From Aquimarina sp. MMG016 (GTDB lineage: Bacteria > Bacteroidota > Bacteroidia > Flavobacteriales > Flavobacteriaceae): DNA of 64,000 bases. The DNA lies in NCBI RefSeq assembly GCF_018100805.1, contig NZ_JAGJEA010000001.1:620001-684000 (forward strand). The letters run 5' to 3'. Position 1 is the stretch's first letter, and each line of letters starts with the position of its first letter. Positions 1 through 64,000 of the stretch are shown here, piece by piece. The position numbers and the translations under genes are program-made. Under the pieces are notes generated by a model. That model made no database searches and was not told the origin of the DNA. It saw only the letters and a list, made by a program, of their open reading frames with translations.

Positions 1-453
1 TTCTACTATCCTGATTAGATCTTTTTGCAACAGATGTTTCTGAACATAATCAAAAATTAAATGATCATAAACTGAATTAGGCTTATCTTTAATGAGATTG
101 ACCAGTTTATCATATTTTTCAGATTGGATCCAATTTTTCATTAGAGTAAAAAGAGAGATTGCTTTTTCAATGGTAACCAGTGAATTTATATTCTTCTTAG
201 GATCCAAGAAATTATAAAAAATTCGTTCGAAAACATCGATATCACCACCGGATTCTTTGCATATGTATAATAGTATTGGATCTGGCATCCATTCATTTGT
301 TAACCATAACCTATCAATCCCATAACAATGGGTAAATCCAGTCTCTAACCAAAGTAATTCTCTAACTACCTCTTTAGAATTAATAGAAAGTATATTGGTA
401 GTAGGTTGACCACCCATTTTAAAAAGTGAATTTATATCCTTATCATTTTCCAT
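1..453 (-). CDS. Unknown protein, 3' end beyond window
   Basis: An open frame of 151 codons runs leftward off the window edge, so the C-terminus is missing. It begins MENDKDINSLFKMGGQ and continues as a soluble, moderately charged sequence with Trp- and Leu-rich patches (for example LLWLETGFTHCYGIDRLW). I recognise no family and see no signal peptide or membrane segment. The ATG at 451-453 is the first standard start. The frame stays open upstream to a TAA at 520-522 and still reads like protein there, so a TTG at 460-462 or a damaged 5' end is possible. It is divergent from the aminotransferase gene that starts at 587. Confidence 0.55.
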   Translation of the reverse strand, partial: MENDKDINSLFKMGGQPTTNILSINSKEVVRELLWLETGFTHCYGIDRLWLTNEWMPDPILLYICKESGGDIDVFERIFYNFLDPKKNINSLVTIEKAISLFTLMKNWIQSEKYDKLVNLIKDKPNSVYDHLIFDYVQKHLLQKDLIRIVE

Positions 454-586
454 AGTATACAATCTATAATCTTTGTCAAAATACGAAACCGAATCGTTAA
501 AAAAGACATAAACTTTACTTTACCACAACAAATTCTGAATATCATTTATAGATCTTTTCTATCTTTTTACCTACCAAAATCAACAA

Positions 587-1729
587 ATGCACCATAAGAA
601 GAATTTTTTCGACCTTTCTGAAGATATCACTTATTTAAACGGAGCATATATGTCTCCACAATTAAAATCAGTGACCGAAATAGGTTTGCACTCGGTAACT
701 CGAAAAGCAAGACCTAATGAAATTTTACCTGAAGACTTCTTTAATCAGAGGGAAATTCTCAAACAACGTTTTGCAACCCTAATAGACGCTACGGATTATA
801 AAAACACAGCGATTATTCCTTCGGTTTCTTATGGAATTGCTAATGCCGCTAATAATATTCCGATTAAAAAAGGAAATGAAATTCTGCTTATAGACGAACA
901 ATTTCCAAGTAACGTTTATATCTGGAAAGAAATCGCTAAGAAAAACGAAGCAACTATAAAAATCATCAAACCACCAACTTCATTCGAAAATCGAGGTAAA
1001 ACATGGAATAAAACTATCCTTGAAGCTATAACCAAAAAAACCGCTGTCGTTGCTATGGCTCAGATTCATTGGGCAGATGGAACTTTGTTTGACCTAATAA
1101 CCATTAGAGAAAAAACCAAAGCTGTCGACGCTATGCTGATTATTGATGGCACACAAAGCGTTGGAGCTTTTCCCTTTTCTATACAACAAATTGAACCAGA
1201 CGCTTTGATTTGTGGAGGTTACAAATGGTTACTCGGTCCTTATTCTGTGGGAATGGCATATTATAGTGACGCTTTTAATAATGGAACTCCTATAGAACAC
1301 AACTGGATGAATCGTTATAACAGCGAAGATTTTAATAATCTTACTCAATATGAAGATCGATATCAGGAGAAAGCAGCCAGGTACTCAGTTGGTGAATCTA
1401 GCAACTTTGTATTGACACCAATGATGACAAGAGCCATTGAACAATTAATCGAATGGCAACCAAAAAATATTCAGGAATACTGTAAACGTATTTCATCAGA
1501 TGTAATCAAAAAACTTAGAGATATTGGGTGTTTTATTGAAGATGACAACTATAGAGCACATCATCTTTTTGGAATTTATCTTCCAGATCATATTAATCTA
1601 GAGGAGTTAAAAGCCAAGCTAATAAAAGAACAGATTTTTGTATCCTATCGAGGAAATGCGATACGAGTTTCATGCAATGTTTATAATACCGAAGCAGATT
1701 TTGAAAAATTAATTGTGCAGTTCATCTAG
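587..1729 (+). CDS. Aminotransferase class V-fold PLP enzyme
   Basis: A 380-residue fold-type I PLP enzyme of the class V aminotransferase family, related to cysteine desulfurases and kynureninases. IIDGTQSVGAF holds the PLP-pyridine-binding Asp187, and GGYKWLLGP holds the presumed Schiff-base Lys213. The N-terminal YLNGAYMSPQ matches the substrate-loop start of the family. The active-site Cys loop of true IscS/SufS desulfurases is not evident, so the substrate is undetermined; amino-acid lyase, kynureninase-like and transaminase roles all remain possible. The length is normal. It lies 64 bp before mfd, which has its own promoter, so the two are probably independent units. Confidence 0.85.
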   Translation: MHHKKNFFDLSEDITYLNGAYMSPQLKSVTEIGLHSVTRKARPNEILPEDFFNQREILKQRFATLIDATDYKNTAIIPSVSYGIANAANNIPIKKGNEILLIDEQFPSNVYIWKEIAKKNEATIKIIKPPTSFENRGKTWNKTILEAITKKTAVVAMAQIHWADGTLFDLITIREKTKAVDAMLIIDGTQSVGAFPFSIQQIEPDALICGGYKWLLGPYSVGMAYYSDAFNNGTPIEHNWMNRYNSEDFNNLTQYEDRYQEKAARYSVGESSNFVLTPMMTRAIEQLIEWQPKNIQEYCKRISSDVIKKLRDIGCFIEDDNYRAHHLFGIYLPDHINLEELKAKLIKEQIFVSYRGNAIRVSCNVYNTEADFEKLIVQFI

Positions 1730-1744
1730 AAACTCGGTATCTCT

Positions 1745-1775
1745 TTGTCAGAAATTAGTATTGCACTTATATTTG
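1745..1775 (+). promoter_or_regulatory. Bacteroidota-type promoter for mfd
   Basis: TTG at 1745-1747, 20 bp, then TATATTTG at 1768-1775, an exact match to the TTG-N19-21-TAnnTTTG consensus of the Bacteroidota primary sigma factor. Transcription would begin near 1782, about 12 nt before the GTG at 1794. This supports the GTG start and leaves no room for an upstream one. Confidence 0.7.
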
Positions 1776-1793
1776 CCCTAAAATCATTGCTAC

Positions 1794-4700
1794 GTGAGTA
1801 AAACCCTAATCACGCAAACCTTTGCACAGTCTCCGCAATTGCAGAAACTGGGGAATGCTATTGCCCAGTCTGAAACAAAAACACATCTGCAAGGACTTAT
1901 CGGATCCTCATTATCTTTTGTTATCGAAAACGCTTTTCAGAAAGCAGACAAACCTTTTTTATGTGTTTTTAATGATAAAGAAGAAGCGGCTTACTACCTC
2001 AACGACCTGGAACAATTATTAGGCGATAAAAATGTATTGTTCTATCCGGGAAGTTATAGAAGGCCTTATCAGATTGAAGAAACGGATAATGCTAATGTGT
2101 TGTTACGTGCCGAAGTTTTAAACCGAATCAACTCCAGAAAGAAACCAGCTCTGATTATTACGTATCCTGATGCTTTATTCGAAAAAGTAGTTACACGAAA
2201 AGAGCTAGAAAAAAACACACTGAAAATAGCAATTAGTGACACCCTTTCATTAGATTTTGTAAACGAAGTCTTATTCGAATATCATTTCCAAAGAGTTGAT
2301 TTTGTAACAGAGCCTGGAGAGTTTTCTGTACGTGGTGGGATTGTAGATGTATTTTCGTTTAGTAATGACGAACCGTATCGTATTGAGTTTTTTGGCGATG
2401 AAGTAGATAGTATACGGACCTTTGATGTAGAAACACAATTATCTACTGATCAGATCAAGAAGATAACGATCATTCCTAACGTAGAAAATAAAGCGATGCA
2501 AGAAACTCGTGAAAGTTTCCTGAAATATATTGCTTCTAAAACTGTAGTTTTTGCCAAAGACATTGATCTCCTTTCTGCTAGAATTGATAAAAACTTTGAA
2601 AAAGCTAAAGAAGCCTTCAAAACATTATCAGAAGATATTAAACACGCTACTCCCGAAGAGCTTTTCGCCAATTCTGAATTAATCAAAAAACAGTTGTTAG
2701 ATTTTACCTTGGTAGAGATTGGCAACCGTCCTTTGACCAAAGCAGATTATGCAATTAAGTTTAACACCAAACCTCAACCATCATTTAACAAACAATTTGA
2801 TCTACTCATCCGTAATCTGAATGAGAATCATGAGGAAGGCTATAAAAACTATATCTTTTGTGTTAGTGAACAACAAGCCAAACGTTTTCACGATATATTT
2901 GATGATGCGGATCTAGATGTAAAACAGTATGAAACCATTGTTTTTTCAGCTTTTCAAGGGTTTATCGATCACAACCACAAGATTGCTTGTTATACCGATC
3001 ATCAGATTTTTGAACGGTATCACAAGTTTAGTTTGAAGAATGGGTATGCTAAAAAGCAAGCCATTACGCTAAAAGAACTGACGAATCTAGAAGTTGGTGA
3101 CTATGTAACTCATATCGATCACGGAATAGGAAAATTTGGTGGGCTTCAAAAAATAGATGTAGAAGGTAAAAAACAGGAAGCTATCAAATTGATTTATGGC
3201 GAAAGAGATGTTTTGTACCTGAGCATTCATTCATTACACAAGATTTCAAAATATAACGGAAAAGACGGAAAACCCCCGCAGATATATAAACTAGGATCCA
3301 AAGCCTGGAAAACGTTAAAGCAGAAAACTAAAGCACGAGTAAAACATATTGCCTTTAACCTGATTCAGTTATATGCGAAACGAAAACTACAGAAAGGATT
3401 TCAATACAATCCTGACAGCTACTTACAGCACGAGTTAGAAGCTTCATTTATTTATGAAGATACTCCGGATCAAAGTACCGCTACCGAAGCTGTAAAAGCA
3501 GATATGGAAAGTGAACGCCCAATGGACCGACTGGTGTGTGGTGATGTTGGTTTTGGTAAAACCGAAGTAGCCATACGTGCAGCATTCAAAGCAGTGGATA
3601 ATGGAAAACAAGTAGCCATTTTGGTTCCGACCACAATTTTGGCATTTCAGCACGCAAAAACATTTAGAGAACGACTGAAAGATTTTCCGGTTGTAGTTGA
3701 TTATGTAAATCGTTTCCGAACAGCAAAACAAAAGAGAGAAACGCTTGAAGATCTTGCTAATGGAAAAGTAGATATTATCATCGGAACTCATCAACTAGTT
3801 AATAAAAATGTGAAATTCAAAGACCTTGGATTACTTGTTATTGATGAAGAACAAAAATTTGGAGTTTCTGTAAAAGATAAGTTGAAAACGATCAAAGAAA
3901 ATGTGGACACACTTACTCTGACAGCAACACCAATTCCGAGAACACTACAATTTAGTTTGATGGCTGCACGTGATTTGTCCACCATCACCACGCCTCCACC
4001 CAATCGATATCCAATTGAGACCAATGTGATTAGATTTAGTGAAGAAACTATTCGAGACGCTGTGAGTTACGAGATCCAACGAGGTGGACAGGTGTTTTTT
4101 ATTCATAATAGAATAGAAAATATTAAAGAAGTTGCGGGAATGATCCAACGGGTTGTACCAGATGCAAAAATTGGGATTGGACACGGACAAATGGAAGGTA
4201 AAAAACTAGAAGAGCTGATGCTTTCTTTTATGAATGGAGAGTTTGATGTATTAGTTTCTACCACGATAGTTGAAAGTGGATTAGATGTACCGAATGCGAA
4301 TACCATTTTTATCAATAATGCCAATAATTTTGGTCTTTCGGATCTACATCAAATGCGTGGTCGAGTTGGTCGAAGTAACAAAAAAGCCTTTTGTTATTTC
4401 ATTACACCTCCTTATTCTGCTATGACCGATGATGCTAGAAAACGTATCACCGCTTTAGAAATGCATTCTGATCTGGGTAGTGGTTTTAATATTGCCATGA
4501 AAGATTTAGAAATTAGAGGTGCCGGAGATTTATTAGGTGGAGAACAAAGTGGATTTATCAATGAAATTGGCTTTGATACCTATCAAAAAATCCTGAACGA
4601 GGCAATTGAAGAATTAAAAGAAAACGAATTCGTCGAATTGTATGAAGATGACACCAAGGAAAAAGTATACCTGAAAGATACTCAGATTGACACTGATTTT

Positions 4701-5141
4701 GAGTTATTGTTTCCTGACGATTATATCAATAACATTACCGAACGGTTGAATTTATACACCGAATTAAATGCAATCAAAGAAGAAAAAGACCTACAAGCTT
4801 ATGAAAAACGATTGGTAGACCGGTTTGGAGAATTACCGGATCAGGCAATTGATCTATTAAATTCTGTACGTATTAAATGGATTGCAACTTCTATAGGCAT
4901 CGAAAAAGTCATTATGAAACAAAATAAACTAATCGGTTATTTTATTAGTGATCAGCAATCTAATTTTTATCAAAGTCCTGCTTTTAGCAAAGTGCTACAG
5001 TTTGTACAGCAAAATCCTGATAAATGTAAAATGAAAGAAAAACAAACTAGAAACGGATTGAGATTATTACTAACTTTTGAGAATATAAATTCTGTAAATA
5101 GCGCTTTAAAAGTGTTGCAACCTCTTAACAAAGTGATCTAA
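1794..5141 (+). CDS. mfd: Transcription-repair coupling factor Mfd
   Basis: This 1115-residue protein removes RNA polymerase stalled at DNA lesions and recruits the UvrA excision machinery. Domains in order: UvrB-like N-terminal module (about 20-240, with VTEPGEFSVRGGIVDVF), a CarD-like RNA polymerase interaction domain (about 433-490, LEVGDYVTHIDHGIGKFGG), a RecG-like superfamily 2 translocase with Walker A GDVGFGKTE (about 582-590), Walker B DEEQ (about 684-687) and TATPIPRT, then the helicase C-lobe with HQMRGRVGRS, and a C-terminal TRCF domain (about 950-1100). The start is GTG, supported by promoter placement. Length is typical for Bacteroidota. The gene is intact and on its own. Confidence 0.97.
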   Translation: MSKTLITQTFAQSPQLQKLGNAIAQSETKTHLQGLIGSSLSFVIENAFQKADKPFLCVFNDKEEAAYYLNDLEQLLGDKNVLFYPGSYRRPYQIEETDNANVLLRAEVLNRINSRKKPALIITYPDALFEKVVTRKELEKNTLKIAISDTLSLDFVNEVLFEYHFQRVDFVTEPGEFSVRGGIVDVFSFSNDEPYRIEFFGDEVDSIRTFDVETQLSTDQIKKITIIPNVENKAMQETRESFLKYIASKTVVFAKDIDLLSARIDKNFEKAKEAFKTLSEDIKHATPEELFANSELIKKQLLDFTLVEIGNRPLTKADYAIKFNTKPQPSFNKQFDLLIRNLNENHEEGYKNYIFCVSEQQAKRFHDIFDDADLDVKQYETIVFSAFQGFIDHNHKIACYTDHQIFERYHKFSLKNGYAKKQAITLKELTNLEVGDYVTHIDHGIGKFGGLQKIDVEGKKQEAIKLIYGERDVLYLSIHSLHKISKYNGKDGKPPQIYKLGSKAWKTLKQKTKARVKHIAFNLIQLYAKRKLQKGFQYNPDSYLQHELEASFIYEDTPDQSTATEAVKADMESERPMDRLVCGDVGFGKTEVAIRAAFKAVDNGKQVAILVPTTILAFQHAKTFRERLKDFPVVVDYVNRFRTAKQKRETLEDLANGKVDIIIGTHQLVNKNVKFKDLGLLVIDEEQKFGVSVKDKLKTIKENVDTLTLTATPIPRTLQFSLMAARDLSTITTPPPNRYPIETNVIRFSEETIRDAVSYEIQRGGQVFFIHNRIENIKEVAGMIQRVVPDAKIGIGHGQMEGKKLEELMLSFMNGEFDVLVSTTIVESGLDVPNANTIFINNANNFGLSDLHQMRGRVGRSNKKAFCYFITPPYSAMTDDARKRITALEMHSDLGSGFNIAMKDLEIRGAGDLLGGEQSGFINEIGFDTYQKILNEAIEELKENEFVELYEDDTKEKVYLKDTQIDTDFELLFPDDYINNITERLNLYTELNAIKEEKDLQAYEKRLVDRFGELPDQAIDLLNSVRIKWIATSIGIEKVIMKQNKLIGYFISDQQSNFYQSPAFSKVLQFVQQNPDKCKMKEKQTRNGLRLLLTFENINSVNSALKVLQPLNKVI

Positions 5142-5400
5142 AATAAAAAATGATTATGGTATAGGAATACCCATATTATGGATGCAATAACGGGATCTGG
5201 TCGTTTTGGAAAATGACATATCAAATATCCAAGGAATAGCTATTGGTAAGCCAGTCAAAAACAAAAGTCCACAAGATATATACATTTGTCACTAAAATAT
5301 TGCCATAAGAACTACGTTTATCTTTTTATTCTTTAAAAGAGATTATTTTTATTAAAAATATTTATATACAATCAAACCTCTTAAAACTTTAAAAACTCTA

Positions 5401-6723
5401 ATGAAAACAGGAAGAATTGTTTCAGTATTTTCTATACTTATTACAACATTATTATATATAAGTTGTTCTAAAGAATTAGATGATAATCAAATACTTAAAA
5501 TCACTGAAATACAAACTGTAAATCCTATAGAAGGAAAAGCAGAAACAGAAGTTATCATCACAGGTACTAATTTTGGAACAGATGTAGATAAAATAAGTTT
5601 ATTCTTTAATGAAACTGAAGCTGAAATCTCCTCGATTACAGAAACTTCTATAACTACTATAGTCCCCAGAGGTGCATCTACCGGAAAAATAAAAATTATT
5701 AAAGATGGAAAAGAAATAGAAGGACCAGAATTTAATTATATTCTTACTCCTGCTCAATTAATTACTATTGCAGGACAAGTAGACGCAGGAGATATTGTAG
5801 GACCAATAGAAGAAGCGTCTTTTGATGCCCCAATCGGAATTATTAAAGATTCTCAAGGGACTATCTATATCTCGGACTTTAGAAATAATAAAATTAAAAA
5901 AATAGATTCTGATCTTACATCAGTTAGTATTTTGGCAGGTAGTACGGTAGGAAATATGGTTGGTACCGGAACAGAGGCAATGTTTAAGAACCCACGTCTT
6001 ATAGTTTTTGATACGGATGAAAACATTATTGTTTCGGATCAAGGCAATAATCAAATCAAAAAAATAACACCTGAAGGTACAGTAACTACAATAGCAGGAA
6101 CAGGAGTTGCTGGTTTTGATAATGGCTTATCGTCTGTTGCTACTTTTCGTAATCCTATGGGAATAGTAGTAGATAATCAGAATAACATTTTTGTTTCTGA
6201 TTTTAGTAATAATAGTATTCGAAAAATACAAACAGATGGGCAAGTCATTACTATAGCAGGAAGTGGAGCAGCTGGAGATGTTAATGGTGTAGGTACAACA
6301 GCACAGTTTAACAATCCAGTAGATATCAGCTTAGACTCTGAAGGTAATATTTATGTTGCAGATTACAGAAATCATAAAATAAAAAAAATAAGTCCTGATG
6401 GAACAGTAACTACCGTAGCAGGAAGTGGAATTGCAGGAGATATTGATGGAACCGTTAACGAATCACAGTTTAATTTACCACAAGATGTACTAATAGCTAG
6501 TGATGGCACTATTTATATAGCAGATACAATTAATCATAAAATAAAGAAAATTTCTGATGGTATGGTTACTACCATTGCAGGAACCGGAGAATCTGGTAAT
6601 TTAGATGGTGAAGCTCTTGCTGCTACTTTATTTAACCCTAGAGAATTATTTTTGGATGAAGAAAATGGGGAACTATATATTACCACAGAATATAATATTC
6701 GAAAATTAATCCTAGCATTCTAA
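5401..6723 (+). CDS. IPT/TIG and NHL-repeat lipoprotein
   Basis: A 440-residue exported lipoprotein. The signal peptide ends in a lipobox (LLYISCSKE), so the Cys near residue 22 is probably acylated. An immunoglobulin-like IPT/TIG domain follows (about 32-115, ITEIQTVNPIEGKAETEV and GTNFGTDV). After it come about five NHL-type blades (about 125-435), each carrying a form of DxxGNIYVADYxNHKIKKI followed by TVTTVAGSGxAG, which predicts a beta-propeller. Such proteins are surface or periplasmic binding scaffolds and no enzymatic motif is visible. A second, smaller NHL lipoprotein lies at 10544-11449. The 259 bp before it hold only a weak small frame on the other strand. Confidence 0.85.
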   Translation: MKTGRIVSVFSILITTLLYISCSKELDDNQILKITEIQTVNPIEGKAETEVIITGTNFGTDVDKISLFFNETEAEISSITETSITTIVPRGASTGKIKIIKDGKEIEGPEFNYILTPAQLITIAGQVDAGDIVGPIEEASFDAPIGIIKDSQGTIYISDFRNNKIKKIDSDLTSVSILAGSTVGNMVGTGTEAMFKNPRLIVFDTDENIIVSDQGNNQIKKITPEGTVTTIAGTGVAGFDNGLSSVATFRNPMGIVVDNQNNIFVSDFSNNSIRKIQTDGQVITIAGSGAAGDVNGVGTTAQFNNPVDISLDSEGNIYVADYRNHKIKKISPDGTVTTVAGSGIAGDIDGTVNESQFNLPQDVLIASDGTIYIADTINHKIKKISDGMVTTIAGTGESGNLDGEALAATLFNPRELFLDEENGELYITTEYNIRKLILAF

Positions 6724-7010
6724 ATATTCAGAAAATCATTTTCCATATATTCTTGGATGTAACATGTATTTCTAACCTCTCTTCGAACTATAATACTTAA
6801 CGTAAACGTCAGAAATGTAAGTAAGAAATTTAGTTTTATAAAAAGAAGCAGGAATGATTAAAGAAATTGAGATACAAGCAATTTTGAGCACATTTCATCT
6901 TAATAAAATTACGCATAAATCAAGAGCCTAAAGTAAAAAACACGTATTGCATTAGATTTGATAGCCTAAGTATACAAATTCGTATATTCACGATAGTCTA
7001 CTTTAAAAAC

Positions 7011-7922
7011 ATGAAACATTTAGGTGTAATTATTCTTTCGATATTCAATTCCATTATATTACTTGGTCAAAATAGCAGTGGTTTGATAGAAAATAAATCT
7101 TCCAAAATATATTATGAAACTTTTGGAGAAGGAGAACCCCTATTAATCATTAATGGTGGTCCGGGAATGAATAGTAAAGGGTTTCGGTACATTGCACAAT
7201 TGCTTTCTAAGAGTAACAAAGCTATAATCTATGATCAACGAGGAACAGGAAATTCAACTGTTAAACTGGTCAATAGTGAAACCATAACTATGGACTTGAT
7301 GGTAGATGATATAGAAAAACTACGTCAATACTTTCAGCTTAAAGAATGGACCATTTTAGGTCATTCTTTTGGAGGAATATTAGCTTCATACTATGCTTCT
7401 AAACATCCCGAAAGTATTAAAAGCCTTATTCTTTCTGCTTCTGGTGGATTAGATCTGGAATTATTGAATTATGTAGGTCAAAACATTGCAGCAAATCTTT
7501 CTGAAGATGAAACAAAAAGATTACAAGAATGGACACAAAAAATCAATCAAGGAGATACTACATATCACGCTAGATTAGAAAGAGGAAAAGCATTAGCACC
7601 AGCTTATGTGGTTGATAAAAGTTATGTACCAACAATAGCAGAAAGATTAACACAAGGAAATCAAACTATAAATGCATTTGTGTTTCAAGATTTACGCAAA
7701 ATCAATTATAATTGTACTTATACGTTAAAAACTTTTGACAAACCTGTTTTAATCATTCAAGGTAAACAAGATATTATAGATAAAAAAACAGCTGAAAAAG
7801 CACATGAAACTTTTCCTAACTCTAAACTAGTATTGTTGGATGACTGTGGGCACTATGGGTGGTTAGATCAAAAAGAAAAATATTTATATGAAATCCATAC
7901 CTTTCTAGAAAATCACAATTAA
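7011..7922 (+). CDS. Exported alpha/beta hydrolase, prolyl aminopeptidase-like
   Basis: A 303-residue alpha/beta-hydrolase with an N-terminal signal peptide (to about residue 20). NGGPGMNSKGF (from about 48) is the HGGPG-type oxyanion loop of the proline iminopeptidase (S33) group. YDQRGTGNS follows, and GHSFGG (117-122) is the nucleophile elbow with Ser119. IQGKQDIID holds the likely catalytic Asp, and DDCGHYGWLDQ near the C-terminus holds the His. The triad is complete, so it should be active, but whether it is a peptidase or an esterase cannot be decided. A TAGATTTG hexamer-like -7 motif at 6953-6960 could drive it. The 287 bp upstream contain no convincing gene. Confidence 0.85.
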   Translation: MKHLGVIILSIFNSIILLGQNSSGLIENKSSKIYYETFGEGEPLLIINGGPGMNSKGFRYIAQLLSKSNKAIIYDQRGTGNSTVKLVNSETITMDLMVDDIEKLRQYFQLKEWTILGHSFGGILASYYASKHPESIKSLILSASGGLDLELLNYVGQNIAANLSEDETKRLQEWTQKINQGDTTYHARLERGKALAPAYVVDKSYVPTIAERLTQGNQTINAFVFQDLRKINYNCTYTLKTFDKPVLIIQGKQDIIDKKTAEKAHETFPNSKLVLLDDCGHYGWLDQKEKYLYEIHTFLENHN

Positions 7923-8034
7923 ACGAAAACACCGGATATTCCTTGTCTACACTGATTTGACGGGCAAATGTCGGGTCAAAGTCAAGCTAAAAAATTTGAG
8001 AGCCTAATTCTGAAAACTAATATTGTATCAGCAA

Positions 8035-8946
8035 ATGAAAACAAATGCTAACGATTCTACCGCGGAGAATTCTAATCGAATTAAAACTAAAAATCAAAGC
8101 ATCATGAAACAGCCAGAATTAGGACAAAAAATTTCTGAACTTAGAAAATCCAAAGGATTGACGCAGGAAGAACTAGTAGAACAGTGTAATATCAGTGTCA
8201 GGACCATACAACGTATCGAAGCCGGAGAAGTAACTCCCCGATCTTATACGGTACGTACCATTCTTGATGTTCTGGATTATGATCTTTCCATCTTAAAACA
8301 AGAAGAACATCAAGCAACTACTGAGTTTAAGCAATTACTATTGCTAGATGTAGAAGATACTAAGGAGGCAACCTATCTTATCCAACATCTTAATGCGGCC
8401 TGGATATTTGGAATTGTATTTTTTTTCGTGACTATCCCAGAAATGTATGCAGATTTTAGAATCGTAAGTGATAATGAATATGTGTTTAGTAAGCTTACTT
8501 ATACTATCATAAAATTATTGGTTATTGTATCATACATTTTCTTTTTTAGAGGTATTATCCTCACAGGAAAGTTGTTTCAAAATTATCTTTTAAAGATTTC
8601 TGCATTTATAATGATTGTTATGGCTATTGTTTTTTATCTATATGACATTATAGCACTTCATATCGATCTTATTGATCATACCTATATGCTAGTAACAGAA
8701 TCACTTTGCTTTGGTATTGTTGGAATTTTATTTGGTATTGCATTGTTAAGATTAGGGGGCTCATTACAGATGCTTGGTAAGGTTTCAGGCATACTCGAAA
8801 TTATTGCTGCTGCAACTTTTCTTACAGTAATACTTGGTTTTATTGGTCTTGGAGCCTGGTCTGCAGCCATTATTGTAGAAATCATTCTATTGTATAAGGT
8901 TTCTCAAATGCTTAAGGTAAAGCTTGGAGAGTTAGCTACTTCATAA
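8035..8946 (+). CDS. XRE-family HTH fused to membrane domain
   Basis: An N-terminal Cro/C1-type helix-turn-helix (LGQKISELRKSKGLTQEELV through RTIQRIEAGEVTPRS, ending TVRTILDVLDYDL) is joined to a hydrophobic C-terminal half with five or six predicted membrane helices (for example FGIVFFFVTIP, IIKLLVIVSYIFFF, FIMIVMAIVFYLYDI). It therefore looks like a membrane-anchored DNA-binding regulator that may sense an envelope signal. Two ATG starts are plausible: 8035, or 8104, which begins MKQPELGQKI and matches the normal family start. I give the longer form; the N-terminal 23 residues are polar and may not be translated. The serine hydrolase gene follows 89 bp later. Confidence 0.8.
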   Translation: MKTNANDSTAENSNRIKTKNQSIMKQPELGQKISELRKSKGLTQEELVEQCNISVRTIQRIEAGEVTPRSYTVRTILDVLDYDLSILKQEEHQATTEFKQLLLLDVEDTKEATYLIQHLNAAWIFGIVFFFVTIPEMYADFRIVSDNEYVFSKLTYTIIKLLVIVSYIFFFRGIILTGKLFQNYLLKISAFIMIVMAIVFYLYDIIALHIDLIDHTYMLVTESLCFGIVGILFGIALLRLGGSLQMLGKVSGILEIIAAATFLTVILGFIGLGAWSAAIIVEIILLYKVSQMLKVKLGELATS

Positions 8947-9035
8947 ACCATAAACTTCCTTCATTTATTATAAAAGTATCATTGAATTGGCATTCATTGA
9001 TTGGAATTCTTTTCTCTAATTTCAAATAAAAACAA

Positions 9036-10229
9036 ATGAAAAAAATTGTTTGGATTACAATGATTACAACGATTATCATAGTAAGCTATTTTCTTTTTGA
9101 ACCTATAATGACTTATACAAGCGGATGGAATTCTTTTCCGAACATCAATACATTAAAACCTATTGTAACTCATCAGGACAGTACTTCAAAAAAAGCTGAT
9201 AATATTTTAAATGAAATGTTTACTCATCTTAAAGCCCCAGGATTTTCTGTAGCGGTTGGAATGAACGGAAAAGTAATTTGGTCTAATGCTATTGGATACA
9301 AGGATATTAAAAATGATAAAAAGCTAAGTCGTGACACAAAATTCAGAATCGGAAGCACATCAAAAGCTGTGACCTCGTTAGGTATAGGTTTACTGCTGCA
9401 GGATGGAAAACTAAACCTGAATTCTAGAGTTGGAGAATTTGTACCCTACACAAACGATCCTCTTTCAGAATTAACGTTAAAGCAATTAGCATCACATACT
9501 TCTGGAATAAGAAATTATAGTGTGTGTCTTTGTTTCCCTATTTGGGAACACCTGAACAATGATGAGTATACAACAGTTCAGGAAAGTGTAGGAATCTTTA
9601 GTAATTCTACACTACTGTTTCCTTCAGGTACTGATTTCAGCTATAGCTCTTACAATTATACTTTGATAAGTGCTATGCTGGAAGGCGCGTCTGGTAAAGA
9701 TTTTCTGAACTTTATGAAAGAAGATGTTTTTAATCCTTTAGGTCTTGATCATATAGAAGGTGAAAGATCCTCTATGCACACCAAAAATATTTCTAAATTT
9801 TACGACGTGGAGGAAAACCAATACAAAGAAACTTTTGAAGTTAATAATAGTAATAAGTGGGCTGGAGGTGGATTTGTCTCCACGCCTGTAGATCTCGTGA
9901 AACTTGGAAATGCTCTTTTAAATAATCAACTCCTGGATAAGAAAACCACAGAAACTATCCTAAAACCGGTTCTGCTAAATAATGGAGAAATAAACAAACA
10001 AAACTATGCAATTGGTTGGCGTAAGGGCTTTACAGATGAAATATTTGATAATAATCAAAAGGTGCAAATCATTCATCATGCGGGTACTGCTGCTGGTTCG
10101 ACTTCTGTCTTTATTTTATTTCCTGAATATAACATGTCCATATCCATACTTATGAATCGAAGTGGTACTACATCTGAATTATTTACATATTCATATAAGC
10201 TTGCAAAAACATTCATAACCAAAAACTAG
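9036..10229 (+). CDS. Beta-lactamase-family serine hydrolase
   Basis: A 397-residue exported protein of the class C beta-lactamase / DD-peptidase / esterase family (S12 fold). An N-terminal membrane or signal segment (MKKIVWITMITTIIIVSYFLF) is followed by the SxxK motif STSK (near residue 107), the YxN-type motif within FSYSSYNYT (about 203-209) and the third-box motif HHAG (about 346-349). All catalytic boxes are intact. Members act on D-Ala peptides or small esters, and true antibiotic resistance is uncommon in this subgroup. It probably acts in the periplasm. A strong terminator follows 31 bp after the stop. Confidence 0.87.
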   Translation: MKKIVWITMITTIIIVSYFLFEPIMTYTSGWNSFPNINTLKPIVTHQDSTSKKADNILNEMFTHLKAPGFSVAVGMNGKVIWSNAIGYKDIKNDKKLSRDTKFRIGSTSKAVTSLGIGLLLQDGKLNLNSRVGEFVPYTNDPLSELTLKQLASHTSGIRNYSVCLCFPIWEHLNNDEYTTVQESVGIFSNSTLLFPSGTDFSYSSYNYTLISAMLEGASGKDFLNFMKEDVFNPLGLDHIEGERSSMHTKNISKFYDVEENQYKETFEVNNSNKWAGGGFVSTPVDLVKLGNALLNNQLLDKKTTETILKPVLLNNGEINKQNYAIGWRKGFTDEIFDNNQKVQIIHHAGTAAGSTSVFILFPEYNMSISILMNRSGTTSELFTYSYKLAKTFITKN

Positions 10230-10260
10230 ATATCAAGACCTGGTAAATATGGTAATTAGT

Positions 10261-10294
10261 AAAAAGATCGGAATTTCAGGACTCCGATCTTTTT
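10261..10294. terminator. Bidirectional intrinsic terminator
   Basis: Perfect 12-bp arms (AAAAAGATCGGA and TCCGATCTTTTT) with a 10-nt loop; A- and T-runs are built into the arms so it can work on both strands. It lies between the rightward serine hydrolase gene (ends 10229) and the leftward small peptide gene (ends 10324). Confidence 0.8.
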
Positions 10295-10323
10295 CGTTTT
10301 TGAATTAGCCTTAAAATTATTAA

Positions 10324-10494
10324 TTAAAAAGGTCCTCCCACAGGTCTGCAAAAACATCCTGCACAGATTAACGGATAACAACATTCTTGATCTGAGTGAC
10401 AAAAGTCGTTTAAACCTCCACCTCCATTAATGGTTTCTTGTTGTTCCTTATTTAGTTCTTTTACTCCATTTTGTTTTAAAATTGATTGTAACAT
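10324..10494 (-). CDS. Small Cys-rich peptide with double-glycine leader
   Basis: A 56-residue frame. Residues 1-25 (MLQSILKQNGVKELNKEQQ, then ETINGG) look like the bacteriocin/RiPP-type leader common in Bacteroidota, with a Gly run at 24-27 that a C39 peptidase-transporter could cut. The remainder holds six Cys at 32, 38, 39, 44, 47 and 49 (pattern C-x5-CC-x4-C-x2-C-x-C), which suits disulfides or crosslinks, and ends RPVGGPF. It lies 49 bp downstream of the NHL lipoprotein gene on the same strand and is followed by the terminator at 10261-10294, so it has a complete transcription context. No ABC transporter or modifying enzyme is in the window. Seen: the frame, leader motif and Cys pattern. 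Inferred: export and processing. Confidence 0.7.
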   Translation of the reverse strand: MLQSILKQNGVKELNKEQQETINGGGGLNDFCHSDQECCYPLICAGCFCRPVGGPF

Positions 10495-10543
10495 AATTAT
10501 TTGGTTTTAAGATTACTATTAAAATCCCTATACTTATTTATTG

Positions 10544-11449
10544 CTAATATTTTAATTCCTTTGATATAATTCTTAGATTATTCGTTCCTGCATCAGACAC
10601 ATATAAGGTTTTTTGATCCCGACTTGCAACAATACCATTCGGGAAATTAAAAGTAGCCTCTGATAAATCACCATCATTATTTCCTAGTATACTTCCCGCA
10701 AAAACTTCGAAGTCATTTACTTTATTAGGATTAATCTTGTAAATTTTATGTTCACCTAGTTGAGTAGCAAATAAAAACCCTTTGGCGTATGTAAGGAAAC
10801 CTAAAAAGTTAGTGTTTTCTGCCCCAGCTGGTAATTCAGCTATTTCTGTGACTTCTCCGTCTTTATACTTCAGAATTTTTCTATCATTAAAATTACCTAT
10901 ATATGTATTCCCCCTTCTATCAAAAGCAATTCCAGCTGGACCATTAACCGGAGCCCCTTCGAATAATTTAGTAATAATACCGTCTTCACTAAGTCTATTA
11001 ATAGTGTTGGTATTATATTCTACAAAAAGCATGTCATTACTACCAGGAATTTTTTTAATTCCTGCCGGAGAAACTGCTACAAAACTTTCTAGCTGATTTC
11101 CTTCCTGATCATATTTAAAAATGGCGTTTCCAAAATTATCACATACATACACTTCGTCATTATTATTAACACCTATACCATTAGGAGAGTTTAATCCACT
11201 AACAAAAACAGTCACATTACCGGATTTATCCAATTTAAATACCGAGTCTCCTCGAAAATCAGAACCGTAAATATTTCCTTTACTATCTGGTTCCAATCCA
11301 TCAAAAAAGTTTCCTTCTTCAACAGTTGATACAGTTATCTCAATTACCGGGATATCACCTCCATAACAAGATGTTATAAGAACAGCCAATAATGTTAATA
11401 CAAAAAGAAAAAATGTATTAGTTTTTAAAGTTCTAAAGATTGTTTTCAT
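10544..11449 (-). CDS. NHL-repeat / SMP-30-like lipoprotein
   Basis: A 301-residue exported lipoprotein. A long hydrophobic signal segment (TFFLFVLTLLAVLITSC) ends in the lipobox ITSC. The rest is a predicted six-bladed beta-propeller with NHL-like blades such as DSKGNIYGSDFRGDSVFKL, GVNNNDEVYVCDNFGNAIF and DRRGNTYIGNFNDRKILKY. It probably binds a ligand or partner on the cell surface; no catalytic signature is clear. It sits 83 bp downstream of an AraC-type regulator gene and 49 bp upstream of the small Cys-rich peptide gene, all on the same strand, which suggests one regulated unit. Confidence 0.82.
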   Translation of the reverse strand: MKTIFRTLKTNTFFLFVLTLLAVLITSCYGGDIPVIEITVSTVEEGNFFDGLEPDSKGNIYGSDFRGDSVFKLDKSGNVTVFVSGLNSPNGIGVNNNDEVYVCDNFGNAIFKYDQEGNQLESFVAVSPAGIKKIPGSNDMLFVEYNTNTINRLSEDGIITKLFEGAPVNGPAGIAFDRRGNTYIGNFNDRKILKYKDGEVTEIAELPAGAENTNFLGFLTYAKGFLFATQLGEHKIYKINPNKVNDFEVFAGSILGNNDGDLSEATFNFPNGIVASRDQKTLYVSDAGTNNLRIISKELKY

Positions 11450-11532
11450 TGATTTGATTTTTTAAGATTTATTCAAACCTACTGCTAAAAACCACTATCA
11501 ATCGACGTATTGGGTACCGTCGCACCAATTTA

Positions 11533-12657
11533 TCAAGCTGTATTTAAATTACTTATATAATTTGTAGGAGTGTCATTCATTTCTGCTTTAAAAGCTTTAT
11601 TAAAAGTAGATTTAGAATTAAACCCAGAGTCTAATGACAGTGCAAGGAGTGTATGTCTATGATGTTCTCCATTTTGAATTTTCTCAATAAACTCTTTTAC
11701 TCGATATTTATTAATATAGTCATAGAAACTACACTTATGAATATTATTTAACAACCAAGAAATATTGTTAGTTGATGTATTTAGTTTTTCAGAAAGATCT
11801 TTTAGTGTAAGGCTATTATTTAGGTATACTTTTTCCTCTACAATTAATTGCTCTAGAGCTTTCTTTAATTTGGTAAGCTCAGCTCCTTCCAATCGTCGTC
11901 TTTTGGTATTCTTTTTCTTTGCGTATTTAGGTAATCGAAAAATCTCAGGTTGTCTTAAGCTAAAAAACCCAACAATATAAATAAATATTGGAATAGAAAT
12001 CCAAATTAAGTTATAACTAATAAAAGATAGTTCTCTTATTCTCATAAAATATACATTAGAATAACTTATAACCCATAAAATCATAAATATTGAAACTCCG
12101 AATAAAAAAACGGTGAGATACGCCTTTACCTTTTGGGTATAAGAAAGATTGTTTTTCTCCTCTCTTTTATAAAATGACACTAAACGGTATGATTTGATGG
12201 TATAAAATAGGTTAGACAACAAGCCTAAAGTTTCTACAATAAAATAGATAAGATTGAATTCTCCATTATTGATCATATTCTTCATCTCTTCTGCAGAATA
12301 GGTAAGTGTCCAGGAGAAAAAGGCTAAATGTAATAAAGCTGGAATAAAATGTCCACAATGATTTTTATACTCAGGCGACTCGTTAAAGGTTAACCTTCGC
12401 ACATATGTATATATTAATGGTCCAAAGACAAAGATTAACGTATCCACAAAAGCTGCAACTCTAAAAAAGAATATACCAGAAAATCTTGGATGAAATACTC
12501 TTCCCACAAGCATTATCGTAGCAATAAACAGTATGAATGATAGAATTTTATTAGCCGATCTGTTCTTATTATGTACTACTGATAGCGTAATTGCAAGAAA
12601 AATACCCTGGCTTATTCCTAAAAACATTACTAAATCAATAATCCCGAAAGAATTCAT
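11533..12657 (-). CDS. Membrane-bound AraC-family regulator
   Basis: A 374-residue protein with about seven hydrophobic helices in the first 240 residues (from GIIDLVMFLGISQGIFLAI) and a C-terminal AraC/XylS double helix-turn-helix (about 260-370; LTLKDLSEKLNTSTNNISWLLN, LLALSLDSGFNSKSTFNKAFK). This layout is common in Flavobacteria: a polytopic sensor joined directly to the DNA-binding domain. The basic stretch YAKKKNTKRRR links the two. It is a paralogue of the regulator at 39746-40882. The adjacent NHL lipoprotein and Cys-rich peptide genes downstream are its most likely targets. Confidence 0.9.
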   Translation of the reverse strand: MNSFGIIDLVMFLGISQGIFLAITLSVVHNKNRSANKILSFILFIATIMLVGRVFHPRFSGIFFFRVAAFVDTLIFVFGPLIYTYVRRLTFNESPEYKNHCGHFIPALLHLAFFSWTLTYSAEEMKNMINNGEFNLIYFIVETLGLLSNLFYTIKSYRLVSFYKREEKNNLSYTQKVKAYLTVFLFGVSIFMILWVISYSNVYFMRIRELSFISYNLIWISIPIFIYIVGFFSLRQPEIFRLPKYAKKKNTKRRRLEGAELTKLKKALEQLIVEEKVYLNNSLTLKDLSEKLNTSTNNISWLLNNIHKCSFYDYINKYRVKEFIEKIQNGEHHRHTLLALSLDSGFNSKSTFNKAFKAEMNDTPTNYISNLNTA

Positions 12658-12678
12658 ATTTGGTTAAGAATTAGGTTT

Positions 12679-12686
12679 CAAATCTA
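12679..12686 (-). promoter_or_regulatory. -7 element for the AraC-type gene
   Basis: TAGATTTG on the minus strand is an exact TAnnTTTG match 21 bp before the ATG at 12657. No TTG is found at the ideal -33 distance, so this is a half-supported promoter. Confidence 0.4.
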
Positions 12687-12757
12687 AATAAGTTTATATA
12701 CATACTCGACCGATTGTGTACATTCATACTATTCAACACACCATTTTTTTAGAGTTT

Positions 12758-13648
12758 TTATCTGTGATTCGAATACATATAAGCTGGAATATTTGTTTTT
12801 AGAAAATCATACTTTTCTTTTGTGAGTAAAAGCTTATTTCTTGTAATTACACTTTCTTCTAATTGTTTTTTGTTCCTAACTCCTATTATCGCAGAGCTTA
12901 CTGCTGGGTTTTTAAGCACATATTCTATTGCGCATTGTAGAATTTCATTAGAACATAATTTATTGACGGTATCAATCACCTGTTTAACTTCGGATTCTGA
13001 ATAATTCAAATAATCAGCAGGTGGTTTTCCTGCTAATAATCCTTTTGCAATGGTTCCTCTAGTAAGAACTCCGATATTATTATCTCTTAAAAGATCCAGA
13101 CACTCCTCTTCCGGACGTCGATCCAAAAGGCTATATTGCATCATCACGCTAGTAATCTTTGATCTATTCACATACTCCTTAATCACATTTGGACGAATAG
13201 ATGAGATACCATAATATCTAATTTTACCGTCTTTTTGCAGAATTTCGAAAGCATCTATAACTTCATCAATAGGATCTTCAATAGTTCCTCCGTGCAATTG
13301 GTATAAATCAATATAATCTGTTTGTAATCTTTTCAGGCTTTCTTCAACAGCTTGTATGATATATTGTTTAGTTGGATTCCAATTCCAACCACTTCCATCT
13401 GCTCGCCATTGGTTACCTACTTTAGTTCCAATAATAATATCATTTCGGATTCCTTGTAGCGCTTTGCCTAACATCAATTCATTTTCACCTTTTTGGTATA
13501 AATCTGCTGTGTCAAAATAATTCACCCCTTTATCAATTGCTCCATGAATGAGCTCCCTAGCAGTTTCATAATTGTTCTCTAGCGACATACACCCAAAAGA
13601 GATCTCACTGATCTTCAATTCAGAATGGCCAAGCTTTCTATAGTTCAT
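12758..13648 (-). CDS. Aldo/keto reductase
   Basis: A 296-residue NADPH-dependent oxidoreductase of the AKR (YdhF/YajO-like) TIM-barrel family. The catalytic set is visible: FDTADLY (Asp and Tyr of the tetrad), GTKVG with the Lys, and LYQLHGG with the His. YGISSIRPNVIKEY and GVRNKKQLEES near the C-terminus fit the cofactor phosphate-binding region. Substrate unknown; small aldehydes or ketones are usual for the group. It follows the yraN-like gene by 18 bp, so it is probably the last gene of a three-gene leftward unit starting at 14925. Confidence 0.9.
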   Translation of the reverse strand: MNYRKLGHSELKISEISFGCMSLENNYETARELIHGAIDKGVNYFDTADLYQKGENELMLGKALQGIRNDIIIGTKVGNQWRADGSGWNWNPTKQYIIQAVEESLKRLQTDYIDLYQLHGGTIEDPIDEVIDAFEILQKDGKIRYYGISSIRPNVIKEYVNRSKITSVMMQYSLLDRRPEEECLDLLRDNNIGVLTRGTIAKGLLAGKPPADYLNYSESEVKQVIDTVNKLCSNEILQCAIEYVLKNPAVSSAIIGVRNKKQLEESVITRNKLLLTKEKYDFLKTNIPAYMYSNHR

Positions 13649-13666
13649 TTTAAAAGGAAATTTTGG

Positions 13667-14026
13667 TTAAAAGTGATAAAAAGCATCTTCTAAATGTTCA
13701 ATTCGTGTTCCGAGCTTATTCTTAATAATCGCAATAATATCAAAACGAACTTCTACATCCAAATCATTCTCTGTGACATAATGATCAATTGCTTTAACTA
13801 ATGACTGTATCTGTTTAGGTTTTACAAAATCCTGGGGGTTACCAAAATCTGGGGTACTTCTGGTCTTAACCTCAACAACAATAACTGTGCCCTCCTTTTG
13901 TGCGATAATATCTATTTCGGATTTTAAATATCTATAATTTTTTTCCAAAACCTCATATCCAAGCTTCAGCAGAAAATCTGTTGCCAATTTTTCGCCTTCT
14001 TTTCCTAATGTATTATGTTCTGCCAT
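13667..14026 (-). CDS. YraN / UPF0102 family nuclease-like protein
   Basis: A 119-residue protein of the UPF0102 (YraN) family, which has an endonuclease-like fold related to Holliday-junction resolvases. The family core is present: EKLATDFLLKLGYEVLEKNYRY, the acidic pair in SEIDIIAQ, and VVVEVKTRS with the E-x-K. Biological role is not settled in any species. The start lies 2 bp after the stop of the LD-carboxypeptidase gene, indicating co-transcription. Confidence 0.92.
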   Translation of the reverse strand: MAEHNTLGKEGEKLATDFLLKLGYEVLEKNYRYLKSEIDIIAQKEGTVIVVEVKTRSTPDFGNPQDFVKPKQIQSLVKAIDHYVTENDLDVEVRFDIIAIIKNKLGTRIEHLEDAFYHF

Positions 14027-14028
14027 AA

Positions 14029-14925
14029 TTATATATACTCGATTTTGACTTTATCCTCATTTACATCCAGAGAAATGTTAGCTCCCAGAATCAAAGCTCT
14101 GTTATTTTCTATATGTCCCATCGGAAAATTAAATACTACCGGAAAATCATATTCTTTTACAATGTCTAAAATGATTCTTTTTGCTTTTTTACCAAAAGGA
14201 ACATTATTATCATGCATTTTAGTCATTCCGCCAACAATTAAACCAGATAAGTTCTCAAAATAATTATTTCGCTTTAGGTTCTGCAGCATTCTGTCTATAT
14301 GATATAAATATTCATCTAAATCTTCTATACATAAAATCTTTCCAGATGTATTCAAAGACGATTTAGAACCACATAAAGAATATAAAATAGATAAATTACC
14401 TCCCACAAGTTGTCCTTTGCATTTACCTACTCTGTTTTTTTTATGAGAAGCAATGATATGTTCTATTTTTTTTCCAAAAATAGTTTCTTTGAATGCATTT
14501 ATAGATTCCTTTGTTCCTTTATGAATATCTATAGGCATTGGTGCGTGTAATGTCTGAACATTTAGATTGTGAAGGTGTGCATGCAAAACTGTAATATCAG
14601 AATACCCAATTATCCATTTGGGTTGCTTAATAAAGTTCGAAAAATCAATTTTATCAACAATCCTAACCGTTCCATAACCACCTCTGGCACACCATATTGC
14701 TTTAATTTTAGGGTTATCAAGCATGGATTGAAAATCAGACTCCCTCTCTTCATCAGAACCCGCAAATTGATGATCTTCGATACCAATAGTTTTACCTAAA
14801 ACAGGAATTAAATTCCAGCTGTTTAATATGTTTACTGCCTCTTTAACTTCTGCAAAACTGATCTTTCTAGCTGTAGAAACTATGGCAATTTTATCTCCTT
14901 TCCTAATGAAATTAGGCTTCAACAT
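14029..14925 (-). CDS. LD-carboxypeptidase (S66 family)
   Basis: A 298-residue cytoplasmic serine peptidase that removes the terminal D-Ala from tetrapeptide muropeptides during peptidoglycan recycling. The S66 nucleophile motif is seen in IIGYSDITVLHAHL (Ser of GYSD), the Glu in LCIEDLDEYLYHIDRML, and the His in FPMGHIENNRALI. The CARGGYGTVRIV turn is also typical. The length is normal and no signal peptide is present. It is the first gene of the leftward set with the YraN-family and aldo/keto reductase genes. Confidence 0.93.
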   Translation of the reverse strand: MLKPNFIRKGDKIAIVSTARKISFAEVKEAVNILNSWNLIPVLGKTIGIEDHQFAGSDEERESDFQSMLDNPKIKAIWCARGGYGTVRIVDKIDFSNFIKQPKWIIGYSDITVLHAHLHNLNVQTLHAPMPIDIHKGTKESINAFKETIFGKKIEHIIASHKKNRVGKCKGQLVGGNLSILYSLCGSKSSLNTSGKILCIEDLDEYLYHIDRMLQNLKRNNYFENLSGLIVGGMTKMHDNNVPFGKKAKRIILDIVKEYDFPVVFNFPMGHIENNRALILGANISLDVNEDKVKIEYI

Positions 14926-15032
14926 ATCTTAAAATTTCAAAATTATGATACTAATTAACAAATGTTTTCGTTGTAAACTAGTATATTGTACAAAATTTGT
15001 CCCTTAAATTTTACTATTAAATCTTAACGCCT

Positions 15033-16559
15033 ATGATGACGGATACTAATTGTAACCTAGCTTCCTTAGACGAATATGTCCCTACACCGGAAAACCCATG
15101 GAATGTTAGTAAAATACATCATTTATATCGAAGAATTGGTTTTGGCGCCTCAAAATCAGAGGTAATAGCTGCTCTATCACAGAATCCTGCTACACTTATT
15201 GACACACTTATTCAAGATGCTTTAACCCTACTTCCTACTCCCTTACCTATTTGGAGTACCTGGAACAGAGATCAATTTGAAGCTGCTGAAGATGCTAATC
15301 CAGATAATGACACTGGTTTCTATCGACGTGAATGGAAAAAACAAATGATTGCCGACTTGACCCAAAACAAGGTTCGAGAACGCATGACACTTTTCTGGAG
15401 TAACCATTTTGTAACGGAAGATGACACCTATCGAAGCCCAGCATATCAAACTCAATATTATAACTTACTACAGCTTAATGCACTCGGTAATTTTAGAGAT
15501 TTTGTATATGCCATAGGAACATCAAATGCCATGTTAGTATATCTTAATGGTGATGAAAACATAAGAGATAGACCTAATGAAAACTATGCTCGTGAGTTAT
15601 ATGAACTCTTTACACTTGGTGTTGACAATGGTTATACAGAAGATGATATCCAAGAAACTGCAAAAGCTTTAACCGGATATGTAGATACCAATGATATTGC
15701 TTGGGGAGATATTTTATTTAACCCTGCACAGTTTAGTAATGAAACTAAAACTATTTTTGGTCAAACTGGTAATTGGACTTATGATGATGTAATTAGAATA
15801 TTATTTGAGCAAAGAGGTGATCTGGTTGCCAATTTTATTTGTTCTAAACTCTATACATATTTTGTTAGTCCTTCTTGTAATGATGCAATTGTAGCGCAGA
15901 TGGCACAAACATTCATTACGAACAATTATAATATTGCTCCCGTACTTACACAATTATTTAAAAGTCAGCATTTCTTTGATCAGAATGCTATTGGTTCAAT
16001 CATCAAAAGCCCTTGTGATATACTTATTTGCTTTTATAATGAATTAGGATTTCCATTATCTACCATTGATGTGAATGATTTCATATGGGATTCATCACGT
16101 ATTTTAGGACAAGATGTGTTAAATCCAATAGATGTTGAAGGATGGCAAGGAGACGAAGATTGGATTAGTCCTGATCTGTTAATAGGCCGTTGGGAAAGTG
16201 CACGATTTACTATAAGTCGAGGTTGGGAAGAAAACCAGCAACAATTTAGAGATTTTATTATTGGATTACCTATCGGTACTGCTGCTGATGGAAATCTAGC
16301 AGATACTTTAAGTGGCTCTGAAGTAGATATTGTGGTTAGAGCAATTGTTGATTACTTTTTCCCTAGAGGGATAGAAGATGATGTTATTTTTAATGAAATT
16401 TTGGGTGTTTTTAAGGATATTGATGCCTTTCCACCTAGTTACTATGAACCTGGGGCTACTGAACCAAATATTTGGAGACTTAGCCGCCCAGAAGTATCAG
16501 AGCAATTTCTTGCGCTCTTAAATTTTATTGTAGATATCCCCGAATTTCAACTTAAATAA
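15033..16559 (+). CDS. DUF1800 family protein
   Basis: A 508-residue DUF1800 protein. Family hallmarks are visible: HHLYRRIGFGAS near the N-terminus, MTLFWSNHFVT, and NENYARELYELFTLGVDNGYTEDDIQETAKALTGY. The function of DUF1800 is unknown, but it is nearly always encoded next to DUF1501, as here (8 bp to the next gene). No signal peptide is apparent; the protein starts MMTDTNCNLASLDEYVP, with either Met (15033 or 15036) possible. It may act as partner or chaperone of the exported DUF1501 protein; that is inference from context. Confidence 0.92.
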   Translation: MMTDTNCNLASLDEYVPTPENPWNVSKIHHLYRRIGFGASKSEVIAALSQNPATLIDTLIQDALTLLPTPLPIWSTWNRDQFEAAEDANPDNDTGFYRREWKKQMIADLTQNKVRERMTLFWSNHFVTEDDTYRSPAYQTQYYNLLQLNALGNFRDFVYAIGTSNAMLVYLNGDENIRDRPNENYARELYELFTLGVDNGYTEDDIQETAKALTGYVDTNDIAWGDILFNPAQFSNETKTIFGQTGNWTYDDVIRILFEQRGDLVANFICSKLYTYFVSPSCNDAIVAQMAQTFITNNYNIAPVLTQLFKSQHFFDQNAIGSIIKSPCDILICFYNELGFPLSTIDVNDFIWDSSRILGQDVLNPIDVEGWQGDEDWISPDLLIGRWESARFTISRGWEENQQQFRDFIIGLPIGTAADGNLADTLSGSEVDIVVRAIVDYFFPRGIEDDVIFNEILGVFKDIDAFPPSYYEPGATEPNIWRLSRPEVSEQFLALLNFIVDIPEFQLK

Positions 16560-16567
16560 GAATTATC

Positions 16568-18229
16568 ATGTGCGAAACTAATCACTCAAAATATAAAAAA
16601 GTAAATAAAGAAGGTTCCTGTAATACTGAAGATCATAAAAAATGGAACAGAAGATCTTTCCTTCAAGCCCTAGGGCTTGCCGGAGGAGGATCAATGATGT
16701 TGGCCAATACGCCACTTTCTGTTTCTCGACCTTCGCCCTTATCAATGGCTTTAAGCCAAGCCCCATCAGATGACAAAGTACTTATTCTTGTAAGATTACA
16801 AGGTGGTAATGATGGATTTAATACCATTATCCCGGTATACGACTATGATGTTTATGCTAATGCAAGACCATTAATACGAATACCTCCTAGTGAGTTTATT
16901 AATTTGCAGCAGAACGAATTTGCAATGCCTAAACCCATGAATAAACTAGAAGGTGTATGGGGAGATGGTAAAATGCGTGTAGTACACGGTGTTGGATATG
17001 AAGACTCTTCTCTCTCCCACTTTAAGGGATCAGACATCTATGCTAATACTAATTTACAAGAAGATGATAGAACTGGTTTTATGGGGAGATATTTTGGAGA
17101 AATATATCCTGACTATTTTTTTAACCCTCCTGCCAGTCCTCCATCTATTCAAATCGGAAGTATTGGAAACTTAATCTTTAAAGGTCCTGAAAGTGATTAT
17201 TCTTTTGCGGTTTCTAATCCCAGGAGATTACTACAGATTATCGAAAACGAAACATTCTATAATCTTGACGGACTAGAAGATTGTACATATGATGATAAAG
17301 TTCGATTCCTTAGAGAAGCTACAAATACCACTTTTAACTATGCAGATGTTATTAGTGCAGCTTATGAGAGATCTTCTGACTTTGGCGGGTATCTGGATGA
17401 TAGCTTGGGTAGACAATTAAGTATTATTTCTAGATTAATTAAAGGAAATCTTGGTACTAAAGTATATTTAGTTACTCTGGGAGGGTTTGATACTCATAAC
17501 AATCAAATTCAAAGACATCAGCAATTATTAAATTCATTCTCTGAAGCAATAAGTAACTTTTATGCAGATCTTACCGCTTCAGGTTGGGATGATAAAGTGC
17601 TAACTACCACAATATCCGAATTCGGAAGAAGATTTAGAGAAAATGGGTCGTTAGGAACAGATCATGGAACTGCAGCTCCAATGATGTTCTTTGGCACAGC
17701 ATTAAATGGTAATGGTTTTGCAGGAGAACATCCTGATATGAATAATCTCACCCGAGGAGGAAATGTAACTAATACTACGGATTTTAGACGGGTCTACGCC
17801 ACGATAATGAAAGACTGGCTATGTATTGATGAAGATACAGTAGGCAGAGCATTATTAGACACTAATGGTGGACCTTTTGAGTCGCTAGACTTAGGGTTTA
17901 ATTGTTCAGGTACTAATCCTAGCATTCCAGGAGCTGGAGATGGATTAGTTCATAACGTTTCTTATACTAACTCAAATGACTCTGATGCTACTAATGATAA
18001 TAAACCTGTGATTAATATAGTTCCTAATCAAACTGCGCACGTAAATGTGGATTTATATAATATTATTGGTCAAAAAGTGGCTACGCTAAGAAATGAAATG
18101 ATGATGGAAGGAGTAGCATATAGTATCAATGTAAAAGATGAAGCAAAAACCCGATTAAGTACAGGCCAATATGTGTACCTGATACAAACTAATGATACTG
18201 AATACAGTAAGTCTCTTATTATTTCTTAA
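16568..18229 (+). CDS. DUF1501 protein with Tat-like signal and T9SS domain
   Basis: A 553-residue exported protein. The N-terminus carries a twin-arginine motif (NRRSFLQALGLAGG, about residues 28-41) followed by a weakly hydrophobic segment. The middle is DUF1501, an alkaline-phosphatase/sulfatase-like fold (VRLQGGNDGFNTIIP, VHGVGYEDSSLSHFKGSD, VTLGGFDTHNNQIQRH, ISEFGRRFRENGSLGTDHG). The last 75 residues form a T9SS type A sorting domain (VNVDLYNIIGQKVATL, STGQYVYLIQTN). It would cross the inner membrane folded, if Tat is used, and then the outer membrane by type IX secretion. A strong terminator follows. Its substrate is unknown. Confidence 0.9.
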   Translation: MCETNHSKYKKVNKEGSCNTEDHKKWNRRSFLQALGLAGGGSMMLANTPLSVSRPSPLSMALSQAPSDDKVLILVRLQGGNDGFNTIIPVYDYDVYANARPLIRIPPSEFINLQQNEFAMPKPMNKLEGVWGDGKMRVVHGVGYEDSSLSHFKGSDIYANTNLQEDDRTGFMGRYFGEIYPDYFFNPPASPPSIQIGSIGNLIFKGPESDYSFAVSNPRRLLQIIENETFYNLDGLEDCTYDDKVRFLREATNTTFNYADVISAAYERSSDFGGYLDDSLGRQLSIISRLIKGNLGTKVYLVTLGGFDTHNNQIQRHQQLLNSFSEAISNFYADLTASGWDDKVLTTTISEFGRRFRENGSLGTDHGTAAPMMFFGTALNGNGFAGEHPDMNNLTRGGNVTNTTDFRRVYATIMKDWLCIDEDTVGRALLDTNGGPFESLDLGFNCSGTNPSIPGAGDGLVHNVSYTNSNDSDATNDNKPVINIVPNQTAHVNVDLYNIIGQKVATLRNEMMMEGVAYSINVKDEAKTRLSTGQYVYLIQTNDTEYSKSLIIS

Positions 18230-18260
18230 TTTAGATTTATTACTGTAATAATTTCTCAAT

Positions 18261-18301
18261 AAAAACTGACTATTTCTTTACTAGAGAAATAGTCAGTTTT
18301 T
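18261..18301 (+). terminator. Strong intrinsic terminator after the DUF1501 gene
   Basis: Perfect 17-bp arms (AAAAACTGACTATTTCT with its complement) around a 7-nt loop, followed by a T-run to 18303. It separates the DUF1800/DUF1501 pair from metG. Confidence 0.9.
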
Positions 18302-18315
18302 TTATGTTCATTTCT

Positions 18316-18323
18316 TACCTTTG
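18316..18323 (+). promoter_or_regulatory. -7 element for metG
   Basis: TACCTTTG, an exact TAnnTTTG match 20 bp before the metG ATG and just beyond the terminator. A clear TTG -33 element is not seen at the usual spacing. Confidence 0.5.
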
Positions 18324-18343
18324 TCGCTTATTTTTTAGTCATT

Positions 18344-20410
18344 ATGAGCACAGAAGGAAGATATACCATTACAGCAGCATTACCATATACAAACGGACCA
18401 ATTCACATTGGTCATTTGGCAGGAGTTTATGTTCCGGCAGATATTTACTCTAGACATCTAAGAATCACCGGCAATGATGTTGCTTTTATATGCGGAAGTG
18501 ACGAACATGGTGCTGCTATTCCAATGCGTGCTCGTAAGGAAGGTGTTTCTCCACAAGTAATTATCGATAAGTATCACTCGATTATCAAAAAATCTTTTGA
18601 AGACTTTGGGATATCTTTCGACAACTACTCCAGAACCTCTGCTCCTATTCATCATGAAACAGCTTCAGAGTTTTTCAAGAAGTTATATGAAGACGGCAAG
18701 TTTATCGAAGAAACTTCTGAACAATTATATGATCCTGAAGCAGAACAATTTCTGGCTGATCGTTTTGTAACAGGTACCTGTCCAAAATGTGGAAACGAAG
18801 AAGCCTATGGGGATCAATGCGAAAACTGCGGTAGCTCACTAAACGCAACAGATTTAATAAATCCAAAATCTACGATTTCTGGTGCAAAACCAACATTAAA
18901 ACAAACCAAACATTGGTTTCTCCCATTAGATCAATATGAAGATTTCTTAAAAGAATGGGTGCTAAAAGGTCATAAAAAAGATTGGAAAACTAATGTATAT
19001 GGCCAAATCAAATCCTGGGTTGATGATGGATTACGTCCACGTGCAGTAACAAGAGATCTGGATTGGGGAATTCCCGTTCCTGTTGAAGGTGCAGAAGGAA
19101 AAGTATTGTATGTGTGGTTTGATGCACCAATTGGTTATATCTCTTCTACCAAAGAATGGGCAGCAAGAGAAGGAAAAGATTGGGAACCATATTGGAAAGA
19201 TAAAAACACAAAACTTGTTCATTTTATAGGAAAAGATAATATCGTTTTTCACTGTATTATTTTCCCAAGTATGCTGAAAGCTGAAGGAAGTTATGTTTTA
19301 CCAGAAAATGTACCTGCAAATGAATTCTTAAATCTCGAAGGAAATAAACTATCTACTTCTAAAAACTGGGCAGTTTGGTTACACGAGTATCTTGAAGAAT
19401 TTCCGGATAAGCAAGATGTATTAAGATATGCGTTAACAGCTAATGCTCCAGAAACTAAGGATAATGATTTTACCTGGAAAGATTTCCAGGCACGTAATAA
19501 TAATGAGTTAGTAGCCATTTTTGGAAATTTTATCAATCGGGTAGTTGTCTTAACCAATAAATACTATGATGGGGTTATTCCTACTCCAGGCTCTTTTTCT
19601 GAAGTTGATGAACAAATTTTAACCGAACTAAAAGCATATCCAGCTGTAATTGCTAGTTCCATAGAACGTTATCGGTTTAGAGAAGCTAGCCAGGAACTAT
19701 TAAACGTCGCAAGATTAGGAAACAAATATCTAGCTGATGAAGAACCCTGGAAACTCATCAAAACTGATGAAGAGCGAACTAAGACCATCATGTACGTCGC
19801 ATTACAAATCGCTTCTGCTTTAGCTACGCTATCAGAGCCATTTTTGCCATTTACAAGTATAAAACTAAGATCTATTCTTTGTCATTCTGCACTTGATGCA
19901 GAATCTACTTGGAATGAAATTGCAATTAAAGAAGTACTGCTTCCTGCAGGTCATCAAATCGAAAAAGGAGAATTATTATTCTCTAAAATTGAAGATGCAG
20001 AGATCCAAAAACAATTAGATAAACTAGAAGCTACTAAAAAGGCTAACGAAGCTGAAAACAAAGAAGTAGAACCACAGAAAGATACTGCTACCTTTGAAGA
20101 TTTTACCAAATTAGATATGAGAGTTGGTACTATTGTTGAAGCAGAAAAAATGCCTAAGGCTAAAAAGTTACTTGTGCTTAAAGTAGATACAGGCATCAAT
20201 ACCAGAACGATCGTTTCAGGTATTGCAGAGCATTTTACTCCAGAAGAAGTCCTAGGTAAAAAAGTAACCGTTTTGGTAAATCTAGCTCCTAGAAAATTAC
20301 GCGGTGTAGAAAGTGAAGGAATGATTCTTATGACCGAAACTCCTGCTGGAAAACTAGTATTCTTAAATCCTGATGAGGATGGTGTGAGTCCTGGGGCAGT
20401 GATAAGTTAA
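18344..20410 (+). CDS. metG: Methionyl-tRNA synthetase
   Basis: A 688-residue class I aminoacyl-tRNA synthetase charging tRNA-Met. The HIGH motif is PIHIGH (residues 19-24), the KMSKS equivalent is KLSTS (335-339), and a zinc knuckle [17 protein letters not shown] lies at about 146-162. The C-terminal 110 residues are the EMAP/Trbp111-like tRNA-binding domain ([21 protein letters not shown], ending [17 protein letters not shown]), typical for Bacteroidota. About residues 513-522 ([10 protein letters not shown]) look like a foreign insertion: they are encoded by a palindromic repeat that is read in frame (see 19878-19906). It lies in the loop between the anticodon-binding helices and the linker, so activity should survive. 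Confidence 0.97.
19878..19906. repeat. Palindromic repeat inside metG coding sequence
   Basis: Perfect 8-bp arms ATTCTGCA (19884-19891) and TGCAGAAT (19897-19904) with a 5-nt loop, flanked by TTTGTC on the left and CT on the right. The outer parts TTTGTCATTC and GAATCT are shared with the inverse of the intergenic copy at 41773-41800. Here it is translated in frame as part of MetG. Confidence 0.65.
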
Positions 20411-20418
20411 ACAATTTA

Positions 20419-20447
20419 AAATGTCTGGTCGAGCGCAGTCGAGACCT
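20419..20447 (+). repeat. 29-bp inverted repeat, left copy
   Basis: This 29-bp sequence (core GGTCGAGCGCAGTCGAGACC) is the exact reverse complement of 20786-20814. Each copy can also fold on itself, pairing GGT and CGA with TCG and ACC around a small bulge. It starts 8 bp after the metG stop and ends 17 bp before the GIY-YIG start codon. Confidence 0.9.
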
Positions 20448-20464
20448 AACTATGAAAATTTAAG

Positions 20465-20785
20465 TTGAAATTATATTATGTATACATACTACAATGTTCT
20501 GATGGTTTAACCTATACAGGGGTTACTAATAATATTGTCAGAAGATTAGAAGAACATCAAAAAGGCTTGAACAAAAATTGTTTTACTTATTATCGTAGAC
20601 CTGTTAAGTTAATCTTTCATCAAGAATTTAATGATATTAATCAGGCTATTTATTTTGAGAAAAAAATCAAGAAATGGAGTGCTAAGAAAAAAATAGCTTT
20701 AGCAAATGATCAATTTGACCTACTTCAAATTTTATCAGAATGCAGAAATGCAACACATTACAATTATAAGCCAGAAGATAGCTGA
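20465..20785 (+). CDS. GIY-YIG nuclease, boxed by inverted repeats
   Basis: A 106-residue single-domain GIY-YIG endonuclease (YhbQ/UPF0213-like). YYVYILQCSDG and TYTGVTNNI are the GIY and YIG elements; the catalytic Arg is in VRRLEEH and the metal-binding Glu in AIYFEKKIKKW. All key residues are present. The start is TTG at 20465; the only nearby ATG (20452) meets a stop after three codons. The stop codon (20783-20785) directly abuts the right inverted repeat. Gene plus repeats form a compact 396-bp unit, 20419-20814. Host-type YhbQ proteins are thought to act in DNA repair. This copy may instead belong with the repeats, by analogy to REP-associated transposases; that is inference. Confidence 0.88.
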   Translation: MKLYYVYILQCSDGLTYTGVTNNIVRRLEEHQKGLNKNCFTYYRRPVKLIFHQEFNDINQAIYFEKKIKKWSAKKKIALANDQFDLLQILSECRNATHYNYKPEDS

Positions 20786-20814
20786 AGGTCTCGACTGCGC
20801 TCGACCAGACATTT
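20786..20814 (-). repeat. 29-bp inverted repeat, right copy
   Basis: Exact reverse complement of 20419-20447, starting at the base after the GIY-YIG stop codon. Bases immediately outside and inside the two copies do not match, so the identity is confined to 29 bp. No flanking target-site duplication is obvious. Confidence 0.9.
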
Positions 20815-20865
20815 CGAGTCTTTCTATTTACACGATAGCAAGTGATTTATAAAATGAATTAATGT

Positions 20866-22344
20866 ATGAAAAACATCTGTTATATCCTTACATTTCTTTT
20901 CTCTTCAACATCTTTTTTTTCTCAAGAAAAGGTATTTGAACTAGATGGTGCTTTTTCATCCAACAAATATTCTCAAAAAGATTCTTATGCCATTCCTAAC
21001 CAATTAACAGGTGAGCTTATGTTGTTAATGGAAGAGAAAGAAATATTTAATGCAAACTTGCTGGATTCCGAATACAAGATTAAAGATAAAATTGTCGCAA
21101 AAGTACTTCCTTCAAAATACCAGTATATCTTAGGTTATAATGTTACGGATAAAAATTATTCATTATTCTTTAGCAATACTAAAAGCACTAAGTTTGGTGT
21201 ACAAATATTTGATTTTAAAAACAATACATCTAAACCTATCGAGTTAGATTTTAAACTAAAAAAGGAAAAATACGTTGAGAGTATTAATTACAAAAACAAA
21301 ATTCATCTCATTACTATTACTAAAAACTCTTCAGATCTAAATATTTACACTTTTGATGAAGAATTTAATCCTCAAAAGGAAGTTATTTCTTTAAAGAGAT
21401 TGGAACTTACAAATCATAATTCAAAATTAATATCGACATACAAAGTTCTTCTAAATACTAAAGACCCTCTTAGCACATTTATTGATATTACCAAAATAGA
21501 AACCCAAAACCCTAATGTAATTGAAACAACTTCTAAAGAAAATAAGTTATATCAATTTGATAATCAAATAGTATTTAGTTTTGATTACAATTACAGGGAG
21601 ACTAAGTTATGCAATATAAATCTAGATACTTTTGAGCCAATATTTAAAACATATAATAAGCCTGGAAAATCTGAAGAAGGGTACAAAAAGAGTAATTCTT
21701 ATATTTTTGACAATAAACTTTTTCAAATTGCTAGTTCTAGCCAAAAAATGAAGTTCTCTATATTGGATTTAAACACAGAAAAAGTGATCAAAGAGTATGC
21801 TATAACTAAAGAGGATTCTATTACTTTTAAAAACTCTCCTATTCTACAAGAAGGTGGAGGAATGTTTCCTGCTTTTACTCAAAACCGAGTTCGGGAAATG
21901 GAAAAGACAGCAAAATATTTAAGAAAAATATCTTCTGCTGACTTAGGAATTTCTGTATATAAAACCGGTAAAGTATATAATGTAATTTTAGGTGGCACTA
22001 AAGAGACTCAATCAGGCGGAACTTTTACACCCAGTTTTGGACCAAGCTTTGGGATTAGTGGTACTATGGGTGATTTCAGTACAGCATGGGTGAGTTTTAA
22101 TCCTACATTTTATGGATACAGCAACTACTCCAATACTAAATCCACTTATATAAACTGTCGGTTTGATAAAAACTTTGAACATCTTAAAGGAACAATTCAA
22201 AAAAACATCTACGATATGGTAGATTATTTCGAAGAAACTTTAGATGACCCTTTAGCAATAAATATATTTTTGCACCAAAACAAAATTCATTACGGATATT
22301 ATGATATTGATGATTCTCAATACAAGCTATTCAAATTCAAATAA
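20866..22344 (+). CDS. Exported protein of unknown function, paralogue 1
   Basis: A 492-residue protein with a cleavable signal peptide (MKNICYILTFLFSSTSFFSQ). The remainder is beta-rich, Lys/Asn/Ser-rich and without a motif I recognise. A Gly/Pro/Ser/Thr-rich stretch (GGTFTPSFGPSFGISGTMGD, from about 385) may be a flexible or membrane-contacting loop. It is clearly related to the next gene: both share EMEKTAKYLRKISSADLGIS / KELNTKSFLKKLSTEELGIS blocks and the ending that describes a Tyr-rich last strand. It probably resides in the periplasm or outer membrane. The 8-bp spacing to the next gene indicates one transcript. Confidence 0.75.
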   Translation: MKNICYILTFLFSSTSFFSQEKVFELDGAFSSNKYSQKDSYAIPNQLTGELMLLMEEKEIFNANLLDSEYKIKDKIVAKVLPSKYQYILGYNVTDKNYSLFFSNTKSTKFGVQIFDFKNNTSKPIELDFKLKKEKYVESINYKNKIHLITITKNSSDLNIYTFDEEFNPQKEVISLKRLELTNHNSKLISTYKVLLNTKDPLSTFIDITKIETQNPNVIETTSKENKLYQFDNQIVFSFDYNYRETKLCNINLDTFEPIFKTYNKPGKSEEGYKKSNSYIFDNKLFQIASSSQKMKFSILDLNTEKVIKEYAITKEDSITFKNSPILQEGGGMFPAFTQNRVREMEKTAKYLRKISSADLGISVYKTGKVYNVILGGTKETQSGGTFTPSFGPSFGISGTMGDFSTAWVSFNPTFYGYSNYSNTKSTYINCRFDKNFEHLKGTIQKNIYDMVDYFEETLDDPLAINIFLHQNKIHYGYYDIDDSQYKLFKFK

Positions 22345-22352
22345 AATATTAA

Positions 22353-23849
22353 ATGGAATTTATGAAAAAACCATTGTTATTTTTCTTATTTCTCGGGTCT
22401 TTAAACATGGTGCAAGCTCAGAATGAAATATTTTCTTTTACTCCCAAAACAGATTCTATTAGAAAAATCCGAAACATGTTTCTTACTCCTAATAAGGAAG
22501 AAAAAACGTTTACCTCTTTTTTTCTTGATAAGCAAACAGTATATACTTATAAATTTGATAGTGTTTACAATACTATTGCAGAACTTAAAAGATCAATAGT
22601 AGCTCCTAAATACTCCAATGTGGTTGGAAGTAAAACTTATAAAAATCACAGTACACTATTCTTATCAAATAAAAATATGCGAAAATTCTCATTTATGGAG
22701 TTTGATTATGCTGAAAATGTAGTGAACACAGGGGATTTGGATATTGATATGAAACGACTAGAATATCTAATTAATTTAGAATATAAAAACAAACTCATCC
22801 TTTTAAGTGCTGATCGATCTAATTCTTCTTTGGTATTTCATCATATTAATGAGGATTATACGGTAGAAAAGAAAGTTGTTGATTTATCAGAATTTGAGTT
22901 TTTGGATATACATAACAAAAAAGAGCGATTATTTGATGCTATTAGTCTTCTTTCTAATGGAGGAAGTGAGATATTAAGCATTAGTAATATTCAGCAAGAT
23001 CTCCCAATTCCTATAGAAGAAACCTCTGCTTACACCAAAATATACCATAGAAAAGAAAAGCTTTATATTACACTAGATGAAAGTTCATCCTATACCCAAA
23101 TCATAAAAATTAACCTGGATGATTATTCATTTGAACTTATTAATATCGAAAAACCGGGTATTGCAAAAAGTATTCTAATTCCCTCTTCAAATTCTTTCTT
23201 GATTGACAATCAATTGATACAAATTGTAGCCAATATAAAAGAACTAAAGATTGAAGTAAAAGATATAAATACATTAGAATTACTAAATTCTTATACCGCT
23301 ACTAGAAAACAGGATATTAGTTTTAGGAATGCTCCCATAAAAAAACAACGGATGGGAAATGAAAAAATTAAAGAACTCAATACTAAAAGCTTTCTAAAGA
23401 AACTATCGACTGAAGAGTTAGGGATATCTGCTTACAAAAAAAATGACAAGATCCATGTCGTATTTGGAAGTTGTGAATATAAAGCTGGTCATGTTAGCCA
23501 GAAGAGCAAGGGTGGCGAGATCCCCGCTATGGCGGCTGTTACCGCTTCTGTTGGAGCTATCGGAGGAGCTGTATTTATTATCATTTATAAGTCTGTAAAT
23601 CCAGCAACTACATCTCTACAAAAATATATAGGAAGTACATCTTTTACTTCTGTAGGGATTTTTGATGTAAATTACAAGCATATCCCGGATGCTGAATTGT
23701 CAAAAAATATATTTGATAAAACCATAGAATATCATGTATCAAAAGATAAGAAATCAATTATATCAGTTTATAATATAGAGAAAGAAGTGTTCTATGGGGC
23801 ATATCACAAGAAGAATAAAAAATTTACCTTGACAAGGTTTACCGAATAA
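22353..23849 (+). CDS. Exported protein of unknown function, paralogue 2
   Basis: A 498-residue relative of the preceding product. Signal peptide MKKPLLFFLFLGSLNMVQAQ begins at an internal ATG (22362), which may be the true start; 22353 adds MEF. Shared landmarks with paralogue 1 are the FSFDY/DDYSFELI-type strands, the ITFKNSPI / ISFRNAPI match, and the KLSTEELGIS block. It differs by a hydrophobic Ala/Gly-rich segment (AMAAVTASVGAIGGAVFIII, about 394-415) in the place where paralogue 1 has its Gly/Pro-rich loop, suggesting membrane insertion. Function unknown. It is followed after 4 bp by the deacetylase gene. Confidence 0.75.
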   Translation: MEFMKKPLLFFLFLGSLNMVQAQNEIFSFTPKTDSIRKIRNMFLTPNKEEKTFTSFFLDKQTVYTYKFDSVYNTIAELKRSIVAPKYSNVVGSKTYKNHSTLFLSNKNMRKFSFMEFDYAENVVNTGDLDIDMKRLEYLINLEYKNKLILLSADRSNSSLVFHHINEDYTVEKKVVDLSEFEFLDIHNKKERLFDAISLLSNGGSEILSISNIQQDLPIPIEETSAYTKIYHRKEKLYITLDESSSYTQIIKINLDDYSFELINIEKPGIAKSILIPSSNSFLIDNQLIQIVANIKELKIEVKDINTLELLNSYTATRKQDISFRNAPIKKQRMGNEKIKELNTKSFLKKLSTEELGISAYKKNDKIHVVFGSCEYKAGHVSQKSKGGEIPAMAAVTASVGAIGGAVFIIIYKSVNPATTSLQKYIGSTSFTSVGIFDVNYKHIPDAELSKNIFDKTIEYHVSKDKKSIISVYNIEKEVFYGAYHKKNKKFTLTRFTE

Positions 23850-23853
23850 ACCC

Positions 23854-24756
23854 ATGCTTAAAATAGCATATCACCCTATATATAAACATCCTTTGCCTGA
23901 AGGACATCGTTTTCCAATGATTAAGTATGAATTGTTGCCTAAACAATTATTACATGAGGGAACTTGCGTCGAAGAAAACTTTTTCAAACCGTTAATTCCA
24001 GGTTCTGAACCAATTTTAGCCGTTCATACTTCGGAATACTATAAACAACTAATGGAACTTTCACTACATCCTAAAGCAGTGAGAAAAATTGGTTTCCCCT
24101 TATCCAAAGAACTCGTGGATCGAGAAGTAATCATTGCTGATGGCACTATCAAAGCTTCTGAATATGCGTTGGAGAACGGCATTGCTATGAATATTGCAGG
24201 TGGAACTCATCATGCGTACACTGATCGCGGCGAAGCCTTTTGTTTACTAAATGACCAAGCCATTGGAGCACGGTATCTTCAACAAAATGGTTTGGCAAAA
24301 AAAATACTGATAGTAGATCTGGACGTACATCAAGGTAATGGCACAGCCGAAATCTTTCAGAGCGATAATTCTGTGTTTACGTTTTCGATGCACGGAGCCA
24401 ATAACTACCCATTTAAAAAGGAAGTATCTGATCTCGATATCGAGTTACCTAACCAAATTGCAGATCAAGAGTATCTAAAAATTCTTAAAGAAACACTTCC
24501 TGCACTTATTGATCAACAACAACCGGATTTCATTTATTATTTATGTGGCGTGGATATTTTGACAACTGATAAATTAGGAAAATTAGGTTGTACGATAACT
24601 GGTTGTAAAGAAAGAGATCGTTTCGTTTTACAAACCTGTAATAACCTTAATATACCCGTAATGTGTTCTATGGGAGGAGGATATTCTCCCGAAATCAAAA
24701 CGATTATTGAAGCCCATTCAAATACCTTTAGATTAGCTCAGGATATTTTCTTTTAA
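23854..24756 (+). CDS. Histone deacetylase-family deacetylase
   Basis: A 300-residue zinc amidohydrolase of the arginase/deacetylase superfamily (HDAC / acetoin utilization AcuC-like). AGGTHHAYTDRGEAFCLLND (from about 114) carries the HH pair, and IVDLDVHQGNGTAEIF carries the zinc-binding DxH. FSMHGANNYPFK and YYLCGVDILTTDKLGKL hold the later His and the second zinc Asp, and MCSMGGGYS is the Gly-rich oxyanion loop. The catalytic set is complete. Bacterial members deacetylate small acetylated amines or protein lysines; the substrate is not evident. Its 4-bp spacing from the unknown paralogue gene suggests co-transcription. Confidence 0.92.
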   Translation: MLKIAYHPIYKHPLPEGHRFPMIKYELLPKQLLHEGTCVEENFFKPLIPGSEPILAVHTSEYYKQLMELSLHPKAVRKIGFPLSKELVDREVIIADGTIKASEYALENGIAMNIAGGTHHAYTDRGEAFCLLNDQAIGARYLQQNGLAKKILIVDLDVHQGNGTAEIFQSDNSVFTFSMHGANNYPFKKEVSDLDIELPNQIADQEYLKILKETLPALIDQQQPDFIYYLCGVDILTTDKLGKLGCTITGCKERDRFVLQTCNNLNIPVMCSMGGGYSPEIKTIIEAHSNTFRLAQDIFF

Positions 24757-24812
24757 GAATTAAACATTTGTAAACGGATAATTATCGTATCTTACCTTCA
24801 AATCATACTAAA

Positions 24813-25163
24813 ATGCCTAAAGAGTGTCCTGTTTGTGGAAATCAAATACTAGGTCGTGCCGATAAAAAATTCTGTAGCGATTATTGCCGAAATTCTTTTA
24901 ACAATAGCTTAAATAAAGACAGTAAAAATCTAGTAAGAAACATCAATAACCGTTTACGCAAAAACTATCGCATTTTGGGAGAGTTAAATCCAAACGAGAA
25001 AACGAAAACCACCAGAACCAAGTTGATTGCCAAAGGTTTTGATTTTACACATTTTACGAGCATATATACCACCAAAACCGGAAACATCTACTATTTTGTG
25101 TATGATCAAGGGTATCTTCCGTTAGAAAATGAATTTTATGCACTTGTAAAACGAAATAGCTAA
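24813..25163 (+). CDS. Small zinc-ribbon protein
   Basis: A 116-residue protein with an N-terminal Cys4 zinc ribbon (CPVCGNQ at 5-11 and KKFCSDYCRNSFN at 19-31), followed by a basic segment (RNINNRLRKNYRILGEL) and a beta-rich end (FDFTHFTSIYTTKTGNIYYFVYDQGYLPL). The ribbon resembles the DUF2116 / FCS-like type found in bacterial small proteins. It may bind nucleic acid or a protein partner; nothing in the sequence decides this. The next gene begins 1 bp after its stop, so the two should be expressed together. Confidence 0.8.
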   Translation: MPKECPVCGNQILGRADKKFCSDYCRNSFNNSLNKDSKNLVRNINNRLRKNYRILGELNPNEKTKTTRTKLIAKGFDFTHFTSIYTTKTGNIYYFVYDQGYLPLENEFYALVKRNS

Positions 25164-25164
25164 T

Positions 25165-25890
25165 ATGCTTGGATTATTTAAAAAATTCCAAATAACCGAT
25201 GATAATTACATTTATATTATTCTAATCGTTGTTGGAATAGCTATTATAGCAATGGTTTCTTATTATTTTAATAACAAAAACAGAATCCTAAGAAGACTAA
25301 AAAAAGTAGATACCAAAAGAATCCAATTGATTAAAGAAAATGAATATGCGAAAGTAAATGGAAAAGCCAGGCTTATTGACAAACCTCTTATCTCACCAAT
25401 CGGAAAAAGAGAATGTGTTTATTATCAAATCAAAGTCGAAGAAAAACGAAGTAACGGTAAAAGTTCTTCTTGGCATACTATCATAAAAGAAGAGAAAGCT
25501 ATTGATTTTATCATAGCATCTTCAGGAGAAAAAGCAATAATAAAAGCCAATACTGCTCCAAAAATCAAAATGGTACATATCGTTAAAGATATAGAACATC
25601 GATCCGGAACCTGGAATGATCCTCCAAAATTTCTGGAAAGCTATCTAAAATTACACGGAAAAAATAGTACTGGATTCCTTGGTTTTAATAAAACCATCCG
25701 ATATCACGAAGGAGTTATCGAAATTGGAGAAGAAATTACAGTCTCAGGTATAGGAAAATGGGAAGAAACCGATCATAATTTTGATCGATATTCTTCTAAA
25801 AGTTTATTTATTTCTGGTGATAATGCCAATAAACTAATCATCACTGATGATCCAAAAGCTGTAGAATCTAAGAAACGCCGAAATCTATAG
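25165..25890 (+). CDS. GIDE-domain membrane protein
   Basis: A 241-residue protein with one N-terminal membrane helix (YIYIILIVVGIAIIAMVSYYF, about 18-38), a basic segment, and then a GIDE-like domain as in the eukaryotic mitochondrial E3 ligase MUL1. Seen elements are KARLIDKPLISPIGKRECVYYQ, EKRSNGKSSSWHTI, IRYHEGVIEIGEEITVSGIG and KLIITDDPK. No RING finger is present, so ubiquitin ligase activity is not expected. Bacterial GIDE proteins are thought to be membrane-associated and partly stress-related. It follows the zinc-ribbon gene by 1 bp. Its 3' end overlaps the convergent CBS gene by 6 bp. Confidence 0.8.
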   Translation: MLGLFKKFQITDDNYIYIILIVVGIAIIAMVSYYFNNKNRILRRLKKVDTKRIQLIKENEYAKVNGKARLIDKPLISPIGKRECVYYQIKVEEKRSNGKSSSWHTIIKEEKAIDFIIASSGEKAIIKANTAPKIKMVHIVKDIEHRSGTWNDPPKFLESYLKLHGKNSTGFLGFNKTIRYHEGVIEIGEEITVSGIGKWEETDHNFDRYSSKSLFISGDNANKLIITDDPKAVESKKRRNL

Positions 25891-26355
25891 ATCTCTCCAA
25901 TGCTGACTATTAAGTTTCAGTGCAGCTTTCATAACATCTTTCTGACTGATCTGACCAATTAATTTACCATCTTCAATGATAGGAAAGCGTCTTCTTTTAG
26001 TCTGCAAGAATTTATTAGCTGCATCAAAAATATTAAGATTCCCATCTATGGTTTCTACATTTTTAGCCATAAATTTCTCAACTCTAGCATCATCAATTGG
26101 CATATTATAGTAGCGACTTTCATTTAACTGTTTGATACAATCTCCTTCAGAAATTATCCCTAACAATTGATTATTCTCATCTACTACCGGACCGCCCGAA
26201 ATTTTGTGTTTTACCAAAGTCTCAATAACTTCCATAACAGGTTGGTTAGGCCTAAAAGTTATTAAGTCTCTAGTCATATAATCCGAAACTTTAATTGGGG
26301 TATCATTCTGCTTCTTTACCTTCGATCGCGCCCCTTGAAAACTGATTATTCCCAT
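25885..26355 (-). CDS. CBS-domain pair protein
   Basis: A 156-residue soluble protein consisting of two CBS motifs (about 22-85, DYMTRDLITFRPNQPVMEVIETL through LLGIISEGDCIK, and 90-148, FMAKNVETIDGNLNIFDAANKF through LIGQISQKDVMK). Such pairs bind adenosyl nucleotides and sense energy state or regulate partners. The N-terminus (MGIISFQGARSKVKKQND) is basic and short. The gene stands alone with its own promoter and converges on the GIDE gene. Confidence 0.92.
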   Translation of the reverse strand: MGIISFQGARSKVKKQNDTPIKVSDYMTRDLITFRPNQPVMEVIETLVKHKISGGPVVDENNQLLGIISEGDCIKQLNESRYYNMPIDDARVEKFMAKNVETIDGNLNIFDAANKFLQTKRRRFPIIEDGKLIGQISQKDVMKAALKLNSQHWRDL

Positions 26356-26379
26356 AATTATAAGTGATTTAGTGAATCT

Positions 26380-26410
26380 TAAATATAGTGATTTCCAATT
26401 ACTTAATCAA
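26380..26410 (-). promoter_or_regulatory. Promoter for the CBS-domain gene
   Basis: On the minus strand, TTG (26408-26410), 20 bp, then TATATTTA (26380-26387), 7 of 8 consensus positions if the last base is counted. The start would fall about 18 nt before the ATG at 26355. Confidence 0.55.
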
Positions 26411-26571
26411 ACCAAATTTTAACAATTATGTAAGTAAAATCTTATTTTATTACCTTTAGCTTAACCAATAAAATGTTAAAATCAGAGTTATTATCTATAA
26501 TCTAACAAAACAAATTGAGTAAAAAACATAATCTCTTCACATAAAATCTAACTTAACAAACCTCTTTACTG

Positions 26572-28953
26572 ATGCGAAAAATTCTTTCCATTATTACTCT
26601 CATACTAATTTTAGTATCTGCTTGGTATTCCTATTATAGTAGTATGCCAAGAGAGATTTCAGGAATCAATGCTCCAGAACAGGAATTCTCTACAATGAGA
26701 GCACTCGAGCACGTAAAAAATATTTCTAAAGAAGTACATTACTTAGGAAGCCCAGCTCACGAAGAAACAAAAAATTATATTGTAGGAGAACTTAAAAAAT
26801 TGGGGTTAAACCCTACAATTCAAGAAGGATTTTCTATCGGTGACGGTGGAAACCTAAGCAAGCCTCAAAATATAATTGCAAAAATCAAAGGATCATCAGA
26901 AGGAAAAGCTTTGCTTCTTCTCTCTCATTATGATAGTAGCCAACATTCATCCTATGGTGCCAGTGATGCAGGAAGTGGTGTTGCTACTATATTAGAAGGG
27001 ATAAGAGCATACCTAAGTCAAAAAAAAACACCTAAGAACGATATCATTATTTGCATTACTGATGGAGAAGAATTAGGATTAAACGGAGCTGATTTATTTG
27101 TCTCTGAGCATCCCTGGATAAAAGATGTAGGTCTGGTGTTAAATTTTGAAGCCAGGGGAAGTGGAGGAAACTCTTATATGTTGATGGAAACCAATGGTAA
27201 GAATGGTAAAATGATCGAAGAATTTGTGAAAGCAGATCCGCAATATCCTGTGACCAATTCATTAGCGTACAGTATTTATAAGTTGTTACCAAATGATACA
27301 GATTTAACCGTTTTTAGAAAACACGGAGATATTAATGGGTTTAATTTTGCATTTATCGATGATCATTTTGATTATCACACTGCTAACGACACTTGGCAAA
27401 ATCTCGACCTTAATACATTGGAACATCAGGGAAGCTACCTAATGCCGTTGTTAGCACATTTTTCTGATGCTGATCTTACTAATATGAAGTCAGATCAAGA
27501 CTTCCTTTATTTTAATACACCTGTTTTTAAATTGGTAAAATACCCCTTTGGTTGGATTTATCCATCAATTGGACTAGCTATGCTACTTTTTATAACCTTT
27601 ATAGTATATGGTAGAAAAAGAAAACGAATTAATCCAGGCGAGATTGGTAGTGGTTTTTTAGCCTTTATCATTTCGTTAGGACTTGCAGGAGTGCTTAGTT
27701 TTGGTTTATGGAAGTTAATCATAATTGTTTACCCTGAGTTTCAGGATATGTCTCACGGTTTTACTTATAATGGCTATTATTATATCGCAGCAGCTATTCT
27801 TCTCGGTCTTGCAGCTTTCTTTAAGGTTTACAGTATTTTTGACAAAGTAGAAGAAGAGCTCCCAAGTATTATGATTGCACCACTGTTCTTTTGGATTCTA
27901 ATCTGTGGATGTGCTGCTTTTTATCTTCCTGGAGCAAGTTATTTAATTATTCCAGTATTATTAGCATTACTATGCTTATTTGTGATGATCAATCAGAAAA
28001 AACCTTTTCCAATATTAATGGTCATTCTATGTCTACCAGCAATTTTTATTCTGATGCCTTTTATCGCATCCTTTCCGGTAGCTTTAGGATTAAAAATATT
28101 GTTTGTCTCCTCTGCTCTTACCGTTTTATTATGCGTGCTGTTATTACCAGTTTTTGGTTATTATGCTAAAAGAAGTTTACTGGGTACAATTGCTTTTGGG
28201 TTAGCAGTAGTTTGTTTGGTGATATCACACTTCTATTCGGATTTTAATGAAGAGCGTCAAAAACCTAATAGTTTAGTGTATTTGGTTAACGAAGATAGAG
28301 GAAAAGCCTATTGGGCATCTTACGATTATGTGTTAGATACATGGACAAAAAAACATATTGATCGTGTTAAAAATATAGCTAAAGATTTCAACCAAAACAC
28401 TATCGACAGTAAATATCAGAATCGATTTAATTATGTTACCGAAACAGAGTTAAAAGACATCAAATCTTCTCGTTTAGAAGCCTCTTATGATAGCATACAA
28501 GGAGACATAAGGTATATCGATATTTGTATCCGCCCACAACGAGATATCAATCGTATTGATCTTTTTGTAGATAAAGCTTTTAATTTCAAAAGTCTTCAGG
28601 CAAATGGAGTTAATCCAAAAGATATTAGTTATAATGATGGAAACACCTATAATGCATTTACTAAACGATGGAGAAATCGATTGCTAACCTATTACATAAG
28701 AGATAATGAACCTTTGGAACTCAGAATGCAGTTTCATAAAGACTCCATTCCTGAAATCATCATGTATGAAGCATCATATGATTTACTAAAAAATGACTTA
28801 TTCGAAATTGCAGAACGTCCTAAAACGATGATTCCAAAACCTTTTGTTGTCAACGATGCCATAATGGTGAAGAAAAAAATAGATTTCGAAGCAATTGAAA
28901 AAGTCGCGGATACTATTCCTCAAACTCCTGAACCAATAGAAACCGATGAGTAA
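26572..28953 (+). CDS. Membrane-bound M28-family metallopeptidase
   Basis: A 793-residue membrane peptidase resembling ER metallopeptidase 1/Fxna. An N-terminal helix (ILSIITLILILVSAWYSYY) anchors an M28 zinc peptidase domain: LLLLSHYDSSQ (first zinc His and Asp, about 117-127), GASDAGSGVA (bridging Asp), ICITDGEELGLNGA (catalytic Glu pair, about 161-170), LNFEARGSGG, and DDHFDYHTANDT with the last zinc His. Around residues 325-560 there are about eight to nine further membrane helices, followed by a soluble C-terminal domain. It probably clips peptides outside the cytoplasm. Its stop overlaps the next gene by 8 bp. Confidence 0.9.
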   Translation: MRKILSIITLILILVSAWYSYYSSMPREISGINAPEQEFSTMRALEHVKNISKEVHYLGSPAHEETKNYIVGELKKLGLNPTIQEGFSIGDGGNLSKPQNIIAKIKGSSEGKALLLLSHYDSSQHSSYGASDAGSGVATILEGIRAYLSQKKTPKNDIIICITDGEELGLNGADLFVSEHPWIKDVGLVLNFEARGSGGNSYMLMETNGKNGKMIEEFVKADPQYPVTNSLAYSIYKLLPNDTDLTVFRKHGDINGFNFAFIDDHFDYHTANDTWQNLDLNTLEHQGSYLMPLLAHFSDADLTNMKSDQDFLYFNTPVFKLVKYPFGWIYPSIGLAMLLFITFIVYGRKRKRINPGEIGSGFLAFIISLGLAGVLSFGLWKLIIIVYPEFQDMSHGFTYNGYYYIAAAILLGLAAFFKVYSIFDKVEEELPSIMIAPLFFWILICGCAAFYLPGASYLIIPVLLALLCLFVMINQKKPFPILMVILCLPAIFILMPFIASFPVALGLKILFVSSALTVLLCVLLLPVFGYYAKRSLLGTIAFGLAVVCLVISHFYSDFNEERQKPNSLVYLVNEDRGKAYWASYDYVLDTWTKKHIDRVKNIAKDFNQNTIDSKYQNRFNYVTETELKDIKSSRLEASYDSIQGDIRYIDICIRPQRDINRIDLFVDKAFNFKSLQANGVNPKDISYNDGNTYNAFTKRWRNRLLTYYIRDNEPLELRMQFHKDSIPEIIMYEASYDLLKNDLFEIAERPKTMIPKPFVVNDAIMVKKKIDFEAIEKVADTIPQTPEPIETDE

Positions 28954-29764
28954 ACAAATTAGTATTCTTGGCACTGGATGGTTAGGATTACCACTTGCCA
29001 AAGCTTTGGTCGAAAAAGGGCATATTGTTAAAGGTAGCACTACATCATTACGAAAATTAAGACAGCTGAAAAGCAACACAGTCGAACCACACCATATCAT
29101 TCTTAAAGAAACGGGTGTAGCGGGTGAAGTACAATCTTTCTTAGCTGATAGCGAATTGCTAATTATTAATGTCCCACCCGGATTGCGAAGAAACCCGGAA
29201 GTTAATTTTGTGGCCAAAATTCGAAGTCTAATTCGACATATCGAAAAATCTAATGTAAAAAACGTGCTTTTCGTGAGCTCTACGTCCGTTTTTGCAGATC
29301 AGGAGGGATTTCCTTTGATTTCTGAAGAAACAATGCCTAATGCAACCTCAAATAGCGGAAAACAACTAATTGAAGTAGAACAATTACTGCAAAACCATAA
29401 CAAATTCGAAACAACGATTTTGAGATTCGCAGGTTTATTTGATTCCAGAAGACATCCTGCAACTATGTTATCCAAAAGGCAGCATGTCAAAAATCCTAAA
29501 GCACCTGTAAACCTTATTCATCTGGAAGATTGTATTGGTGTAATTCAAAAGATTATTGAAACTAATCATTGGAATGAAGTATTTAATGCTTCCTATCCTG
29601 ATCATCCCGAAAAAGCCGCTTACTATTCTAAAGCTTGTGAACAAATGGAATTACCAAAACCAGATTATGATTTTGAAACTATTTCTAAAGGGAAGGTAAT
29701 CGAATCTAATAAAGTGAATGATATTTTAGCATATACTTTTAAAGTAGGATTGGATTCATTCTGA
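28946..29764 (+). CDS. NAD-dependent epimerase-like Rossmann protein
   Basis: A 272-residue protein of the extended SDR / NAD(P)-binding group, close to YeeZ-type proteins. ISILGTGWLGLPLAKALVEKG is the dinucleotide-binding loop, LLIINVPPGL ends the next strand, and VKNVLFVSSTSVFADQEG is the typical SDR strand with Ser/Thr. The Tyr-x3-Lys catalytic pair is not clearly present (NSGKQLIEVEQLL lies there instead), so a redox role is uncertain. It overlaps the upstream peptidase gene by 8 bp, implying translational coupling. Confidence 0.85.
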   Translation: MSKQISILGTGWLGLPLAKALVEKGHIVKGSTTSLRKLRQLKSNTVEPHHIILKETGVAGEVQSFLADSELLIINVPPGLRRNPEVNFVAKIRSLIRHIEKSNVKNVLFVSSTSVFADQEGFPLISEETMPNATSNSGKQLIEVEQLLQNHNKFETTILRFAGLFDSRRHPATMLSKRQHVKNPKAPVNLIHLEDCIGVIQKIIETNHWNEVFNASYPDHPEKAAYYSKACEQMELPKPDYDFETISKGKVIESNKVNDILAYTFKVGLDSF

Positions 29765-29866
29765 AAAAACCTTTTTAAGTCTAAATCTTTTAATTAAAAG
29801 AATCCATTCTTTGTTTTCTTCGCAATATGAATTGGGGAGTTTGAAACGTTCTTCTAATTTAAAATT

Positions 29867-29959
29867 ATGAAATCTATGTACTCTAAATTCTTATTTCATA
29901 TTATAATCAAATTCCTTTTCCTTCTCATCATTATCTTCTTGGGCTTTCTGATGATATAA
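29867..29959 (+). CDS. Possible 30-residue membrane peptide
   Basis: In the 384-bp gap 29765-30148 a 31-codon frame encodes MKSMYSKFLFHIIIKFL followed by more Leu/Ile/Phe, which would make one membrane helix with a basic N-terminus. There is no promoter or ribosome site of note, and chance AT-rich frames often give such sequences, so this is weak. I see nothing else in this gap before the promoter at 30057. Confidence 0.22.
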   Translation: MKSMYSKFLFHIIIKFLFLLIIIFLGFLMI

Positions 29960-30056
29960 ACACTTAAAAACAGTATCCAAATTTAATTTTTTATTAATCT
30001 GAATAATTTTCAATTACCATTTTTACATTTTAACACTTAAAAAATTATATAAACAT

Positions 30057-30086
30057 CTGTTTATTAACATTTAAATTATACATTTG
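30057..30086 (+). promoter_or_regulatory. Promoter of the alginate lyase gene
   Basis: CTG (30057-30059) at the -33 position, 19 bp, then TACATTTG (30079-30086), an exact -7 match. Transcription would start near 30093, inside the palindrome at 30087-30120, giving a leader of about 55 nt. Confidence 0.6.
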
Positions 30087-30120
30087 TAAACATTAAATTG
30101 GTTGACCAATTTAATGTTTA
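30087..30120. promoter_or_regulatory. Perfect 34-bp palindromic operator at the start site
   Basis: Two perfect 16-bp arms (TAAACATTAAATTGGT and its complement) with a TG spacer. It begins at the base following the -7 element, so a bound protein would block initiation. The core AAATTGGT-N2-ACCAATTT matches the form of ExuR/UxuR (GntR family) hexuronate operators of enterobacteria. This suits a gene for uronate polymer breakdown. No GntR gene is in the window. Confidence 0.75.
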
Positions 30121-30148
30121 ACTAAAAATCAACACAAACTTTGTACTC

Positions 30149-31438
30149 ATGAAAAACTCAATCAATCAGAATCTGTTCCGCAGATCCTGTTCCAAACCAC
30201 TAATGATGTTATTATCTTTTGCATTTATTCTTTTAGGAGGATGTGTAAATGAAGAATTATCAGATGAAATACTCGAGTCTGATATTGTATCAGCCAAAGC
30301 TTTAGGTGATTGCACTTCCATTGCTTTAAAAGGAAATAATGGTAATTACGTAAGTTCAGAAAATGGATTAAATCCCATGAACTGTAATCGTACCAATCAA
30401 GATATCTGGGAAAAATTTACCCTAGTAAATGTTGGCGGAGGAAAATACGCTCTAAAGGGGAACAATGGTAAATATGTGAGTTCAGAAAATGGCAACCAAC
30501 CCATCACCTGTAATCGTACACAAATTGGAGCATGGGAGAAGTTTACCCTTACCGATGTTGGAAATGGTAAATTTTCAATTAAAGGAAATAATAATAAATA
30601 TATCAGTTCAGAAAATGGTAACCAACCCATGACTTGTAACCGTACAAACCCTTTATCCTGGGAAAAATTCGATATTGTAGAACTATGTGGAGGAAACCCA
30701 GATCCAGGTCCTGGATCTGGAGCTGACACTCCATATGATTTACTAAGTTTAGTAAATTGGAAACTTAATGGATTAAGCGGCACTATATCTAATAATAATT
30801 ATGTAGATGCTATTCCTAGCCTTTCTTCGTATACAAATTCAAATTGGTTCTTTGTTAATAATAATTGGGCAACATTTCAGGTTTGGGCTGGCAGTGATAC
30901 CTCATCTGGTTCAGGCAACCCTAGAATGGAACTAAGAGAACTAACCTCCAATGGCAGCAATAATATATTCTGGGATGGCACAACAAATAAAGAACATCGC
31001 ATGCGCTGGAGGGTACGAGTGGATCGTCTACCAAGCTCTGGAAAAGTATGTTTTGGACAGATACATGATAAAACTGACTTTTTTGATGATGTTATTCGGG
31101 TACAATGTCAAGGGTCAGCCAATCAAACCAGTGGTTCTGTTAAATTACGAATTAATGGATATGTAACCGAAGAACTTGAAGGTGGTGGTAAAACGGTTGG
31201 TAATTTTAACCTAGGAGAAGAACTATATTTTGAACTAACGTACCAGAATAGTGTAGTAAAATTATATGAGCTTAATAATAGCGGAAATCGTATTAGAACC
31301 ATATTTACCTCTCAACAAGCAGCAGCCAAACAAAATTACTTTAAAGCGGGCTGTTACCTGCAGTCTATGAAAGGCAAAAGCTTTAAAAGCTCAGATTATG
31401 GAAGTGTAGCCATTAACAAACTAGAGGTATTCCATTAA
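30149..31438 (+). CDS. PL7 alginate lyase lipoprotein with beta-trefoil repeats
   Basis: A 429-residue surface lipoprotein (lipobox LLGGC, about 28-32). Residues about 50-178 are three 42-residue repeats of the form ALKGNNGKYVSSENGNQP / CNRTxxxxWEKF, a fascin/actin-crosslinking-like beta-trefoil likely to bind polysaccharide. A Pro/Gly/Asp-rich linker (NPDPGPGSGAD) leads to the PL7 alginate lyase domain (about 196-429). All three PL7 signatures are present: RMELREL (about 259), QIH in CFGQIHD (about 303), and YFKAGCYLQS (about 397). QIH is usual in enzymes acting on guluronate-containing alginate. The enzyme cleaves alginate by beta-elimination at the cell surface. Regulation is discussed at the operator. 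Confidence 0.94.
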   Translation: MKNSINQNLFRRSCSKPLMMLLSFAFILLGGCVNEELSDEILESDIVSAKALGDCTSIALKGNNGNYVSSENGLNPMNCNRTNQDIWEKFTLVNVGGGKYALKGNNGKYVSSENGNQPITCNRTQIGAWEKFTLTDVGNGKFSIKGNNNKYISSENGNQPMTCNRTNPLSWEKFDIVELCGGNPDPGPGSGADTPYDLLSLVNWKLNGLSGTISNNNYVDAIPSLSSYTNSNWFFVNNNWATFQVWAGSDTSSGSGNPRMELRELTSNGSNNIFWDGTTNKEHRMRWRVRVDRLPSSGKVCFGQIHDKTDFFDDVIRVQCQGSANQTSGSVKLRINGYVTEELEGGGKTVGNFNLGEELYFELTYQNSVVKLYELNNSGNRIRTIFTSQQAAAKQNYFKAGCYLQSMKGKSFKSSDYGSVAINKLEVFH

Positions 31439-31484
31439 TTTAAGCTAAAGCAAAATACACTTAAATTTACTTTGTAAAACAAAA

Positions 31485-31514
31485 AAACCGGAGTCTTTAA
31501 ATAGACTCCAGTTT
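31485..31514. terminator. Bidirectional terminator
   Basis: Arms AAACCGGAGTCT and AGACTCCAGTTT (one mismatch) around a 6-nt loop, with A-run before and T-run after. It lies between the rightward alginate lyase gene and the leftward sdhB. Confidence 0.8.
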
Positions 31515-31543
31515 TTGTTCTTTTATTACAAGTATAAAAGGAA

Positions 31544-32290
31544 CTACCCTTTTAAACTCGCTTTTAGATACTCACGATTCATTCGTGCAATATTTTCTAA
31601 AGAAATACCTTTTGGACATTCAATCTCACAAGCTCCAGTATTTGTACAGTTACCAAATCCTTCTTCATCCATCTGATTTACCATAGCCATCACACGCTCA
31701 GTTGCTTCAACCTGACCTTGTGGTAATAATGAAAACTGAGAAACTTTGGCAGAGGTAAACAACATTGCCGAAGCATTTTTACAAGCTGCAACACAAGCAC
31801 CACAACCTATACAAGTAGCAGCATCCATAGCTTCATCAGCATCCTCTTTACGAATAGGTATTGCATTAGCATCAATAGTATTTCCGGAAGTATTTACAGA
31901 AATAAACCCACCGGCTTGCTGAATTCTATCAAATGAACTACGATCAATCATTAAATCTTTAATCACAGGAAACGCCTTTGCTCTAAAAGGCTCGATATAA
32001 ATCGTATCTCCGTCATTAAACTTACGCATATGCAGCTGACAAGTAGTTACCAGTCTATCAGGACCGTGAGGCTCTCCATTGATTTGTAAAGAACACGCTC
32101 CACAGATTCCTTCTCTACAGTCATGATCAAATACTACCGGTTCTTCGCCCTTACCAATCAATTCTTCATTCAACACATCCAACATTTCTAAGAAAGACAT
32201 ATCACCCTCCACTCCGGATATTGGATAATCTACTATCTTTCCTTTGGACTGAGCGTCTTTCTGACGCCATATTTTTAATGTAAGATTCAT
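31544..32290 (-). CDS. sdhB: Succinate dehydrogenase iron-sulfur subunit
   Basis: A 248-residue iron-sulfur subunit of complex [21 protein letters not shown] and VTTCQLHM bind the [2Fe-2S] cluster near residues 58-85. [15 protein letters not shown] and [15 protein letters not shown] supply Cys for the [4Fe-4S] and [3Fe-4S] clusters. It passes electrons from SdhA flavin to the membrane subunit SdhC. It is the last gene of a three-gene operon, 6 bp after sdhA. Confidence 0.97.
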
Positions 32291-32296
32291 AGCTTT

Positions 32297-34312
32297 TTAT
32301 TTATAAGAACGTGTTTTTAATTCAATATTTTCGAAGACTAAATCTTCTTTATGAAGTACTGCATCTTTAGGCTCTCCTTTGTATTCCCAAGCAGCAACAT
32401 ACTTAAAGTTTTCATCATCTCTTAGTGCTTCTCCTTTTTGCTCACCTGATTGCTCTACAGATTCTTCTCTAAAATGACCTCCACAAGATTCATTACGATC
32501 TAAAGCATCTTTTGCAAATAATTCTCCTAATTCCAAGAAATCTGCTACTCTTCCTGCTTTTTCCAGCTCGGGATTCATACTATCCGCAGCGCCAGGAACT
32601 TTTACATTCTTCCAGAAATCTTCACGTAAAGCTGCAATTTCATCAATTGCTTCTTTTAGTTCTTTCTCATTACGAGACATTCCACATTTATTCCACATGA
32701 TTTTACCTAATTTCTTATGGTAATAATCAACGGAGTTCTGTCCTGATCCGCTCATCAGCTTTTCGATACGTTCTTTAACATCTTTCTCGGCCTGATCAAA
32801 TTCTGGAGTATCTGTTGGAATTTTTCCGGTACGTATATCGTGAGATAGGTAATCTCCAATTGTATATGGTAATACAAAATATCCATCAGCTAAACCTTGC
32901 ATCAATGCTGATGCTCCTAATCTGTTTGCTCCGTGATCAGAGAAATTAGCTTCCCCTGCGGCATAACACCCAGGAACTGTTGTTTGTAAGTTATAATCTA
33001 CCCAAAGACCTCCCATAGTATAATGTACCGCAGGATAAATCATCATAGGTGTTTTATATGGATTTTCGTCAACGATTTTCTCATACATCTGGAAAAGGTT
33101 ACCATACTTAGCTTCAATAACCTCTTCTCCAAGTTTAGTAATTTCTTCTTTAGATGGATTATGAATTCCTGAGGTTAATGCTTTCTCTTGTCCATATCGT
33201 TGGATAGCCGCTGCAAAATCAAGATACACAGCTTCTCCAGTTTTATTTACCCCAAAACCAGCATCACAACGTTCTTTTGCTGCTCTGGACGCTACATCTC
33301 GTGGAACAAGGTTACCAAATGCAGGATAACGACGCTCTAAGTAATAATCTCTTTCCTCTTCAGATAGTTGAGTAGGTTTTAATTTACCTGCTCTGATTGC
33401 TTCTGCATCTTCTATTCTTTTAGGTACCCAAATACGTCCATCATTACGCAATGACTCTGACATTAAAGTCAATTTAGACTGATGATCTCCGGATACCGGA
33501 ATACAAGTTGGGTGAATCTGAGTATAACAAGGATTAGCAAAGAAAGCTCCTCTACGGTGTGCTCTCCAAGCTGCCATTACATTACTACCCATCGCATTAG
33601 TACTTAAGAAAAATACATTTCCATAACCTCCTGTGGCCAATACCACAGCGTGTGCTGAGTGGCGTTCAATTTCTCCTGTAACTAAATTACGAGCAATAAT
33701 TCCTCTTGCTTTTCCATCGATCTTTACTAAATCTAGCATTTCATGACGATTAAAAGCTTCTATTTTTCCTCTATTGATCTGGCGATTCATTGCAGAATAT
33801 GCTCCAAGCAATAACTGCTGTCCTGTTTGTCCTTTAGCATAAAAAGTACGGGATACCAAAACTCCTCCAAAAGAACGGTTATCTAACAATCCTCCATATT
33901 CTCGTGCAAATGGCACTCCTTGTGCAACACATTGATCAATTATATTTCCGGAAACCTCTGCAAGACGATATACATTTGCTTCTCTAGAACGATAATCTCC
34001 TCCTTTTACGGTGTCATAGAACAAACGATAATCAGAATCACCATCTCCTTGATAATTCTTTGATGCATTGATTCCTCCCTGCGCTGCAATCGAATGAGCA
34101 CGACGCGGAGAATCTTGATAACAGAATGTTTTTACATTATATCCAAGCTCAGCTAATGTAGCAGCTGCACTTCCCCCTGCTAATCCAGTTCCCACAACGA
34201 TCACATCAATGTTACGTTTATTGGCTGGGTTAACGAGATTAATAGTATTTTTATGTTTCGTCCACTTATCTGCCAGTGGACCTTCAGGTATTTTAGAATC
34301 TAAAATTGACAT
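32297..34312 (-). CDS. sdhA: Succinate dehydrogenase flavoprotein subunit
   Basis: A 671-residue flavoprotein oxidising succinate to fumarate on the cytoplasmic face. [21 protein letters not shown] is the FAD-binding loop, and the covalent FAD His lies in [14 protein letters not shown]. The substrate site is in [12 protein letters not shown] and the Arg in QGLADGYFV neighbourhood. [10 protein letters not shown]-type and [11 protein letters not shown] segments are typical. Length and B-type features fit the Bacteroidota enzyme, which can also run as fumarate reductase. It lies between sdhC (14 bp) and sdhB (6 bp). Confidence 0.97.
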
Positions 34313-34326
34313 AATAGTGGTGTTTT

Positions 34327-34986
34327 TTAATGATTAAAATGATGAACTATAGCTATTACAACAAAACCAACAGGAATAACAATTGCAAAAGCTTTTGCAA
34401 ATTTGGTTGCGCCAGCGGCATACTTGTTATTAAAACCTACTGATTGAAATGAAGAAGCAAAACCATGCCATAAGTGCAGGGCTAAAAACACAAAGGAAAG
34501 CACATACAATCCTGTACGGATTGGACTTTCGAACTTATGCACCAGTTCTTCATAATATCTTGTAGGAATTTCTGGATTTACTTCTACATACTTATAAACG
34601 ATTTCTGGAACCCAGAAATCATAGAAATGCAATCCTAAAAAAGCTAGCACTACCAATCCTGAGTATATCATATTTCTAGATACCCAAGAAGCATTCGCAC
34701 CTCCATTATACTTAGCATATTTAACAGCACGTGCTTTGTTATTCTGAAGCTCTAATACAAACCCCATAACAAAGTGAAAAATCACTGCAAAAATTAGCAC
34801 AGGTTGAAGCGCAAACTGCACTATTGGATTAGTCCCCATAAAGTGAGAAATCTCATTAAAAATATCCGGACTAAAGACCGACGTAAAATTGATGCTAAAA
34901 TGTTGAAGTAAGAAAAATACTAAGAAAAGTCCCGAAAGTGCCATCGCTACTTTTCTAGCTATTGAAGATTTTATCAATCCACCCAT
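34327..34986 (-). CDS. sdhC: Succinate dehydrogenase cytochrome b subunit
   Basis: A 219-residue membrane anchor with five predicted helices ([97 protein letters not shown]). His residues in the first, second, third and fourth helices ([25 protein letters not shown]) are candidate ligands for two hemes, as in B-type complex II with a single large subunit. It reduces menaquinone. It is first in the operon. Confidence 0.95.
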
Positions 34987-35014
34987 TTTTTAAAATGTTT
35001 AAAAATTTCGATAG

Positions 35015-35045
35015 CAAAAGTAAGGCTCGCAGGTCTTTTTAACAA
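35015..35045 (-). promoter_or_regulatory. Promoter of the sdhCAB operon
   Basis: Minus strand: TTG (35043-35045), 20 bp, TACTTTTG (35015-35022), a full consensus match. Transcription would start near 35008, about 22 nt before the sdhC ATG. Confidence 0.75.
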
Positions 35046-35193
35046 CATTTATACTAGCTTTATATAGTATTTATAATGAATTTAAAATATGAAATCCTTT
35101 TTGTTTAAACTTTATTACGAAATCGTTTGAGTTATCAACTTAAGATTCAACAAAAAAACATATTGATTTTTACAAATATCTTACTTTTACCAT

Positions 35194-36339
35194 ATGCAAA
35201 ATATCATATCCAAACTTCCAGAGGTATCTACAACAATATTTACAATAATGAGTCAAATGGCTAACCGGCATAATGCTATTAACCTTTCTCAAGGCTTTCC
35301 TAATTTTGGGGTTAGCCCGCAACTCATAGATTTAGTTACTATTGGTATGCAAAAAGGATACAACCAGTATGCTCCAATGCCCGGTTTGCTATCACTACGA
35401 GAAGTCATTTCTAAAAAAACCGAAAGCTTATATCATAAATCTTATCATCCTGAAACCGAAATCACAATTACAGCTGGAGCAACGCAAGCAATATTTACTG
35501 TTATTGCTGCCTTTATAAACCCTGGAGATGAGGTCATTGTTTTTAAACCAGCCTACGATTCTTATGAACCTTCTATAGAATTATTCAATGGAACGATTGT
35601 TCCAATACAATTGTCAGCACCTGATTTTACCGTAGATTGGAAAGAAGTTGCTTCCAAAATTAGTTCCAAAACTAAAATGATTATTATCAACTCACCACAC
35701 AATCCAAGTGGAACAATTTGGACTAAGGACGATATGTTACAATTAGAAAAGTTATTAAAGGGTACTGATATCATTTTACTAAGTGATGAAGTATATGAAC
35801 ATATTATTTTTGATGATCAGGAACATCAAAGCGCTGCAAAATTTCCGGGATTAGCCGAGCGTAGTTTTATAACTGCTTCCTTTGGAAAAACATTTCACGC
35901 TACTGGTTGGAAAATGGGGTATTGTCTCGCTCCTAAAGAATTGATGACAGAATTCAGAAAAGTACATCAATTCAATGTATTTTGCAGTAATCATCCGATG
36001 CAATACGCACTTAGTGAATATCTAAAAACTCCTAAGAATTATTTATCACTTTCTGGTTTTTATCAAGAAAAACGAGATTTGTTTCTTTCTTTGATTAAAG
36101 ATTCCAGATTTACCTTTAAACCTACTTCGGGAACTTATTTTCAGTTATTGGATTATTCTGCGATTACAGATGAAAATGATGTGGCTTTCGCCGAAAGGTT
36201 AACTGCAACACATAAAATTGCTTCAATTCCTGTATCCGTTTTTAATCTAAATCAACAAGATGATAAAGTACTACGTTTTTGTTTTGCGAAGACAGATGAA
36301 ACTTTGAAACGAGCGGCTGATATTTTGTGTGGTATTTGA
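35194..36339 (+). CDS. Methionine/kynurenine-type aminotransferase
   Basis: A 381-residue class I/II PLP aminotransferase most like YbdL (methionine aminotransferase) and kynurenine aminotransferase. Features are NLSQGFPNFG, YAPMPGLLSLREVI, ITAGATQAIF, NSPHNPSGTIW, and the Schiff-base Lys in SFGKTFHATGWKMGY. The Arg binding the substrate carboxylate is in LRFCFAK near the end. It could transfer the amino group of methionine, glutamine or aromatic amino acids to 2-oxoacids. It is a single-gene unit divergent from sdhCAB. TACTTTTA at 35182-35189 may serve as a weak -7 element. Confidence 0.9.
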   Translation: MQNIISKLPEVSTTIFTIMSQMANRHNAINLSQGFPNFGVSPQLIDLVTIGMQKGYNQYAPMPGLLSLREVISKKTESLYHKSYHPETEITITAGATQAIFTVIAAFINPGDEVIVFKPAYDSYEPSIELFNGTIVPIQLSAPDFTVDWKEVASKISSKTKMIIINSPHNPSGTIWTKDDMLQLEKLLKGTDIILLSDEVYEHIIFDDQEHQSAAKFPGLAERSFITASFGKTFHATGWKMGYCLAPKELMTEFRKVHQFNVFCSNHPMQYALSEYLKTPKNYLSLSGFYQEKRDLFLSLIKDSRFTFKPTSGTYFQLLDYSAITDENDVAFAERLTATHKIASIPVSVFNLNQQDDKVLRFCFAKTDETLKRAADILCGI

Positions 36340-36435
36340 AGCCTAATTTAGCAAACATTATACATCTAGTGATAATGTCTACTATATTTTATTTTCTGAG
36401 TTTTTTTAGTTATTTTTAATTTATATTTTTGAAAA

Positions 36436-36463
36436 AAATTGCCAACCTTTAGGTTGACAATTT
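36436..36463. terminator. Bidirectional terminator-like hairpin
   Basis: Arms AAATTGCCAACC and GGTTGACAATTT (one mismatch), loop TTTA, A-run before and T-run after. It could end the rightward aminotransferase transcript (stop at 36339) and the leftward small membrane protein gene (stop at 36477). Confidence 0.75.
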
Positions 36464-36476
36464 TTAAGAAATATCC

Positions 36477-36596
36477 TTACTGGAAGAGGTTTCTGAAATT
36501 ATATAGCGCCACTATTAATTCTAAAACCAATGTAAGGACTGCAATTAGGAGCCAAATCTTGTTTCCATTATTTGGCTCTTTTTGAAAAAAATTCAT
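36477..36596 (-). CDS. Small single-helix membrane protein (39 residues)
   Basis: This 40-codon frame encodes MNFFQKEPNNGNK, then a strong membrane helix (IWLLIAVLTLVLELIVALY) and the tail NFRNLFQ. Three things support it as a gene. First, a GGAGG at 36607-36611 is 10 nt upstream of the ATG, an unusually good ribosome site for this phylum. Second, the charged N-terminus and amphipathic C-terminus are coherent. Third, a terminator lies 14 bp beyond the stop. It is unrelated to any family I can name. The rest of the 451-bp gap 36340-36790 holds terminators, AT-rich DNA and the direct repeats at 36740-36778. Confidence 0.6.
   Translation of the reverse strand: MNFFQKEPNNGNKIWLLIAVLTLVLELIVALYNFRNLFQ
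36549..36583 (+). terminator. Second rightward terminator-like hairpin
   Basis: Perfect 9-bp arms GAGCCAAAT (36549-36557) and ATTTGGCTC (36570-36578) with a 12-nt loop and TTTTT after it. It would work rightward and lies within the leftward small membrane protein gene, so it may also fold in that mRNA. Confidence 0.45.
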
Positions 36597-36739
36597 CCAC
36601 CATACACCTCCTTTCTATTTTACAATAAAGTTAAATGTTAATTTTTATTCTAAATTGAACATCATAAATACTTTTTAACAATATTATCAACAATAAAGTT
36701 GCGATTTATGGGTAAAAATCCCCATTTTCACATCAAAAT

Positions 36740-36778
36740 TTGCATATTTGGAAGTAATGTTGCATATTTGGAAGTAAT
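36740..36778 (+). repeat. Two tandem 19-bp direct repeats upstream of XRE gene
   Basis: TTGCATATTTGGAAGTAAT occurs twice at 36740-36758 and 36760-36778, exactly identical, with a 20-bp period (about two helical turns). The second copy ends 12 bp before the XRE ATG. Both copies on one face of the helix suit tandem binding sites of a small regulator, perhaps the product of the adjacent gene. Confidence 0.75.
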
Positions 36779-36790
36779 ATCTTTATAAAC

Positions 36791-37060
36791 ATGGAAGACG
36801 TCAAAAAAAATAGAAAAGTAGAGGTTTTTGAAACATTAAAAGCCAGAATGAAGCAGAAGCAATATACCAATTACCAACTTCATAAATTAACTAATATTTC
36901 TCAGAGCTCATTAAGTCGTTACTTTAATAATGAATCTGATATGTCCTTATCAGCCTTTTTAAAAATATGTAATGCCTTAGATTTCAAATGCTATCTCGTT
37001 CCAGCTGATGAGATCACAGAAGAATTCGAATCTTCCTTAAACTTAAAAATCAAACCTTAA
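36791..37060 (+). CDS. Small XRE-family HTH regulator
   Basis: An 89-residue protein with a central helix-turn-helix (NYQLHKLTNISQSSLSRYFNN, about 26-46, then MSLSAFLKICNALDF). The basic N-terminus and acidic C-terminus frame the domain. It has no additional sensor domain, so it may act as an autoregulator or an antitoxin-like repressor, although no toxin gene is adjacent. The direct repeats at 36740-36778 are the likely binding sites. The last 18 bp overlap the 3' end of convergent dinB. Confidence 0.88.
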   Translation: MEDVKKNRKVEVFETLKARMKQKQYTNYQLHKLTNISQSSLSRYFNNESDMSLSAFLKICNALDFKCYLVPADEITEEFESSLNLKIKP

Positions 37061-38149
37061 CTGAATAATTTCCACCTCATCCTTTTTGGTGTCTTTTTTC
37101 TTTTCCTTACCTGTATTCAGATTAGAAAGTGAAATCCCAAGTAATCGTACAGAATTCTTCATCTTCTCCTGATACAACAGCTCTTTTGCCGTTTCTAATA
37201 AGATATCGGCATCACTTACGTAATATGGTAATGTTTTACTTCGAGTTTGTAATGAAAAATCGCTATACTTGATTTTTAAAGTAATTGTTCTTCCGGCCAC
37301 TTTGCTTCGTTTCAGACGTTTTTGGAGTTCTTCGGCTATACTTTCTAACCGCTCCAGCATATAAATCTCTGAAGAAATATTATCACTAAAAGTACGCTCC
37401 GCAGCCAAAGACTTGCGCTCGCGATTCGGTTTTACCTTGCTCAGATGAATTCCACGAACGATACGATAGTAATGTCCACCAGATTTACCAAAATGTTGTG
37501 TTAGAAACTCTTCGGATTTCGATTTCAGGTCTTTTCCGGTATAAATACCCATCTGGTACATTTTAGCTTGGGTGACCTTACCTACTCCGTAGAATTTTTT
37601 GACATCAAGGTCTTCAAGAAATTCAATTACCTCTTCAGGATTTACAGTTTTCTGGCCATTGGGTTTATTATAATCACTGGCAACTTTGGCAATGAACTTA
37701 TTAATCGATATTCCTGCAGAAGCTGTTAAACCAACTTCATCAAAAATTTGTTGCCTAATTTCTTTTGCAATCAAAGTCGCGCTGGGATTTCCCTTTTTAT
37801 TTTCGGTAACATCTAGATAAGCCTCATCTAATGATAGCGGTTCCACCAAATCCGTATACTGGAAGAATATCTTTCGTACCTGTTTTGAGATATCCTGATA
37901 TCGATCAAATCTAGGTCTTACAAAAATCAATTCCGGGCACAGCTTTCTTGCTGTAAAACCAGGCATAGCTGATCGTACACCAAACTTGCGAGCTTCATAA
38001 CTTGCAGCACTAACCACTCCACGTTTTCCTCCTCCTCCAACTGCTAATGGTTTTCCTCTAAGCTCAGGATTATCCATTTGCTCTACAGAAGCATAAAAGG
38101 CATCCATATCTACGTGTATGATCTTTCTATGTGGTATTTGTTCTTCCAA
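37043..38149 (-). CDS. dinB: DNA polymerase IV
   Basis: A 368-residue Y-family translesion polymerase. IIHVDMDAFYASVEQ supplies the first catalytic Asp (residue 14) and PLSLDEAYLDVT (about 106-117) the second acidic pair. GISINKFIAKVASDYNKPNG is the palm motif, FYGVGKVTQAKM the helix-hairpin-helix, and the C-terminal little-finger domain ends around 350. The C-terminus QLRFDF resembles the beta-clamp-binding peptide. The start is TTG at 38149; no in-frame ATG lies upstream before a stop at 38174-38176, and the -7 element at 38169-38176 agrees. No lexA-like box was identified. Confidence 0.95.
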   Translation of the reverse strand: MEEQIPHRKIIHVDMDAFYASVEQMDNPELRGKPLAVGGGGKRGVVSAASYEARKFGVRSAMPGFTARKLCPELIFVRPRFDRYQDISKQVRKIFFQYTDLVEPLSLDEAYLDVTENKKGNPSATLIAKEIRQQIFDEVGLTASAGISINKFIAKVASDYNKPNGQKTVNPEEVIEFLEDLDVKKFYGVGKVTQAKMYQMGIYTGKDLKSKSEEFLTQHFGKSGGHYYRIVRGIHLSKVKPNRERKSLAAERTFSDNISSEIYMLERLESIAEELQKRLKRSKVAGRTITLKIKYSDFSLQTRSKTLPYYVSDADILLETAKELLYQEKMKNSVRLLGISLSNLNTGKEKKKDTKKDEVEIIQLRFDF

Positions 38150-38168
38150 AAGAAAAGTGAATTCATTA

Positions 38169-38176
38169 CAAATTTA
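38169..38176 (-). promoter_or_regulatory. -7 element for dinB
   Basis: TAAATTTG on the minus strand, exact TAnnTTTG match. It places transcription start about 13 nt before the TTG start codon of dinB, supporting that start. Confidence 0.45.
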
Positions 38177-38238
38177 GAGCTTCTTTCATTAAAGTAATAA
38201 TAGTGTTTATATACCTTTACAAAACAAACGAATCTAAA

Positions 38239-38901
38239 ATGCTCAAAACAGCAATCATATTAGGCGCAACAGGATTAACCGGAGGGATTCTGTTACAAAA
38301 ATTAATGGATGATGATCGATATGAAAAAATTAAACTGTTTTCCAGATCCAGTGTAAACATTTCACATCCTAAAATCGAAGAACATTTGGTAGATCTTTTA
38401 CAACTAAGAAATTATGCTCAGGACTTTATCGCTGATGAAGTTTTTTGTTGTATTGGCACTACCAATGCCAAAACTCCAGACAAAGAACTATATCACAATA
38501 TAGATTATGGAATTCCTGTAAGTGCTGCCCAACTATGTAAAACCAATAAAATTTCAACTTTGATTGTGATTTCAGCTTTAGGAGCTGATCCTAAAAGTCG
38601 TGTATTCTATAATCGAACCAAAGGCGAAATGGAAGAAGCGGTTTTAGAATTTGACATTCCAAAAACGCATATCTTACAACCTTCTTTAATTGGTGGGCAA
38701 CGTTATGAAAAACGTCCTGGTGAGTACTTTTTTAAACAATTGATGAAAGTTTTTAATCCTTTACTGATTGGTTCCTTCAAAAAATATCGAACAATCAACC
38801 CTGAAACGATCGTTTCAGCAATGGTTTGGTTGGCAAACCACAAGTTTCATCAAAAAAGAATTATTTCTGATGAGATCCAAGAAATTGCCCTTAAAAAGTA
38901 G
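38239..38901 (+). CDS. NAD(P)H-binding Rossmann protein
   Basis: A 220-residue atypical SDR. The dinucleotide loop is ILGATGLTGGILLQKL at the N-terminus, and KISTLIVISALGADPKSRVFYNRTKGEMEEAV carries the Ser-Tyr-Lys-like set (Y-N-R-T-K), which resembles the HTATIP2/TIP30 and YtfG-like oxidoreductase group. Substrate unknown. I start it at the ATG at 38239 rather than the GTG at 38203, because a TACCTTTA -7 element (38212-38219) sits between them. Confidence 0.87.
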   Translation: MLKTAIILGATGLTGGILLQKLMDDDRYEKIKLFSRSSVNISHPKIEEHLVDLLQLRNYAQDFIADEVFCCIGTTNAKTPDKELYHNIDYGIPVSAAQLCKTNKISTLIVISALGADPKSRVFYNRTKGEMEEAVLEFDIPKTHILQPSLIGGQRYEKRPGEYFFKQLMKVFNPLLIGSFKKYRTINPETIVSAMVWLANHKFHQKRIISDEIQEIALKK

Positions 38902-38972
38902 TACAATTGGTTCATTTACCGTATCCGTATCTTTCTAAACCCTTATTATTACCAAACATCCAGAACAGCTTC

Positions 38973-38980
38973 TACATTTG
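38973..38980 (+). promoter_or_regulatory. -7 element for the gene at 39015
   Basis: TACATTTG, an exact match, 34 bp before the ATG at 39015. It lies inside the longer frame that begins at 38907, so it supports the shorter gene. Confidence 0.45.
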
Positions 38981-39014
38981 TCCAAAAGTATTTATTATTA
39001 AAAAACAAAGAATT

Positions 39015-39713
39015 ATGAAGCTATTAAAAAAAATCACACTGGTATGCTGTACCCTTTTATTTTCCTTAAGTCTTTTTGCTCAATCTAATATAAAATCCTT
39101 TAGTTTTAAGAAGGGAGAAGTGTTGGATATTCTTTTACTAACCAATAAGCCAAATATCGAAAAAGACTTTGAGAAATACAAAAAGACTGCTTTTCCTGTA
39201 GCTTTTAAAAGAACTTATCGACCACAACCTGGATTTAGTATTAAGGAAACAACCCAGGGAAACATTCAACCTACTACTTTTATTTTTGGTAAATGGAATG
39301 ACTTAAAAAATCGTGAACAGTTTATTTCAGAAATCGAAGATGTGGTTCCGGATTTTCATGTACAACGAAGAAATATGTGGTCTATATTTAATTTAACGTA
39401 TTATGAAATGCCAAAAGATATTTCTTTTAAAATCGATAAGAACAAATACAATGTAGCCACATCTTATTGGAAAAAAGATGCTGCATCTTTTAAAAAATTT
39501 ACAAACCTTTGGTTACAAAAATCAACGGCAAATGGAGGAAAAAACATTCTACAACTTACCAACGGAAAATCACCTATTGGATATTATCATAACCCTGATC
39601 TACTGGTGATTACTCAATGGGACAGTAAAGAAGATTTTGATGCTTTTTATAAAGAAAATCTTGCCATGAACCATAATGGTGTATTACATGTAAACCAATT
39701 TGTATTAAACTAG
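39015..39713 (+). CDS. Exported protein of unknown function (ferredoxin-like fold guess)
   Basis: A 232-residue protein whose signal peptide MKLLKKITLVCCTLLFSLSLFAQ justifies the ATG at 39015. The frame is open upstream, but the extra sequence is not signal-like. The mature part has two halves that each begin with a strand and include W(K/D) pairs (FIFGKWNDLKNREQFISEIE, VITQWDSKEDFDAFYKEN). This looks like a tandem dimeric alpha-beta barrel (DUF1330/EthD-like) arrangement. That fold is inferred only. It precedes an AraC-type regulator by 32 bp. Confidence 0.75.
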   Translation: MKLLKKITLVCCTLLFSLSLFAQSNIKSFSFKKGEVLDILLLTNKPNIEKDFEKYKKTAFPVAFKRTYRPQPGFSIKETTQGNIQPTTFIFGKWNDLKNREQFISEIEDVVPDFHVQRRNMWSIFNLTYYEMPKDISFKIDKNKYNVATSYWKKDAASFKKFTNLWLQKSTANGGKNILQLTNGKSPIGYYHNPDLLVITQWDSKEDFDAFYKENLAMNHNGVLHVNQFVLN

Positions 39714-39745
39714 TATATTAACCTCGAAAACAGATCCCAACAAAT

Positions 39746-40882
39746 ATGCAGTCCATCCTAAATCAATTAGTTTATTTTGGGTATTTTCAAAGTTTATTCC
39801 TACTATTTATTTATGTGCTTTCTCCTAAAAAAAGAAAAAGCATCAACGGGTATGTAGCTTTTCTGGTACTTGTTTTAGCCATAGGATTGACAGGACGTGT
39901 ATTGTATATTTCGGGTTATTTTGGTGATAATTATCGCTGGGTTATTTTCTCCGAATTTGCCACCCTACTTTTTGGTGCCACCATTTATTTGTTTACCAGA
40001 TCCAGTTTATTGAACAAACCATTCTCTTATAGAGAGCTGTTTCATTATCTACCTGCTGTAGTATATAATATATTTGTTACAGTTGCTTTTATATTACCTT
40101 CTGATGAGATATTAAAAGCCAGAACAGAAAGTGGGGAAAACTTCAGATTCACCCTATTTTTTATCACGATAGGGCTGATTTTTAACATTACCTATTGGGC
40201 CTTGAGTCTCAAGATATTTTTAAAATTCAAAAAGGATCTTAAAAATGAATTGAGCTACCACATAAAATCTCAATTTTTTATGAATTTTCTTATTGCAGTA
40301 GGGTTCTGTTTAATTTGTTGGTTCACCTTGTTTGTTTATTGGGTTTTGGGATATGTGGGTCTTAGCAAATTAAGCTGGCAAGTGATATGGATAAGTATTG
40401 CCCTTATTATCCTGTTTATTACTTTTTATGGAATGAAAGAGCCTAAATTGTTTAGTATTACTACTATAATTACTCCAAAAAAGTATGCGCAATCTAAATT
40501 ATCAAACACAGAACTAGAAGCTTTAAAATTACAATTAGAGCATTTAATGGAGGAAAAAAAACCGTACCTCAACAGAAAATTATTAAAATCAGAATTGGCA
40601 GAAATGCTTGGTGTAAGTAACCCAGAAATTGCACGTTTACTCAATGAGCGTATTGGTATGAACTTTTTTGAATATATCAATTACTACAGAATCAAAGAGT
40701 TTATCGAACTTGCAAAAACGGACAAAGCCAAAAGCATGACCTTCTTTGGCCTAGCTCAGGAGGCAGGATTTAATTCTAAAACCACCTTTAATAAATCATT
40801 TAAAGATTTAATGGGATCGACTCCCAAGGTATATTTTACAAATTCATCAATCAAAAACGAACAAACAATTCATAAGCCATAA
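39746..40882 (+). CDS. Membrane-bound AraC-family regulator
   Basis: A 378-residue protein with about six to seven hydrophobic helices (residues 1-220) and a C-terminal AraC double helix-turn-helix (about 270-365; LLKSELAEMLGVSNPEIARLLNE, FGLAQEAGFNSKTTFNKSFK). The same architecture and several identical motifs occur in the regulator at 11533-12657 (SGFNSKSTFNKAFK there). Likely targets are adjacent: the exported protein upstream or the DUF2911 gene 5 bp downstream. Confidence 0.9.
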   Translation: MQSILNQLVYFGYFQSLFLLFIYVLSPKKRKSINGYVAFLVLVLAIGLTGRVLYISGYFGDNYRWVIFSEFATLLFGATIYLFTRSSLLNKPFSYRELFHYLPAVVYNIFVTVAFILPSDEILKARTESGENFRFTLFFITIGLIFNITYWALSLKIFLKFKKDLKNELSYHIKSQFFMNFLIAVGFCLICWFTLFVYWVLGYVGLSKLSWQVIWISIALIILFITFYGMKEPKLFSITTIITPKKYAQSKLSNTELEALKLQLEHLMEEKKPYLNRKLLKSELAEMLGVSNPEIARLLNERIGMNFFEYINYYRIKEFIELAKTDKAKSMTFFGLAQEAGFNSKTTFNKSFKDLMGSTPKVYFTNSSIKNEQTIHKP

Positions 40883-40887
40883 AAAAA

Positions 40888-41733
40888 ATGAAAAGAAATC
40901 TATATCTCTTAATTAGTTGCATAATTATTTTTAGTAATCCAATAATCGGACAACTTCAAATACCTGCCCTAAGCCCATCATCTAGAACAATACAAACAGT
41001 TGGACTAACCAGTATTGAAATCGAATATTCCAGACCAAGTAAAAGAGAGCGTACCATTTTTGGAAAAGGCGGTTTATTGCCAAATGGCGAAATATGGAGA
41101 ACAGGTGCCAACGCTGCAACCAAAATTACATTTAGTGACAATATTAAAATATTTGATACAACATTAGAAAAAGGCTCTTATACCATACTCACTAAGCCTG
41201 ACACAGCCAGTTGGGAGGTTTATTTTTATACATATGAATCAAGCAATTGGAATTCTTATGTCAATAGTAAACCTATTGCAAGATTTACCGCTAATATCAA
41301 TTCATTAAAAGATACAATGGAAACATTTATGATCTATATCGATCAAATTTCTTTGGATAGTGCACAACTGGTCTTTGCTTGGGAAAATAGTAAAGTTATG
41401 CTTCCTCTAAAAGTAGAAGTACATAATAAAACAATGGCTAATATCGAAAAAACACTATCAGGACCAACCAGTTTTGATTATTTTCAGGTAGCATTGTATT
41501 TGCACGAAGTAGGAAAAGATCTTGATAAAGCTTTGATATATATCCAAAAGGCTACAAAAAGTAAAAACCCATTATTTTTTCAAGTGTATAGAGAAGCATT
41601 AATCCTGGCAGATCTTGGCAGAAAAACTGAAGCTATTGGTGTCGCAAAACAATCCTTAGAGCTTTCTAAAAAGGCTAGAAATAAGGACTTTATCAGATTA
41701 AACGAAAAGTTTATTGAAAAATGGGAGAGATAG
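40888..41733 (+). CDS. DUF2911 domain exported protein
   Basis: A 281-residue exported protein with a signal peptide (MKRNLYLLISCIIIFSNPIIGQ). DUF2911 spans about 25-170: LSPSSRTIQTVGLTSIEIEY, the RxREIFG-like KRERTIFGKGGLLPNGEIWRTGANAATKI and LEKGSYTILTKPD are all recognisable. The C-terminal third (LDKALIYIQKATKSKNPLFFQ, LADLGRKTEAIGVAKQSLEL) is TPR-like. The function of DUF2911 is unknown. It follows the AraC-type gene by 5 bp and is probably co-transcribed. A palindromic repeat lies beyond its stop. Confidence 0.9.
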   Translation: MKRNLYLLISCIIIFSNPIIGQLQIPALSPSSRTIQTVGLTSIEIEYSRPSKRERTIFGKGGLLPNGEIWRTGANAATKITFSDNIKIFDTTLEKGSYTILTKPDTASWEVYFYTYESSNWNSYVNSKPIARFTANINSLKDTMETFMIYIDQISLDSAQLVFAWENSKVMLPLKVEVHNKTMANIEKTLSGPTSFDYFQVALYLHEVGKDLDKALIYIQKATKSKNPLFFQVYREALILADLGRKTEAIGVAKQSLELSKKARNKDFIRLNEKFIEKWER

Positions 41734-41772
41734 GCTATATTTTGATTCTAATAAACTTGTTATAAGAAAAAT

Positions 41773-41800
41773 AGATTCTTGCCTACGCAGGAATGACAAA
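41773..41800. repeat. Palindromic intergenic repeat
   Basis: Hairpin with 8-bp arms ATTCTTGC and GCAGGAAT (one T-G pair) and a 4-nt loop, followed by GACAAA. Its inverse begins TTTGTCATTC, the same as the repeat translated inside metG. Translated on the minus strand it gives FLRRQESI, a familiar sign of this dispersed repeat type. Confidence 0.7.
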
Positions 41801-41808
41801 TTATTGAT

Positions 41809-42276
41809 ATGATCGAAATAGAACGTAAATTTCTGGTTACTGCTGAAGCCTTTAAAACCGAAGCTCAAAACAGCTATCGTATTGTACAAGGGTTTCTGAA
41901 TACTGATCCCGAACGAACAGTACGTATTCGTATCAAAGGAGAGGAAGCGTTTATCACTGTTAAGGGAAAAGGTAATAACTCTGGTACTTCTCGTTTTGAA
42001 TGGGAAAAGGAAATCACAGTGACTGATGCTGAAGCCCTTCTTCCTCTTTGTGAGAAAGGAATTATCGAAAAAACACGCTACGAAGTTAAATCCGGAACGC
42101 ATACTTATGAAATAGATGAATTCTTTGGCGAAAACGAAGGGTTAATCATTGCTGAAATCGAATTAAATAATGAAAATGAAACTTTTTCCAAGCCCGATTG
42201 GTTAGGAAAAGAAGTTACCGGAGATAATAGATATTACAACTCACAATTGAGCAAAATTCCCTATTCTCTATGGTAA
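41809..42276 (+). CDS. CYTH-domain phosphohydrolase-like protein
   Basis: A 155-residue single-domain member of the CYTH (adenylate cyclase IV/thiamine triphosphatase) superfamily. The N-terminal ExExK signature is MIEIERKFLV (Glu3, Glu5, Lys7). The tunnel strands carry the usual charged residues: RTVRIRIKGEEAFITVKGK, RFEWEKEI, KTRYEVK, YEIDEFFGENEGLIIAEIEL. Such proteins typically hydrolyse inorganic triphosphate. The gene begins 8 bp after the palindromic repeat, so the repeat may affect its 5' leader. Confidence 0.93.
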   Translation: MIEIERKFLVTAEAFKTEAQNSYRIVQGFLNTDPERTVRIRIKGEEAFITVKGKGNNSGTSRFEWEKEITVTDAEALLPLCEKGIIEKTRYEVKSGTHTYEIDEFFGENEGLIIAEIELNNENETFSKPDWLGKEVTGDNRYYNSQLSKIPYSLW

Positions 42277-42392
42277 AAAAGTAAACCACTTATTTAGTTT
42301 CCACAGTTAACAAAACAGTAACATATTTTTCTCGTAAGGGATGAATTATCAATTCGTCTATTGGGACTTAATATTAACCAAATTTAGAAAAT

Positions 42393-43298
42393 ATGTTACT
42401 CAAACCTAAAAAATCCCTAGTCGGGATAGTATTATTTTTTTGTCCTTTTTTAAACGTTAATGCACAGATTCCGGTAGATGGTTTTTACCCTAAAAAGAAT
42501 ACATTTACTGTTGCATCCAGTTATTCTTTTAAGAGTTACGATCAGTTTTATCGTGGATCAGAACTCTCTGATGGTAATCCAGCAGGATTGGGAGAAATTT
42601 CGTCTTCGATATTCTCTATTTATGGTTTATATGCCATAACAGATTGGTTATCTTCTACAGTGAATTTACCTTACATAACTGTTCAAAGCGAAGACGGGGC
42701 TCCAGACCCTATTCAACAAGTAGATGAAGTCTATGGAGTTCAAGATCTGGGCATTTTCCTAAAAGCTAAGGTTTTAGGAAAAAAATTTAATAATTCTTCC
42801 AACATAAGTATAGGAGGAGCAACAGGAGTTACCTTTCCGGTTAGTGATTATGAAGGAGCAGGAGTATTATCATTAGGAAATAAAGCTACTACTGTAAATG
42901 GTGCAGCAATTTTTCAATACTCAACTCCTATTAACATTTTTGCCGAGATTCAATTAGGATACAGCTATAGAAATAGTAGCGATTTTGACATTCCAAATGC
43001 TACAGTTTATAGTGCTAAAGTTGGATATCATAATCAATTTATTTATCTGCATGCCAAACTAGATATACAAAACTCTATGTCTGGTTTGGATATTGGAACT
43101 CCTGAATTCGGACAAGCAGGTGGTCCCGCTATTCTTCCTGAAACTGAAGTAGATTTTACGAATCTGTCATTTGATTTTTACGTTCCTATATATAAAAACA
43201 ATTTCGGAGCTTCTGCAAGTTACGGTACTACTTTGGATGGTAGAAATTATAACAAAGAATCTGCTTTTTCCTTTGGGTTGGTATATACCGCTAGATAG
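42393..43298 (+). CDS. Outer-membrane beta-barrel-like protein
   Basis: A 301-residue protein with a signal peptide (VLFFCPFLNVNAQ end) and alternating hydrophobic/polar beta-strands ending in Phe or Tyr (FGLVYTAR at the C-terminus), as expected for an outer-membrane beta-barrel. Strand-like segments include YGLYAITDWLSSTVNLPYI, VQDLGIFLKAKVLG and IQLGYSYRNSSDF. It resembles the broad meta-pathway phenol degradation-like / transporter family, but the ligand is not indicated by neighbours. The 116-bp gap upstream contains no clear promoter. Confidence 0.75.
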   Translation: MLLKPKKSLVGIVLFFCPFLNVNAQIPVDGFYPKKNTFTVASSYSFKSYDQFYRGSELSDGNPAGLGEISSSIFSIYGLYAITDWLSSTVNLPYITVQSEDGAPDPIQQVDEVYGVQDLGIFLKAKVLGKKFNNSSNISIGGATGVTFPVSDYEGAGVLSLGNKATTVNGAAIFQYSTPINIFAEIQLGYSYRNSSDFDIPNATVYSAKVGYHNQFIYLHAKLDIQNSMSGLDIGTPEFGQAGGPAILPETEVDFTNLSFDFYVPIYKNNFGASASYGTTLDGRNYNKESAFSFGLVYTAR

Positions 43299-43314
43299 TT
43301 AGAAACACATAAGG

Positions 43315-43344
43315 TCACCATCAAATGATTATATTTGATGGTGA
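43315..43344. terminator. Hairpin, possible terminator
   Basis: Perfect 12-bp arms (TCACCATCAAAT and complement) with a 6-nt loop, between the barrel gene and the lipoprotein gene. The T-rich tail is short (ATTTATCTT), so termination efficiency is uncertain. Confidence 0.45.
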
Positions 43345-43365
43345 TTTATCTTAAAATAGTTCGTC

Positions 43366-43896
43366 ATGAAATATCTATACTTATCTCTTCGCAAAAAGAT
43401 TATATATATTTTTTCATTATTCACATTGCTTTCGTCTTGCAAACAACCTAATGAAATACCTGCTCCAAAGGCCGAAACTACCCCTAATATTGTTACTGAG
43501 ACAAAACCTTCAGCTAAATCTATTAAAGATGAATTAGAAAAAGATGGGTTTCAGATTTTCGAATATATAGATAAAGAAACCGGAGACACCATAATTATGC
43601 AACAATATTTTATAGCCTTTTTAAAAAGAGGGGCAAATCGTTCCCAAAGCAAAGAAGAAGCTGATAGCCTTCAAAAACTGCATATGGAGCACTTAGGAAA
43701 AATGTATAAAGAAGGATATGCCGACATTTCGGGGCCTTTTGGAGATGATGGAGATATTCGCGGTATCACAATTTACAATACTCCAACCCAAAAAATGGCA
43801 GATAGTCTTGCAAATCTTGATCCAATGGTTAAAGCAGGTCGCCTAACTATTGAGGTACACCCTTGGTGGGCTGCAAAAGGGTTTCCACTTCGATAG
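43366..43896 (+). CDS. YCII-like domain lipoprotein
   Basis: A 176-residue lipoprotein with lipobox LLSSC. After a Pro/Thr-rich linker (about 20-50), the C-terminal 110 residues match the YCII-related dimeric alpha-beta barrel fold: YFIAFLKRGANRSQSKEEADSLQKLHMEHLGKMY, GPFGDDGDIRGITIYNTP, DPMVKAGRLTIEVHPWW. YCII proteins have the HxD-type centre, and His is seen in MEHLGKM and VHPWW. An exported form is unusual; a small-molecule isomerase or peroxidase-like role is conceivable. It converges on the aldehyde dehydrogenase gene. Confidence 0.83.
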   Translation: MKYLYLSLRKKIIYIFSLFTLLSSCKQPNEIPAPKAETTPNIVTETKPSAKSIKDELEKDGFQIFEYIDKETGDTIIMQQYFIAFLKRGANRSQSKEEADSLQKLHMEHLGKMYKEGYADISGPFGDDGDIRGITIYNTPTQKMADSLANLDPMVKAGRLTIEVHPWWAAKGFPLR

Positions 43897-43907
43897 AAAA
43901 TGGAAAA

Positions 43908-45329
43908 TTAGAAATACTTAAGTGTCAGGTCAATCAGCTTTTGTTTAAATTCTGTATAAGGAGGTGACATAAACTCAATGGCACTGGGTAGTTTTTGCTT
44001 AAACATGGCTCGTTCGTTTGTAAATTCTATAAACCCATAATGTCCTCGGGATTTACCAATACCACTATTGTTGATGCCTCCAAAAGGTAAATTAGGATTA
44101 CCAACATGAATTGCTGACATGTTGATACAAGAAGCGCCAGAACTAGTGTTTTCCAGGAAGTACTTGATATTTTTTTTACTTCGACTATATAAATACATTG
44201 CCAACGGTTTCTCTTTAGTATTAATCAATTCGACAACCTCTTCTTTATCTTTATATGAGATAATAGGAAGTATTGGCCCAAAGATTTCATATTGCATTAG
44301 ATCAGAATCCTTTGGTGGATCCATAACCAAAGTTGGCTCGATGTATCTATCCTCTTCATCCAACGCACCCCCATAAACAACACTTCCGCCTTTTTGGATA
44401 GTATTTTCTAAATACCCTTTTAATCTCTCAAAATGTTTAGAACTGATAACTCTAAGATAATCCGGTGATTTTATAGCATCATCCCCATAGTTCTTAACAA
44501 TCTGATGGGTCAAACCTCTAATAAAATCATCCTTTTTACTCTCATGAACAATCACATAATCCGGTGCGATACAAATCTGCCCTGCATTGATAAATTTAGC
44601 CCAGGCAATTCTTGGAATTATAGCTTTAAGATCTGCTGTTTCATCAATAATAGTAGGTGACTTCCCTCCTAGTTCCAAAGTTACACTTGATAGATGCTTA
44701 GCAGCTGCAGACATCACAACTTTACCAATCTCGGGAGCTCCCGTAAAAAAGATATGACTAAATTTCTTACTAAGTAGGGTGGTGGATACTTCTACACCAC
44801 CTTCTACCATAGCAATTTCTTTTCTCTCAAATGTTTCTTCAATAATTAACCTCATCACACTAACAGCATGAGAAGTAAATTCTGAAGGTTTAAGTATAAC
44901 CGAATTCCCTGCAGCAATCGCGGAAACTAAAGGCGCAAACAACAACTGCATTGGGTAATTCCATGGTGCGATGATGAGGCACATCCCTTTGGGCTCATAA
45001 TGAATCCAAGAGGATGAACCTATCATGGTTATCGGAGCAGGAACCTTTTTGGGCTCCATCCAATTTCGTAGATGTTTTATAGCAAATCTGATCTCGGTAA
45101 GAACAGGATAAATCTCGGTAAGATCTACCTCTGCTGAAGGTTTTCTGTAATCTTTCCACATTGCCTCCTGCAATTCCTTCCGAAATTTTAAGATCGATTT
45201 CTGAAATTTCTTCAGTTTCTTAATACGCTCTTTTGCATTCGTCTTTCCCACAAATCTATAATGGGATTGCTGCTCAGCATATATCTCTTCTATTACAGAA
45301 ATTGGCGTTTCATTAAGTTCAGTAGCCAT
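43908..45329 (-). CDS. Aldehyde dehydrogenase family protein
   Basis: A 473-residue NAD(P)-dependent aldehyde dehydrogenase of the class III (fatty aldehyde) type. Features are APWNYPMQLLFAP (catalytic Asn), TGAPEIGKVVM, VTLELGGKSPTI (general base Glu), and INAGQICIAPDYV (nucleophile Cys). The C-terminal part (LPSAIEFMSPPYTEF) is hydrophobic. It would oxidise a fatty or isoprenoid aldehyde to the acid that the acyl-CoA ligase can activate. It is the last gene of the leftward acyl-CoA cluster, 34 bp after the dehydrogenase-SCP2 gene. Confidence 0.92.
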   Translation of the reverse strand: MATELNETPISVIEEIYAEQQSHYRFVGKTNAKERIKKLKKFQKSILKFRKELQEAMWKDYRKPSAEVDLTEIYPVLTEIRFAIKHLRNWMEPKKVPAPITMIGSSSWIHYEPKGMCLIIAPWNYPMQLLFAPLVSAIAAGNSVILKPSEFTSHAVSVMRLIIEETFERKEIAMVEGGVEVSTTLLSKKFSHIFFTGAPEIGKVVMSAAAKHLSSVTLELGGKSPTIIDETADLKAIIPRIAWAKFINAGQICIAPDYVIVHESKKDDFIRGLTHQIVKNYGDDAIKSPDYLRVISSKHFERLKGYLENTIQKGGSVVYGGALDEEDRYIEPTLVMDPPKDSDLMQYEIFGPILPIISYKDKEEVVELINTKEKPLAMYLYSRSKKNIKYFLENTSSGASCINMSAIHVGNPNLPFGGINNSGIGKSRGHYGFIEFTNERAMFKQKLPSAIEFMSPPYTEFKQKLIDLTLKYF

Positions 45330-45363
45330 AATTCATCTTTGAAAATCATTAAAACTATCTCTT

Positions 45364-46869
45364 TTAAGCAAATAAGGATTGTAGCTTCATAGCTACTCCC
45401 ATATCTCCTTTGATCTTTACTTTACCATTCATTACCGCTCCCATAGGATTCAGTTCTCCTTTGATTAATGACATAAAATCATCAAACCCTACATCTACCT
45501 GGCAATCCGCATCTTTATCATCTATAGAAACGATGTTTTTATCTCCAGTTCCGTCAATATACAATTGCTCATCACCAAAATTAAACTTTAATGTATTGTT
45601 TAGGCTATCTGCTTTACCTGCTTTTTCTTGAATTGTTGATAATACATTTTCCAAATTACTCATAACGCTATTCTTGTTTTTAGTTATATTATTGTTTGAT
45701 TTATTTTCTGCTTCTTTATATGACACATCATCGATAACCATTTTGGCTATAATTTCCCGCATAATCTCTGATGTTCCCCCTCCAATGGTTCCAATACGGC
45801 TATCTCTAAACATTCTTGCTATTTTGAAATCTTCGATATAACCATAACCACCAAACGATTGTAAACATTGAGTCATTGTTTTGTCTGATAATTCTGTAGC
45901 TAGTAATTTAGCCATAGAACATTCTTTTACTGCATATTTACCGTCATTATTTAATCTTGAACAATGCAGTACAAATTGCTTACAAGATTCTATTTCTGAG
46001 GCCAATTGTGCCATTCTATGTCTTAATACCTGAAACTTATTGATTGGTCTTCCAAAAGCAGATCTCTCTGACATATATTTCAAAGTATATTCCATTGCAG
46101 CCTCACAAGCGGCATAGCCTAATATCGCTCCTGCCAATCTTTCTACTTGCAAGCCTCCCATCAAATAGTAAAACCCTTGACCTTCTTCTCCAATAAGGTT
46201 TTCCTTAGGTATTTTTACATTATCAAAAGCTAACTCTGCCGTATCCGATGCATGCCATCCTAGCTTCTTTAACTTTGTTCTACTCACACCTTCTTTATCC
46301 AAATCCACAATTAATAGGCTTACCCCTTCAGGGCCAGCTTTTGAATCCGTTTTGACCACACATACCACAAAATCACCATAAACGGCATTAGTGATAAAAG
46401 TTTTCGAACCATTAACGATATAATGATCATCTTCTAACATTGCTGTAGTTTTTATATTAGCTACATCAGATCCTGCAGTTGGTTCTGAGATTCCAATACA
46501 ACTAATGGCTTCACCGGAAATAATTCCTGGGAGGTATTTTTCTTTAAGTCTTTGGGAACCATACTTTAGAATATACGGCCCAGACATATATTGAACTACG
46601 GTTTGGGTAATCGCAAAGCCCCCGGAAAATACTTTAGCTATTTCTTCGCAAAATATTACATCATAAAAGAAATCCAAATTTGATCCACCAAACTCCTCTG
46701 GATAGGAAAGTCCCAAAAACCCCATATCTCCCATTTTTTTCCAGATATCTCTGGGAATAAGACGATCTTCTTCCCATTGATCAATGTTAGGTATTACTTC
46801 TTTTTTTAAAAAAGCTCTCAGACTTTCTCTAAATAGCTCATGTTCTTCGCTAAAATAATAACTCTTCAT
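45364..46869 (-). CDS. Acyl-CoA dehydrogenase fused to SCP2 domain
   Basis: A 501-residue two-part protein. Residues 1-385 are an acyl-CoA dehydrogenase (YFSEEHELFRESLRAFLKKEV, ISEPTAGSDVANIKT, FITNAVYGDF, GRPINKFQVLRHRMAQ, LQSFGGYGYIEDF). At the usual MCAD Glu position it reads IGGGTSEIM, with no Glu; instead GLQVERLAGAILG supplies a Glu where isovaleryl-CoA and long-chain dehydrogenases carry it. Residues 403-501 are an SCP2 sterol-carrier domain beginning MSNLENVLSTIQEK and ending KIKGDMGVAMKLQSLFA. An Asn/Lys-rich linker joins them. SCP2 binds bulky lipids or acyl-CoAs, so a hydrophobic substrate is likely. The fusion may be recent. Confidence 0.93.
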   Translation of the reverse strand: MKSYYFSEEHELFRESLRAFLKKEVIPNIDQWEEDRLIPRDIWKKMGDMGFLGLSYPEEFGGSNLDFFYDVIFCEEIAKVFSGGFAITQTVVQYMSGPYILKYGSQRLKEKYLPGIISGEAISCIGISEPTAGSDVANIKTTAMLEDDHYIVNGSKTFITNAVYGDFVVCVVKTDSKAGPEGVSLLIVDLDKEGVSRTKLKKLGWHASDTAELAFDNVKIPKENLIGEEGQGFYYLMGGLQVERLAGAILGYAACEAAMEYTLKYMSERSAFGRPINKFQVLRHRMAQLASEIESCKQFVLHCSRLNNDGKYAVKECSMAKLLATELSDKTMTQCLQSFGGYGYIEDFKIARMFRDSRIGTIGGGTSEIMREIIAKMVIDDVSYKEAENKSNNNITKNKNSVMSNLENVLSTIQEKAGKADSLNNTLKFNFGDEQLYIDGTGDKNIVSIDDKDADCQVDVGFDDFMSLIKGELNPMGAVMNGKVKIKGDMGVAMKLQSLFA

Positions 46870-46880
46870 TGTATGCTTTT

Positions 46881-48659
46881 TTAAATTTTATACTGATTTT
46901 CCTTAATGAAATGTGTCGCAATTGTTCTTCTGTCTTCTATAATATTACGCACTGGTAATTGTAATAATTTATTGATTGCTTTAATAGTCATTAGTGCTAT
47001 ATCTCCCTCAGCAGAAGCTGAAACCACTTCTTTAACAGCAGTTTTAATATGACCAGCTGATGTATGCATGCATATAGAGCTCATAGCTTCTCGTATTTCC
47101 TTGTTCTTCTCTTGATTTTTTAGTGTTCTAAGGATTACTCCTTCCAAAATGTATACTTGCGTAATGATATCTGCCAAACGCGACAACACCTCCTGCTGTT
47201 CCTGAATGTCCTGTTGAAATTTTTGCATCACCTGACCACTAATAAGTATTGCCGATTTTTTACAATTCTCTAAAAAGTCTAATGCAAATTCTTTAAATGA
47301 TTTATTACTATCCGCTGGTTTTAGATTACCAGATTGCAAATCCTGAAAGGCCTGCGTAGCAGATTGAATTAATGGCAGTTTTCCTTTAAGTACATATTTT
47401 AAGATGGTACCCGGTATCACTAATCTATTAATTTCATTAGTTCCCTCATAGATTCTGTTACCTCTAATGTTTCGATAATGGATAGAAATTTCACTTTCTC
47501 CAGAGAAGCCCATTCCTCCATGCATCTGTAAGGCTTCATCAACCACAAATTGCTCTACCTCCGATCCAAAAACTTTTATCATAGCACATTCTGCAGCGAA
47601 TTCCTGGGCCACCTTTTGCTTAGCTCTAAGTGGGTCTAATCCTTCTACAATAAATTCATCATAAACATTATCCATATCACCTCCCAACCGATTCCACCCG
47701 GATTCTATAGCGTAAATATCAATAGCCATCTTGGCAATCTTTTCCTGAATGGCTCCAAAAGATGAAATCGTCTTTTTAAATTGTACTCGTTGATTAGCGT
47801 ATTGTACTCCTAATCTAAAAGCTCTTTTACCGATTGCAGATCCTGCAACACCTATCATCAAACGACCCATATTAAGTGCGTTCATTGCAATCTTGAACCC
47901 CTTATTTCTTTCACCCAAAAGGTTTTCTACAGGTACTTTTACATTTTCAAAAAATACTTGCCTGGTAGATGATCCGTGTATTCCTAGTTTATTTTCTTCT
48001 ACACCTAATTTTACACCCCATTCTTTTTCTACAATCAGGCAGGACAAGTTTTCATCTCCTTCGATTTTACAGAATACAGAAAATATATCAGCAAAACCTG
48101 CATTGGTAATCCACATTTTCTGACCATTCAAAATATAATGCTTTCCATCCTCACTCAAAGTAGCTTTAGTCTTTCCTGAATTAGCATCCGATCCTGCTCC
48201 GGGTTCTGTCAGGCAATAAGAACATTTAAGCTTACCTATGAGAATATCATCAAGGTATTTGTTTTTTTGGGCTTCAGTTCCATAAAAAAGAATTGTATTA
48301 ACACCAAGTCCTCTTTGAACTCCTAATGTTTGTGAAAAAGAAAAACTATCTGACATAACCTCAGAAGCAACAAGATCAGTTTTAATGTCGCAACCCATAC
48401 CACCGATACTTTCGGGAACGGAGATAGCCAAAAAACCTAACTCACCAAGCTTTTCAAGTATTTCAGGAGCAATTTCTGTACCTTCTTTACTATCAAAAAC
48501 TTCCTTAAGAGGCTCAATTTCTTTATTTATAAAATCTCGAATTGCATCTCGAAGCATGTGTTGCTCCTCGGTATAATCCTCTGGAGTAAAAATTGTGTTT
48601 GGATCACTAGTTTTGATCAAAAACTCACCACCTTTAATTGTTTCTAATTTCGATTCCAT
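46881..48659 (-). CDS. Acyl-CoA dehydrogenase, VLCAD-like length
   Basis: A 592-residue acyl-CoA dehydrogenase with an extra C-terminal helical domain (about 440-592), as in VLCAD/ACAD9-type enzymes. FAD and catalytic motifs are intact: LTEPGAGSDANSGKT, MWITNAGFADIFSVF, and IYEGTNEINRLVIPG with the catalytic Glu in the MCAD/VLCAD position. It would introduce the alpha-beta double bond into acyl-CoA. The other dehydrogenase in the cluster has its catalytic Glu elsewhere, so they probably act on different intermediates. It is 2 bp from the SDR gene. Confidence 0.95.
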   Translation of the reverse strand: MESKLETIKGGEFLIKTSDPNTIFTPEDYTEEQHMLRDAIRDFINKEIEPLKEVFDSKEGTEIAPEILEKLGELGFLAISVPESIGGMGCDIKTDLVASEVMSDSFSFSQTLGVQRGLGVNTILFYGTEAQKNKYLDDILIGKLKCSYCLTEPGAGSDANSGKTKATLSEDGKHYILNGQKMWITNAGFADIFSVFCKIEGDENLSCLIVEKEWGVKLGVEENKLGIHGSSTRQVFFENVKVPVENLLGERNKGFKIAMNALNMGRLMIGVAGSAIGKRAFRLGVQYANQRVQFKKTISSFGAIQEKIAKMAIDIYAIESGWNRLGGDMDNVYDEFIVEGLDPLRAKQKVAQEFAAECAMIKVFGSEVEQFVVDEALQMHGGMGFSGESEISIHYRNIRGNRIYEGTNEINRLVIPGTILKYVLKGKLPLIQSATQAFQDLQSGNLKPADSNKSFKEFALDFLENCKKSAILISGQVMQKFQQDIQEQQEVLSRLADIITQVYILEGVILRTLKNQEKNKEIREAMSSICMHTSAGHIKTAVKEVVSASAEGDIALMTIKAINKLLQLPVRNIIEDRRTIATHFIKENQYKI

Positions 48660-48661
48660 AA

Positions 48662-49465
48662 CTACATAAATGATTTAAGTACATTGGCTAAGCCCATCTT
48701 ATCAAAACTTAAATGCTGAGCTCCATCTACCATCAAAGAAACTCCAGTGATATACTCAGCCATTGGGCTTGATAAAAAGGTTACTGCATTAGAAACATCC
48801 TCTACTTTTCCGAATCGTTTCAAAGGAATTGCTTTTTGAGCTTCCTCAAACATATCCTGAATCTGTTTCGGATAATTATCCAATCCACTAGATTCAATTA
48901 TTCCAGGTGCCACGCAATTGATTCTTATATTAAAATCACTCCATTCCTGAGCCAGTGTTTTAGTCAAGTTTTCTACTCCTGCCCTAGCTGCTCCAGTATG
49001 AGCCATCCCTGGAAATCCACGGTATACTTCTGCTGTAATATTAACAATAACACCTTGTTTTTGAGGAATAAAAAAGGCATTTGCCATCTCACGAATCATA
49101 GAAAAAGTACCATTTAGATTATTGTTTATCACAGCATTCCATCCTTTATCGTTTATATATTCTGCTAATGCAGGGAACTGTCCTCCTGCATTATTGACAA
49201 GGATATCTAATCGCTTATATTTTTCTTTGATCATAGCAACTAATGACTGAATCTCCTCAGTTTTTCTGATATCACAAGCTTGATATGATAATTCTCCATA
49301 CTCGGCTAATTGATCAGCAGCAGCTTTAAGTTGATCTTCCTTTCTGGAACAAATAATAACTTTTGCGCCAAGCTGTAGAAAATCTTGAGCAATCTGAAAT
49401 CCAATACCAGATCTTCCTCCGGTTACCAGCGCTACTTTATCTTTAAATGTACCTGATTTCAACAT
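48662..49465 (-). CDS. SDR oxidoreductase lacking the catalytic Tyr
   Basis: A 267-residue short-chain dehydrogenase. VALVTGGRSGIGFQIAQDF is the cofactor loop and LVNNAGGQFP the structural motif. The usual YxxxK is replaced: after VNITAEVYRGFPGM comes AHTGAARAGVENLTKTLAQEW, with His where Tyr is expected and Arg where Lys is. This pattern occurs in 2,4-dienoyl-CoA reductase-like SDRs and in SDRs annotated in citronellol catabolism (Atu). It could therefore reduce an unsaturated acyl-CoA rather than oxidise an alcohol. It sits 2 bp from both neighbours and shares their operon. Confidence 0.92.
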   Translation of the reverse strand: MLKSGTFKDKVALVTGGRSGIGFQIAQDFLQLGAKVIICSRKEDQLKAAADQLAEYGELSYQACDIRKTEEIQSLVAMIKEKYKRLDILVNNAGGQFPALAEYINDKGWNAVINNNLNGTFSMIREMANAFFIPQKQGVIVNITAEVYRGFPGMAHTGAARAGVENLTKTLAQEWSDFNIRINCVAPGIIESSGLDNYPKQIQDMFEEAQKAIPLKRFGKVEDVSNAVTFLSSPMAEYITGVSLMVDGAQHLSFDKMGLANVLKSFM

Positions 49466-49467
49466 AA

Positions 49468-50337
49468 TTAAGCTTTTACTTTTTTAGGAATATTAAGCAT
49501 TTCTCTTGCTTCTTCTATCGATGCAATTTCTCGACCTATCATTCTGGCAAGAGAAGCTCCTGCTTCTACCAGTTCTCCGTTAGATTTTGCCATATCTCCA
49601 TTAGGTAAATAAAAGTTATCTTCTAATCCTACTCTAAAATTACCTCCCATTGCAGCTGCAATGGCAGAAAGTTGCCATTGCTTACGGCTAATCACTATAG
49701 ATTGCCAAAAAGCACCTTCAGGAACTTGTTTTATCTGGTGCAATAGGTTTTCTGGAGTTGCAGGAATTCCTCCCATAACACCCATAACCAAACTATAACA
49801 AGCATTCTCGGGTAGTAATCCCATTTCTTTAAGTGGTTCAGCATTTCTGATATGACCAGTATCAAAGCATTCCATTTCCGGACAGATTTGATGCTCATTC
49901 ATCATTTTTACCACTTTGATCATATCATCAAAAGAGTTTTCAAAAACACCATTCCATATAAATTGTTTTGCTCTTTTAGAAAAAATAGCATAATTCATAC
50001 TTCCCATATTGAATGCGGCCATATCTGGTTTGGTAGCAGGCAAGTGTTTCAATCTATCTTCGATAGAAAGTCCAATTGCTCCTGTAGAATAATTAATAAT
50101 TACATCCGGACAGTGTTTTCTAACCTCTTTTGTAATTTCCTCGAACACTTCTGTTCTCCAACTCGGCATTCCGTTATCTTCTCTAGCATGTATATGAACT
50201 ATAGCAGCTCCTGCATCTACAGCTCTTTTTGCTTCTAGCCCCAATTCCTGTGGCGTATAAGGAATATCAGGGCAATGTGTTCTGTTAGTCGCCGCTCCGG
50301 TTAGCGCAGCAGAAAGAATCATTTTCTTAAAAGCCAT
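49468..50337 (-). CDS. BKACE-family beta-keto acid cleavage enzyme
   Basis: A 289-residue member of the 3-keto-5-aminohexanoate cleavage (BKACE, PF05853) family. The zinc-binding HIHAREDNGMPSWRT (about residues 47-61), TGAATNRTHCPDIPYTPQELG and PEMECFDTGHI (catalytic Glu) are all seen. These enzymes react a beta-keto acid with acetyl-CoA to give acetoacetate and a new acyl-CoA. In this cluster it may take the place of an HMG-CoA lyase-like cleavage step, which is inference. It is followed upstream by the 318-bp gap holding a repeat. Confidence 0.9.
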   Translation of the reverse strand: MAFKKMILSAALTGAATNRTHCPDIPYTPQELGLEAKRAVDAGAAIVHIHAREDNGMPSWRTEVFEEITKEVRKHCPDVIINYSTGAIGLSIEDRLKHLPATKPDMAAFNMGSMNYAIFSKRAKQFIWNGVFENSFDDMIKVVKMMNEHQICPEMECFDTGHIRNAEPLKEMGLLPENACYSLVMGVMGGIPATPENLLHQIKQVPEGAFWQSIVISRKQWQLSAIAAAMGGNFRVGLEDNFYLPNGDMAKSNGELVEAGASLARMIGREIASIEEAREMLNIPKKVKA

Positions 50338-50441
50338 AATTTTTCAGTTTATTAAACTACTACTAATATTTTTATTTATTTGATTTTCAATTAAACACAT
50401 CTCATTACAATTTAAAAATATCCCTTTGACTAAACCCTATG

Positions 50442-50600
50442 TTCATTTTCTTTGCTCGCCCAAAGAAAACGAACCAAAAGAAAAGGCGCTTTTTTCAAGG
50501 CATTTTTTAGCATAGCTAAAAACCGAATTTATTTTGCTAAAATCTTTCCAAGGTTTCAAAATTTTTTAACGCAAAATAAATTCTACGCTGGTGAAAAAAG
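50442..50600. repeat. Nested inverted-repeat element, non-coding
   Basis: The 318-bp gap 50338-50655 is mostly this element. It has a 9-bp hairpin (TTTTCTTTG / CAAAGAAAA, 50446-50454 and 50461-50469). It then has a nested pair: outer CTTTTTTCA (50489-50497) with TGAAAAAAG (50592-50600), and inner GAATTTATTTTGC (50525-50537) with GCAAAATAAATTC (50571-50583). It could fold into a long stem. Its left part translates as CPKKTNQKK-like peptides, seen often as false genes in this phylum. It may split the surrounding operon. Confidence 0.7.
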
Positions 50601-50655
50601 ATTTCTCAAAGCCCTGCTTTGGAACGTTAACTTACCTATCGGATAAATTACTATT

Positions 50656-51474
50656 TTATTCTCCTGTCCAAACAGGTTGTCTCTTTTCTCTAAAAGCAAG
50701 TAATCCTTCCTGACCATCTTTGGAACCAACCGTTTTCTGAAGCATTTCCATAAGGTATTGGTGTTTAGATTCCTGCTTATTAATGGTATCTAAAGCTTCT
50801 AACCCAAGTCTAATAGCAGTAGGAGAATTTGCTTTGATTTCGTTAAGCAAAGTATTGATCGTATTATCAATCGTTTCTGGAGTAGTGATATGCGTAATAA
50901 GTCCATAGTTTTTGGCATCACTTACATCCAAATCATAACCCCGAATACACCAATCCACAACAATTCGTTTTGGCATGATCTCCAGCAACGCAGCCATTAC
51001 CTGAAAAGGAAACAAACCTCTCTTAACTTCTGGTAGTCCTAGCTTAATTCCTTCATTACAGATCACATAATTTGCCCCTGCAAGGAAAAAAAAACCTCCA
51101 GCAAGTACCTTCCCTTGGACTTTGGTAATTACAGGTTTATGAACTTTATTAAACAGTTCGCCTATAAGTACTTCTCCTTTAGCTCGTGGAATTGATGAAT
51201 CAAATTCTCCAACCATTCCCATAAAAGCTTTAAGATCTGCTCCTGCACAAAACACATCTCCTTCTGCATCAATCACTATAGCCCTAATATTACTAGTTTG
51301 TTTAGCAAATTGCATAGCAAAAGCAATTTCTTGTACCATATGTGGATGCAATGCATTTTTCTTTTCTGGTCGATCTAATGTAAGTGTCAAGATGTGATCT
51401 TCAACCTTTAGTTTTATAAAGGCAAATCTTTGATCTAGCGCATCCTGAATGAGTTTGTTATCAAAAAAATCCAT
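50656..51474 (-). CDS. Enoyl-CoA hydratase/isomerase family protein
   Basis: A 272-residue crotonase-fold enzyme. VFCAGADLKAFMG forms the oxyanion hole, VQGKVLAGGFFFLAGANYVIC the second Gly-rich strand, and GLPEVKRGLFPFQVMAALLE the catalytic region with Glu. In this setting it probably hydrates the carboxylated 3-methyl-glutaconyl-type CoA. The exact substrate is inferred from neighbours. The 2-bp spacing to the carboxylase alpha gene indicates one transcript on that side. Confidence 0.93.
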   Translation of the reverse strand: MDFFDNKLIQDALDQRFAFIKLKVEDHILTLTLDRPEKKNALHPHMVQEIAFAMQFAKQTSNIRAIVIDAEGDVFCAGADLKAFMGMVGEFDSSIPRAKGEVLIGELFNKVHKPVITKVQGKVLAGGFFFLAGANYVICNEGIKLGLPEVKRGLFPFQVMAALLEIMPKRIVVDWCIRGYDLDVSDAKNYGLITHITTPETIDNTINTLLNEIKANSPTAIRLGLEALDTINKQESKHQYLMEMLQKTVGSKDGQEGLLAFREKRQPVWTGE

Positions 51475-51476
51475 AA

Positions 51477-53456
51477 TTAGTTTTGATTAATTTTTAGGAG
51501 TAAAAAACCTGCTTCGACATTATTTCCTTCTTCGACATAAACCTCTTCTACGGTTCCATTTTCGTTTGCTAAAAGAATATTTTCCATTTTCATAGAAGAA
51601 ATTACAATTAGAGGATCCCCTTCTTTTACTTTATCTCCTTCTGAAACATGAATTTTTACAATTTGAGAAGGTATCGGAGATTCATACCCTCCTTTTACAA
51701 CTTCTTTTTCCTTTACAGGGAAACGATCTTGTCTGGTCATCTGAACATTTCCAATAGTAGCAGTATGCACAAAATAATCGTTGCCTTCACTAAATACCGT
51801 ATAATCCTTCTGAATACCATTAATGCTAAAACGAGCTTTGTCTTTAACTACCTCTACTATTTCTGCAGTAAATTCTTGATCATTTACAAGCAATGTAAAG
51901 TTCTGGTTTTCATATTTATATTGTACCATCAGCTTTTCCCCATTAATTATAAATATCTCTTTTTGGTATTCATAAAAATTACTTCTCCATCCTGACGGAA
52001 GACTTTTTAAAACTCCTCTGGAACTCTCTCTATCATGCCAACTATGAAGTGTAATTACTATTGCTATTTCTTGAATACGTACTTTTGATAAGCTATGTAT
52101 TTCTGAAAGATTAATATGTTCATCAATAAAATGTGTATTATAATCTCCATTTTTGAAATCCTTATGCTGAATAAGAGTTTGTAAAAATGACTGATTCGTT
52201 ACAGTGCCTAAACAAATCATTTGCTGAAGCGCATAGCCCAATTTTGAATGCGCTGATAGTCTATCTTTATCTTTTACAATGATTTTAGCAATCATCGGAT
52301 CATAAAACATAGAAATCTCTGATCCAGACTCAATAGCAGATTCTACCCGAAGCCCTTCTATATCAGGAAAATTAAATTGATGAACGGTTCCGGTAACAGG
52401 GGCGAAATTATTTGCTGCATCCTCAGCATACAATCTGGCTTCAATTGCATATCCATCTGCTTTTACATCTTCTTGCGAAATCTGTAAAGGAAGTCCCTGA
52501 GCAGATTCTATTTGCATCTGCACTAAATCAAGACCTGTAATGGCTTCGGTAACCGGGTGCTCAACTTGCAATCTGGTATTTACCTCCAGAAAATAAAAAT
52601 CTCCAGTTTTATCATCAAAAATGAATTCTACTGTTCCTGCATTATCATAGTTTAATGCTTTGGCAGCTAAAACAGCAGCTTCCCCCATGGTTGCTCTCAA
52701 TTCTTCGGTCATTATCGGAGAAGGGCTTTCTTCTATGACTTTTTGATATCGCCTTTGTATGGTACATTCTCTTTCCAACAGATGAACAACATTACCTTGC
52801 TGATCTCCAAAAATCTGAAATTCAATATGTCTTCCTGATTCGATATACTTTTCAATCAGTAATTCATCATCTCCGAAAGCATTTTTAGCCTCGCGTTTTG
52901 CAGAAATGATTGCATTTGCAATTTCTTTTTCTTCATAAACAATTCTCATCCCCTTTCCTCCACCTCCGGCGGTAGCCTTTAGTAGTACTGGAAAGCCGAT
53001 TTTTAGTGCTTCGGTTTTTAGAATATCCTCGGATTGATCTTTTCCTTTATATCCAGGTATTACAGGAACACCTGACTCTTCCATAATAGTTTTAGCCTGT
53101 GACTTAGATCCCATTGCTTCGATAGCTTGGGAATTTGGTCCTATAAAAATGATGTTAGCTTCTTCGCATTTGCGGGCAAAAGAAGCATTCTCGGATAGAA
53201 ACCCATATCCCGGGTGTATTGCATCAGACCCTGAACGTTTTGCGGCTGCAATAACTTTATCTTGATCCAGATAGGAGTTTGCCGGTTCTGAAGCTCCAAT
53301 GTAGATACTCATATCCGCCTGCTTAACATATGGAGCATCTTTATCTGCATCAGAATATACTGCTACACAGGTAATTCCTATTTTCTTACATGTTCTGATT
53401 ACTCTAGAGGCAATTTCACCTCTATTGGCAATCAGTATGGTACTAATCTTCTTCAT
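51477..53456 (-). CDS. Acyl-CoA carboxylase alpha subunit (biotin carboxylase + BCCP)
   Basis: A 659-residue protein with an N-terminal biotin carboxylase (ILIANRGEIASRVIRTC, ATP-grasp loop TAGGGGKGMR, catalytic RLQVEHPVTEAITG, about 1-450), a linker/BT domain, and a biotinyl carrier domain with the biotin Lys in SSMKMEN (near residue 622). It carboxylates biotin and hands it to the beta subunit encoded 14 bp upstream. The layout is that of 3-methylcrotonyl-, geranyl- and propionyl-CoA carboxylases; specificity is set by the beta subunit. Confidence 0.95.
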   Translation of the reverse strand: MKKISTILIANRGEIASRVIRTCKKIGITCVAVYSDADKDAPYVKQADMSIYIGASEPANSYLDQDKVIAAAKRSGSDAIHPGYGFLSENASFARKCEEANIIFIGPNSQAIEAMGSKSQAKTIMEESGVPVIPGYKGKDQSEDILKTEALKIGFPVLLKATAGGGGKGMRIVYEEKEIANAIISAKREAKNAFGDDELLIEKYIESGRHIEFQIFGDQQGNVVHLLERECTIQRRYQKVIEESPSPIMTEELRATMGEAAVLAAKALNYDNAGTVEFIFDDKTGDFYFLEVNTRLQVEHPVTEAITGLDLVQMQIESAQGLPLQISQEDVKADGYAIEARLYAEDAANNFAPVTGTVHQFNFPDIEGLRVESAIESGSEISMFYDPMIAKIIVKDKDRLSAHSKLGYALQQMICLGTVTNQSFLQTLIQHKDFKNGDYNTHFIDEHINLSEIHSLSKVRIQEIAIVITLHSWHDRESSRGVLKSLPSGWRSNFYEYQKEIFIINGEKLMVQYKYENQNFTLLVNDQEFTAEIVEVVKDKARFSINGIQKDYTVFSEGNDYFVHTATIGNVQMTRQDRFPVKEKEVVKGGYESPIPSQIVKIHVSEGDKVKEGDPLIVISSMKMENILLANENGTVEEVYVEEGNNVEAGFLLLKINQN

Positions 53457-53470
53457 ATATCTTTATAATC

Positions 53471-55072
53471 CTAGTGTCTCCAGACACCATAGCTATTTGT
53501 TCCCTTTATTTCCTGACTATATAAAACTGCAAGAGAGAATCCTAAATAATTTCTTGTTTCTTTAGGGTTAATCACTCCATCATCCCATAACTCTGATGTT
53601 GCATGCCAAGCCGAAGATTTTGCCTCTGCTTCGGCAATAAGCATAGCTTCAATCATTTTGGCTTGTTCTTCATCATATGGTATTCCTTTTGCCTCTGCAG
53701 AGGACTTTTGAATGATTTTCATCACACCTGCCAGTTGCTGCGATCCCATAACTCCGATTTTGGAATTAGGATAGGTAAAAAGGAAATTCGGTTCATAAGA
53801 TCTACCATTCATACCATAGTTTCCTGCCCCAAACGAAGAGCCTATCATCAAAGTAATAGAAGGCACTTTACTATTAGAAACTGCATTGATAAGCTTAGCT
53901 CCATTTTTTATAATTCCTCCTTCTTCATACGCTTTCCCCACCATATAACCTGTAGTATTCTGCAAGAATAGTAATGGGATATTTTTCTTGTTCGACAGCT
54001 GAATAAACTGTGCTCCTTTATTTGCTGATTCTGAGAAAATCACTCCGTTATTGCCTAGAATCCCTACGGGATATCCATGTATTTTTGCCCAACCGCAAAT
54101 CATTGTATTACCATATTCTGATTTGAATTCTGAAAATTCTGAACCATCGGTAATCCGCATAATCAATTCTCTAACATCAAAAGGTGTCTTGATATCTACA
54201 GGAACTACCCCCAGAATCTCATCAACATCAAAAAGTGGTTCTTTAATCGGTGAATCTGGGATCAAATGCGGGTTAGGTTCTGGAATGAATTCCATGATCT
54301 CTCGAGCTATTCTTATGGCATCCAATTCATCTTCTGCCAGATAATCCGAAACTCCTGAAACTCTACTATGCATTTCTGCTCCACCCAATTCCTCATCAGT
54401 AGCAACTTCATTAGTTGCCATTTTCACTAATGGAGGCCCGGCAAGAAATACTTTTGCAGCTTTTTTCTGAAAAATTGCATAATCAGACATTCCTGGAATA
54501 TAAGCTCCACCTGCTGTGGCATTACCAAAAACTACTGATATCGTTGGAATTCCTAATTCTGATCTTCTTGTAATCTCTCTAAACCCTTCTCCTCCATAGT
54601 TAAAAATCTTAGCTTGATCAGGAAGGTTTGCTCCTCCGCTCTCCACCAGATTTATGGAAGGGAGCTTACATTCTCGTGTGATCTGACCTATTCTAAATCC
54701 TTTAAAAACCGTTGCATAATCTACCGATCCTCCTTTTCGGGTACCAACATTAGAATTGATCATACATAATTTTCCATGTACTACTCCGATTCCTGATACA
54801 TTAGTCCCACCAGCTCCAAATCCTCCTTTATTCTGCAATCCTGCCAAAGGTAAGAGCTCTAGAAACGGACTATCTCTATCCAGCAAAAGTTCTATACGTT
54901 CTCTGGCCAATAATTTATCACGGCTACGAGCTCGATTTATGGATTTTTCGCTGCCTTGAAAACGGCTTTCTTCTAAATACTCTTCTAGTTTTTCAACTAA
55001 TTTAAGCATCGCCTTTTTATTCTCTTTGAAGGAAGCACTGGCTGTATTAATATTAGATTTTAATGCCCTCAT
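53471..55072 (-). CDS. Acyl-CoA carboxylase beta subunit (carboxyltransferase)
   Basis: A 533-residue carboxyltransferase with two crotonase-like halves. GGSVDYATVFKGFRIGQITRECKLPSI, NLVESGGANLPDQAKIFN, VFGNATAGGAYIPGMSDYAIF and GGAEMHSRVSGVSDYLAEDE are MCC/GCC-type motifs. The second half has NTTGYMVGKAYEEGGIIKNGAKL and GSSFGAGNYGMNGRSYEPNFLFTYPN. FNYGGEGFREITRRS replaces the FPDxxHFGRIFYNQ segment of classical MCC beta, so the substrate may differ from 3-methylcrotonyl-CoA. Gene order alpha-beta-ligase also resembles accA2-accD2-fadE clusters of Mycobacterium. No gap to the SDR gene upstream. Confidence 0.93.
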   Translation of the reverse strand: MRALKSNINTASASFKENKKAMLKLVEKLEEYLEESRFQGSEKSINRARSRDKLLARERIELLLDRDSPFLELLPLAGLQNKGGFGAGGTNVSGIGVVHGKLCMINSNVGTRKGGSVDYATVFKGFRIGQITRECKLPSINLVESGGANLPDQAKIFNYGGEGFREITRRSELGIPTISVVFGNATAGGAYIPGMSDYAIFQKKAAKVFLAGPPLVKMATNEVATDEELGGAEMHSRVSGVSDYLAEDELDAIRIAREIMEFIPEPNPHLIPDSPIKEPLFDVDEILGVVPVDIKTPFDVRELIMRITDGSEFSEFKSEYGNTMICGWAKIHGYPVGILGNNGVIFSESANKGAQFIQLSNKKNIPLLFLQNTTGYMVGKAYEEGGIIKNGAKLINAVSNSKVPSITLMIGSSFGAGNYGMNGRSYEPNFLFTYPNSKIGVMGSQQLAGVMKIIQKSSAEAKGIPYDEEQAKMIEAMLIAEAEAKSSAWHATSELWDDGVINPKETRNYLGFSLAVLYSQEIKGTNSYGVWRH

Positions 55073-55873
55073 TTATTGTACTTCTTTAATTTCTTTTCTT
55101 ACTAAAAACTGCTGAATTCCATAAGGAACCAAGCCAGATATTCTATACAGTATTCTCATTTTCCAACCACTAACAACAAAGTCTTTATGCTTTATAAAAC
55201 CGTTCCAAACGTCTTTTGCTACTTCTTCTGATGTAGTAGTTGCCAAGCCACTAAAAGTTTTCAGCTTATCCATTTTACCAGCTTTTCTGAAATTAGTATT
55301 CTTTATGGCAGCTGGGCATACACACATTATTTTGACATTAGACTTAAGAATTTTTAGTTCTTCATTTACACTTCGACTAAAATGATTCACAAAAGATTTT
55401 GTAGCACCATAAGCACTTAGTTTTGGTGTCGGCTGGAAAGAAGTATTAGAGCTAATATTGATAATAGTTCCCTCGTCTTTATGCAACATATCTTTTAAAA
55501 AAAGTCTAGTCATTTTGTATACGTTGACCACATTAAGTTCAATCATATTTAACTCACGATCGATGTCTATATCACTACTAAATCCAAAAGTTCCAAAACC
55601 AGCATTATTAATCAATACATCAACATTCCATTGATTTTCTTTTACCCAATTGTATACTTTTACTGCCGAGTCTGATGATGATAGATCTAATACAAGTGAA
55701 TCGATATTACAATCCGGAATTTCTGATCTTAATTTTGATATGGCAATATCTATTTCTTCTTTTACAAGAGAAACCCATAATAATTGATATCCTGCATTGG
55801 CAAAGTGTTTAGAAATGGAAAAACCAATTCCACTAGATCCTCCCGTTACAAGAACTGTTTTACCTATAGCCAT
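55073..55873 (-). CDS. SDR family oxidoreductase
   Basis: A 266-residue classical short-chain dehydrogenase. VLVTGGSSGIGFSISKHF binds the cofactor, VLINNAGFGTFG is the NNAG motif, INISSNTSFQPTPKLSAYGATKSFVNHFS has the Ser and the YxxxK pair intact. The C-terminal helix (GLVPYGIQQFLVRKEIKEVQ) is basic and may touch membrane. It could oxidise a secondary or primary hydroxy-acyl intermediate. The gene abuts the carboxylase beta gene (0 bp) and overlaps the ligase gene by 10 bp. Confidence 0.93.
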   Translation of the reverse strand: MAIGKTVLVTGGSSGIGFSISKHFANAGYQLLWVSLVKEEIDIAISKLRSEIPDCNIDSLVLDLSSSDSAVKVYNWVKENQWNVDVLINNAGFGTFGFSSDIDIDRELNMIELNVVNVYKMTRLFLKDMLHKDEGTIINISSNTSFQPTPKLSAYGATKSFVNHFSRSVNEELKILKSNVKIMCVCPAAIKNTNFRKAGKMDKLKTFSGLATTTSEEVAKDVWNGFIKHKDFVVSGWKMRILYRISGLVPYGIQQFLVRKEIKEVQ

Positions 55874-57549
55874 ATCACATTCTTTTCGTCGTTATGCCAA
55901 TCCAGAAAATGTTTCCCAAATTGGTTGTCTATTTCTCCTCTTCTTATTTTAAGTGTTGGAGTCAATAGTGCATTTTCAGTATTCCAAACTTTAGAATCAA
56001 CAATAATCGTAGACACCCGTGTATAATTAGCTAAACTTCTGTTAAGCGAAACTAGTGTGTTCTCTAAAGATGATTCTATTTCTTCTTTTTTAGCAGATTG
56101 TGCTACTTCTGAAAGGTTCACTATTGCAATAGGCTGGGGTATTCCTAGCCCTGCAATACAAACTTGTTCAATCAACTCATTCTTTTCTATTTTTTCTTCT
56201 AACGGATTTGGAGTAATATACTTTCCTTTGCTAGTTTTAAATGCATCTGAAACACGTCCAATAATTTTTAGAAAACCATTTTCATCATAGGTTCCTTTAT
56301 CTCCGCTATGAAGCCAGCCATCTTTTAATACTTTTCCCGTTAAATCAGGGTCTTTATAATACCCCGTCATCATATATGGTGATTTCATGAGTACTTCTCC
56401 AGTTTTAGGATCAATTTTTACTTCACAACCCGGAACTGGTTTCCCCACAGAATCTGTCGGAGCATCTTTCATTGGTGTATTTGTGATCGAGCCACAAACT
56501 TCGGTCATACCATAGGCTTCTATAAGATGTATTCCAAGTTGTTTATACCATTCTTTAAGATACGCAGGAGTTATTGCCGATCCTGTAGCTACTACTTTGG
56601 CATTAGCCACACCCAAACCATAACGAATCTTCTTTTTTATGATTCCAGACAGCACAGGGATTTTAAATAATAATCTTTGTTTTTTAAGAGATAGTTTATT
56701 TACCACCGCCAAATAAAATTTTGTCCAAATCCGTGGTACTGCAAAAAATATAGTTGGTTGAGTATCTTGCAGATTTTTGGCAAAGGTTTCAATACTTTCT
56801 CCAAAAGAGATAGTTCCTGCCATCATCAAGGCCACAGCATAAACTCCAATCTTTTCTGCCACATGATTTAAGGGTAGGTATGACAACAATTTTGGGTTCG
56901 GATAATTCGCAATACCAATCCAATCATTATCATTATCATCTTTAATAATGTTCACAGGAGTCTTATGTATATGCATTGCTCCTTTTGGCGTTCCAGTAGT
57001 ACCGGAAGTAAACATAATTGTCCAAAGCTCATCCGGATCAGGAATATATCCCTGAGCTAATGGTTCATTTTCTGAAACTAAATCATCCCAAGGTAATCCC
57101 TGAGTAATTTTAACATTCCCTTGATAATACGGAAATCGTATAATTTGAGTATTATCTGGTATTTCCTGATCATGATCTGACCATTCTTCTAACTTTCCAA
57201 CAAAAACCGCTTTAGCATCTGAAAGATTTAGAACTTGACCTAATTGAGTGGCAGAAAGATTATAATACAACGGGACAGAAACAAATCCTCCCATCATAAT
57301 AGCCAGATCTGTAAGTATCCAGTGGTAACAATTTTTAGAATATATAGCGACGTGGTCCCCTTTTTTTAATCCTAATTTTTGTAATGCATTGGTCATTCTA
57401 GATGCCTCATTGTAGGCATCAAGAAAAGTCAAAGTTTTCCATTTATCTCCATATGGTTGTTTTAGAAAAGGGTGGTTAGGCTTTTCTTTAACCCAATGAT
57501 AGAAGTATTCCGGAAGAGAATCATAATTTGGAAAACTTACACTACTCAT
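55864..57549 (-). CDS. Long-chain acyl-CoA synthetase (AMP-forming)
   Basis: A 561-residue adenylate-forming ligase that activates a fatty or branched carboxylic acid to acyl-CoA. The P-loop is IMFTSGTTGTPKGAMH. Other motifs are LIEAYGMTEVCGSIT (A5), GEVLMKSPYMMTGYYKDP, and DGWLHSGDKGTYDENGFLKIIGRVSD with the A7-A8 Asp and Arg. C-terminal TPTLKIRRGEID carries the catalytic Lys. No signal or membrane segment is seen. It is the second gene of the cluster, between the TetR gene (10 bp) and the SDR gene. Confidence 0.95.
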   Translation of the reverse strand: MSSVSFPNYDSLPEYFYHWVKEKPNHPFLKQPYGDKWKTLTFLDAYNEASRMTNALQKLGLKKGDHVAIYSKNCYHWILTDLAIMMGGFVSVPLYYNLSATQLGQVLNLSDAKAVFVGKLEEWSDHDQEIPDNTQIIRFPYYQGNVKITQGLPWDDLVSENEPLAQGYIPDPDELWTIMFTSGTTGTPKGAMHIHKTPVNIIKDDNDNDWIGIANYPNPKLLSYLPLNHVAEKIGVYAVALMMAGTISFGESIETFAKNLQDTQPTIFFAVPRIWTKFYLAVVNKLSLKKQRLLFKIPVLSGIIKKKIRYGLGVANAKVVATGSAITPAYLKEWYKQLGIHLIEAYGMTEVCGSITNTPMKDAPTDSVGKPVPGCEVKIDPKTGEVLMKSPYMMTGYYKDPDLTGKVLKDGWLHSGDKGTYDENGFLKIIGRVSDAFKTSKGKYITPNPLEEKIEKNELIEQVCIAGLGIPQPIAIVNLSEVAQSAKKEEIESSLENTLVSLNRSLANYTRVSTIIVDSKVWNTENALLTPTLKIRRGEIDNQFGKHFLDWHNDEKNVIWL

Positions 57550-57559
57550 AGTATATAAA

Positions 57560-58228
57560 TTAAAACGTTAAATAAGAATCCATATTCTGATCAAATTTTT
57601 CTCCCATACTCGCATGATAATCATCACCAAAAAACTTCTTGAATGATGCTAATCCTTTTTCAGTAAGATGTGGTAATAACAAACTCCAGATAACCTTCTC
57701 CCCATCATCTTTTGTTTTATCTCCTCTAATTGCTTGCTGTGAAGGCCAAAAAAACATCATCATCCAAGAGGTGAGCACCAAATTTTTGTAGACTCCAGGA
57801 ACCGGTTCTGGCCTCATATTTCCCAATTGAATAGAAAACGCAATCGCTATTTCTATATCTTTCATCATTTTTTCACAAAGTATTTTCATTTTAGGAGCAA
57901 TCAACGGATGTTTTAATACCTGATTATCATGAAAAATGAAGGAGTATTCCTTTTGTAATTTATAGTAGTGTTGGGCGTCATTGTGCAAATTCTGAAAAGA
58001 AGGTATACTTTTCTCTTCTCTAACATTAATTAACTTATTCCACAACTGCTCTGTTAGCTCTTTTAATAATGACTCTTTATCCTTAAAATGATAAGTCATA
58101 TTACCTCTGCTCATATCCAAAGATTTTGCTAACTCAAATAAATTGACAGCACCATATCCTGATTTATTAAAGGTCTTAAGAGCCTGATCCAGTATTCTTT
58201 CTTTCGTCGCCATCTTACTTTTTTCCAT
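57560..58228 (-). CDS. TetR/AcrR-family regulator
   Basis: A 222-residue repressor. The N-terminal helix-turn-helix is ATKERILDQALKTFNKSGYGAVNLFELAKSLDMSRGNMTYHFKDKESLLKEL (about 7-57). The ligand-binding part is helical, with Phe/Trp-rich segments (SWMMMFFWPSQQAIRGD) that suit a hydrophobic acyl-CoA ligand. It leads the leftward acyl-CoA cluster and is probably its regulator. Two palindromes in its 5' region are candidate operators. Confidence 0.9.
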   Translation of the reverse strand: MEKSKMATKERILDQALKTFNKSGYGAVNLFELAKSLDMSRGNMTYHFKDKESLLKELTEQLWNKLINVREEKSIPSFQNLHNDAQHYYKLQKEYSFIFHDNQVLKHPLIAPKMKILCEKMMKDIEIAIAFSIQLGNMRPEPVPGVYKNLVLTSWMMMFFWPSQQAIRGDKTKDDGEKVIWSLLLPHLTEKGLASFKKFFGDDYHASMGEKFDQNMDSYLTF

Positions 58229-58229
58229 A

Positions 58230-58282
58230 AAAATAAATATTTATTTTACATAATTGAAAATAATTTTAGTCATTTATGACTA
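58230..58282. promoter_or_regulatory. Palindromes in the TetR upstream region
   Basis: A 16-bp imperfectly spaced palindrome TAGTCAT-TT-ATGACTA (58267-58282) and an 18-bp AT-only palindrome AAAATAAATATTTATTTT (58230-58247), directly before the TetR ATG at 58228. The first has mixed composition and is the better operator candidate; the second could be chance in AT-rich DNA. Confidence 0.4.
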
Positions 58283-58376
58283 TTTAACATTTCGAACGCC
58301 CAACACCATTAGCCTTAACAGCTGTTAGCCAACTATTTAATAGGTTTTTGTTCGATTTTAAAACTGTCCAGAAAAA

Positions 58377-60728
58377 CTATTGCTTTATTTCGATTCTTCG
58401 TTTTAATTCATTGGCCTTTTCATCCAAAACTGTAATTACATGCTTGCCTGGTTTGGGAAGTATTGGCATTTCATGAAATTGAGTGGTAGTCCCTACAAAT
58501 TGATTATCAACATACCAAAACACCGAAGTTTCGGGATTAGTATGTGCTATTTTCAAGATTACTTCGTTTGTCTTTCCATCAAAATCTTTTGGTAAATACA
58601 CGCTTCCATTTCCCTTAGGGAAAATAAAATCCATTCTATCTTCCGTCTCTTTTATACAATCTTGTCGATAGGGTGGTAAGGTTCGATAGTCGGCATTATT
58701 TGTTTTATAAAAATATGCTTGTAGCGGAGGGAGTACAAACCAAGGCTCATGGGCAATATCAGCTACCGATTCACAGGAAGAATTTACACGATATTGTTTT
58801 GCAACATCTAAATGTACTAGTTGATGAAAAGGACAAGGCTTTGTACTAGCTCCGGATACAGGAATGTATTGTGCTTTTTTAGGACATTCTGTCCCAGAAA
58901 GAAAACCACTGGTTTCGCAAATTGTTACTTCTACTAAGTCATCATGTGGTATTGGAAACCATGTAGAGTTTGGCATTAAATTAAAAACATCAAATAAAAC
59001 AGGTGCGGCTGCGTTCAATCCTGTTAATTCAGGTCGACCTTCTCCATCAGCATTACCAATCCAAACTCCTACTACATATTTTTGACTGGTGCCAATCGCC
59101 CAGGCATCACGATTACCAAAACTGGTTCCTGTTTTCCAGGCAATCTCCCTAGAAGAATCGTAGAACTCCCAAGCTTCATTTCCTTCAGGTCTATTTACTT
59201 TTTTCATAGCTTCAAAAGTAAGCCAGATACTACCTGCTCCAAAAAGCGTTTTTTGCCGATTTTTTTTACCAAAATTCACTTTTTTATCTCCTAACAGAAT
59301 AGGTTCTGTGAATTCATTCTCAAAATATTCGCTGGATGTGGCTTGATAATGATTTAGTGTTCCTGCAAGACCCGCATAAGTTTTGCAAAGATCCCAAAGA
59401 CTACCTTCTGCTCCACCAACAATCAATGATAACCCATAATGATCGGCACTATATTTTATATCTTTTATCCGAAACGCATCTAATTCATCCCTGAAACGCT
59501 GTAATCCATATTGCTGAAGTAATCTAACAGCAGGAACATTGAGAGATCTTGCTAAAGCGCGATTCGCAGGAACCGCTCCGCTAAAACTTTCATCATAATT
59601 CTGAGGATTATATCCAGCAATAACCGTAGGTACATCAGACACTAATTGTTCGGGAAACAATTCTCCTTTATCCATCATAGCAGCATACAATAGAGGTTTC
59701 AGAGTACTACCAGTACTTCGTGCTGCCTGAATAATATCTACATCCTTTTGATGATTCTTATCCGTAGGAGCATTACCAACATAACTCAACACTTCACGAG
59801 TATCTACATCTAATACCAGAACTGCCATATTGTGTACTTCATTCTGCCTCAGTACTTCATAATGCTGTTTGACAATTTGACTTACCTGTTTTTGCAGTCG
59901 TACATCGATCGTAACTTGTAACCTCTTTCCGGATTGTTTCTTTGCTAATAGATCTAAAACCTGTTGTGTATTTTTAGGTAATCCAAAGGGTTTTTGAGGA
60001 AGGCTTTCACTAATAGATAACTCATACGTCAAGGAATCAATAGTCTCTTGTTCTAATAATGTTTTTAGTAGTCTATTTCTTTTTTGCTTTAAACGTATTT
60101 GATTCTTTCCGGGATAAATTAAAGAAGGAGCATTGGGTAATACTGCAAGTGTAGCACTTTCTGCCCAAGATAACTGATGTGCAGGTAAGCCAAAATACCG
60201 CCAAGCTGCCATATCTATCCCTACTACATTACCTCCAAAAGGTGCATGAGAAGCATATAGTCTTAAAATTCTTTCTTTTGAAGCTCTAAATTCTAATCGA
60301 GTAGCTAGAATGAGTTCTTTTAACTTTTCGAAATACGTTCTTTTTTTTCCTTTTCGCGATAAGCGAATAACTTGTTGAGTCACTGTGCTTCCTCCACGAA
60401 CTACTTTGCCTGCTTTTATATTATCCCTAATAGCTTCAGCCATTGACACAGGGTTAAATCCAAAATGATGATAAAACTGCTGATCCTCAAAAGCTATAAT
60501 ACACTTTTTAAACTTTTCGGGAACACTATCTGTTTCAGGAAAACGCCATTGACCATCTCTGGCAATTTTTGCGCCTAATAATTCTCCTTTTCTTGTCTCA
60601 ATAACTGTTGCTGTCGGATCCTTAAATAATGGCTTGGGCAGTGAAAAATAATACCAAATAAGCATTATTCCCATCAAGATAAACCGTTTAGGGTTAGATT
60701 TTATGTAGTTTTTAATTTTTTGAAACAC
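58377..60728 (-). CDS. pbpC: Penicillin-binding protein 1C
   Basis: A 783-residue bifunctional peptidoglycan synthase. After an N-terminal membrane helix (RFILMGIMLIWYYFSLP) comes the GT51 glycosyltransferase (EDQQFYHHFGFNPVSMAEAI and GGSTVTQQVIRLSRKGKKRTYFEKLKEL, about 73-135). The transpeptidase follows: RSTGSTLKPLLYAAMM (SxxK), RSLNVPAVRLL (SxN) and AWKTGTSFGNRDAW (KTG). The C-terminal BiPBP_C domain is about 700-783. The start is GTG. It may cross-link or regulate sacculus growth; PBP1C does not replace PBP1A/B in E. coli. It is followed leftward by the TetR region and stands alone. Confidence 0.95.
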   Translation of the reverse strand: MFQKIKNYIKSNPKRFILMGIMLIWYYFSLPKPLFKDPTATVIETRKGELLGAKIARDGQWRFPETDSVPEKFKKCIIAFEDQQFYHHFGFNPVSMAEAIRDNIKAGKVVRGGSTVTQQVIRLSRKGKKRTYFEKLKELILATRLEFRASKERILRLYASHAPFGGNVVGIDMAAWRYFGLPAHQLSWAESATLAVLPNAPSLIYPGKNQIRLKQKRNRLLKTLLEQETIDSLTYELSISESLPQKPFGLPKNTQQVLDLLAKKQSGKRLQVTIDVRLQKQVSQIVKQHYEVLRQNEVHNMAVLVLDVDTREVLSYVGNAPTDKNHQKDVDIIQAARSTGSTLKPLLYAAMMDKGELFPEQLVSDVPTVIAGYNPQNYDESFSGAVPANRALARSLNVPAVRLLQQYGLQRFRDELDAFRIKDIKYSADHYGLSLIVGGAEGSLWDLCKTYAGLAGTLNHYQATSSEYFENEFTEPILLGDKKVNFGKKNRQKTLFGAGSIWLTFEAMKKVNRPEGNEAWEFYDSSREIAWKTGTSFGNRDAWAIGTSQKYVVGVWIGNADGEGRPELTGLNAAAPVLFDVFNLMPNSTWFPIPHDDLVEVTICETSGFLSGTECPKKAQYIPVSGASTKPCPFHQLVHLDVAKQYRVNSSCESVADIAHEPWFVLPPLQAYFYKTNNADYRTLPPYRQDCIKETEDRMDFIFPKGNGSVYLPKDFDGKTNEVILKIAHTNPETSVFWYVDNQFVGTTTQFHEMPILPKPGKHVITVLDEKANELKRRIEIKQ

Positions 60729-61050
60729 AATAGTATATAATAATTATGTAAGTCTACTAAAATTAATTGATACCACCTTATCACGTGTGTTAAACAAATT
60801 TCATTATTCCAAAGCATTATTTTCAGGGAAAAATTGTTACTCAATTACAGAAAACCGATTATTTTATTACGTAATAAACTTAATTTATTGTGTTTTTATT
60901 CCAGTAAATCCCATAATTTCATTAAATTATAAACCTCTTAACTCCTTTTTAATTAAGTTTTCCCCCTAGATCAACTCAAAATAATAATATGAACAATATC
61001 ATAAAACAGATTGTCAGCATAAATGTTTGATTGATCAAGGCTATGAATTT
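60729..61050. other. Intergenic region between pbpC and histidine kinase gene
   Basis: About 320 bp of AT-rich DNA between two divergent genes. It contains a perfect 16-bp palindrome TTTATTACGTAATAAA at 60863-60878, which may be a regulator site. A 60-codon frame at 60787-60969 reads MLNKFHYSKALFSGKNCYSI, but its composition does not support a gene. No consensus promoter pair was found for the kinase gene. Confidence 0.4.
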
Positions 61051-63279
61051 TTGAAAAAAATAATTGTATTGAAAAAGATTATAGTATTCATATTTGTATG
61101 TGCACTACCTTTCACTTTTTTTTCGCAGGATAATTCTGCCTTTATAAAAAATGACAGTATAGATGCATTATTAAAAGCTTCTAGTGACCTAAAAGCTAAA
61201 AATAACATGTATGAAGCCTTAGAAAAAGCATTCAAAGCCGTTGATTATGCTCATAAATTAAAGAATGATTATTACATCTCCTATTCATATTTTATGATGG
61301 GAATTATTCAGTATGAAATAATTGATTATGAAAACGCCAAAAAACACCTTTTAAAATCTTTAGAATACACCAAACAAGCAAAAGAAAAAAAACTTCTTCC
61401 TTACATACTACATAATTTGGCAAATATCTATTATGATAATAATGAACTTGAAAACGCAGTAGTATTTTACAAAAGAGCAATAGAATTAGGAAAGCAAAAT
61501 CCGGAAACTGGATATCAAACCCCATTAAATAGTCTTATCTGGACTTATATGGATCTAAACAGGTATGATCAGGCTGCTATTCATCTCAAAGAGTCAGATA
61601 GTATTGATCAGTTTGTCCCAGATAGTATAGAAGCCAACAAAAGTTCTCTGTATATGCTTAAGGGGAGAAATTATGCCCATCTTGGAGATATCGAAAAAGC
61701 CGAAAAAAGCTATGAAGAAGCACTAAAAATATTAGAAAGACAGCCTTATTGGCCAAAAGGAAAAAGTTACTTATATCAATATAGATCTGAAATGTATGAA
61801 GATATTGGCGAATATGCCAAAGCGGTAGTAGATCTTAAGCTGTTGCAAGAAAACGATCGTAAAGTTTTTGAAAATGCCAAATTAAAAAATACTGAAATTG
61901 CCAAAATTCGATTTGAAGTTGATGAATATGAACGCAAACTGGAAGTCTCCGAAAGAGAGAAATCATTATTGCAAGATATAGCCAAGAATAATAAAATAAT
62001 CATTTACATTTCGTTAGCTGGTCTTGTTTTATTAATTGGAGCCGTATTCTTTTATTATAAAAGCTATGAATCAAAAAAGAAATCTAGTAAAATTCTTGAA
62101 TCTAAAAATATTGAATTAAATGAGGCCAAATCACAAGCGGAAAAGCTTAGTAAAGTTAGGTCAAAATTTATCTCTACAGTAAGTCATGAGCTTAGAACAC
62201 CACTCTATGGTGTGGTTGGGATCTCCTCTCTTCTATTAGAAAATAATACTTCTAAAAATGACAAAAAACTTCTTAACTCTCTTAAGTTCTCTGCTGATTA
62301 CTTACTTGATTTGGTAAATAAAGTTCTAAAAATAAGCAAAATAGATGCTGAGCAAACTGATTTGATTAAAACACCAACCAATCTGTGTTCATTGTCTCAG
62401 AACATATTACAATCGTTTGAATATCAGTCTGAAAAAAAGGAAAATGAGTTACTATTTGATTATAATAAAAATATTCCCAATCAATTAGATATTGATGCCT
62501 TACGGATATCTGAAATACTAATTAATTTGATAGGAAATGCTATAAAATTTACTTCTAAAGGAAAGATTTGGCTTAGGATCAAATTATTATCTATAACCTC
62601 TAAAACCGTTTGTATTAGATATGAAATAGAAGATACAGGTATCGGAATCCCTGATGATCAAAAAGATTATATATTCGAAGAATTTTCTCAAGCCGGAACC
62701 GTATATGATAATAAACAAGGAACAGGTTTAGGTTTATCTATCGTAAAAAACTTACTGGAAATGATGGATAGTAAAATTCATTTTGAAAGTAAAAAAGGAG
62801 TGGGTTCTAAATTCTATTTTAATTTAGACTTGGAAATTTCTGAAAATGCTGATATAACAGATAATAATATTGATTCTCAGGAAAGCTCTAATACTATCTC
62901 GGCAAACATACTAGTTGCAGAAGACAATAAAATCAATCAATTGGTTACTAAAAATTTATTAAAACTTATTGGTTGTGATTGTGTAATGGTCGAAAATGGT
63001 TTTGAAGCAGTAGAGGCATTAAAAAGACAATCATTTGATCTAGTTCTTATGGATATTAATATGCCTGTACTTGATGGAATGCAAGCCACTATTAAAATTC
63101 GAAAATTTGATGATACTACTCCAATCATTGCTTTAACAGCCTCAGAGCTAAGTGAAGTACAAGATGAATGTTTAAATGCAGGAATGAATGATCTTTTAAA
63201 CAAACCATTAAATAAAATTAATCTCAAAGCGGCAATTCTTAAAAATCTTGCTTTGAGAAATCCTCAAACCGGAACCTAA
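61051..63279 (+). CDS. TPR hybrid histidine kinase/response regulator
   Basis: A sensor kinase of about 742 residues. It has a signal/membrane N-terminus, then tetratricopeptide repeats (about 60-240; YFMMGIIQYEIIDYENAKKHL, ILHNLANIYYDNNELENAVVF), a coiled coil, a membrane helix (IIIYISLAGLVLLIGAVFFYY, about 315-335), and the HisKA phosphoacceptor FISTVSHELRTPLYGVVG. The HATPase has NLIGNAIKFTSKG, DTGIGIPDDQ and GTGLGLSIVKNL. A C-terminal receiver (ILVAEDNKINQLVT, Asp in LMDINMPVLDG) completes it. Start is uncertain among TTG codons 61027, 61051 and 61069; an 18-bp near-repeat covers the last two. The periplasmic TPR input suggests sensing a protein partner. Confidence 0.9.
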   Translation: MKKIIVLKKIIVFIFVCALPFTFFSQDNSAFIKNDSIDALLKASSDLKAKNNMYEALEKAFKAVDYAHKLKNDYYISYSYFMMGIIQYEIIDYENAKKHLLKSLEYTKQAKEKKLLPYILHNLANIYYDNNELENAVVFYKRAIELGKQNPETGYQTPLNSLIWTYMDLNRYDQAAIHLKESDSIDQFVPDSIEANKSSLYMLKGRNYAHLGDIEKAEKSYEEALKILERQPYWPKGKSYLYQYRSEMYEDIGEYAKAVVDLKLLQENDRKVFENAKLKNTEIAKIRFEVDEYERKLEVSEREKSLLQDIAKNNKIIIYISLAGLVLLIGAVFFYYKSYESKKKSSKILESKNIELNEAKSQAEKLSKVRSKFISTVSHELRTPLYGVVGISSLLLENNTSKNDKKLLNSLKFSADYLLDLVNKVLKISKIDAEQTDLIKTPTNLCSLSQNILQSFEYQSEKKENELLFDYNKNIPNQLDIDALRISEILINLIGNAIKFTSKGKIWLRIKLLSITSKTVCIRYEIEDTGIGIPDDQKDYIFEEFSQAGTVYDNKQGTGLGLSIVKNLLEMMDSKIHFESKKGVGSKFYFNLDLEISENADITDNNIDSQESSNTISANILVAEDNKINQLVTKNLLKLIGCDCVMVENGFEAVEALKRQSFDLVLMDINMPVLDGMQATIKIRKFDDTTPIIALTASELSEVQDECLNAGMNDLLNKPLNKINLKAAILKNLALRNPQTGT

Positions 63280-63314
63280 AACGCTAAGATTTCAGGCGAT
63301 TTTAAATACCCATT

Positions 63315-64000
63315 CTAATTCTTAGTATTAACAATACTTTTCAGCACGTTATATACTAATTCTGTAGATGAAGCTAAATATTCAAAATTTATAGTTTCAT
63401 ATGTATCTTTATGTGAATGATAAAACGGTGTGGTATCATTATGCTCATACTCCTCTGTAATACCAATAGCTTTAAATCCAACCTCCCTAAAAGCTTGATG
63501 ATCTGTAGAATTCACCTCGGTAACATAAATGGGAATATTAAATTTCTCTGCCTGGGTAGTATAAATTTTCTCAAGTTCTCTTGTTGGTAATTCTAATTCT
63601 ATTGCTTTATCGTTATCTTCATCCCACCCCATTTGATCTATCGTATGCACTGAATGTATATTAAATCCCTCTTTTTTGATATATTCTGCAAATGCTCGAC
63701 TACCGATAAGACCCCATTCTTCTTGATCAAAGAATACTAATATGATACTTTTATCTCTTTTGCTTACTTCATTAATTTTTTTAGCAATACTATATGCCAT
63801 AGCTACACCAGTAGCATTATCGTTTGCTCCAGGACAATTTTGTACAGAGTCAAAATGTGCTCCTAAAATTATGAACTCATTGCTATTTGTTGTAGAAGGA
63901 ATAATCGTATATGTATTTTCCCCATTAAAAGACTCAGGTTGCCTATCTGGATAAGGATTCTTAAATGTATAAGAATGTTCTTTGACCTCTAGAGAAAGGT
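63315..64000 (-). CDS. M28-family metallopeptidase, 5' end beyond window
   Basis: The C-terminal 228 codons of an exported-type aminopeptidase of the M28 family; the N-terminus lies outside. Zinc ligands and base are visible: GAHFDSVQNCPGANDNATG (His, Asp), FFDQEEWGLIGSRAFA (catalytic Glu-Glu), TIDQMGWDE (Asp) and EEYEHNDTTPFYHSHKDTYE with the last His. It differs from the M28 protein at 26572-28953 in having no membrane domain in the visible part. It converges on the hybrid kinase gene. Confidence 0.9.
   Translation of the reverse strand, partial: LSLEVKEHSYTFKNPYPDRQPESFNGENTYTIIPSTTNSNEFIILGAHFDSVQNCPGANDNATGVAMAYSIAKKINEVSKRDKSIILVFFDQEEWGLIGSRAFAEYIKKEGFNIHSVHTIDQMGWDEDNDKAIELELPTRELEKIYTTQAEKFNIPIYVTEVNSTDHQAFREVGFKAIGITEEYEHNDTTPFYHSHKDTYETINFEYLASSTELVYNVLKSIVNTKN

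Follow-up and report, generated by a model that had tools for sequence, protein, structure and literature searches.

The window, by which we mean the whole stretch of 64,000 nucleotides analyzed here, contains a 396-bp unit (20419-20814) in which a gene for a small GIY-YIG nuclease lies between two 29-nt arms that are 100% complementary and 338 nt apart (Table 1). The initial annotation described the gene as enclosed by perfect 29-bp inverted repeats, and this description holds in its particulars: the arms are complementary at 29/29 positions, 17 bp separate the left arm from the start codon, the right arm starts at the base after the stop codon, and the unit begins 8 bp after metG. The unit is a nuclease gene boxed by short tagged hairpins (REPs), and the outward orientation of both tags is the commonest arrangement among homologous loci.

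Table 1. Positions of the boxed nuclease gene, its repeats, and neighboring features in the window
Feature	Position	Strand	Basis or remarks
metG, upstream neighbor	18344..20410	+	ORF; name as in the initial annotation, no family search behind it
Second-type REP palindrome in the metG coding sequence	19880..19907	+	TGTC tag, 8-bp stem, 5-nt loop, z -3.9
Left repeat (REP)	20419..20447	+	Inverted pair, 29/29; plan common to related loci
Left REP parts	tag TGTCT 20422-20426; stem GGTC 20427-20430 / GACC 20443-20446; conserved GA 20431-20432, GA 20441-20442		
GIY-YIG nuclease gene	20465..20785	+	106 aa, TTG start, TGA stop; ORF and PF01541
Right repeat (REP)	20786..20814	-	Reverse complement of the left repeat, tag facing outward
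Downstream neighbor, 492 aa	20866..22344	+	ORF

The window protein matches PF01541 at 62.3 bits (cut-off, 22.6), which was the only Pfam family found, and no family for it was found in NCBIfam or PHROGs. Among 45 aligned sequences, Y7, Y17, and E65 are invariant and R27 is nearly invariant; we take the conserved Y, Y, R, and E of the GIY-YIG domain to be its catalytic residues. M1, encoded by the TTG start, is also nearly invariant in the homologue alignment, and the predicted model has a mean pLDDT of 87. The nearest solved sequences and folds are UPF0213/YazA-type proteins (PDB 1zg2, E 4e-22; 1ywl, E 7e-17 by sequence profile). In the fold comparison, two UPF0213 structures alone reach an E value of 0.001 or better; the next is Slx1 (E 0.008-0.03). 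Two YazA-like loci lie between a tRNA methyltransferase gene and rsmI and, unlike the window gene, lack flanking inverted repeats.

Homologues at E 1e-10 or better are present in 36 of the 52 genomes of the genus. For 27 of 30 fetched loci (L043, L052, and L063 were left out), flanks were scored for inverted repeats, which reached a score of ≥12 at 20 loci and at 0/27 far flanks. Mismatched locus pairs also reached this score in 137 of 702 cases, because repeats are similar from one locus to another. A wider set comprised the best 80 loci of at least 557 confirmed relatives in the species collection, which are mostly from Bacteroidota and include one record from Nitrospirae and one from Nitrospinaceae, both metagenome bins. 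Flanking inverted repeats with a score of ≥14 were found at 54/80 of these loci, compared with 5 of 1,115 control open reading frames (mechanically listed ATG ORFs of at least 90 codons, taken from the same 80 loci), and the corresponding values at ≥12 were 64/80 and 47/1,115. The 104 kb that lie no more than 500 bp from the gene contain 220 copies of the REP core, and the remaining 1.33 Mb of these loci contain 42, which makes the core 67-fold denser near the gene. At least one near core is present at 64 of the 80 loci, and a GTC-tagged hairpin lies within 300 bp of the gene at 78 of them. Where REPs are found on both sides, both tags point outward at 40 of 55 loci. At one homologue (L061), the repeats follow the same plan and carry yet another tag; at three others (L039, L040, and L057), the gene and a REP overlap at the gene's end, and the REP sequence encodes C-terminal residues of the protein.

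The pairing could be accidental, or REPs could be abundant after genes in general, with the gene lying where REPs lie. The gene and the REPs do share intergenic space, and the scores of mismatched pairs show how readily similar repeats match, but far-flank controls were positive at 0/27 loci at ≥12 (and at 1/16 at ≥14 in the plasmid and phage set described below), few control ORFs met the higher threshold, and the repeats are strongly enriched locally. Chance pairing and general REP richness are ruled out on these grounds, and we give this explanation next to no credence.

The repeats at related loci share a common plan: a tag, one base, a four-base stem, GA, G, a loop, TC, GA, and the matching stem. 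A search for this plan without fixed tag or stem letters returned 292 matches in the 103 kb beside the gene and 201 in 1.33 Mb, with matches at 79 of the 80 loci (about 0.2 per locus expected from background density alone); the tag was TGTCA in 206 of the 292. Among 256 repeats chosen by tag and TCGA alone, which represent 79 distinct stem combinations, Watson-Crick pairs occupy the four stem positions in 203, 230, 235, and 240 cases (79, 76, 126, and 129 expected if the positions were independent). The base before the first GA, which was not imposed by the search, is C or T in 250/250 GTC-tagged matches, and the base after it is G in 244/250. Tandem sheared G-A pairs in DNA follow a YGAR rule. 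Since the letters flanking the GA fit this rule, the "bulge" of the hairpin may be a tandem sheared G-A motif, which is an inference. The outer stem appears in the minimum fold of 64 (DNA) or 68 (RNA) of 168 distinct REP units, compared with 6 (DNA) and 5 (RNA) when the 3' stems were dealt anew. The stability of the window arms themselves is not significant (DNA folding energy, z +0.4 and +0.25). The hairpin structure is supported by covariation and not by energy. The bulged fold proposed for each repeat in the initial annotation is weak by DNA energy, and its description needs correction: the conserved part of the hairpin is a GA/GA dinucleotide pair together with an outer tag.

Within the genome that contains the window (5.35 Mb in 33 contigs), the window 28-mer was found only at the two boxing sites when up to 3 mismatches were allowed, whereas the 16-nt core was found at 22 sites at the same tolerance (2 for the reversed control). 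This indicates that the exact repeat is not high-copy and that the core is a dispersed repeat. At least three pairs among the core sites are inverted doublets with the TGTC-type tag outside, a form known as a REPIN in the RAYT literature.

The association is clade-specific. In the genus, the REP core was found within 1.5 kb at 18/30 GIY-YIG loci, 2/30 metG loci, and 0/30 Y1_Tnp loci; the first value is an undercount, as other repeat types fall outside the core pattern. It is conceivable that the REPs are moved by a transposase, either unidentified or of the HUH type, and that the GIY-YIG gene is simply carried along as a passenger between two copies, given that REP-rich genomes without a short GIY-YIG gene exist and that Y1_Tnp matches are present in 46/52 genomes of the genus. 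However, canonical palindromes, like the core, were absent from the 30 Y1_Tnp loci examined, and Di Nocera et al. (2013; PMC3733652) likewise found no tyrosine transposase genes flanked by CGTC REPs. A passenger would also not be expected to show clade-specific tags, which occur in 128/131 rows of the table described below. We regard the passenger explanation as improbable, and a link with Y1/HUH transposases is rejected on the absence of both repeat forms from the 30 loci examined. A link with GIY-YIG genes in general was ruled out in the same way, as the core was found at 0/30 fetched loci of other GIY-YIG genes from eleven genomes.

Tags were tabulated against nuclease clade for 146 of 164 loci, the rest having no usable match; some rows represent one gene fetched twice (141 of the 146 differ), and the choice of which tags to class as CG-type was made with the table already in view. 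The TGST nuclease clade has CG-type tags in 14/14 rows, and the other proteins with a profile score of ≥100 (n = 117) have a GTC tag in 113 rows, no tag in 3, and another tag in 1. Among weaker GIY-YIG proteins (n = 15), 14 are without a hairpin of this plan and 1 has an untagged hairpin, although two of the 15 (L028 and L030, both in the window's genome) do have canonical palindromes. The CG-type clade occupies one side of a single branch (SH-aLRT, 100) in a tree that was quick, with few columns and many open forks. The tags of this REP family are TGTC/CGTC, and those of the sister clade are CG-type.

The gene and the repeats also co-occur at the level of whole genomes. Among 396 genomes of the class, at least 5 copies of one REP pattern were found in 59/208 genomes with the gene and 9/188 without it; the pattern covers only some REP types, and copy numbers stay below 5 in 149 of the 208 gene-positive genomes. 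Gene presence was scored from only some of the first-look candidates (often 11), so genes may have been missed, and shared ancestry was not removed from the comparison. Within the genus, cores are more numerous in the 36 gene-positive genomes than in the 16 gene-negative ones (Mann-Whitney, P = 0.0002). One genome that remains in this test, G022, gave 52 control matches, and its 64 sites are therefore not trusted. The initial annotation had raised the possibility of a repeat-nuclease partnership and had named a widespread repeat without a link to GIY-YIG genes as an outcome that would refute it. The 67-fold enrichment and the difference between 59/208 and 9/188 genomes run counter to that outcome, and the partnership is supported and reaches far beyond this genome, with binding and cutting only inferred.

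Two of the 16 gene-negative genomes of the genus nevertheless have 28 and 29 cores. When these two and the nine exceptions in the class were searched for the GIY-YIG family, only long GIY-YIG frames were found in G089, G096, G235, and G416 (the last also with a 115-aa match below the cut-off), and short GIY-YIG genes of other types in the remaining genomes. G089, a single contig, has 215 tagged REPs, which in 400 kb sampled (L277-L296) are mostly doublets 43-57 bp apart, and its GIY-YIG frames are only of 609 aa and 460 aa. The enzyme may have been lost from this genome, or another enzyme may serve its REPs.

The location of the unit after metG is not general. Among 30 metG loci of the genus (49/52 genomes have metG; 19 were outside the sample), a GIY-YIG profile match was found nearby in one, the window's own, so that a second refuting outcome, the presence of the gene at metG in all relatives without repeats, was not met. 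A related gene does follow metG in G013 (L041), which was not among the 30 loci. In Chryseobacterium, a unit follows valS at 7/30 loci, as judged by eye with confirmation by profile, and species with and without it are intermixed among relatives in which the following gene has 90-94% identity to the query; one of the 30 loci is a contig end (L344). Among these units, one has an early stop (L336). In a further unit (L342), the GIY-YIG gene is decayed and the upstream REP is broken too. In the Chryseobacterium set (L318-L346), alleles without the unit mostly have another conserved hairpin in its position behind valS, and thus no duplication can be read there. Neither a target-site duplication nor an exact insertion junction was resolved in the Chryseobacterium loci or in an alignment of G033 with G014, in which the aligned parts are about 81% identical and the intergenic junctions are unreadable.

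The gene occupies a shared syntenic position in eight Flavobacterium species, where the REP doublets around it vary, and several Chryseobacterium species likewise share one place. Because of this sharing, the gene is not simply a hopping unit. The nuclease might instead be a caretaker, acting on REP cruciforms and hairpins to cut or resolve them, or using them to regulate its own expression, without spreading them. The fixed position in Flavobacterium and Chryseobacterium is in keeping with such a role, as is the rank of Slx1, a branched-DNA nuclease, as the next fold behind UPF0213, on a weak E value. A mobilizer, however, predicts the interspecies variation seen in REP doublets and arrays, and the change of tag with nuclease clade fits either role. 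We consider a caretaker role unlikely, while leaving it a real place among the explanations.

Di Nocera et al. (2013; PMC3733652) described REPs with a CGTC tag, often TGTC or CCTC, from five phyla, Bacteroidetes among them; most occur as "HH" dimers. The superfamily includes dRS3 of Neisseria and RPE-4/RPE-6 of Rickettsia, and its repeats are said to "apparently lack a dedicated transposase". Since no transposase was reported for them, GIY-YIG genes in plasmid and phage records were examined at 24 loci picked by hand from 59 listed rows (plasmids, 19 + 33 = 52, and phages). Flanking inverted repeats with a score of ≥14 were found at 15/19 proteobacterial loci: Shinella (3), Sinorhizobium (2), Rhizobium CIAT894, Neorhizobium, Novosphingobium, Sphingobium, Azospirillum, Methylobacterium (2), Sphingomonas parapaucimobilis, Neisseria gonorrhoeae, and an Aeromonas-labelled record. 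Most of these have palindromes tagged CGTC or TGTC, and classic CGTC REPs predominate; the Sinorhizobium K101 pair carries a CCTC tag and faces inward, and other repeat types are found in Methylobacterium and Sphingomonas. The four proteobacterial loci without repeats at this score were from Sphingomonas paeninsulae, Salinivibrio, R. tumorigenes, and Photobacterium, the last two of which have tagged palindromes on one side only. None of the five other loci (Planktothrix, two Bacillaceae YazA-like genes, Spirosoma, and a Rhizobium phage) had inverted repeats at a score of 14. In the subset of 16 loci with far controls, the repeats were found at 12/16 loci and 1/16 controls at ≥14. One of the boxed genes, in Azospirillum (L360), lies inside a suf cluster, between sufB and sufC.

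No paper linking GIY-YIG proteins with REPs was found among the literature matches listed; preprints and most subscription papers were not covered, and a prior report is possible. In the accessible part of one article, a RAYT and a GIY-YIG gene are listed separately and no link is drawn between them (PMC9465073).

The window repeat resembles the CGTC REP superfamily, as far as the accessible text describes it, in having a CGTC or TGTC tag at one end, in forming inverted dimers, and in the occurrence of such repeats in several phyla. It differs in form: the superfamily is described there as having an 8-9 bp stem and mostly a CCA tail, whereas the stem of the window repeat is short, with GA/GA, and the CCA tail is absent; the palindromes at L028 and most of the tagged proteobacterial ones do meet the stem and tail form. 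The anatomy of the unit is also that of the REPtrons and REPINs of RAYTs (TnpAREP), in which a gene is boxed by inverted, tagged, imperfect hairpins and the cognate repeats are scattered singly and as inverted doublets. In RAYTs, the type of repeat changes with the clade of the enzyme, according to a 2018 TnpAREP survey, and the same holds for the GIY-YIG REPs. The RAYT enzyme is of the HUH/Y1 type (PF01797) instead of GIY-YIG (PF01541), and its REP tag is GTAG in place of TGTC/CGTC or a CG-type tag.

Sequence comparison shows the association itself, its clade specificity, the stem covariation, the change of tag with clade, the preference for outward tags, and the dispersal as solos and doublets. 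We conclude that CGTC/TGTC REPs have these GIY-YIG proteins as cognate nucleases and that the proteins are a non-HUH counterpart of RAYTs, recognition and cutting being inferred. A REP-specific nuclease is well supported, and its mobilization of the REPs, which is likewise inferred, is the likeliest reading. We assign a probability of roughly 0.7 to the combined view that the protein is a dedicated nuclease of these hairpins that recognizes, cuts, and mobilizes them. Counted against it are the lack of biochemical data, the REP-rich genomes without a short GIY-YIG gene, the weak folding energy, and the lack of a resolved junction.

Under such a mechanism, the protein would recognize the REP hairpin in single-stranded or cruciform DNA and would make a hydrolytic nick at or next to the tag. 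We know of no rejoining activity in the GIY-YIG domain, so copying would need host repair, which would proceed from the freed end. GIY-YIG homing endonucleases are copied by cutting and repair, and this is a possible mechanism here. The I-TevI-type members of that group share their catalytic domain with the window protein, but no intron or intein was seen around the window gene, and its partner is a short repeat. The outcome would be the spread of REP doublets and, now and then, of the whole boxed gene, and in some lineages the gene would be kept at one place, like a domesticated enzyme. A wider proposal is that short GIY-YIG proteins are the missing enzymes of CGTC/TGTC REPs in several phyla, spreading the repeats by a hydrolytic nick at the tag and host-dependent copying, and that they form a second class of REP mobilization unrelated to HUH enzymes, with tags of its own in each clade; here we lean toward acceptance by only a narrow degree. 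If the interpretation is correct, the anatomy of RAYTs is paralleled by a system with a different nuclease fold. The enzyme that moves CGTC-type REPs, which occur in several phyla, was left as an open question in the paper that defined them (PMC3733652), and a small, named candidate makes the question testable with oligonucleotides.

The window's genome contains further repeat types. An array of six canonical palindromes surrounds a second GIY-YIG gene (L028), one canonical palindrome lies near the GIY-YIG gene at L030, and the palindrome within metG is of the same type as the L028 array. When metG genes were aligned, that of G014 had no REP in this part of the gene and that of G033 had a REP of the other type, at a place judged by eye to be the same. 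Overall, three GIY-YIG genes in this one genome (the window gene, L031, and L028) are accompanied by three repeat types, and specificity could thus be mapped within one organism.
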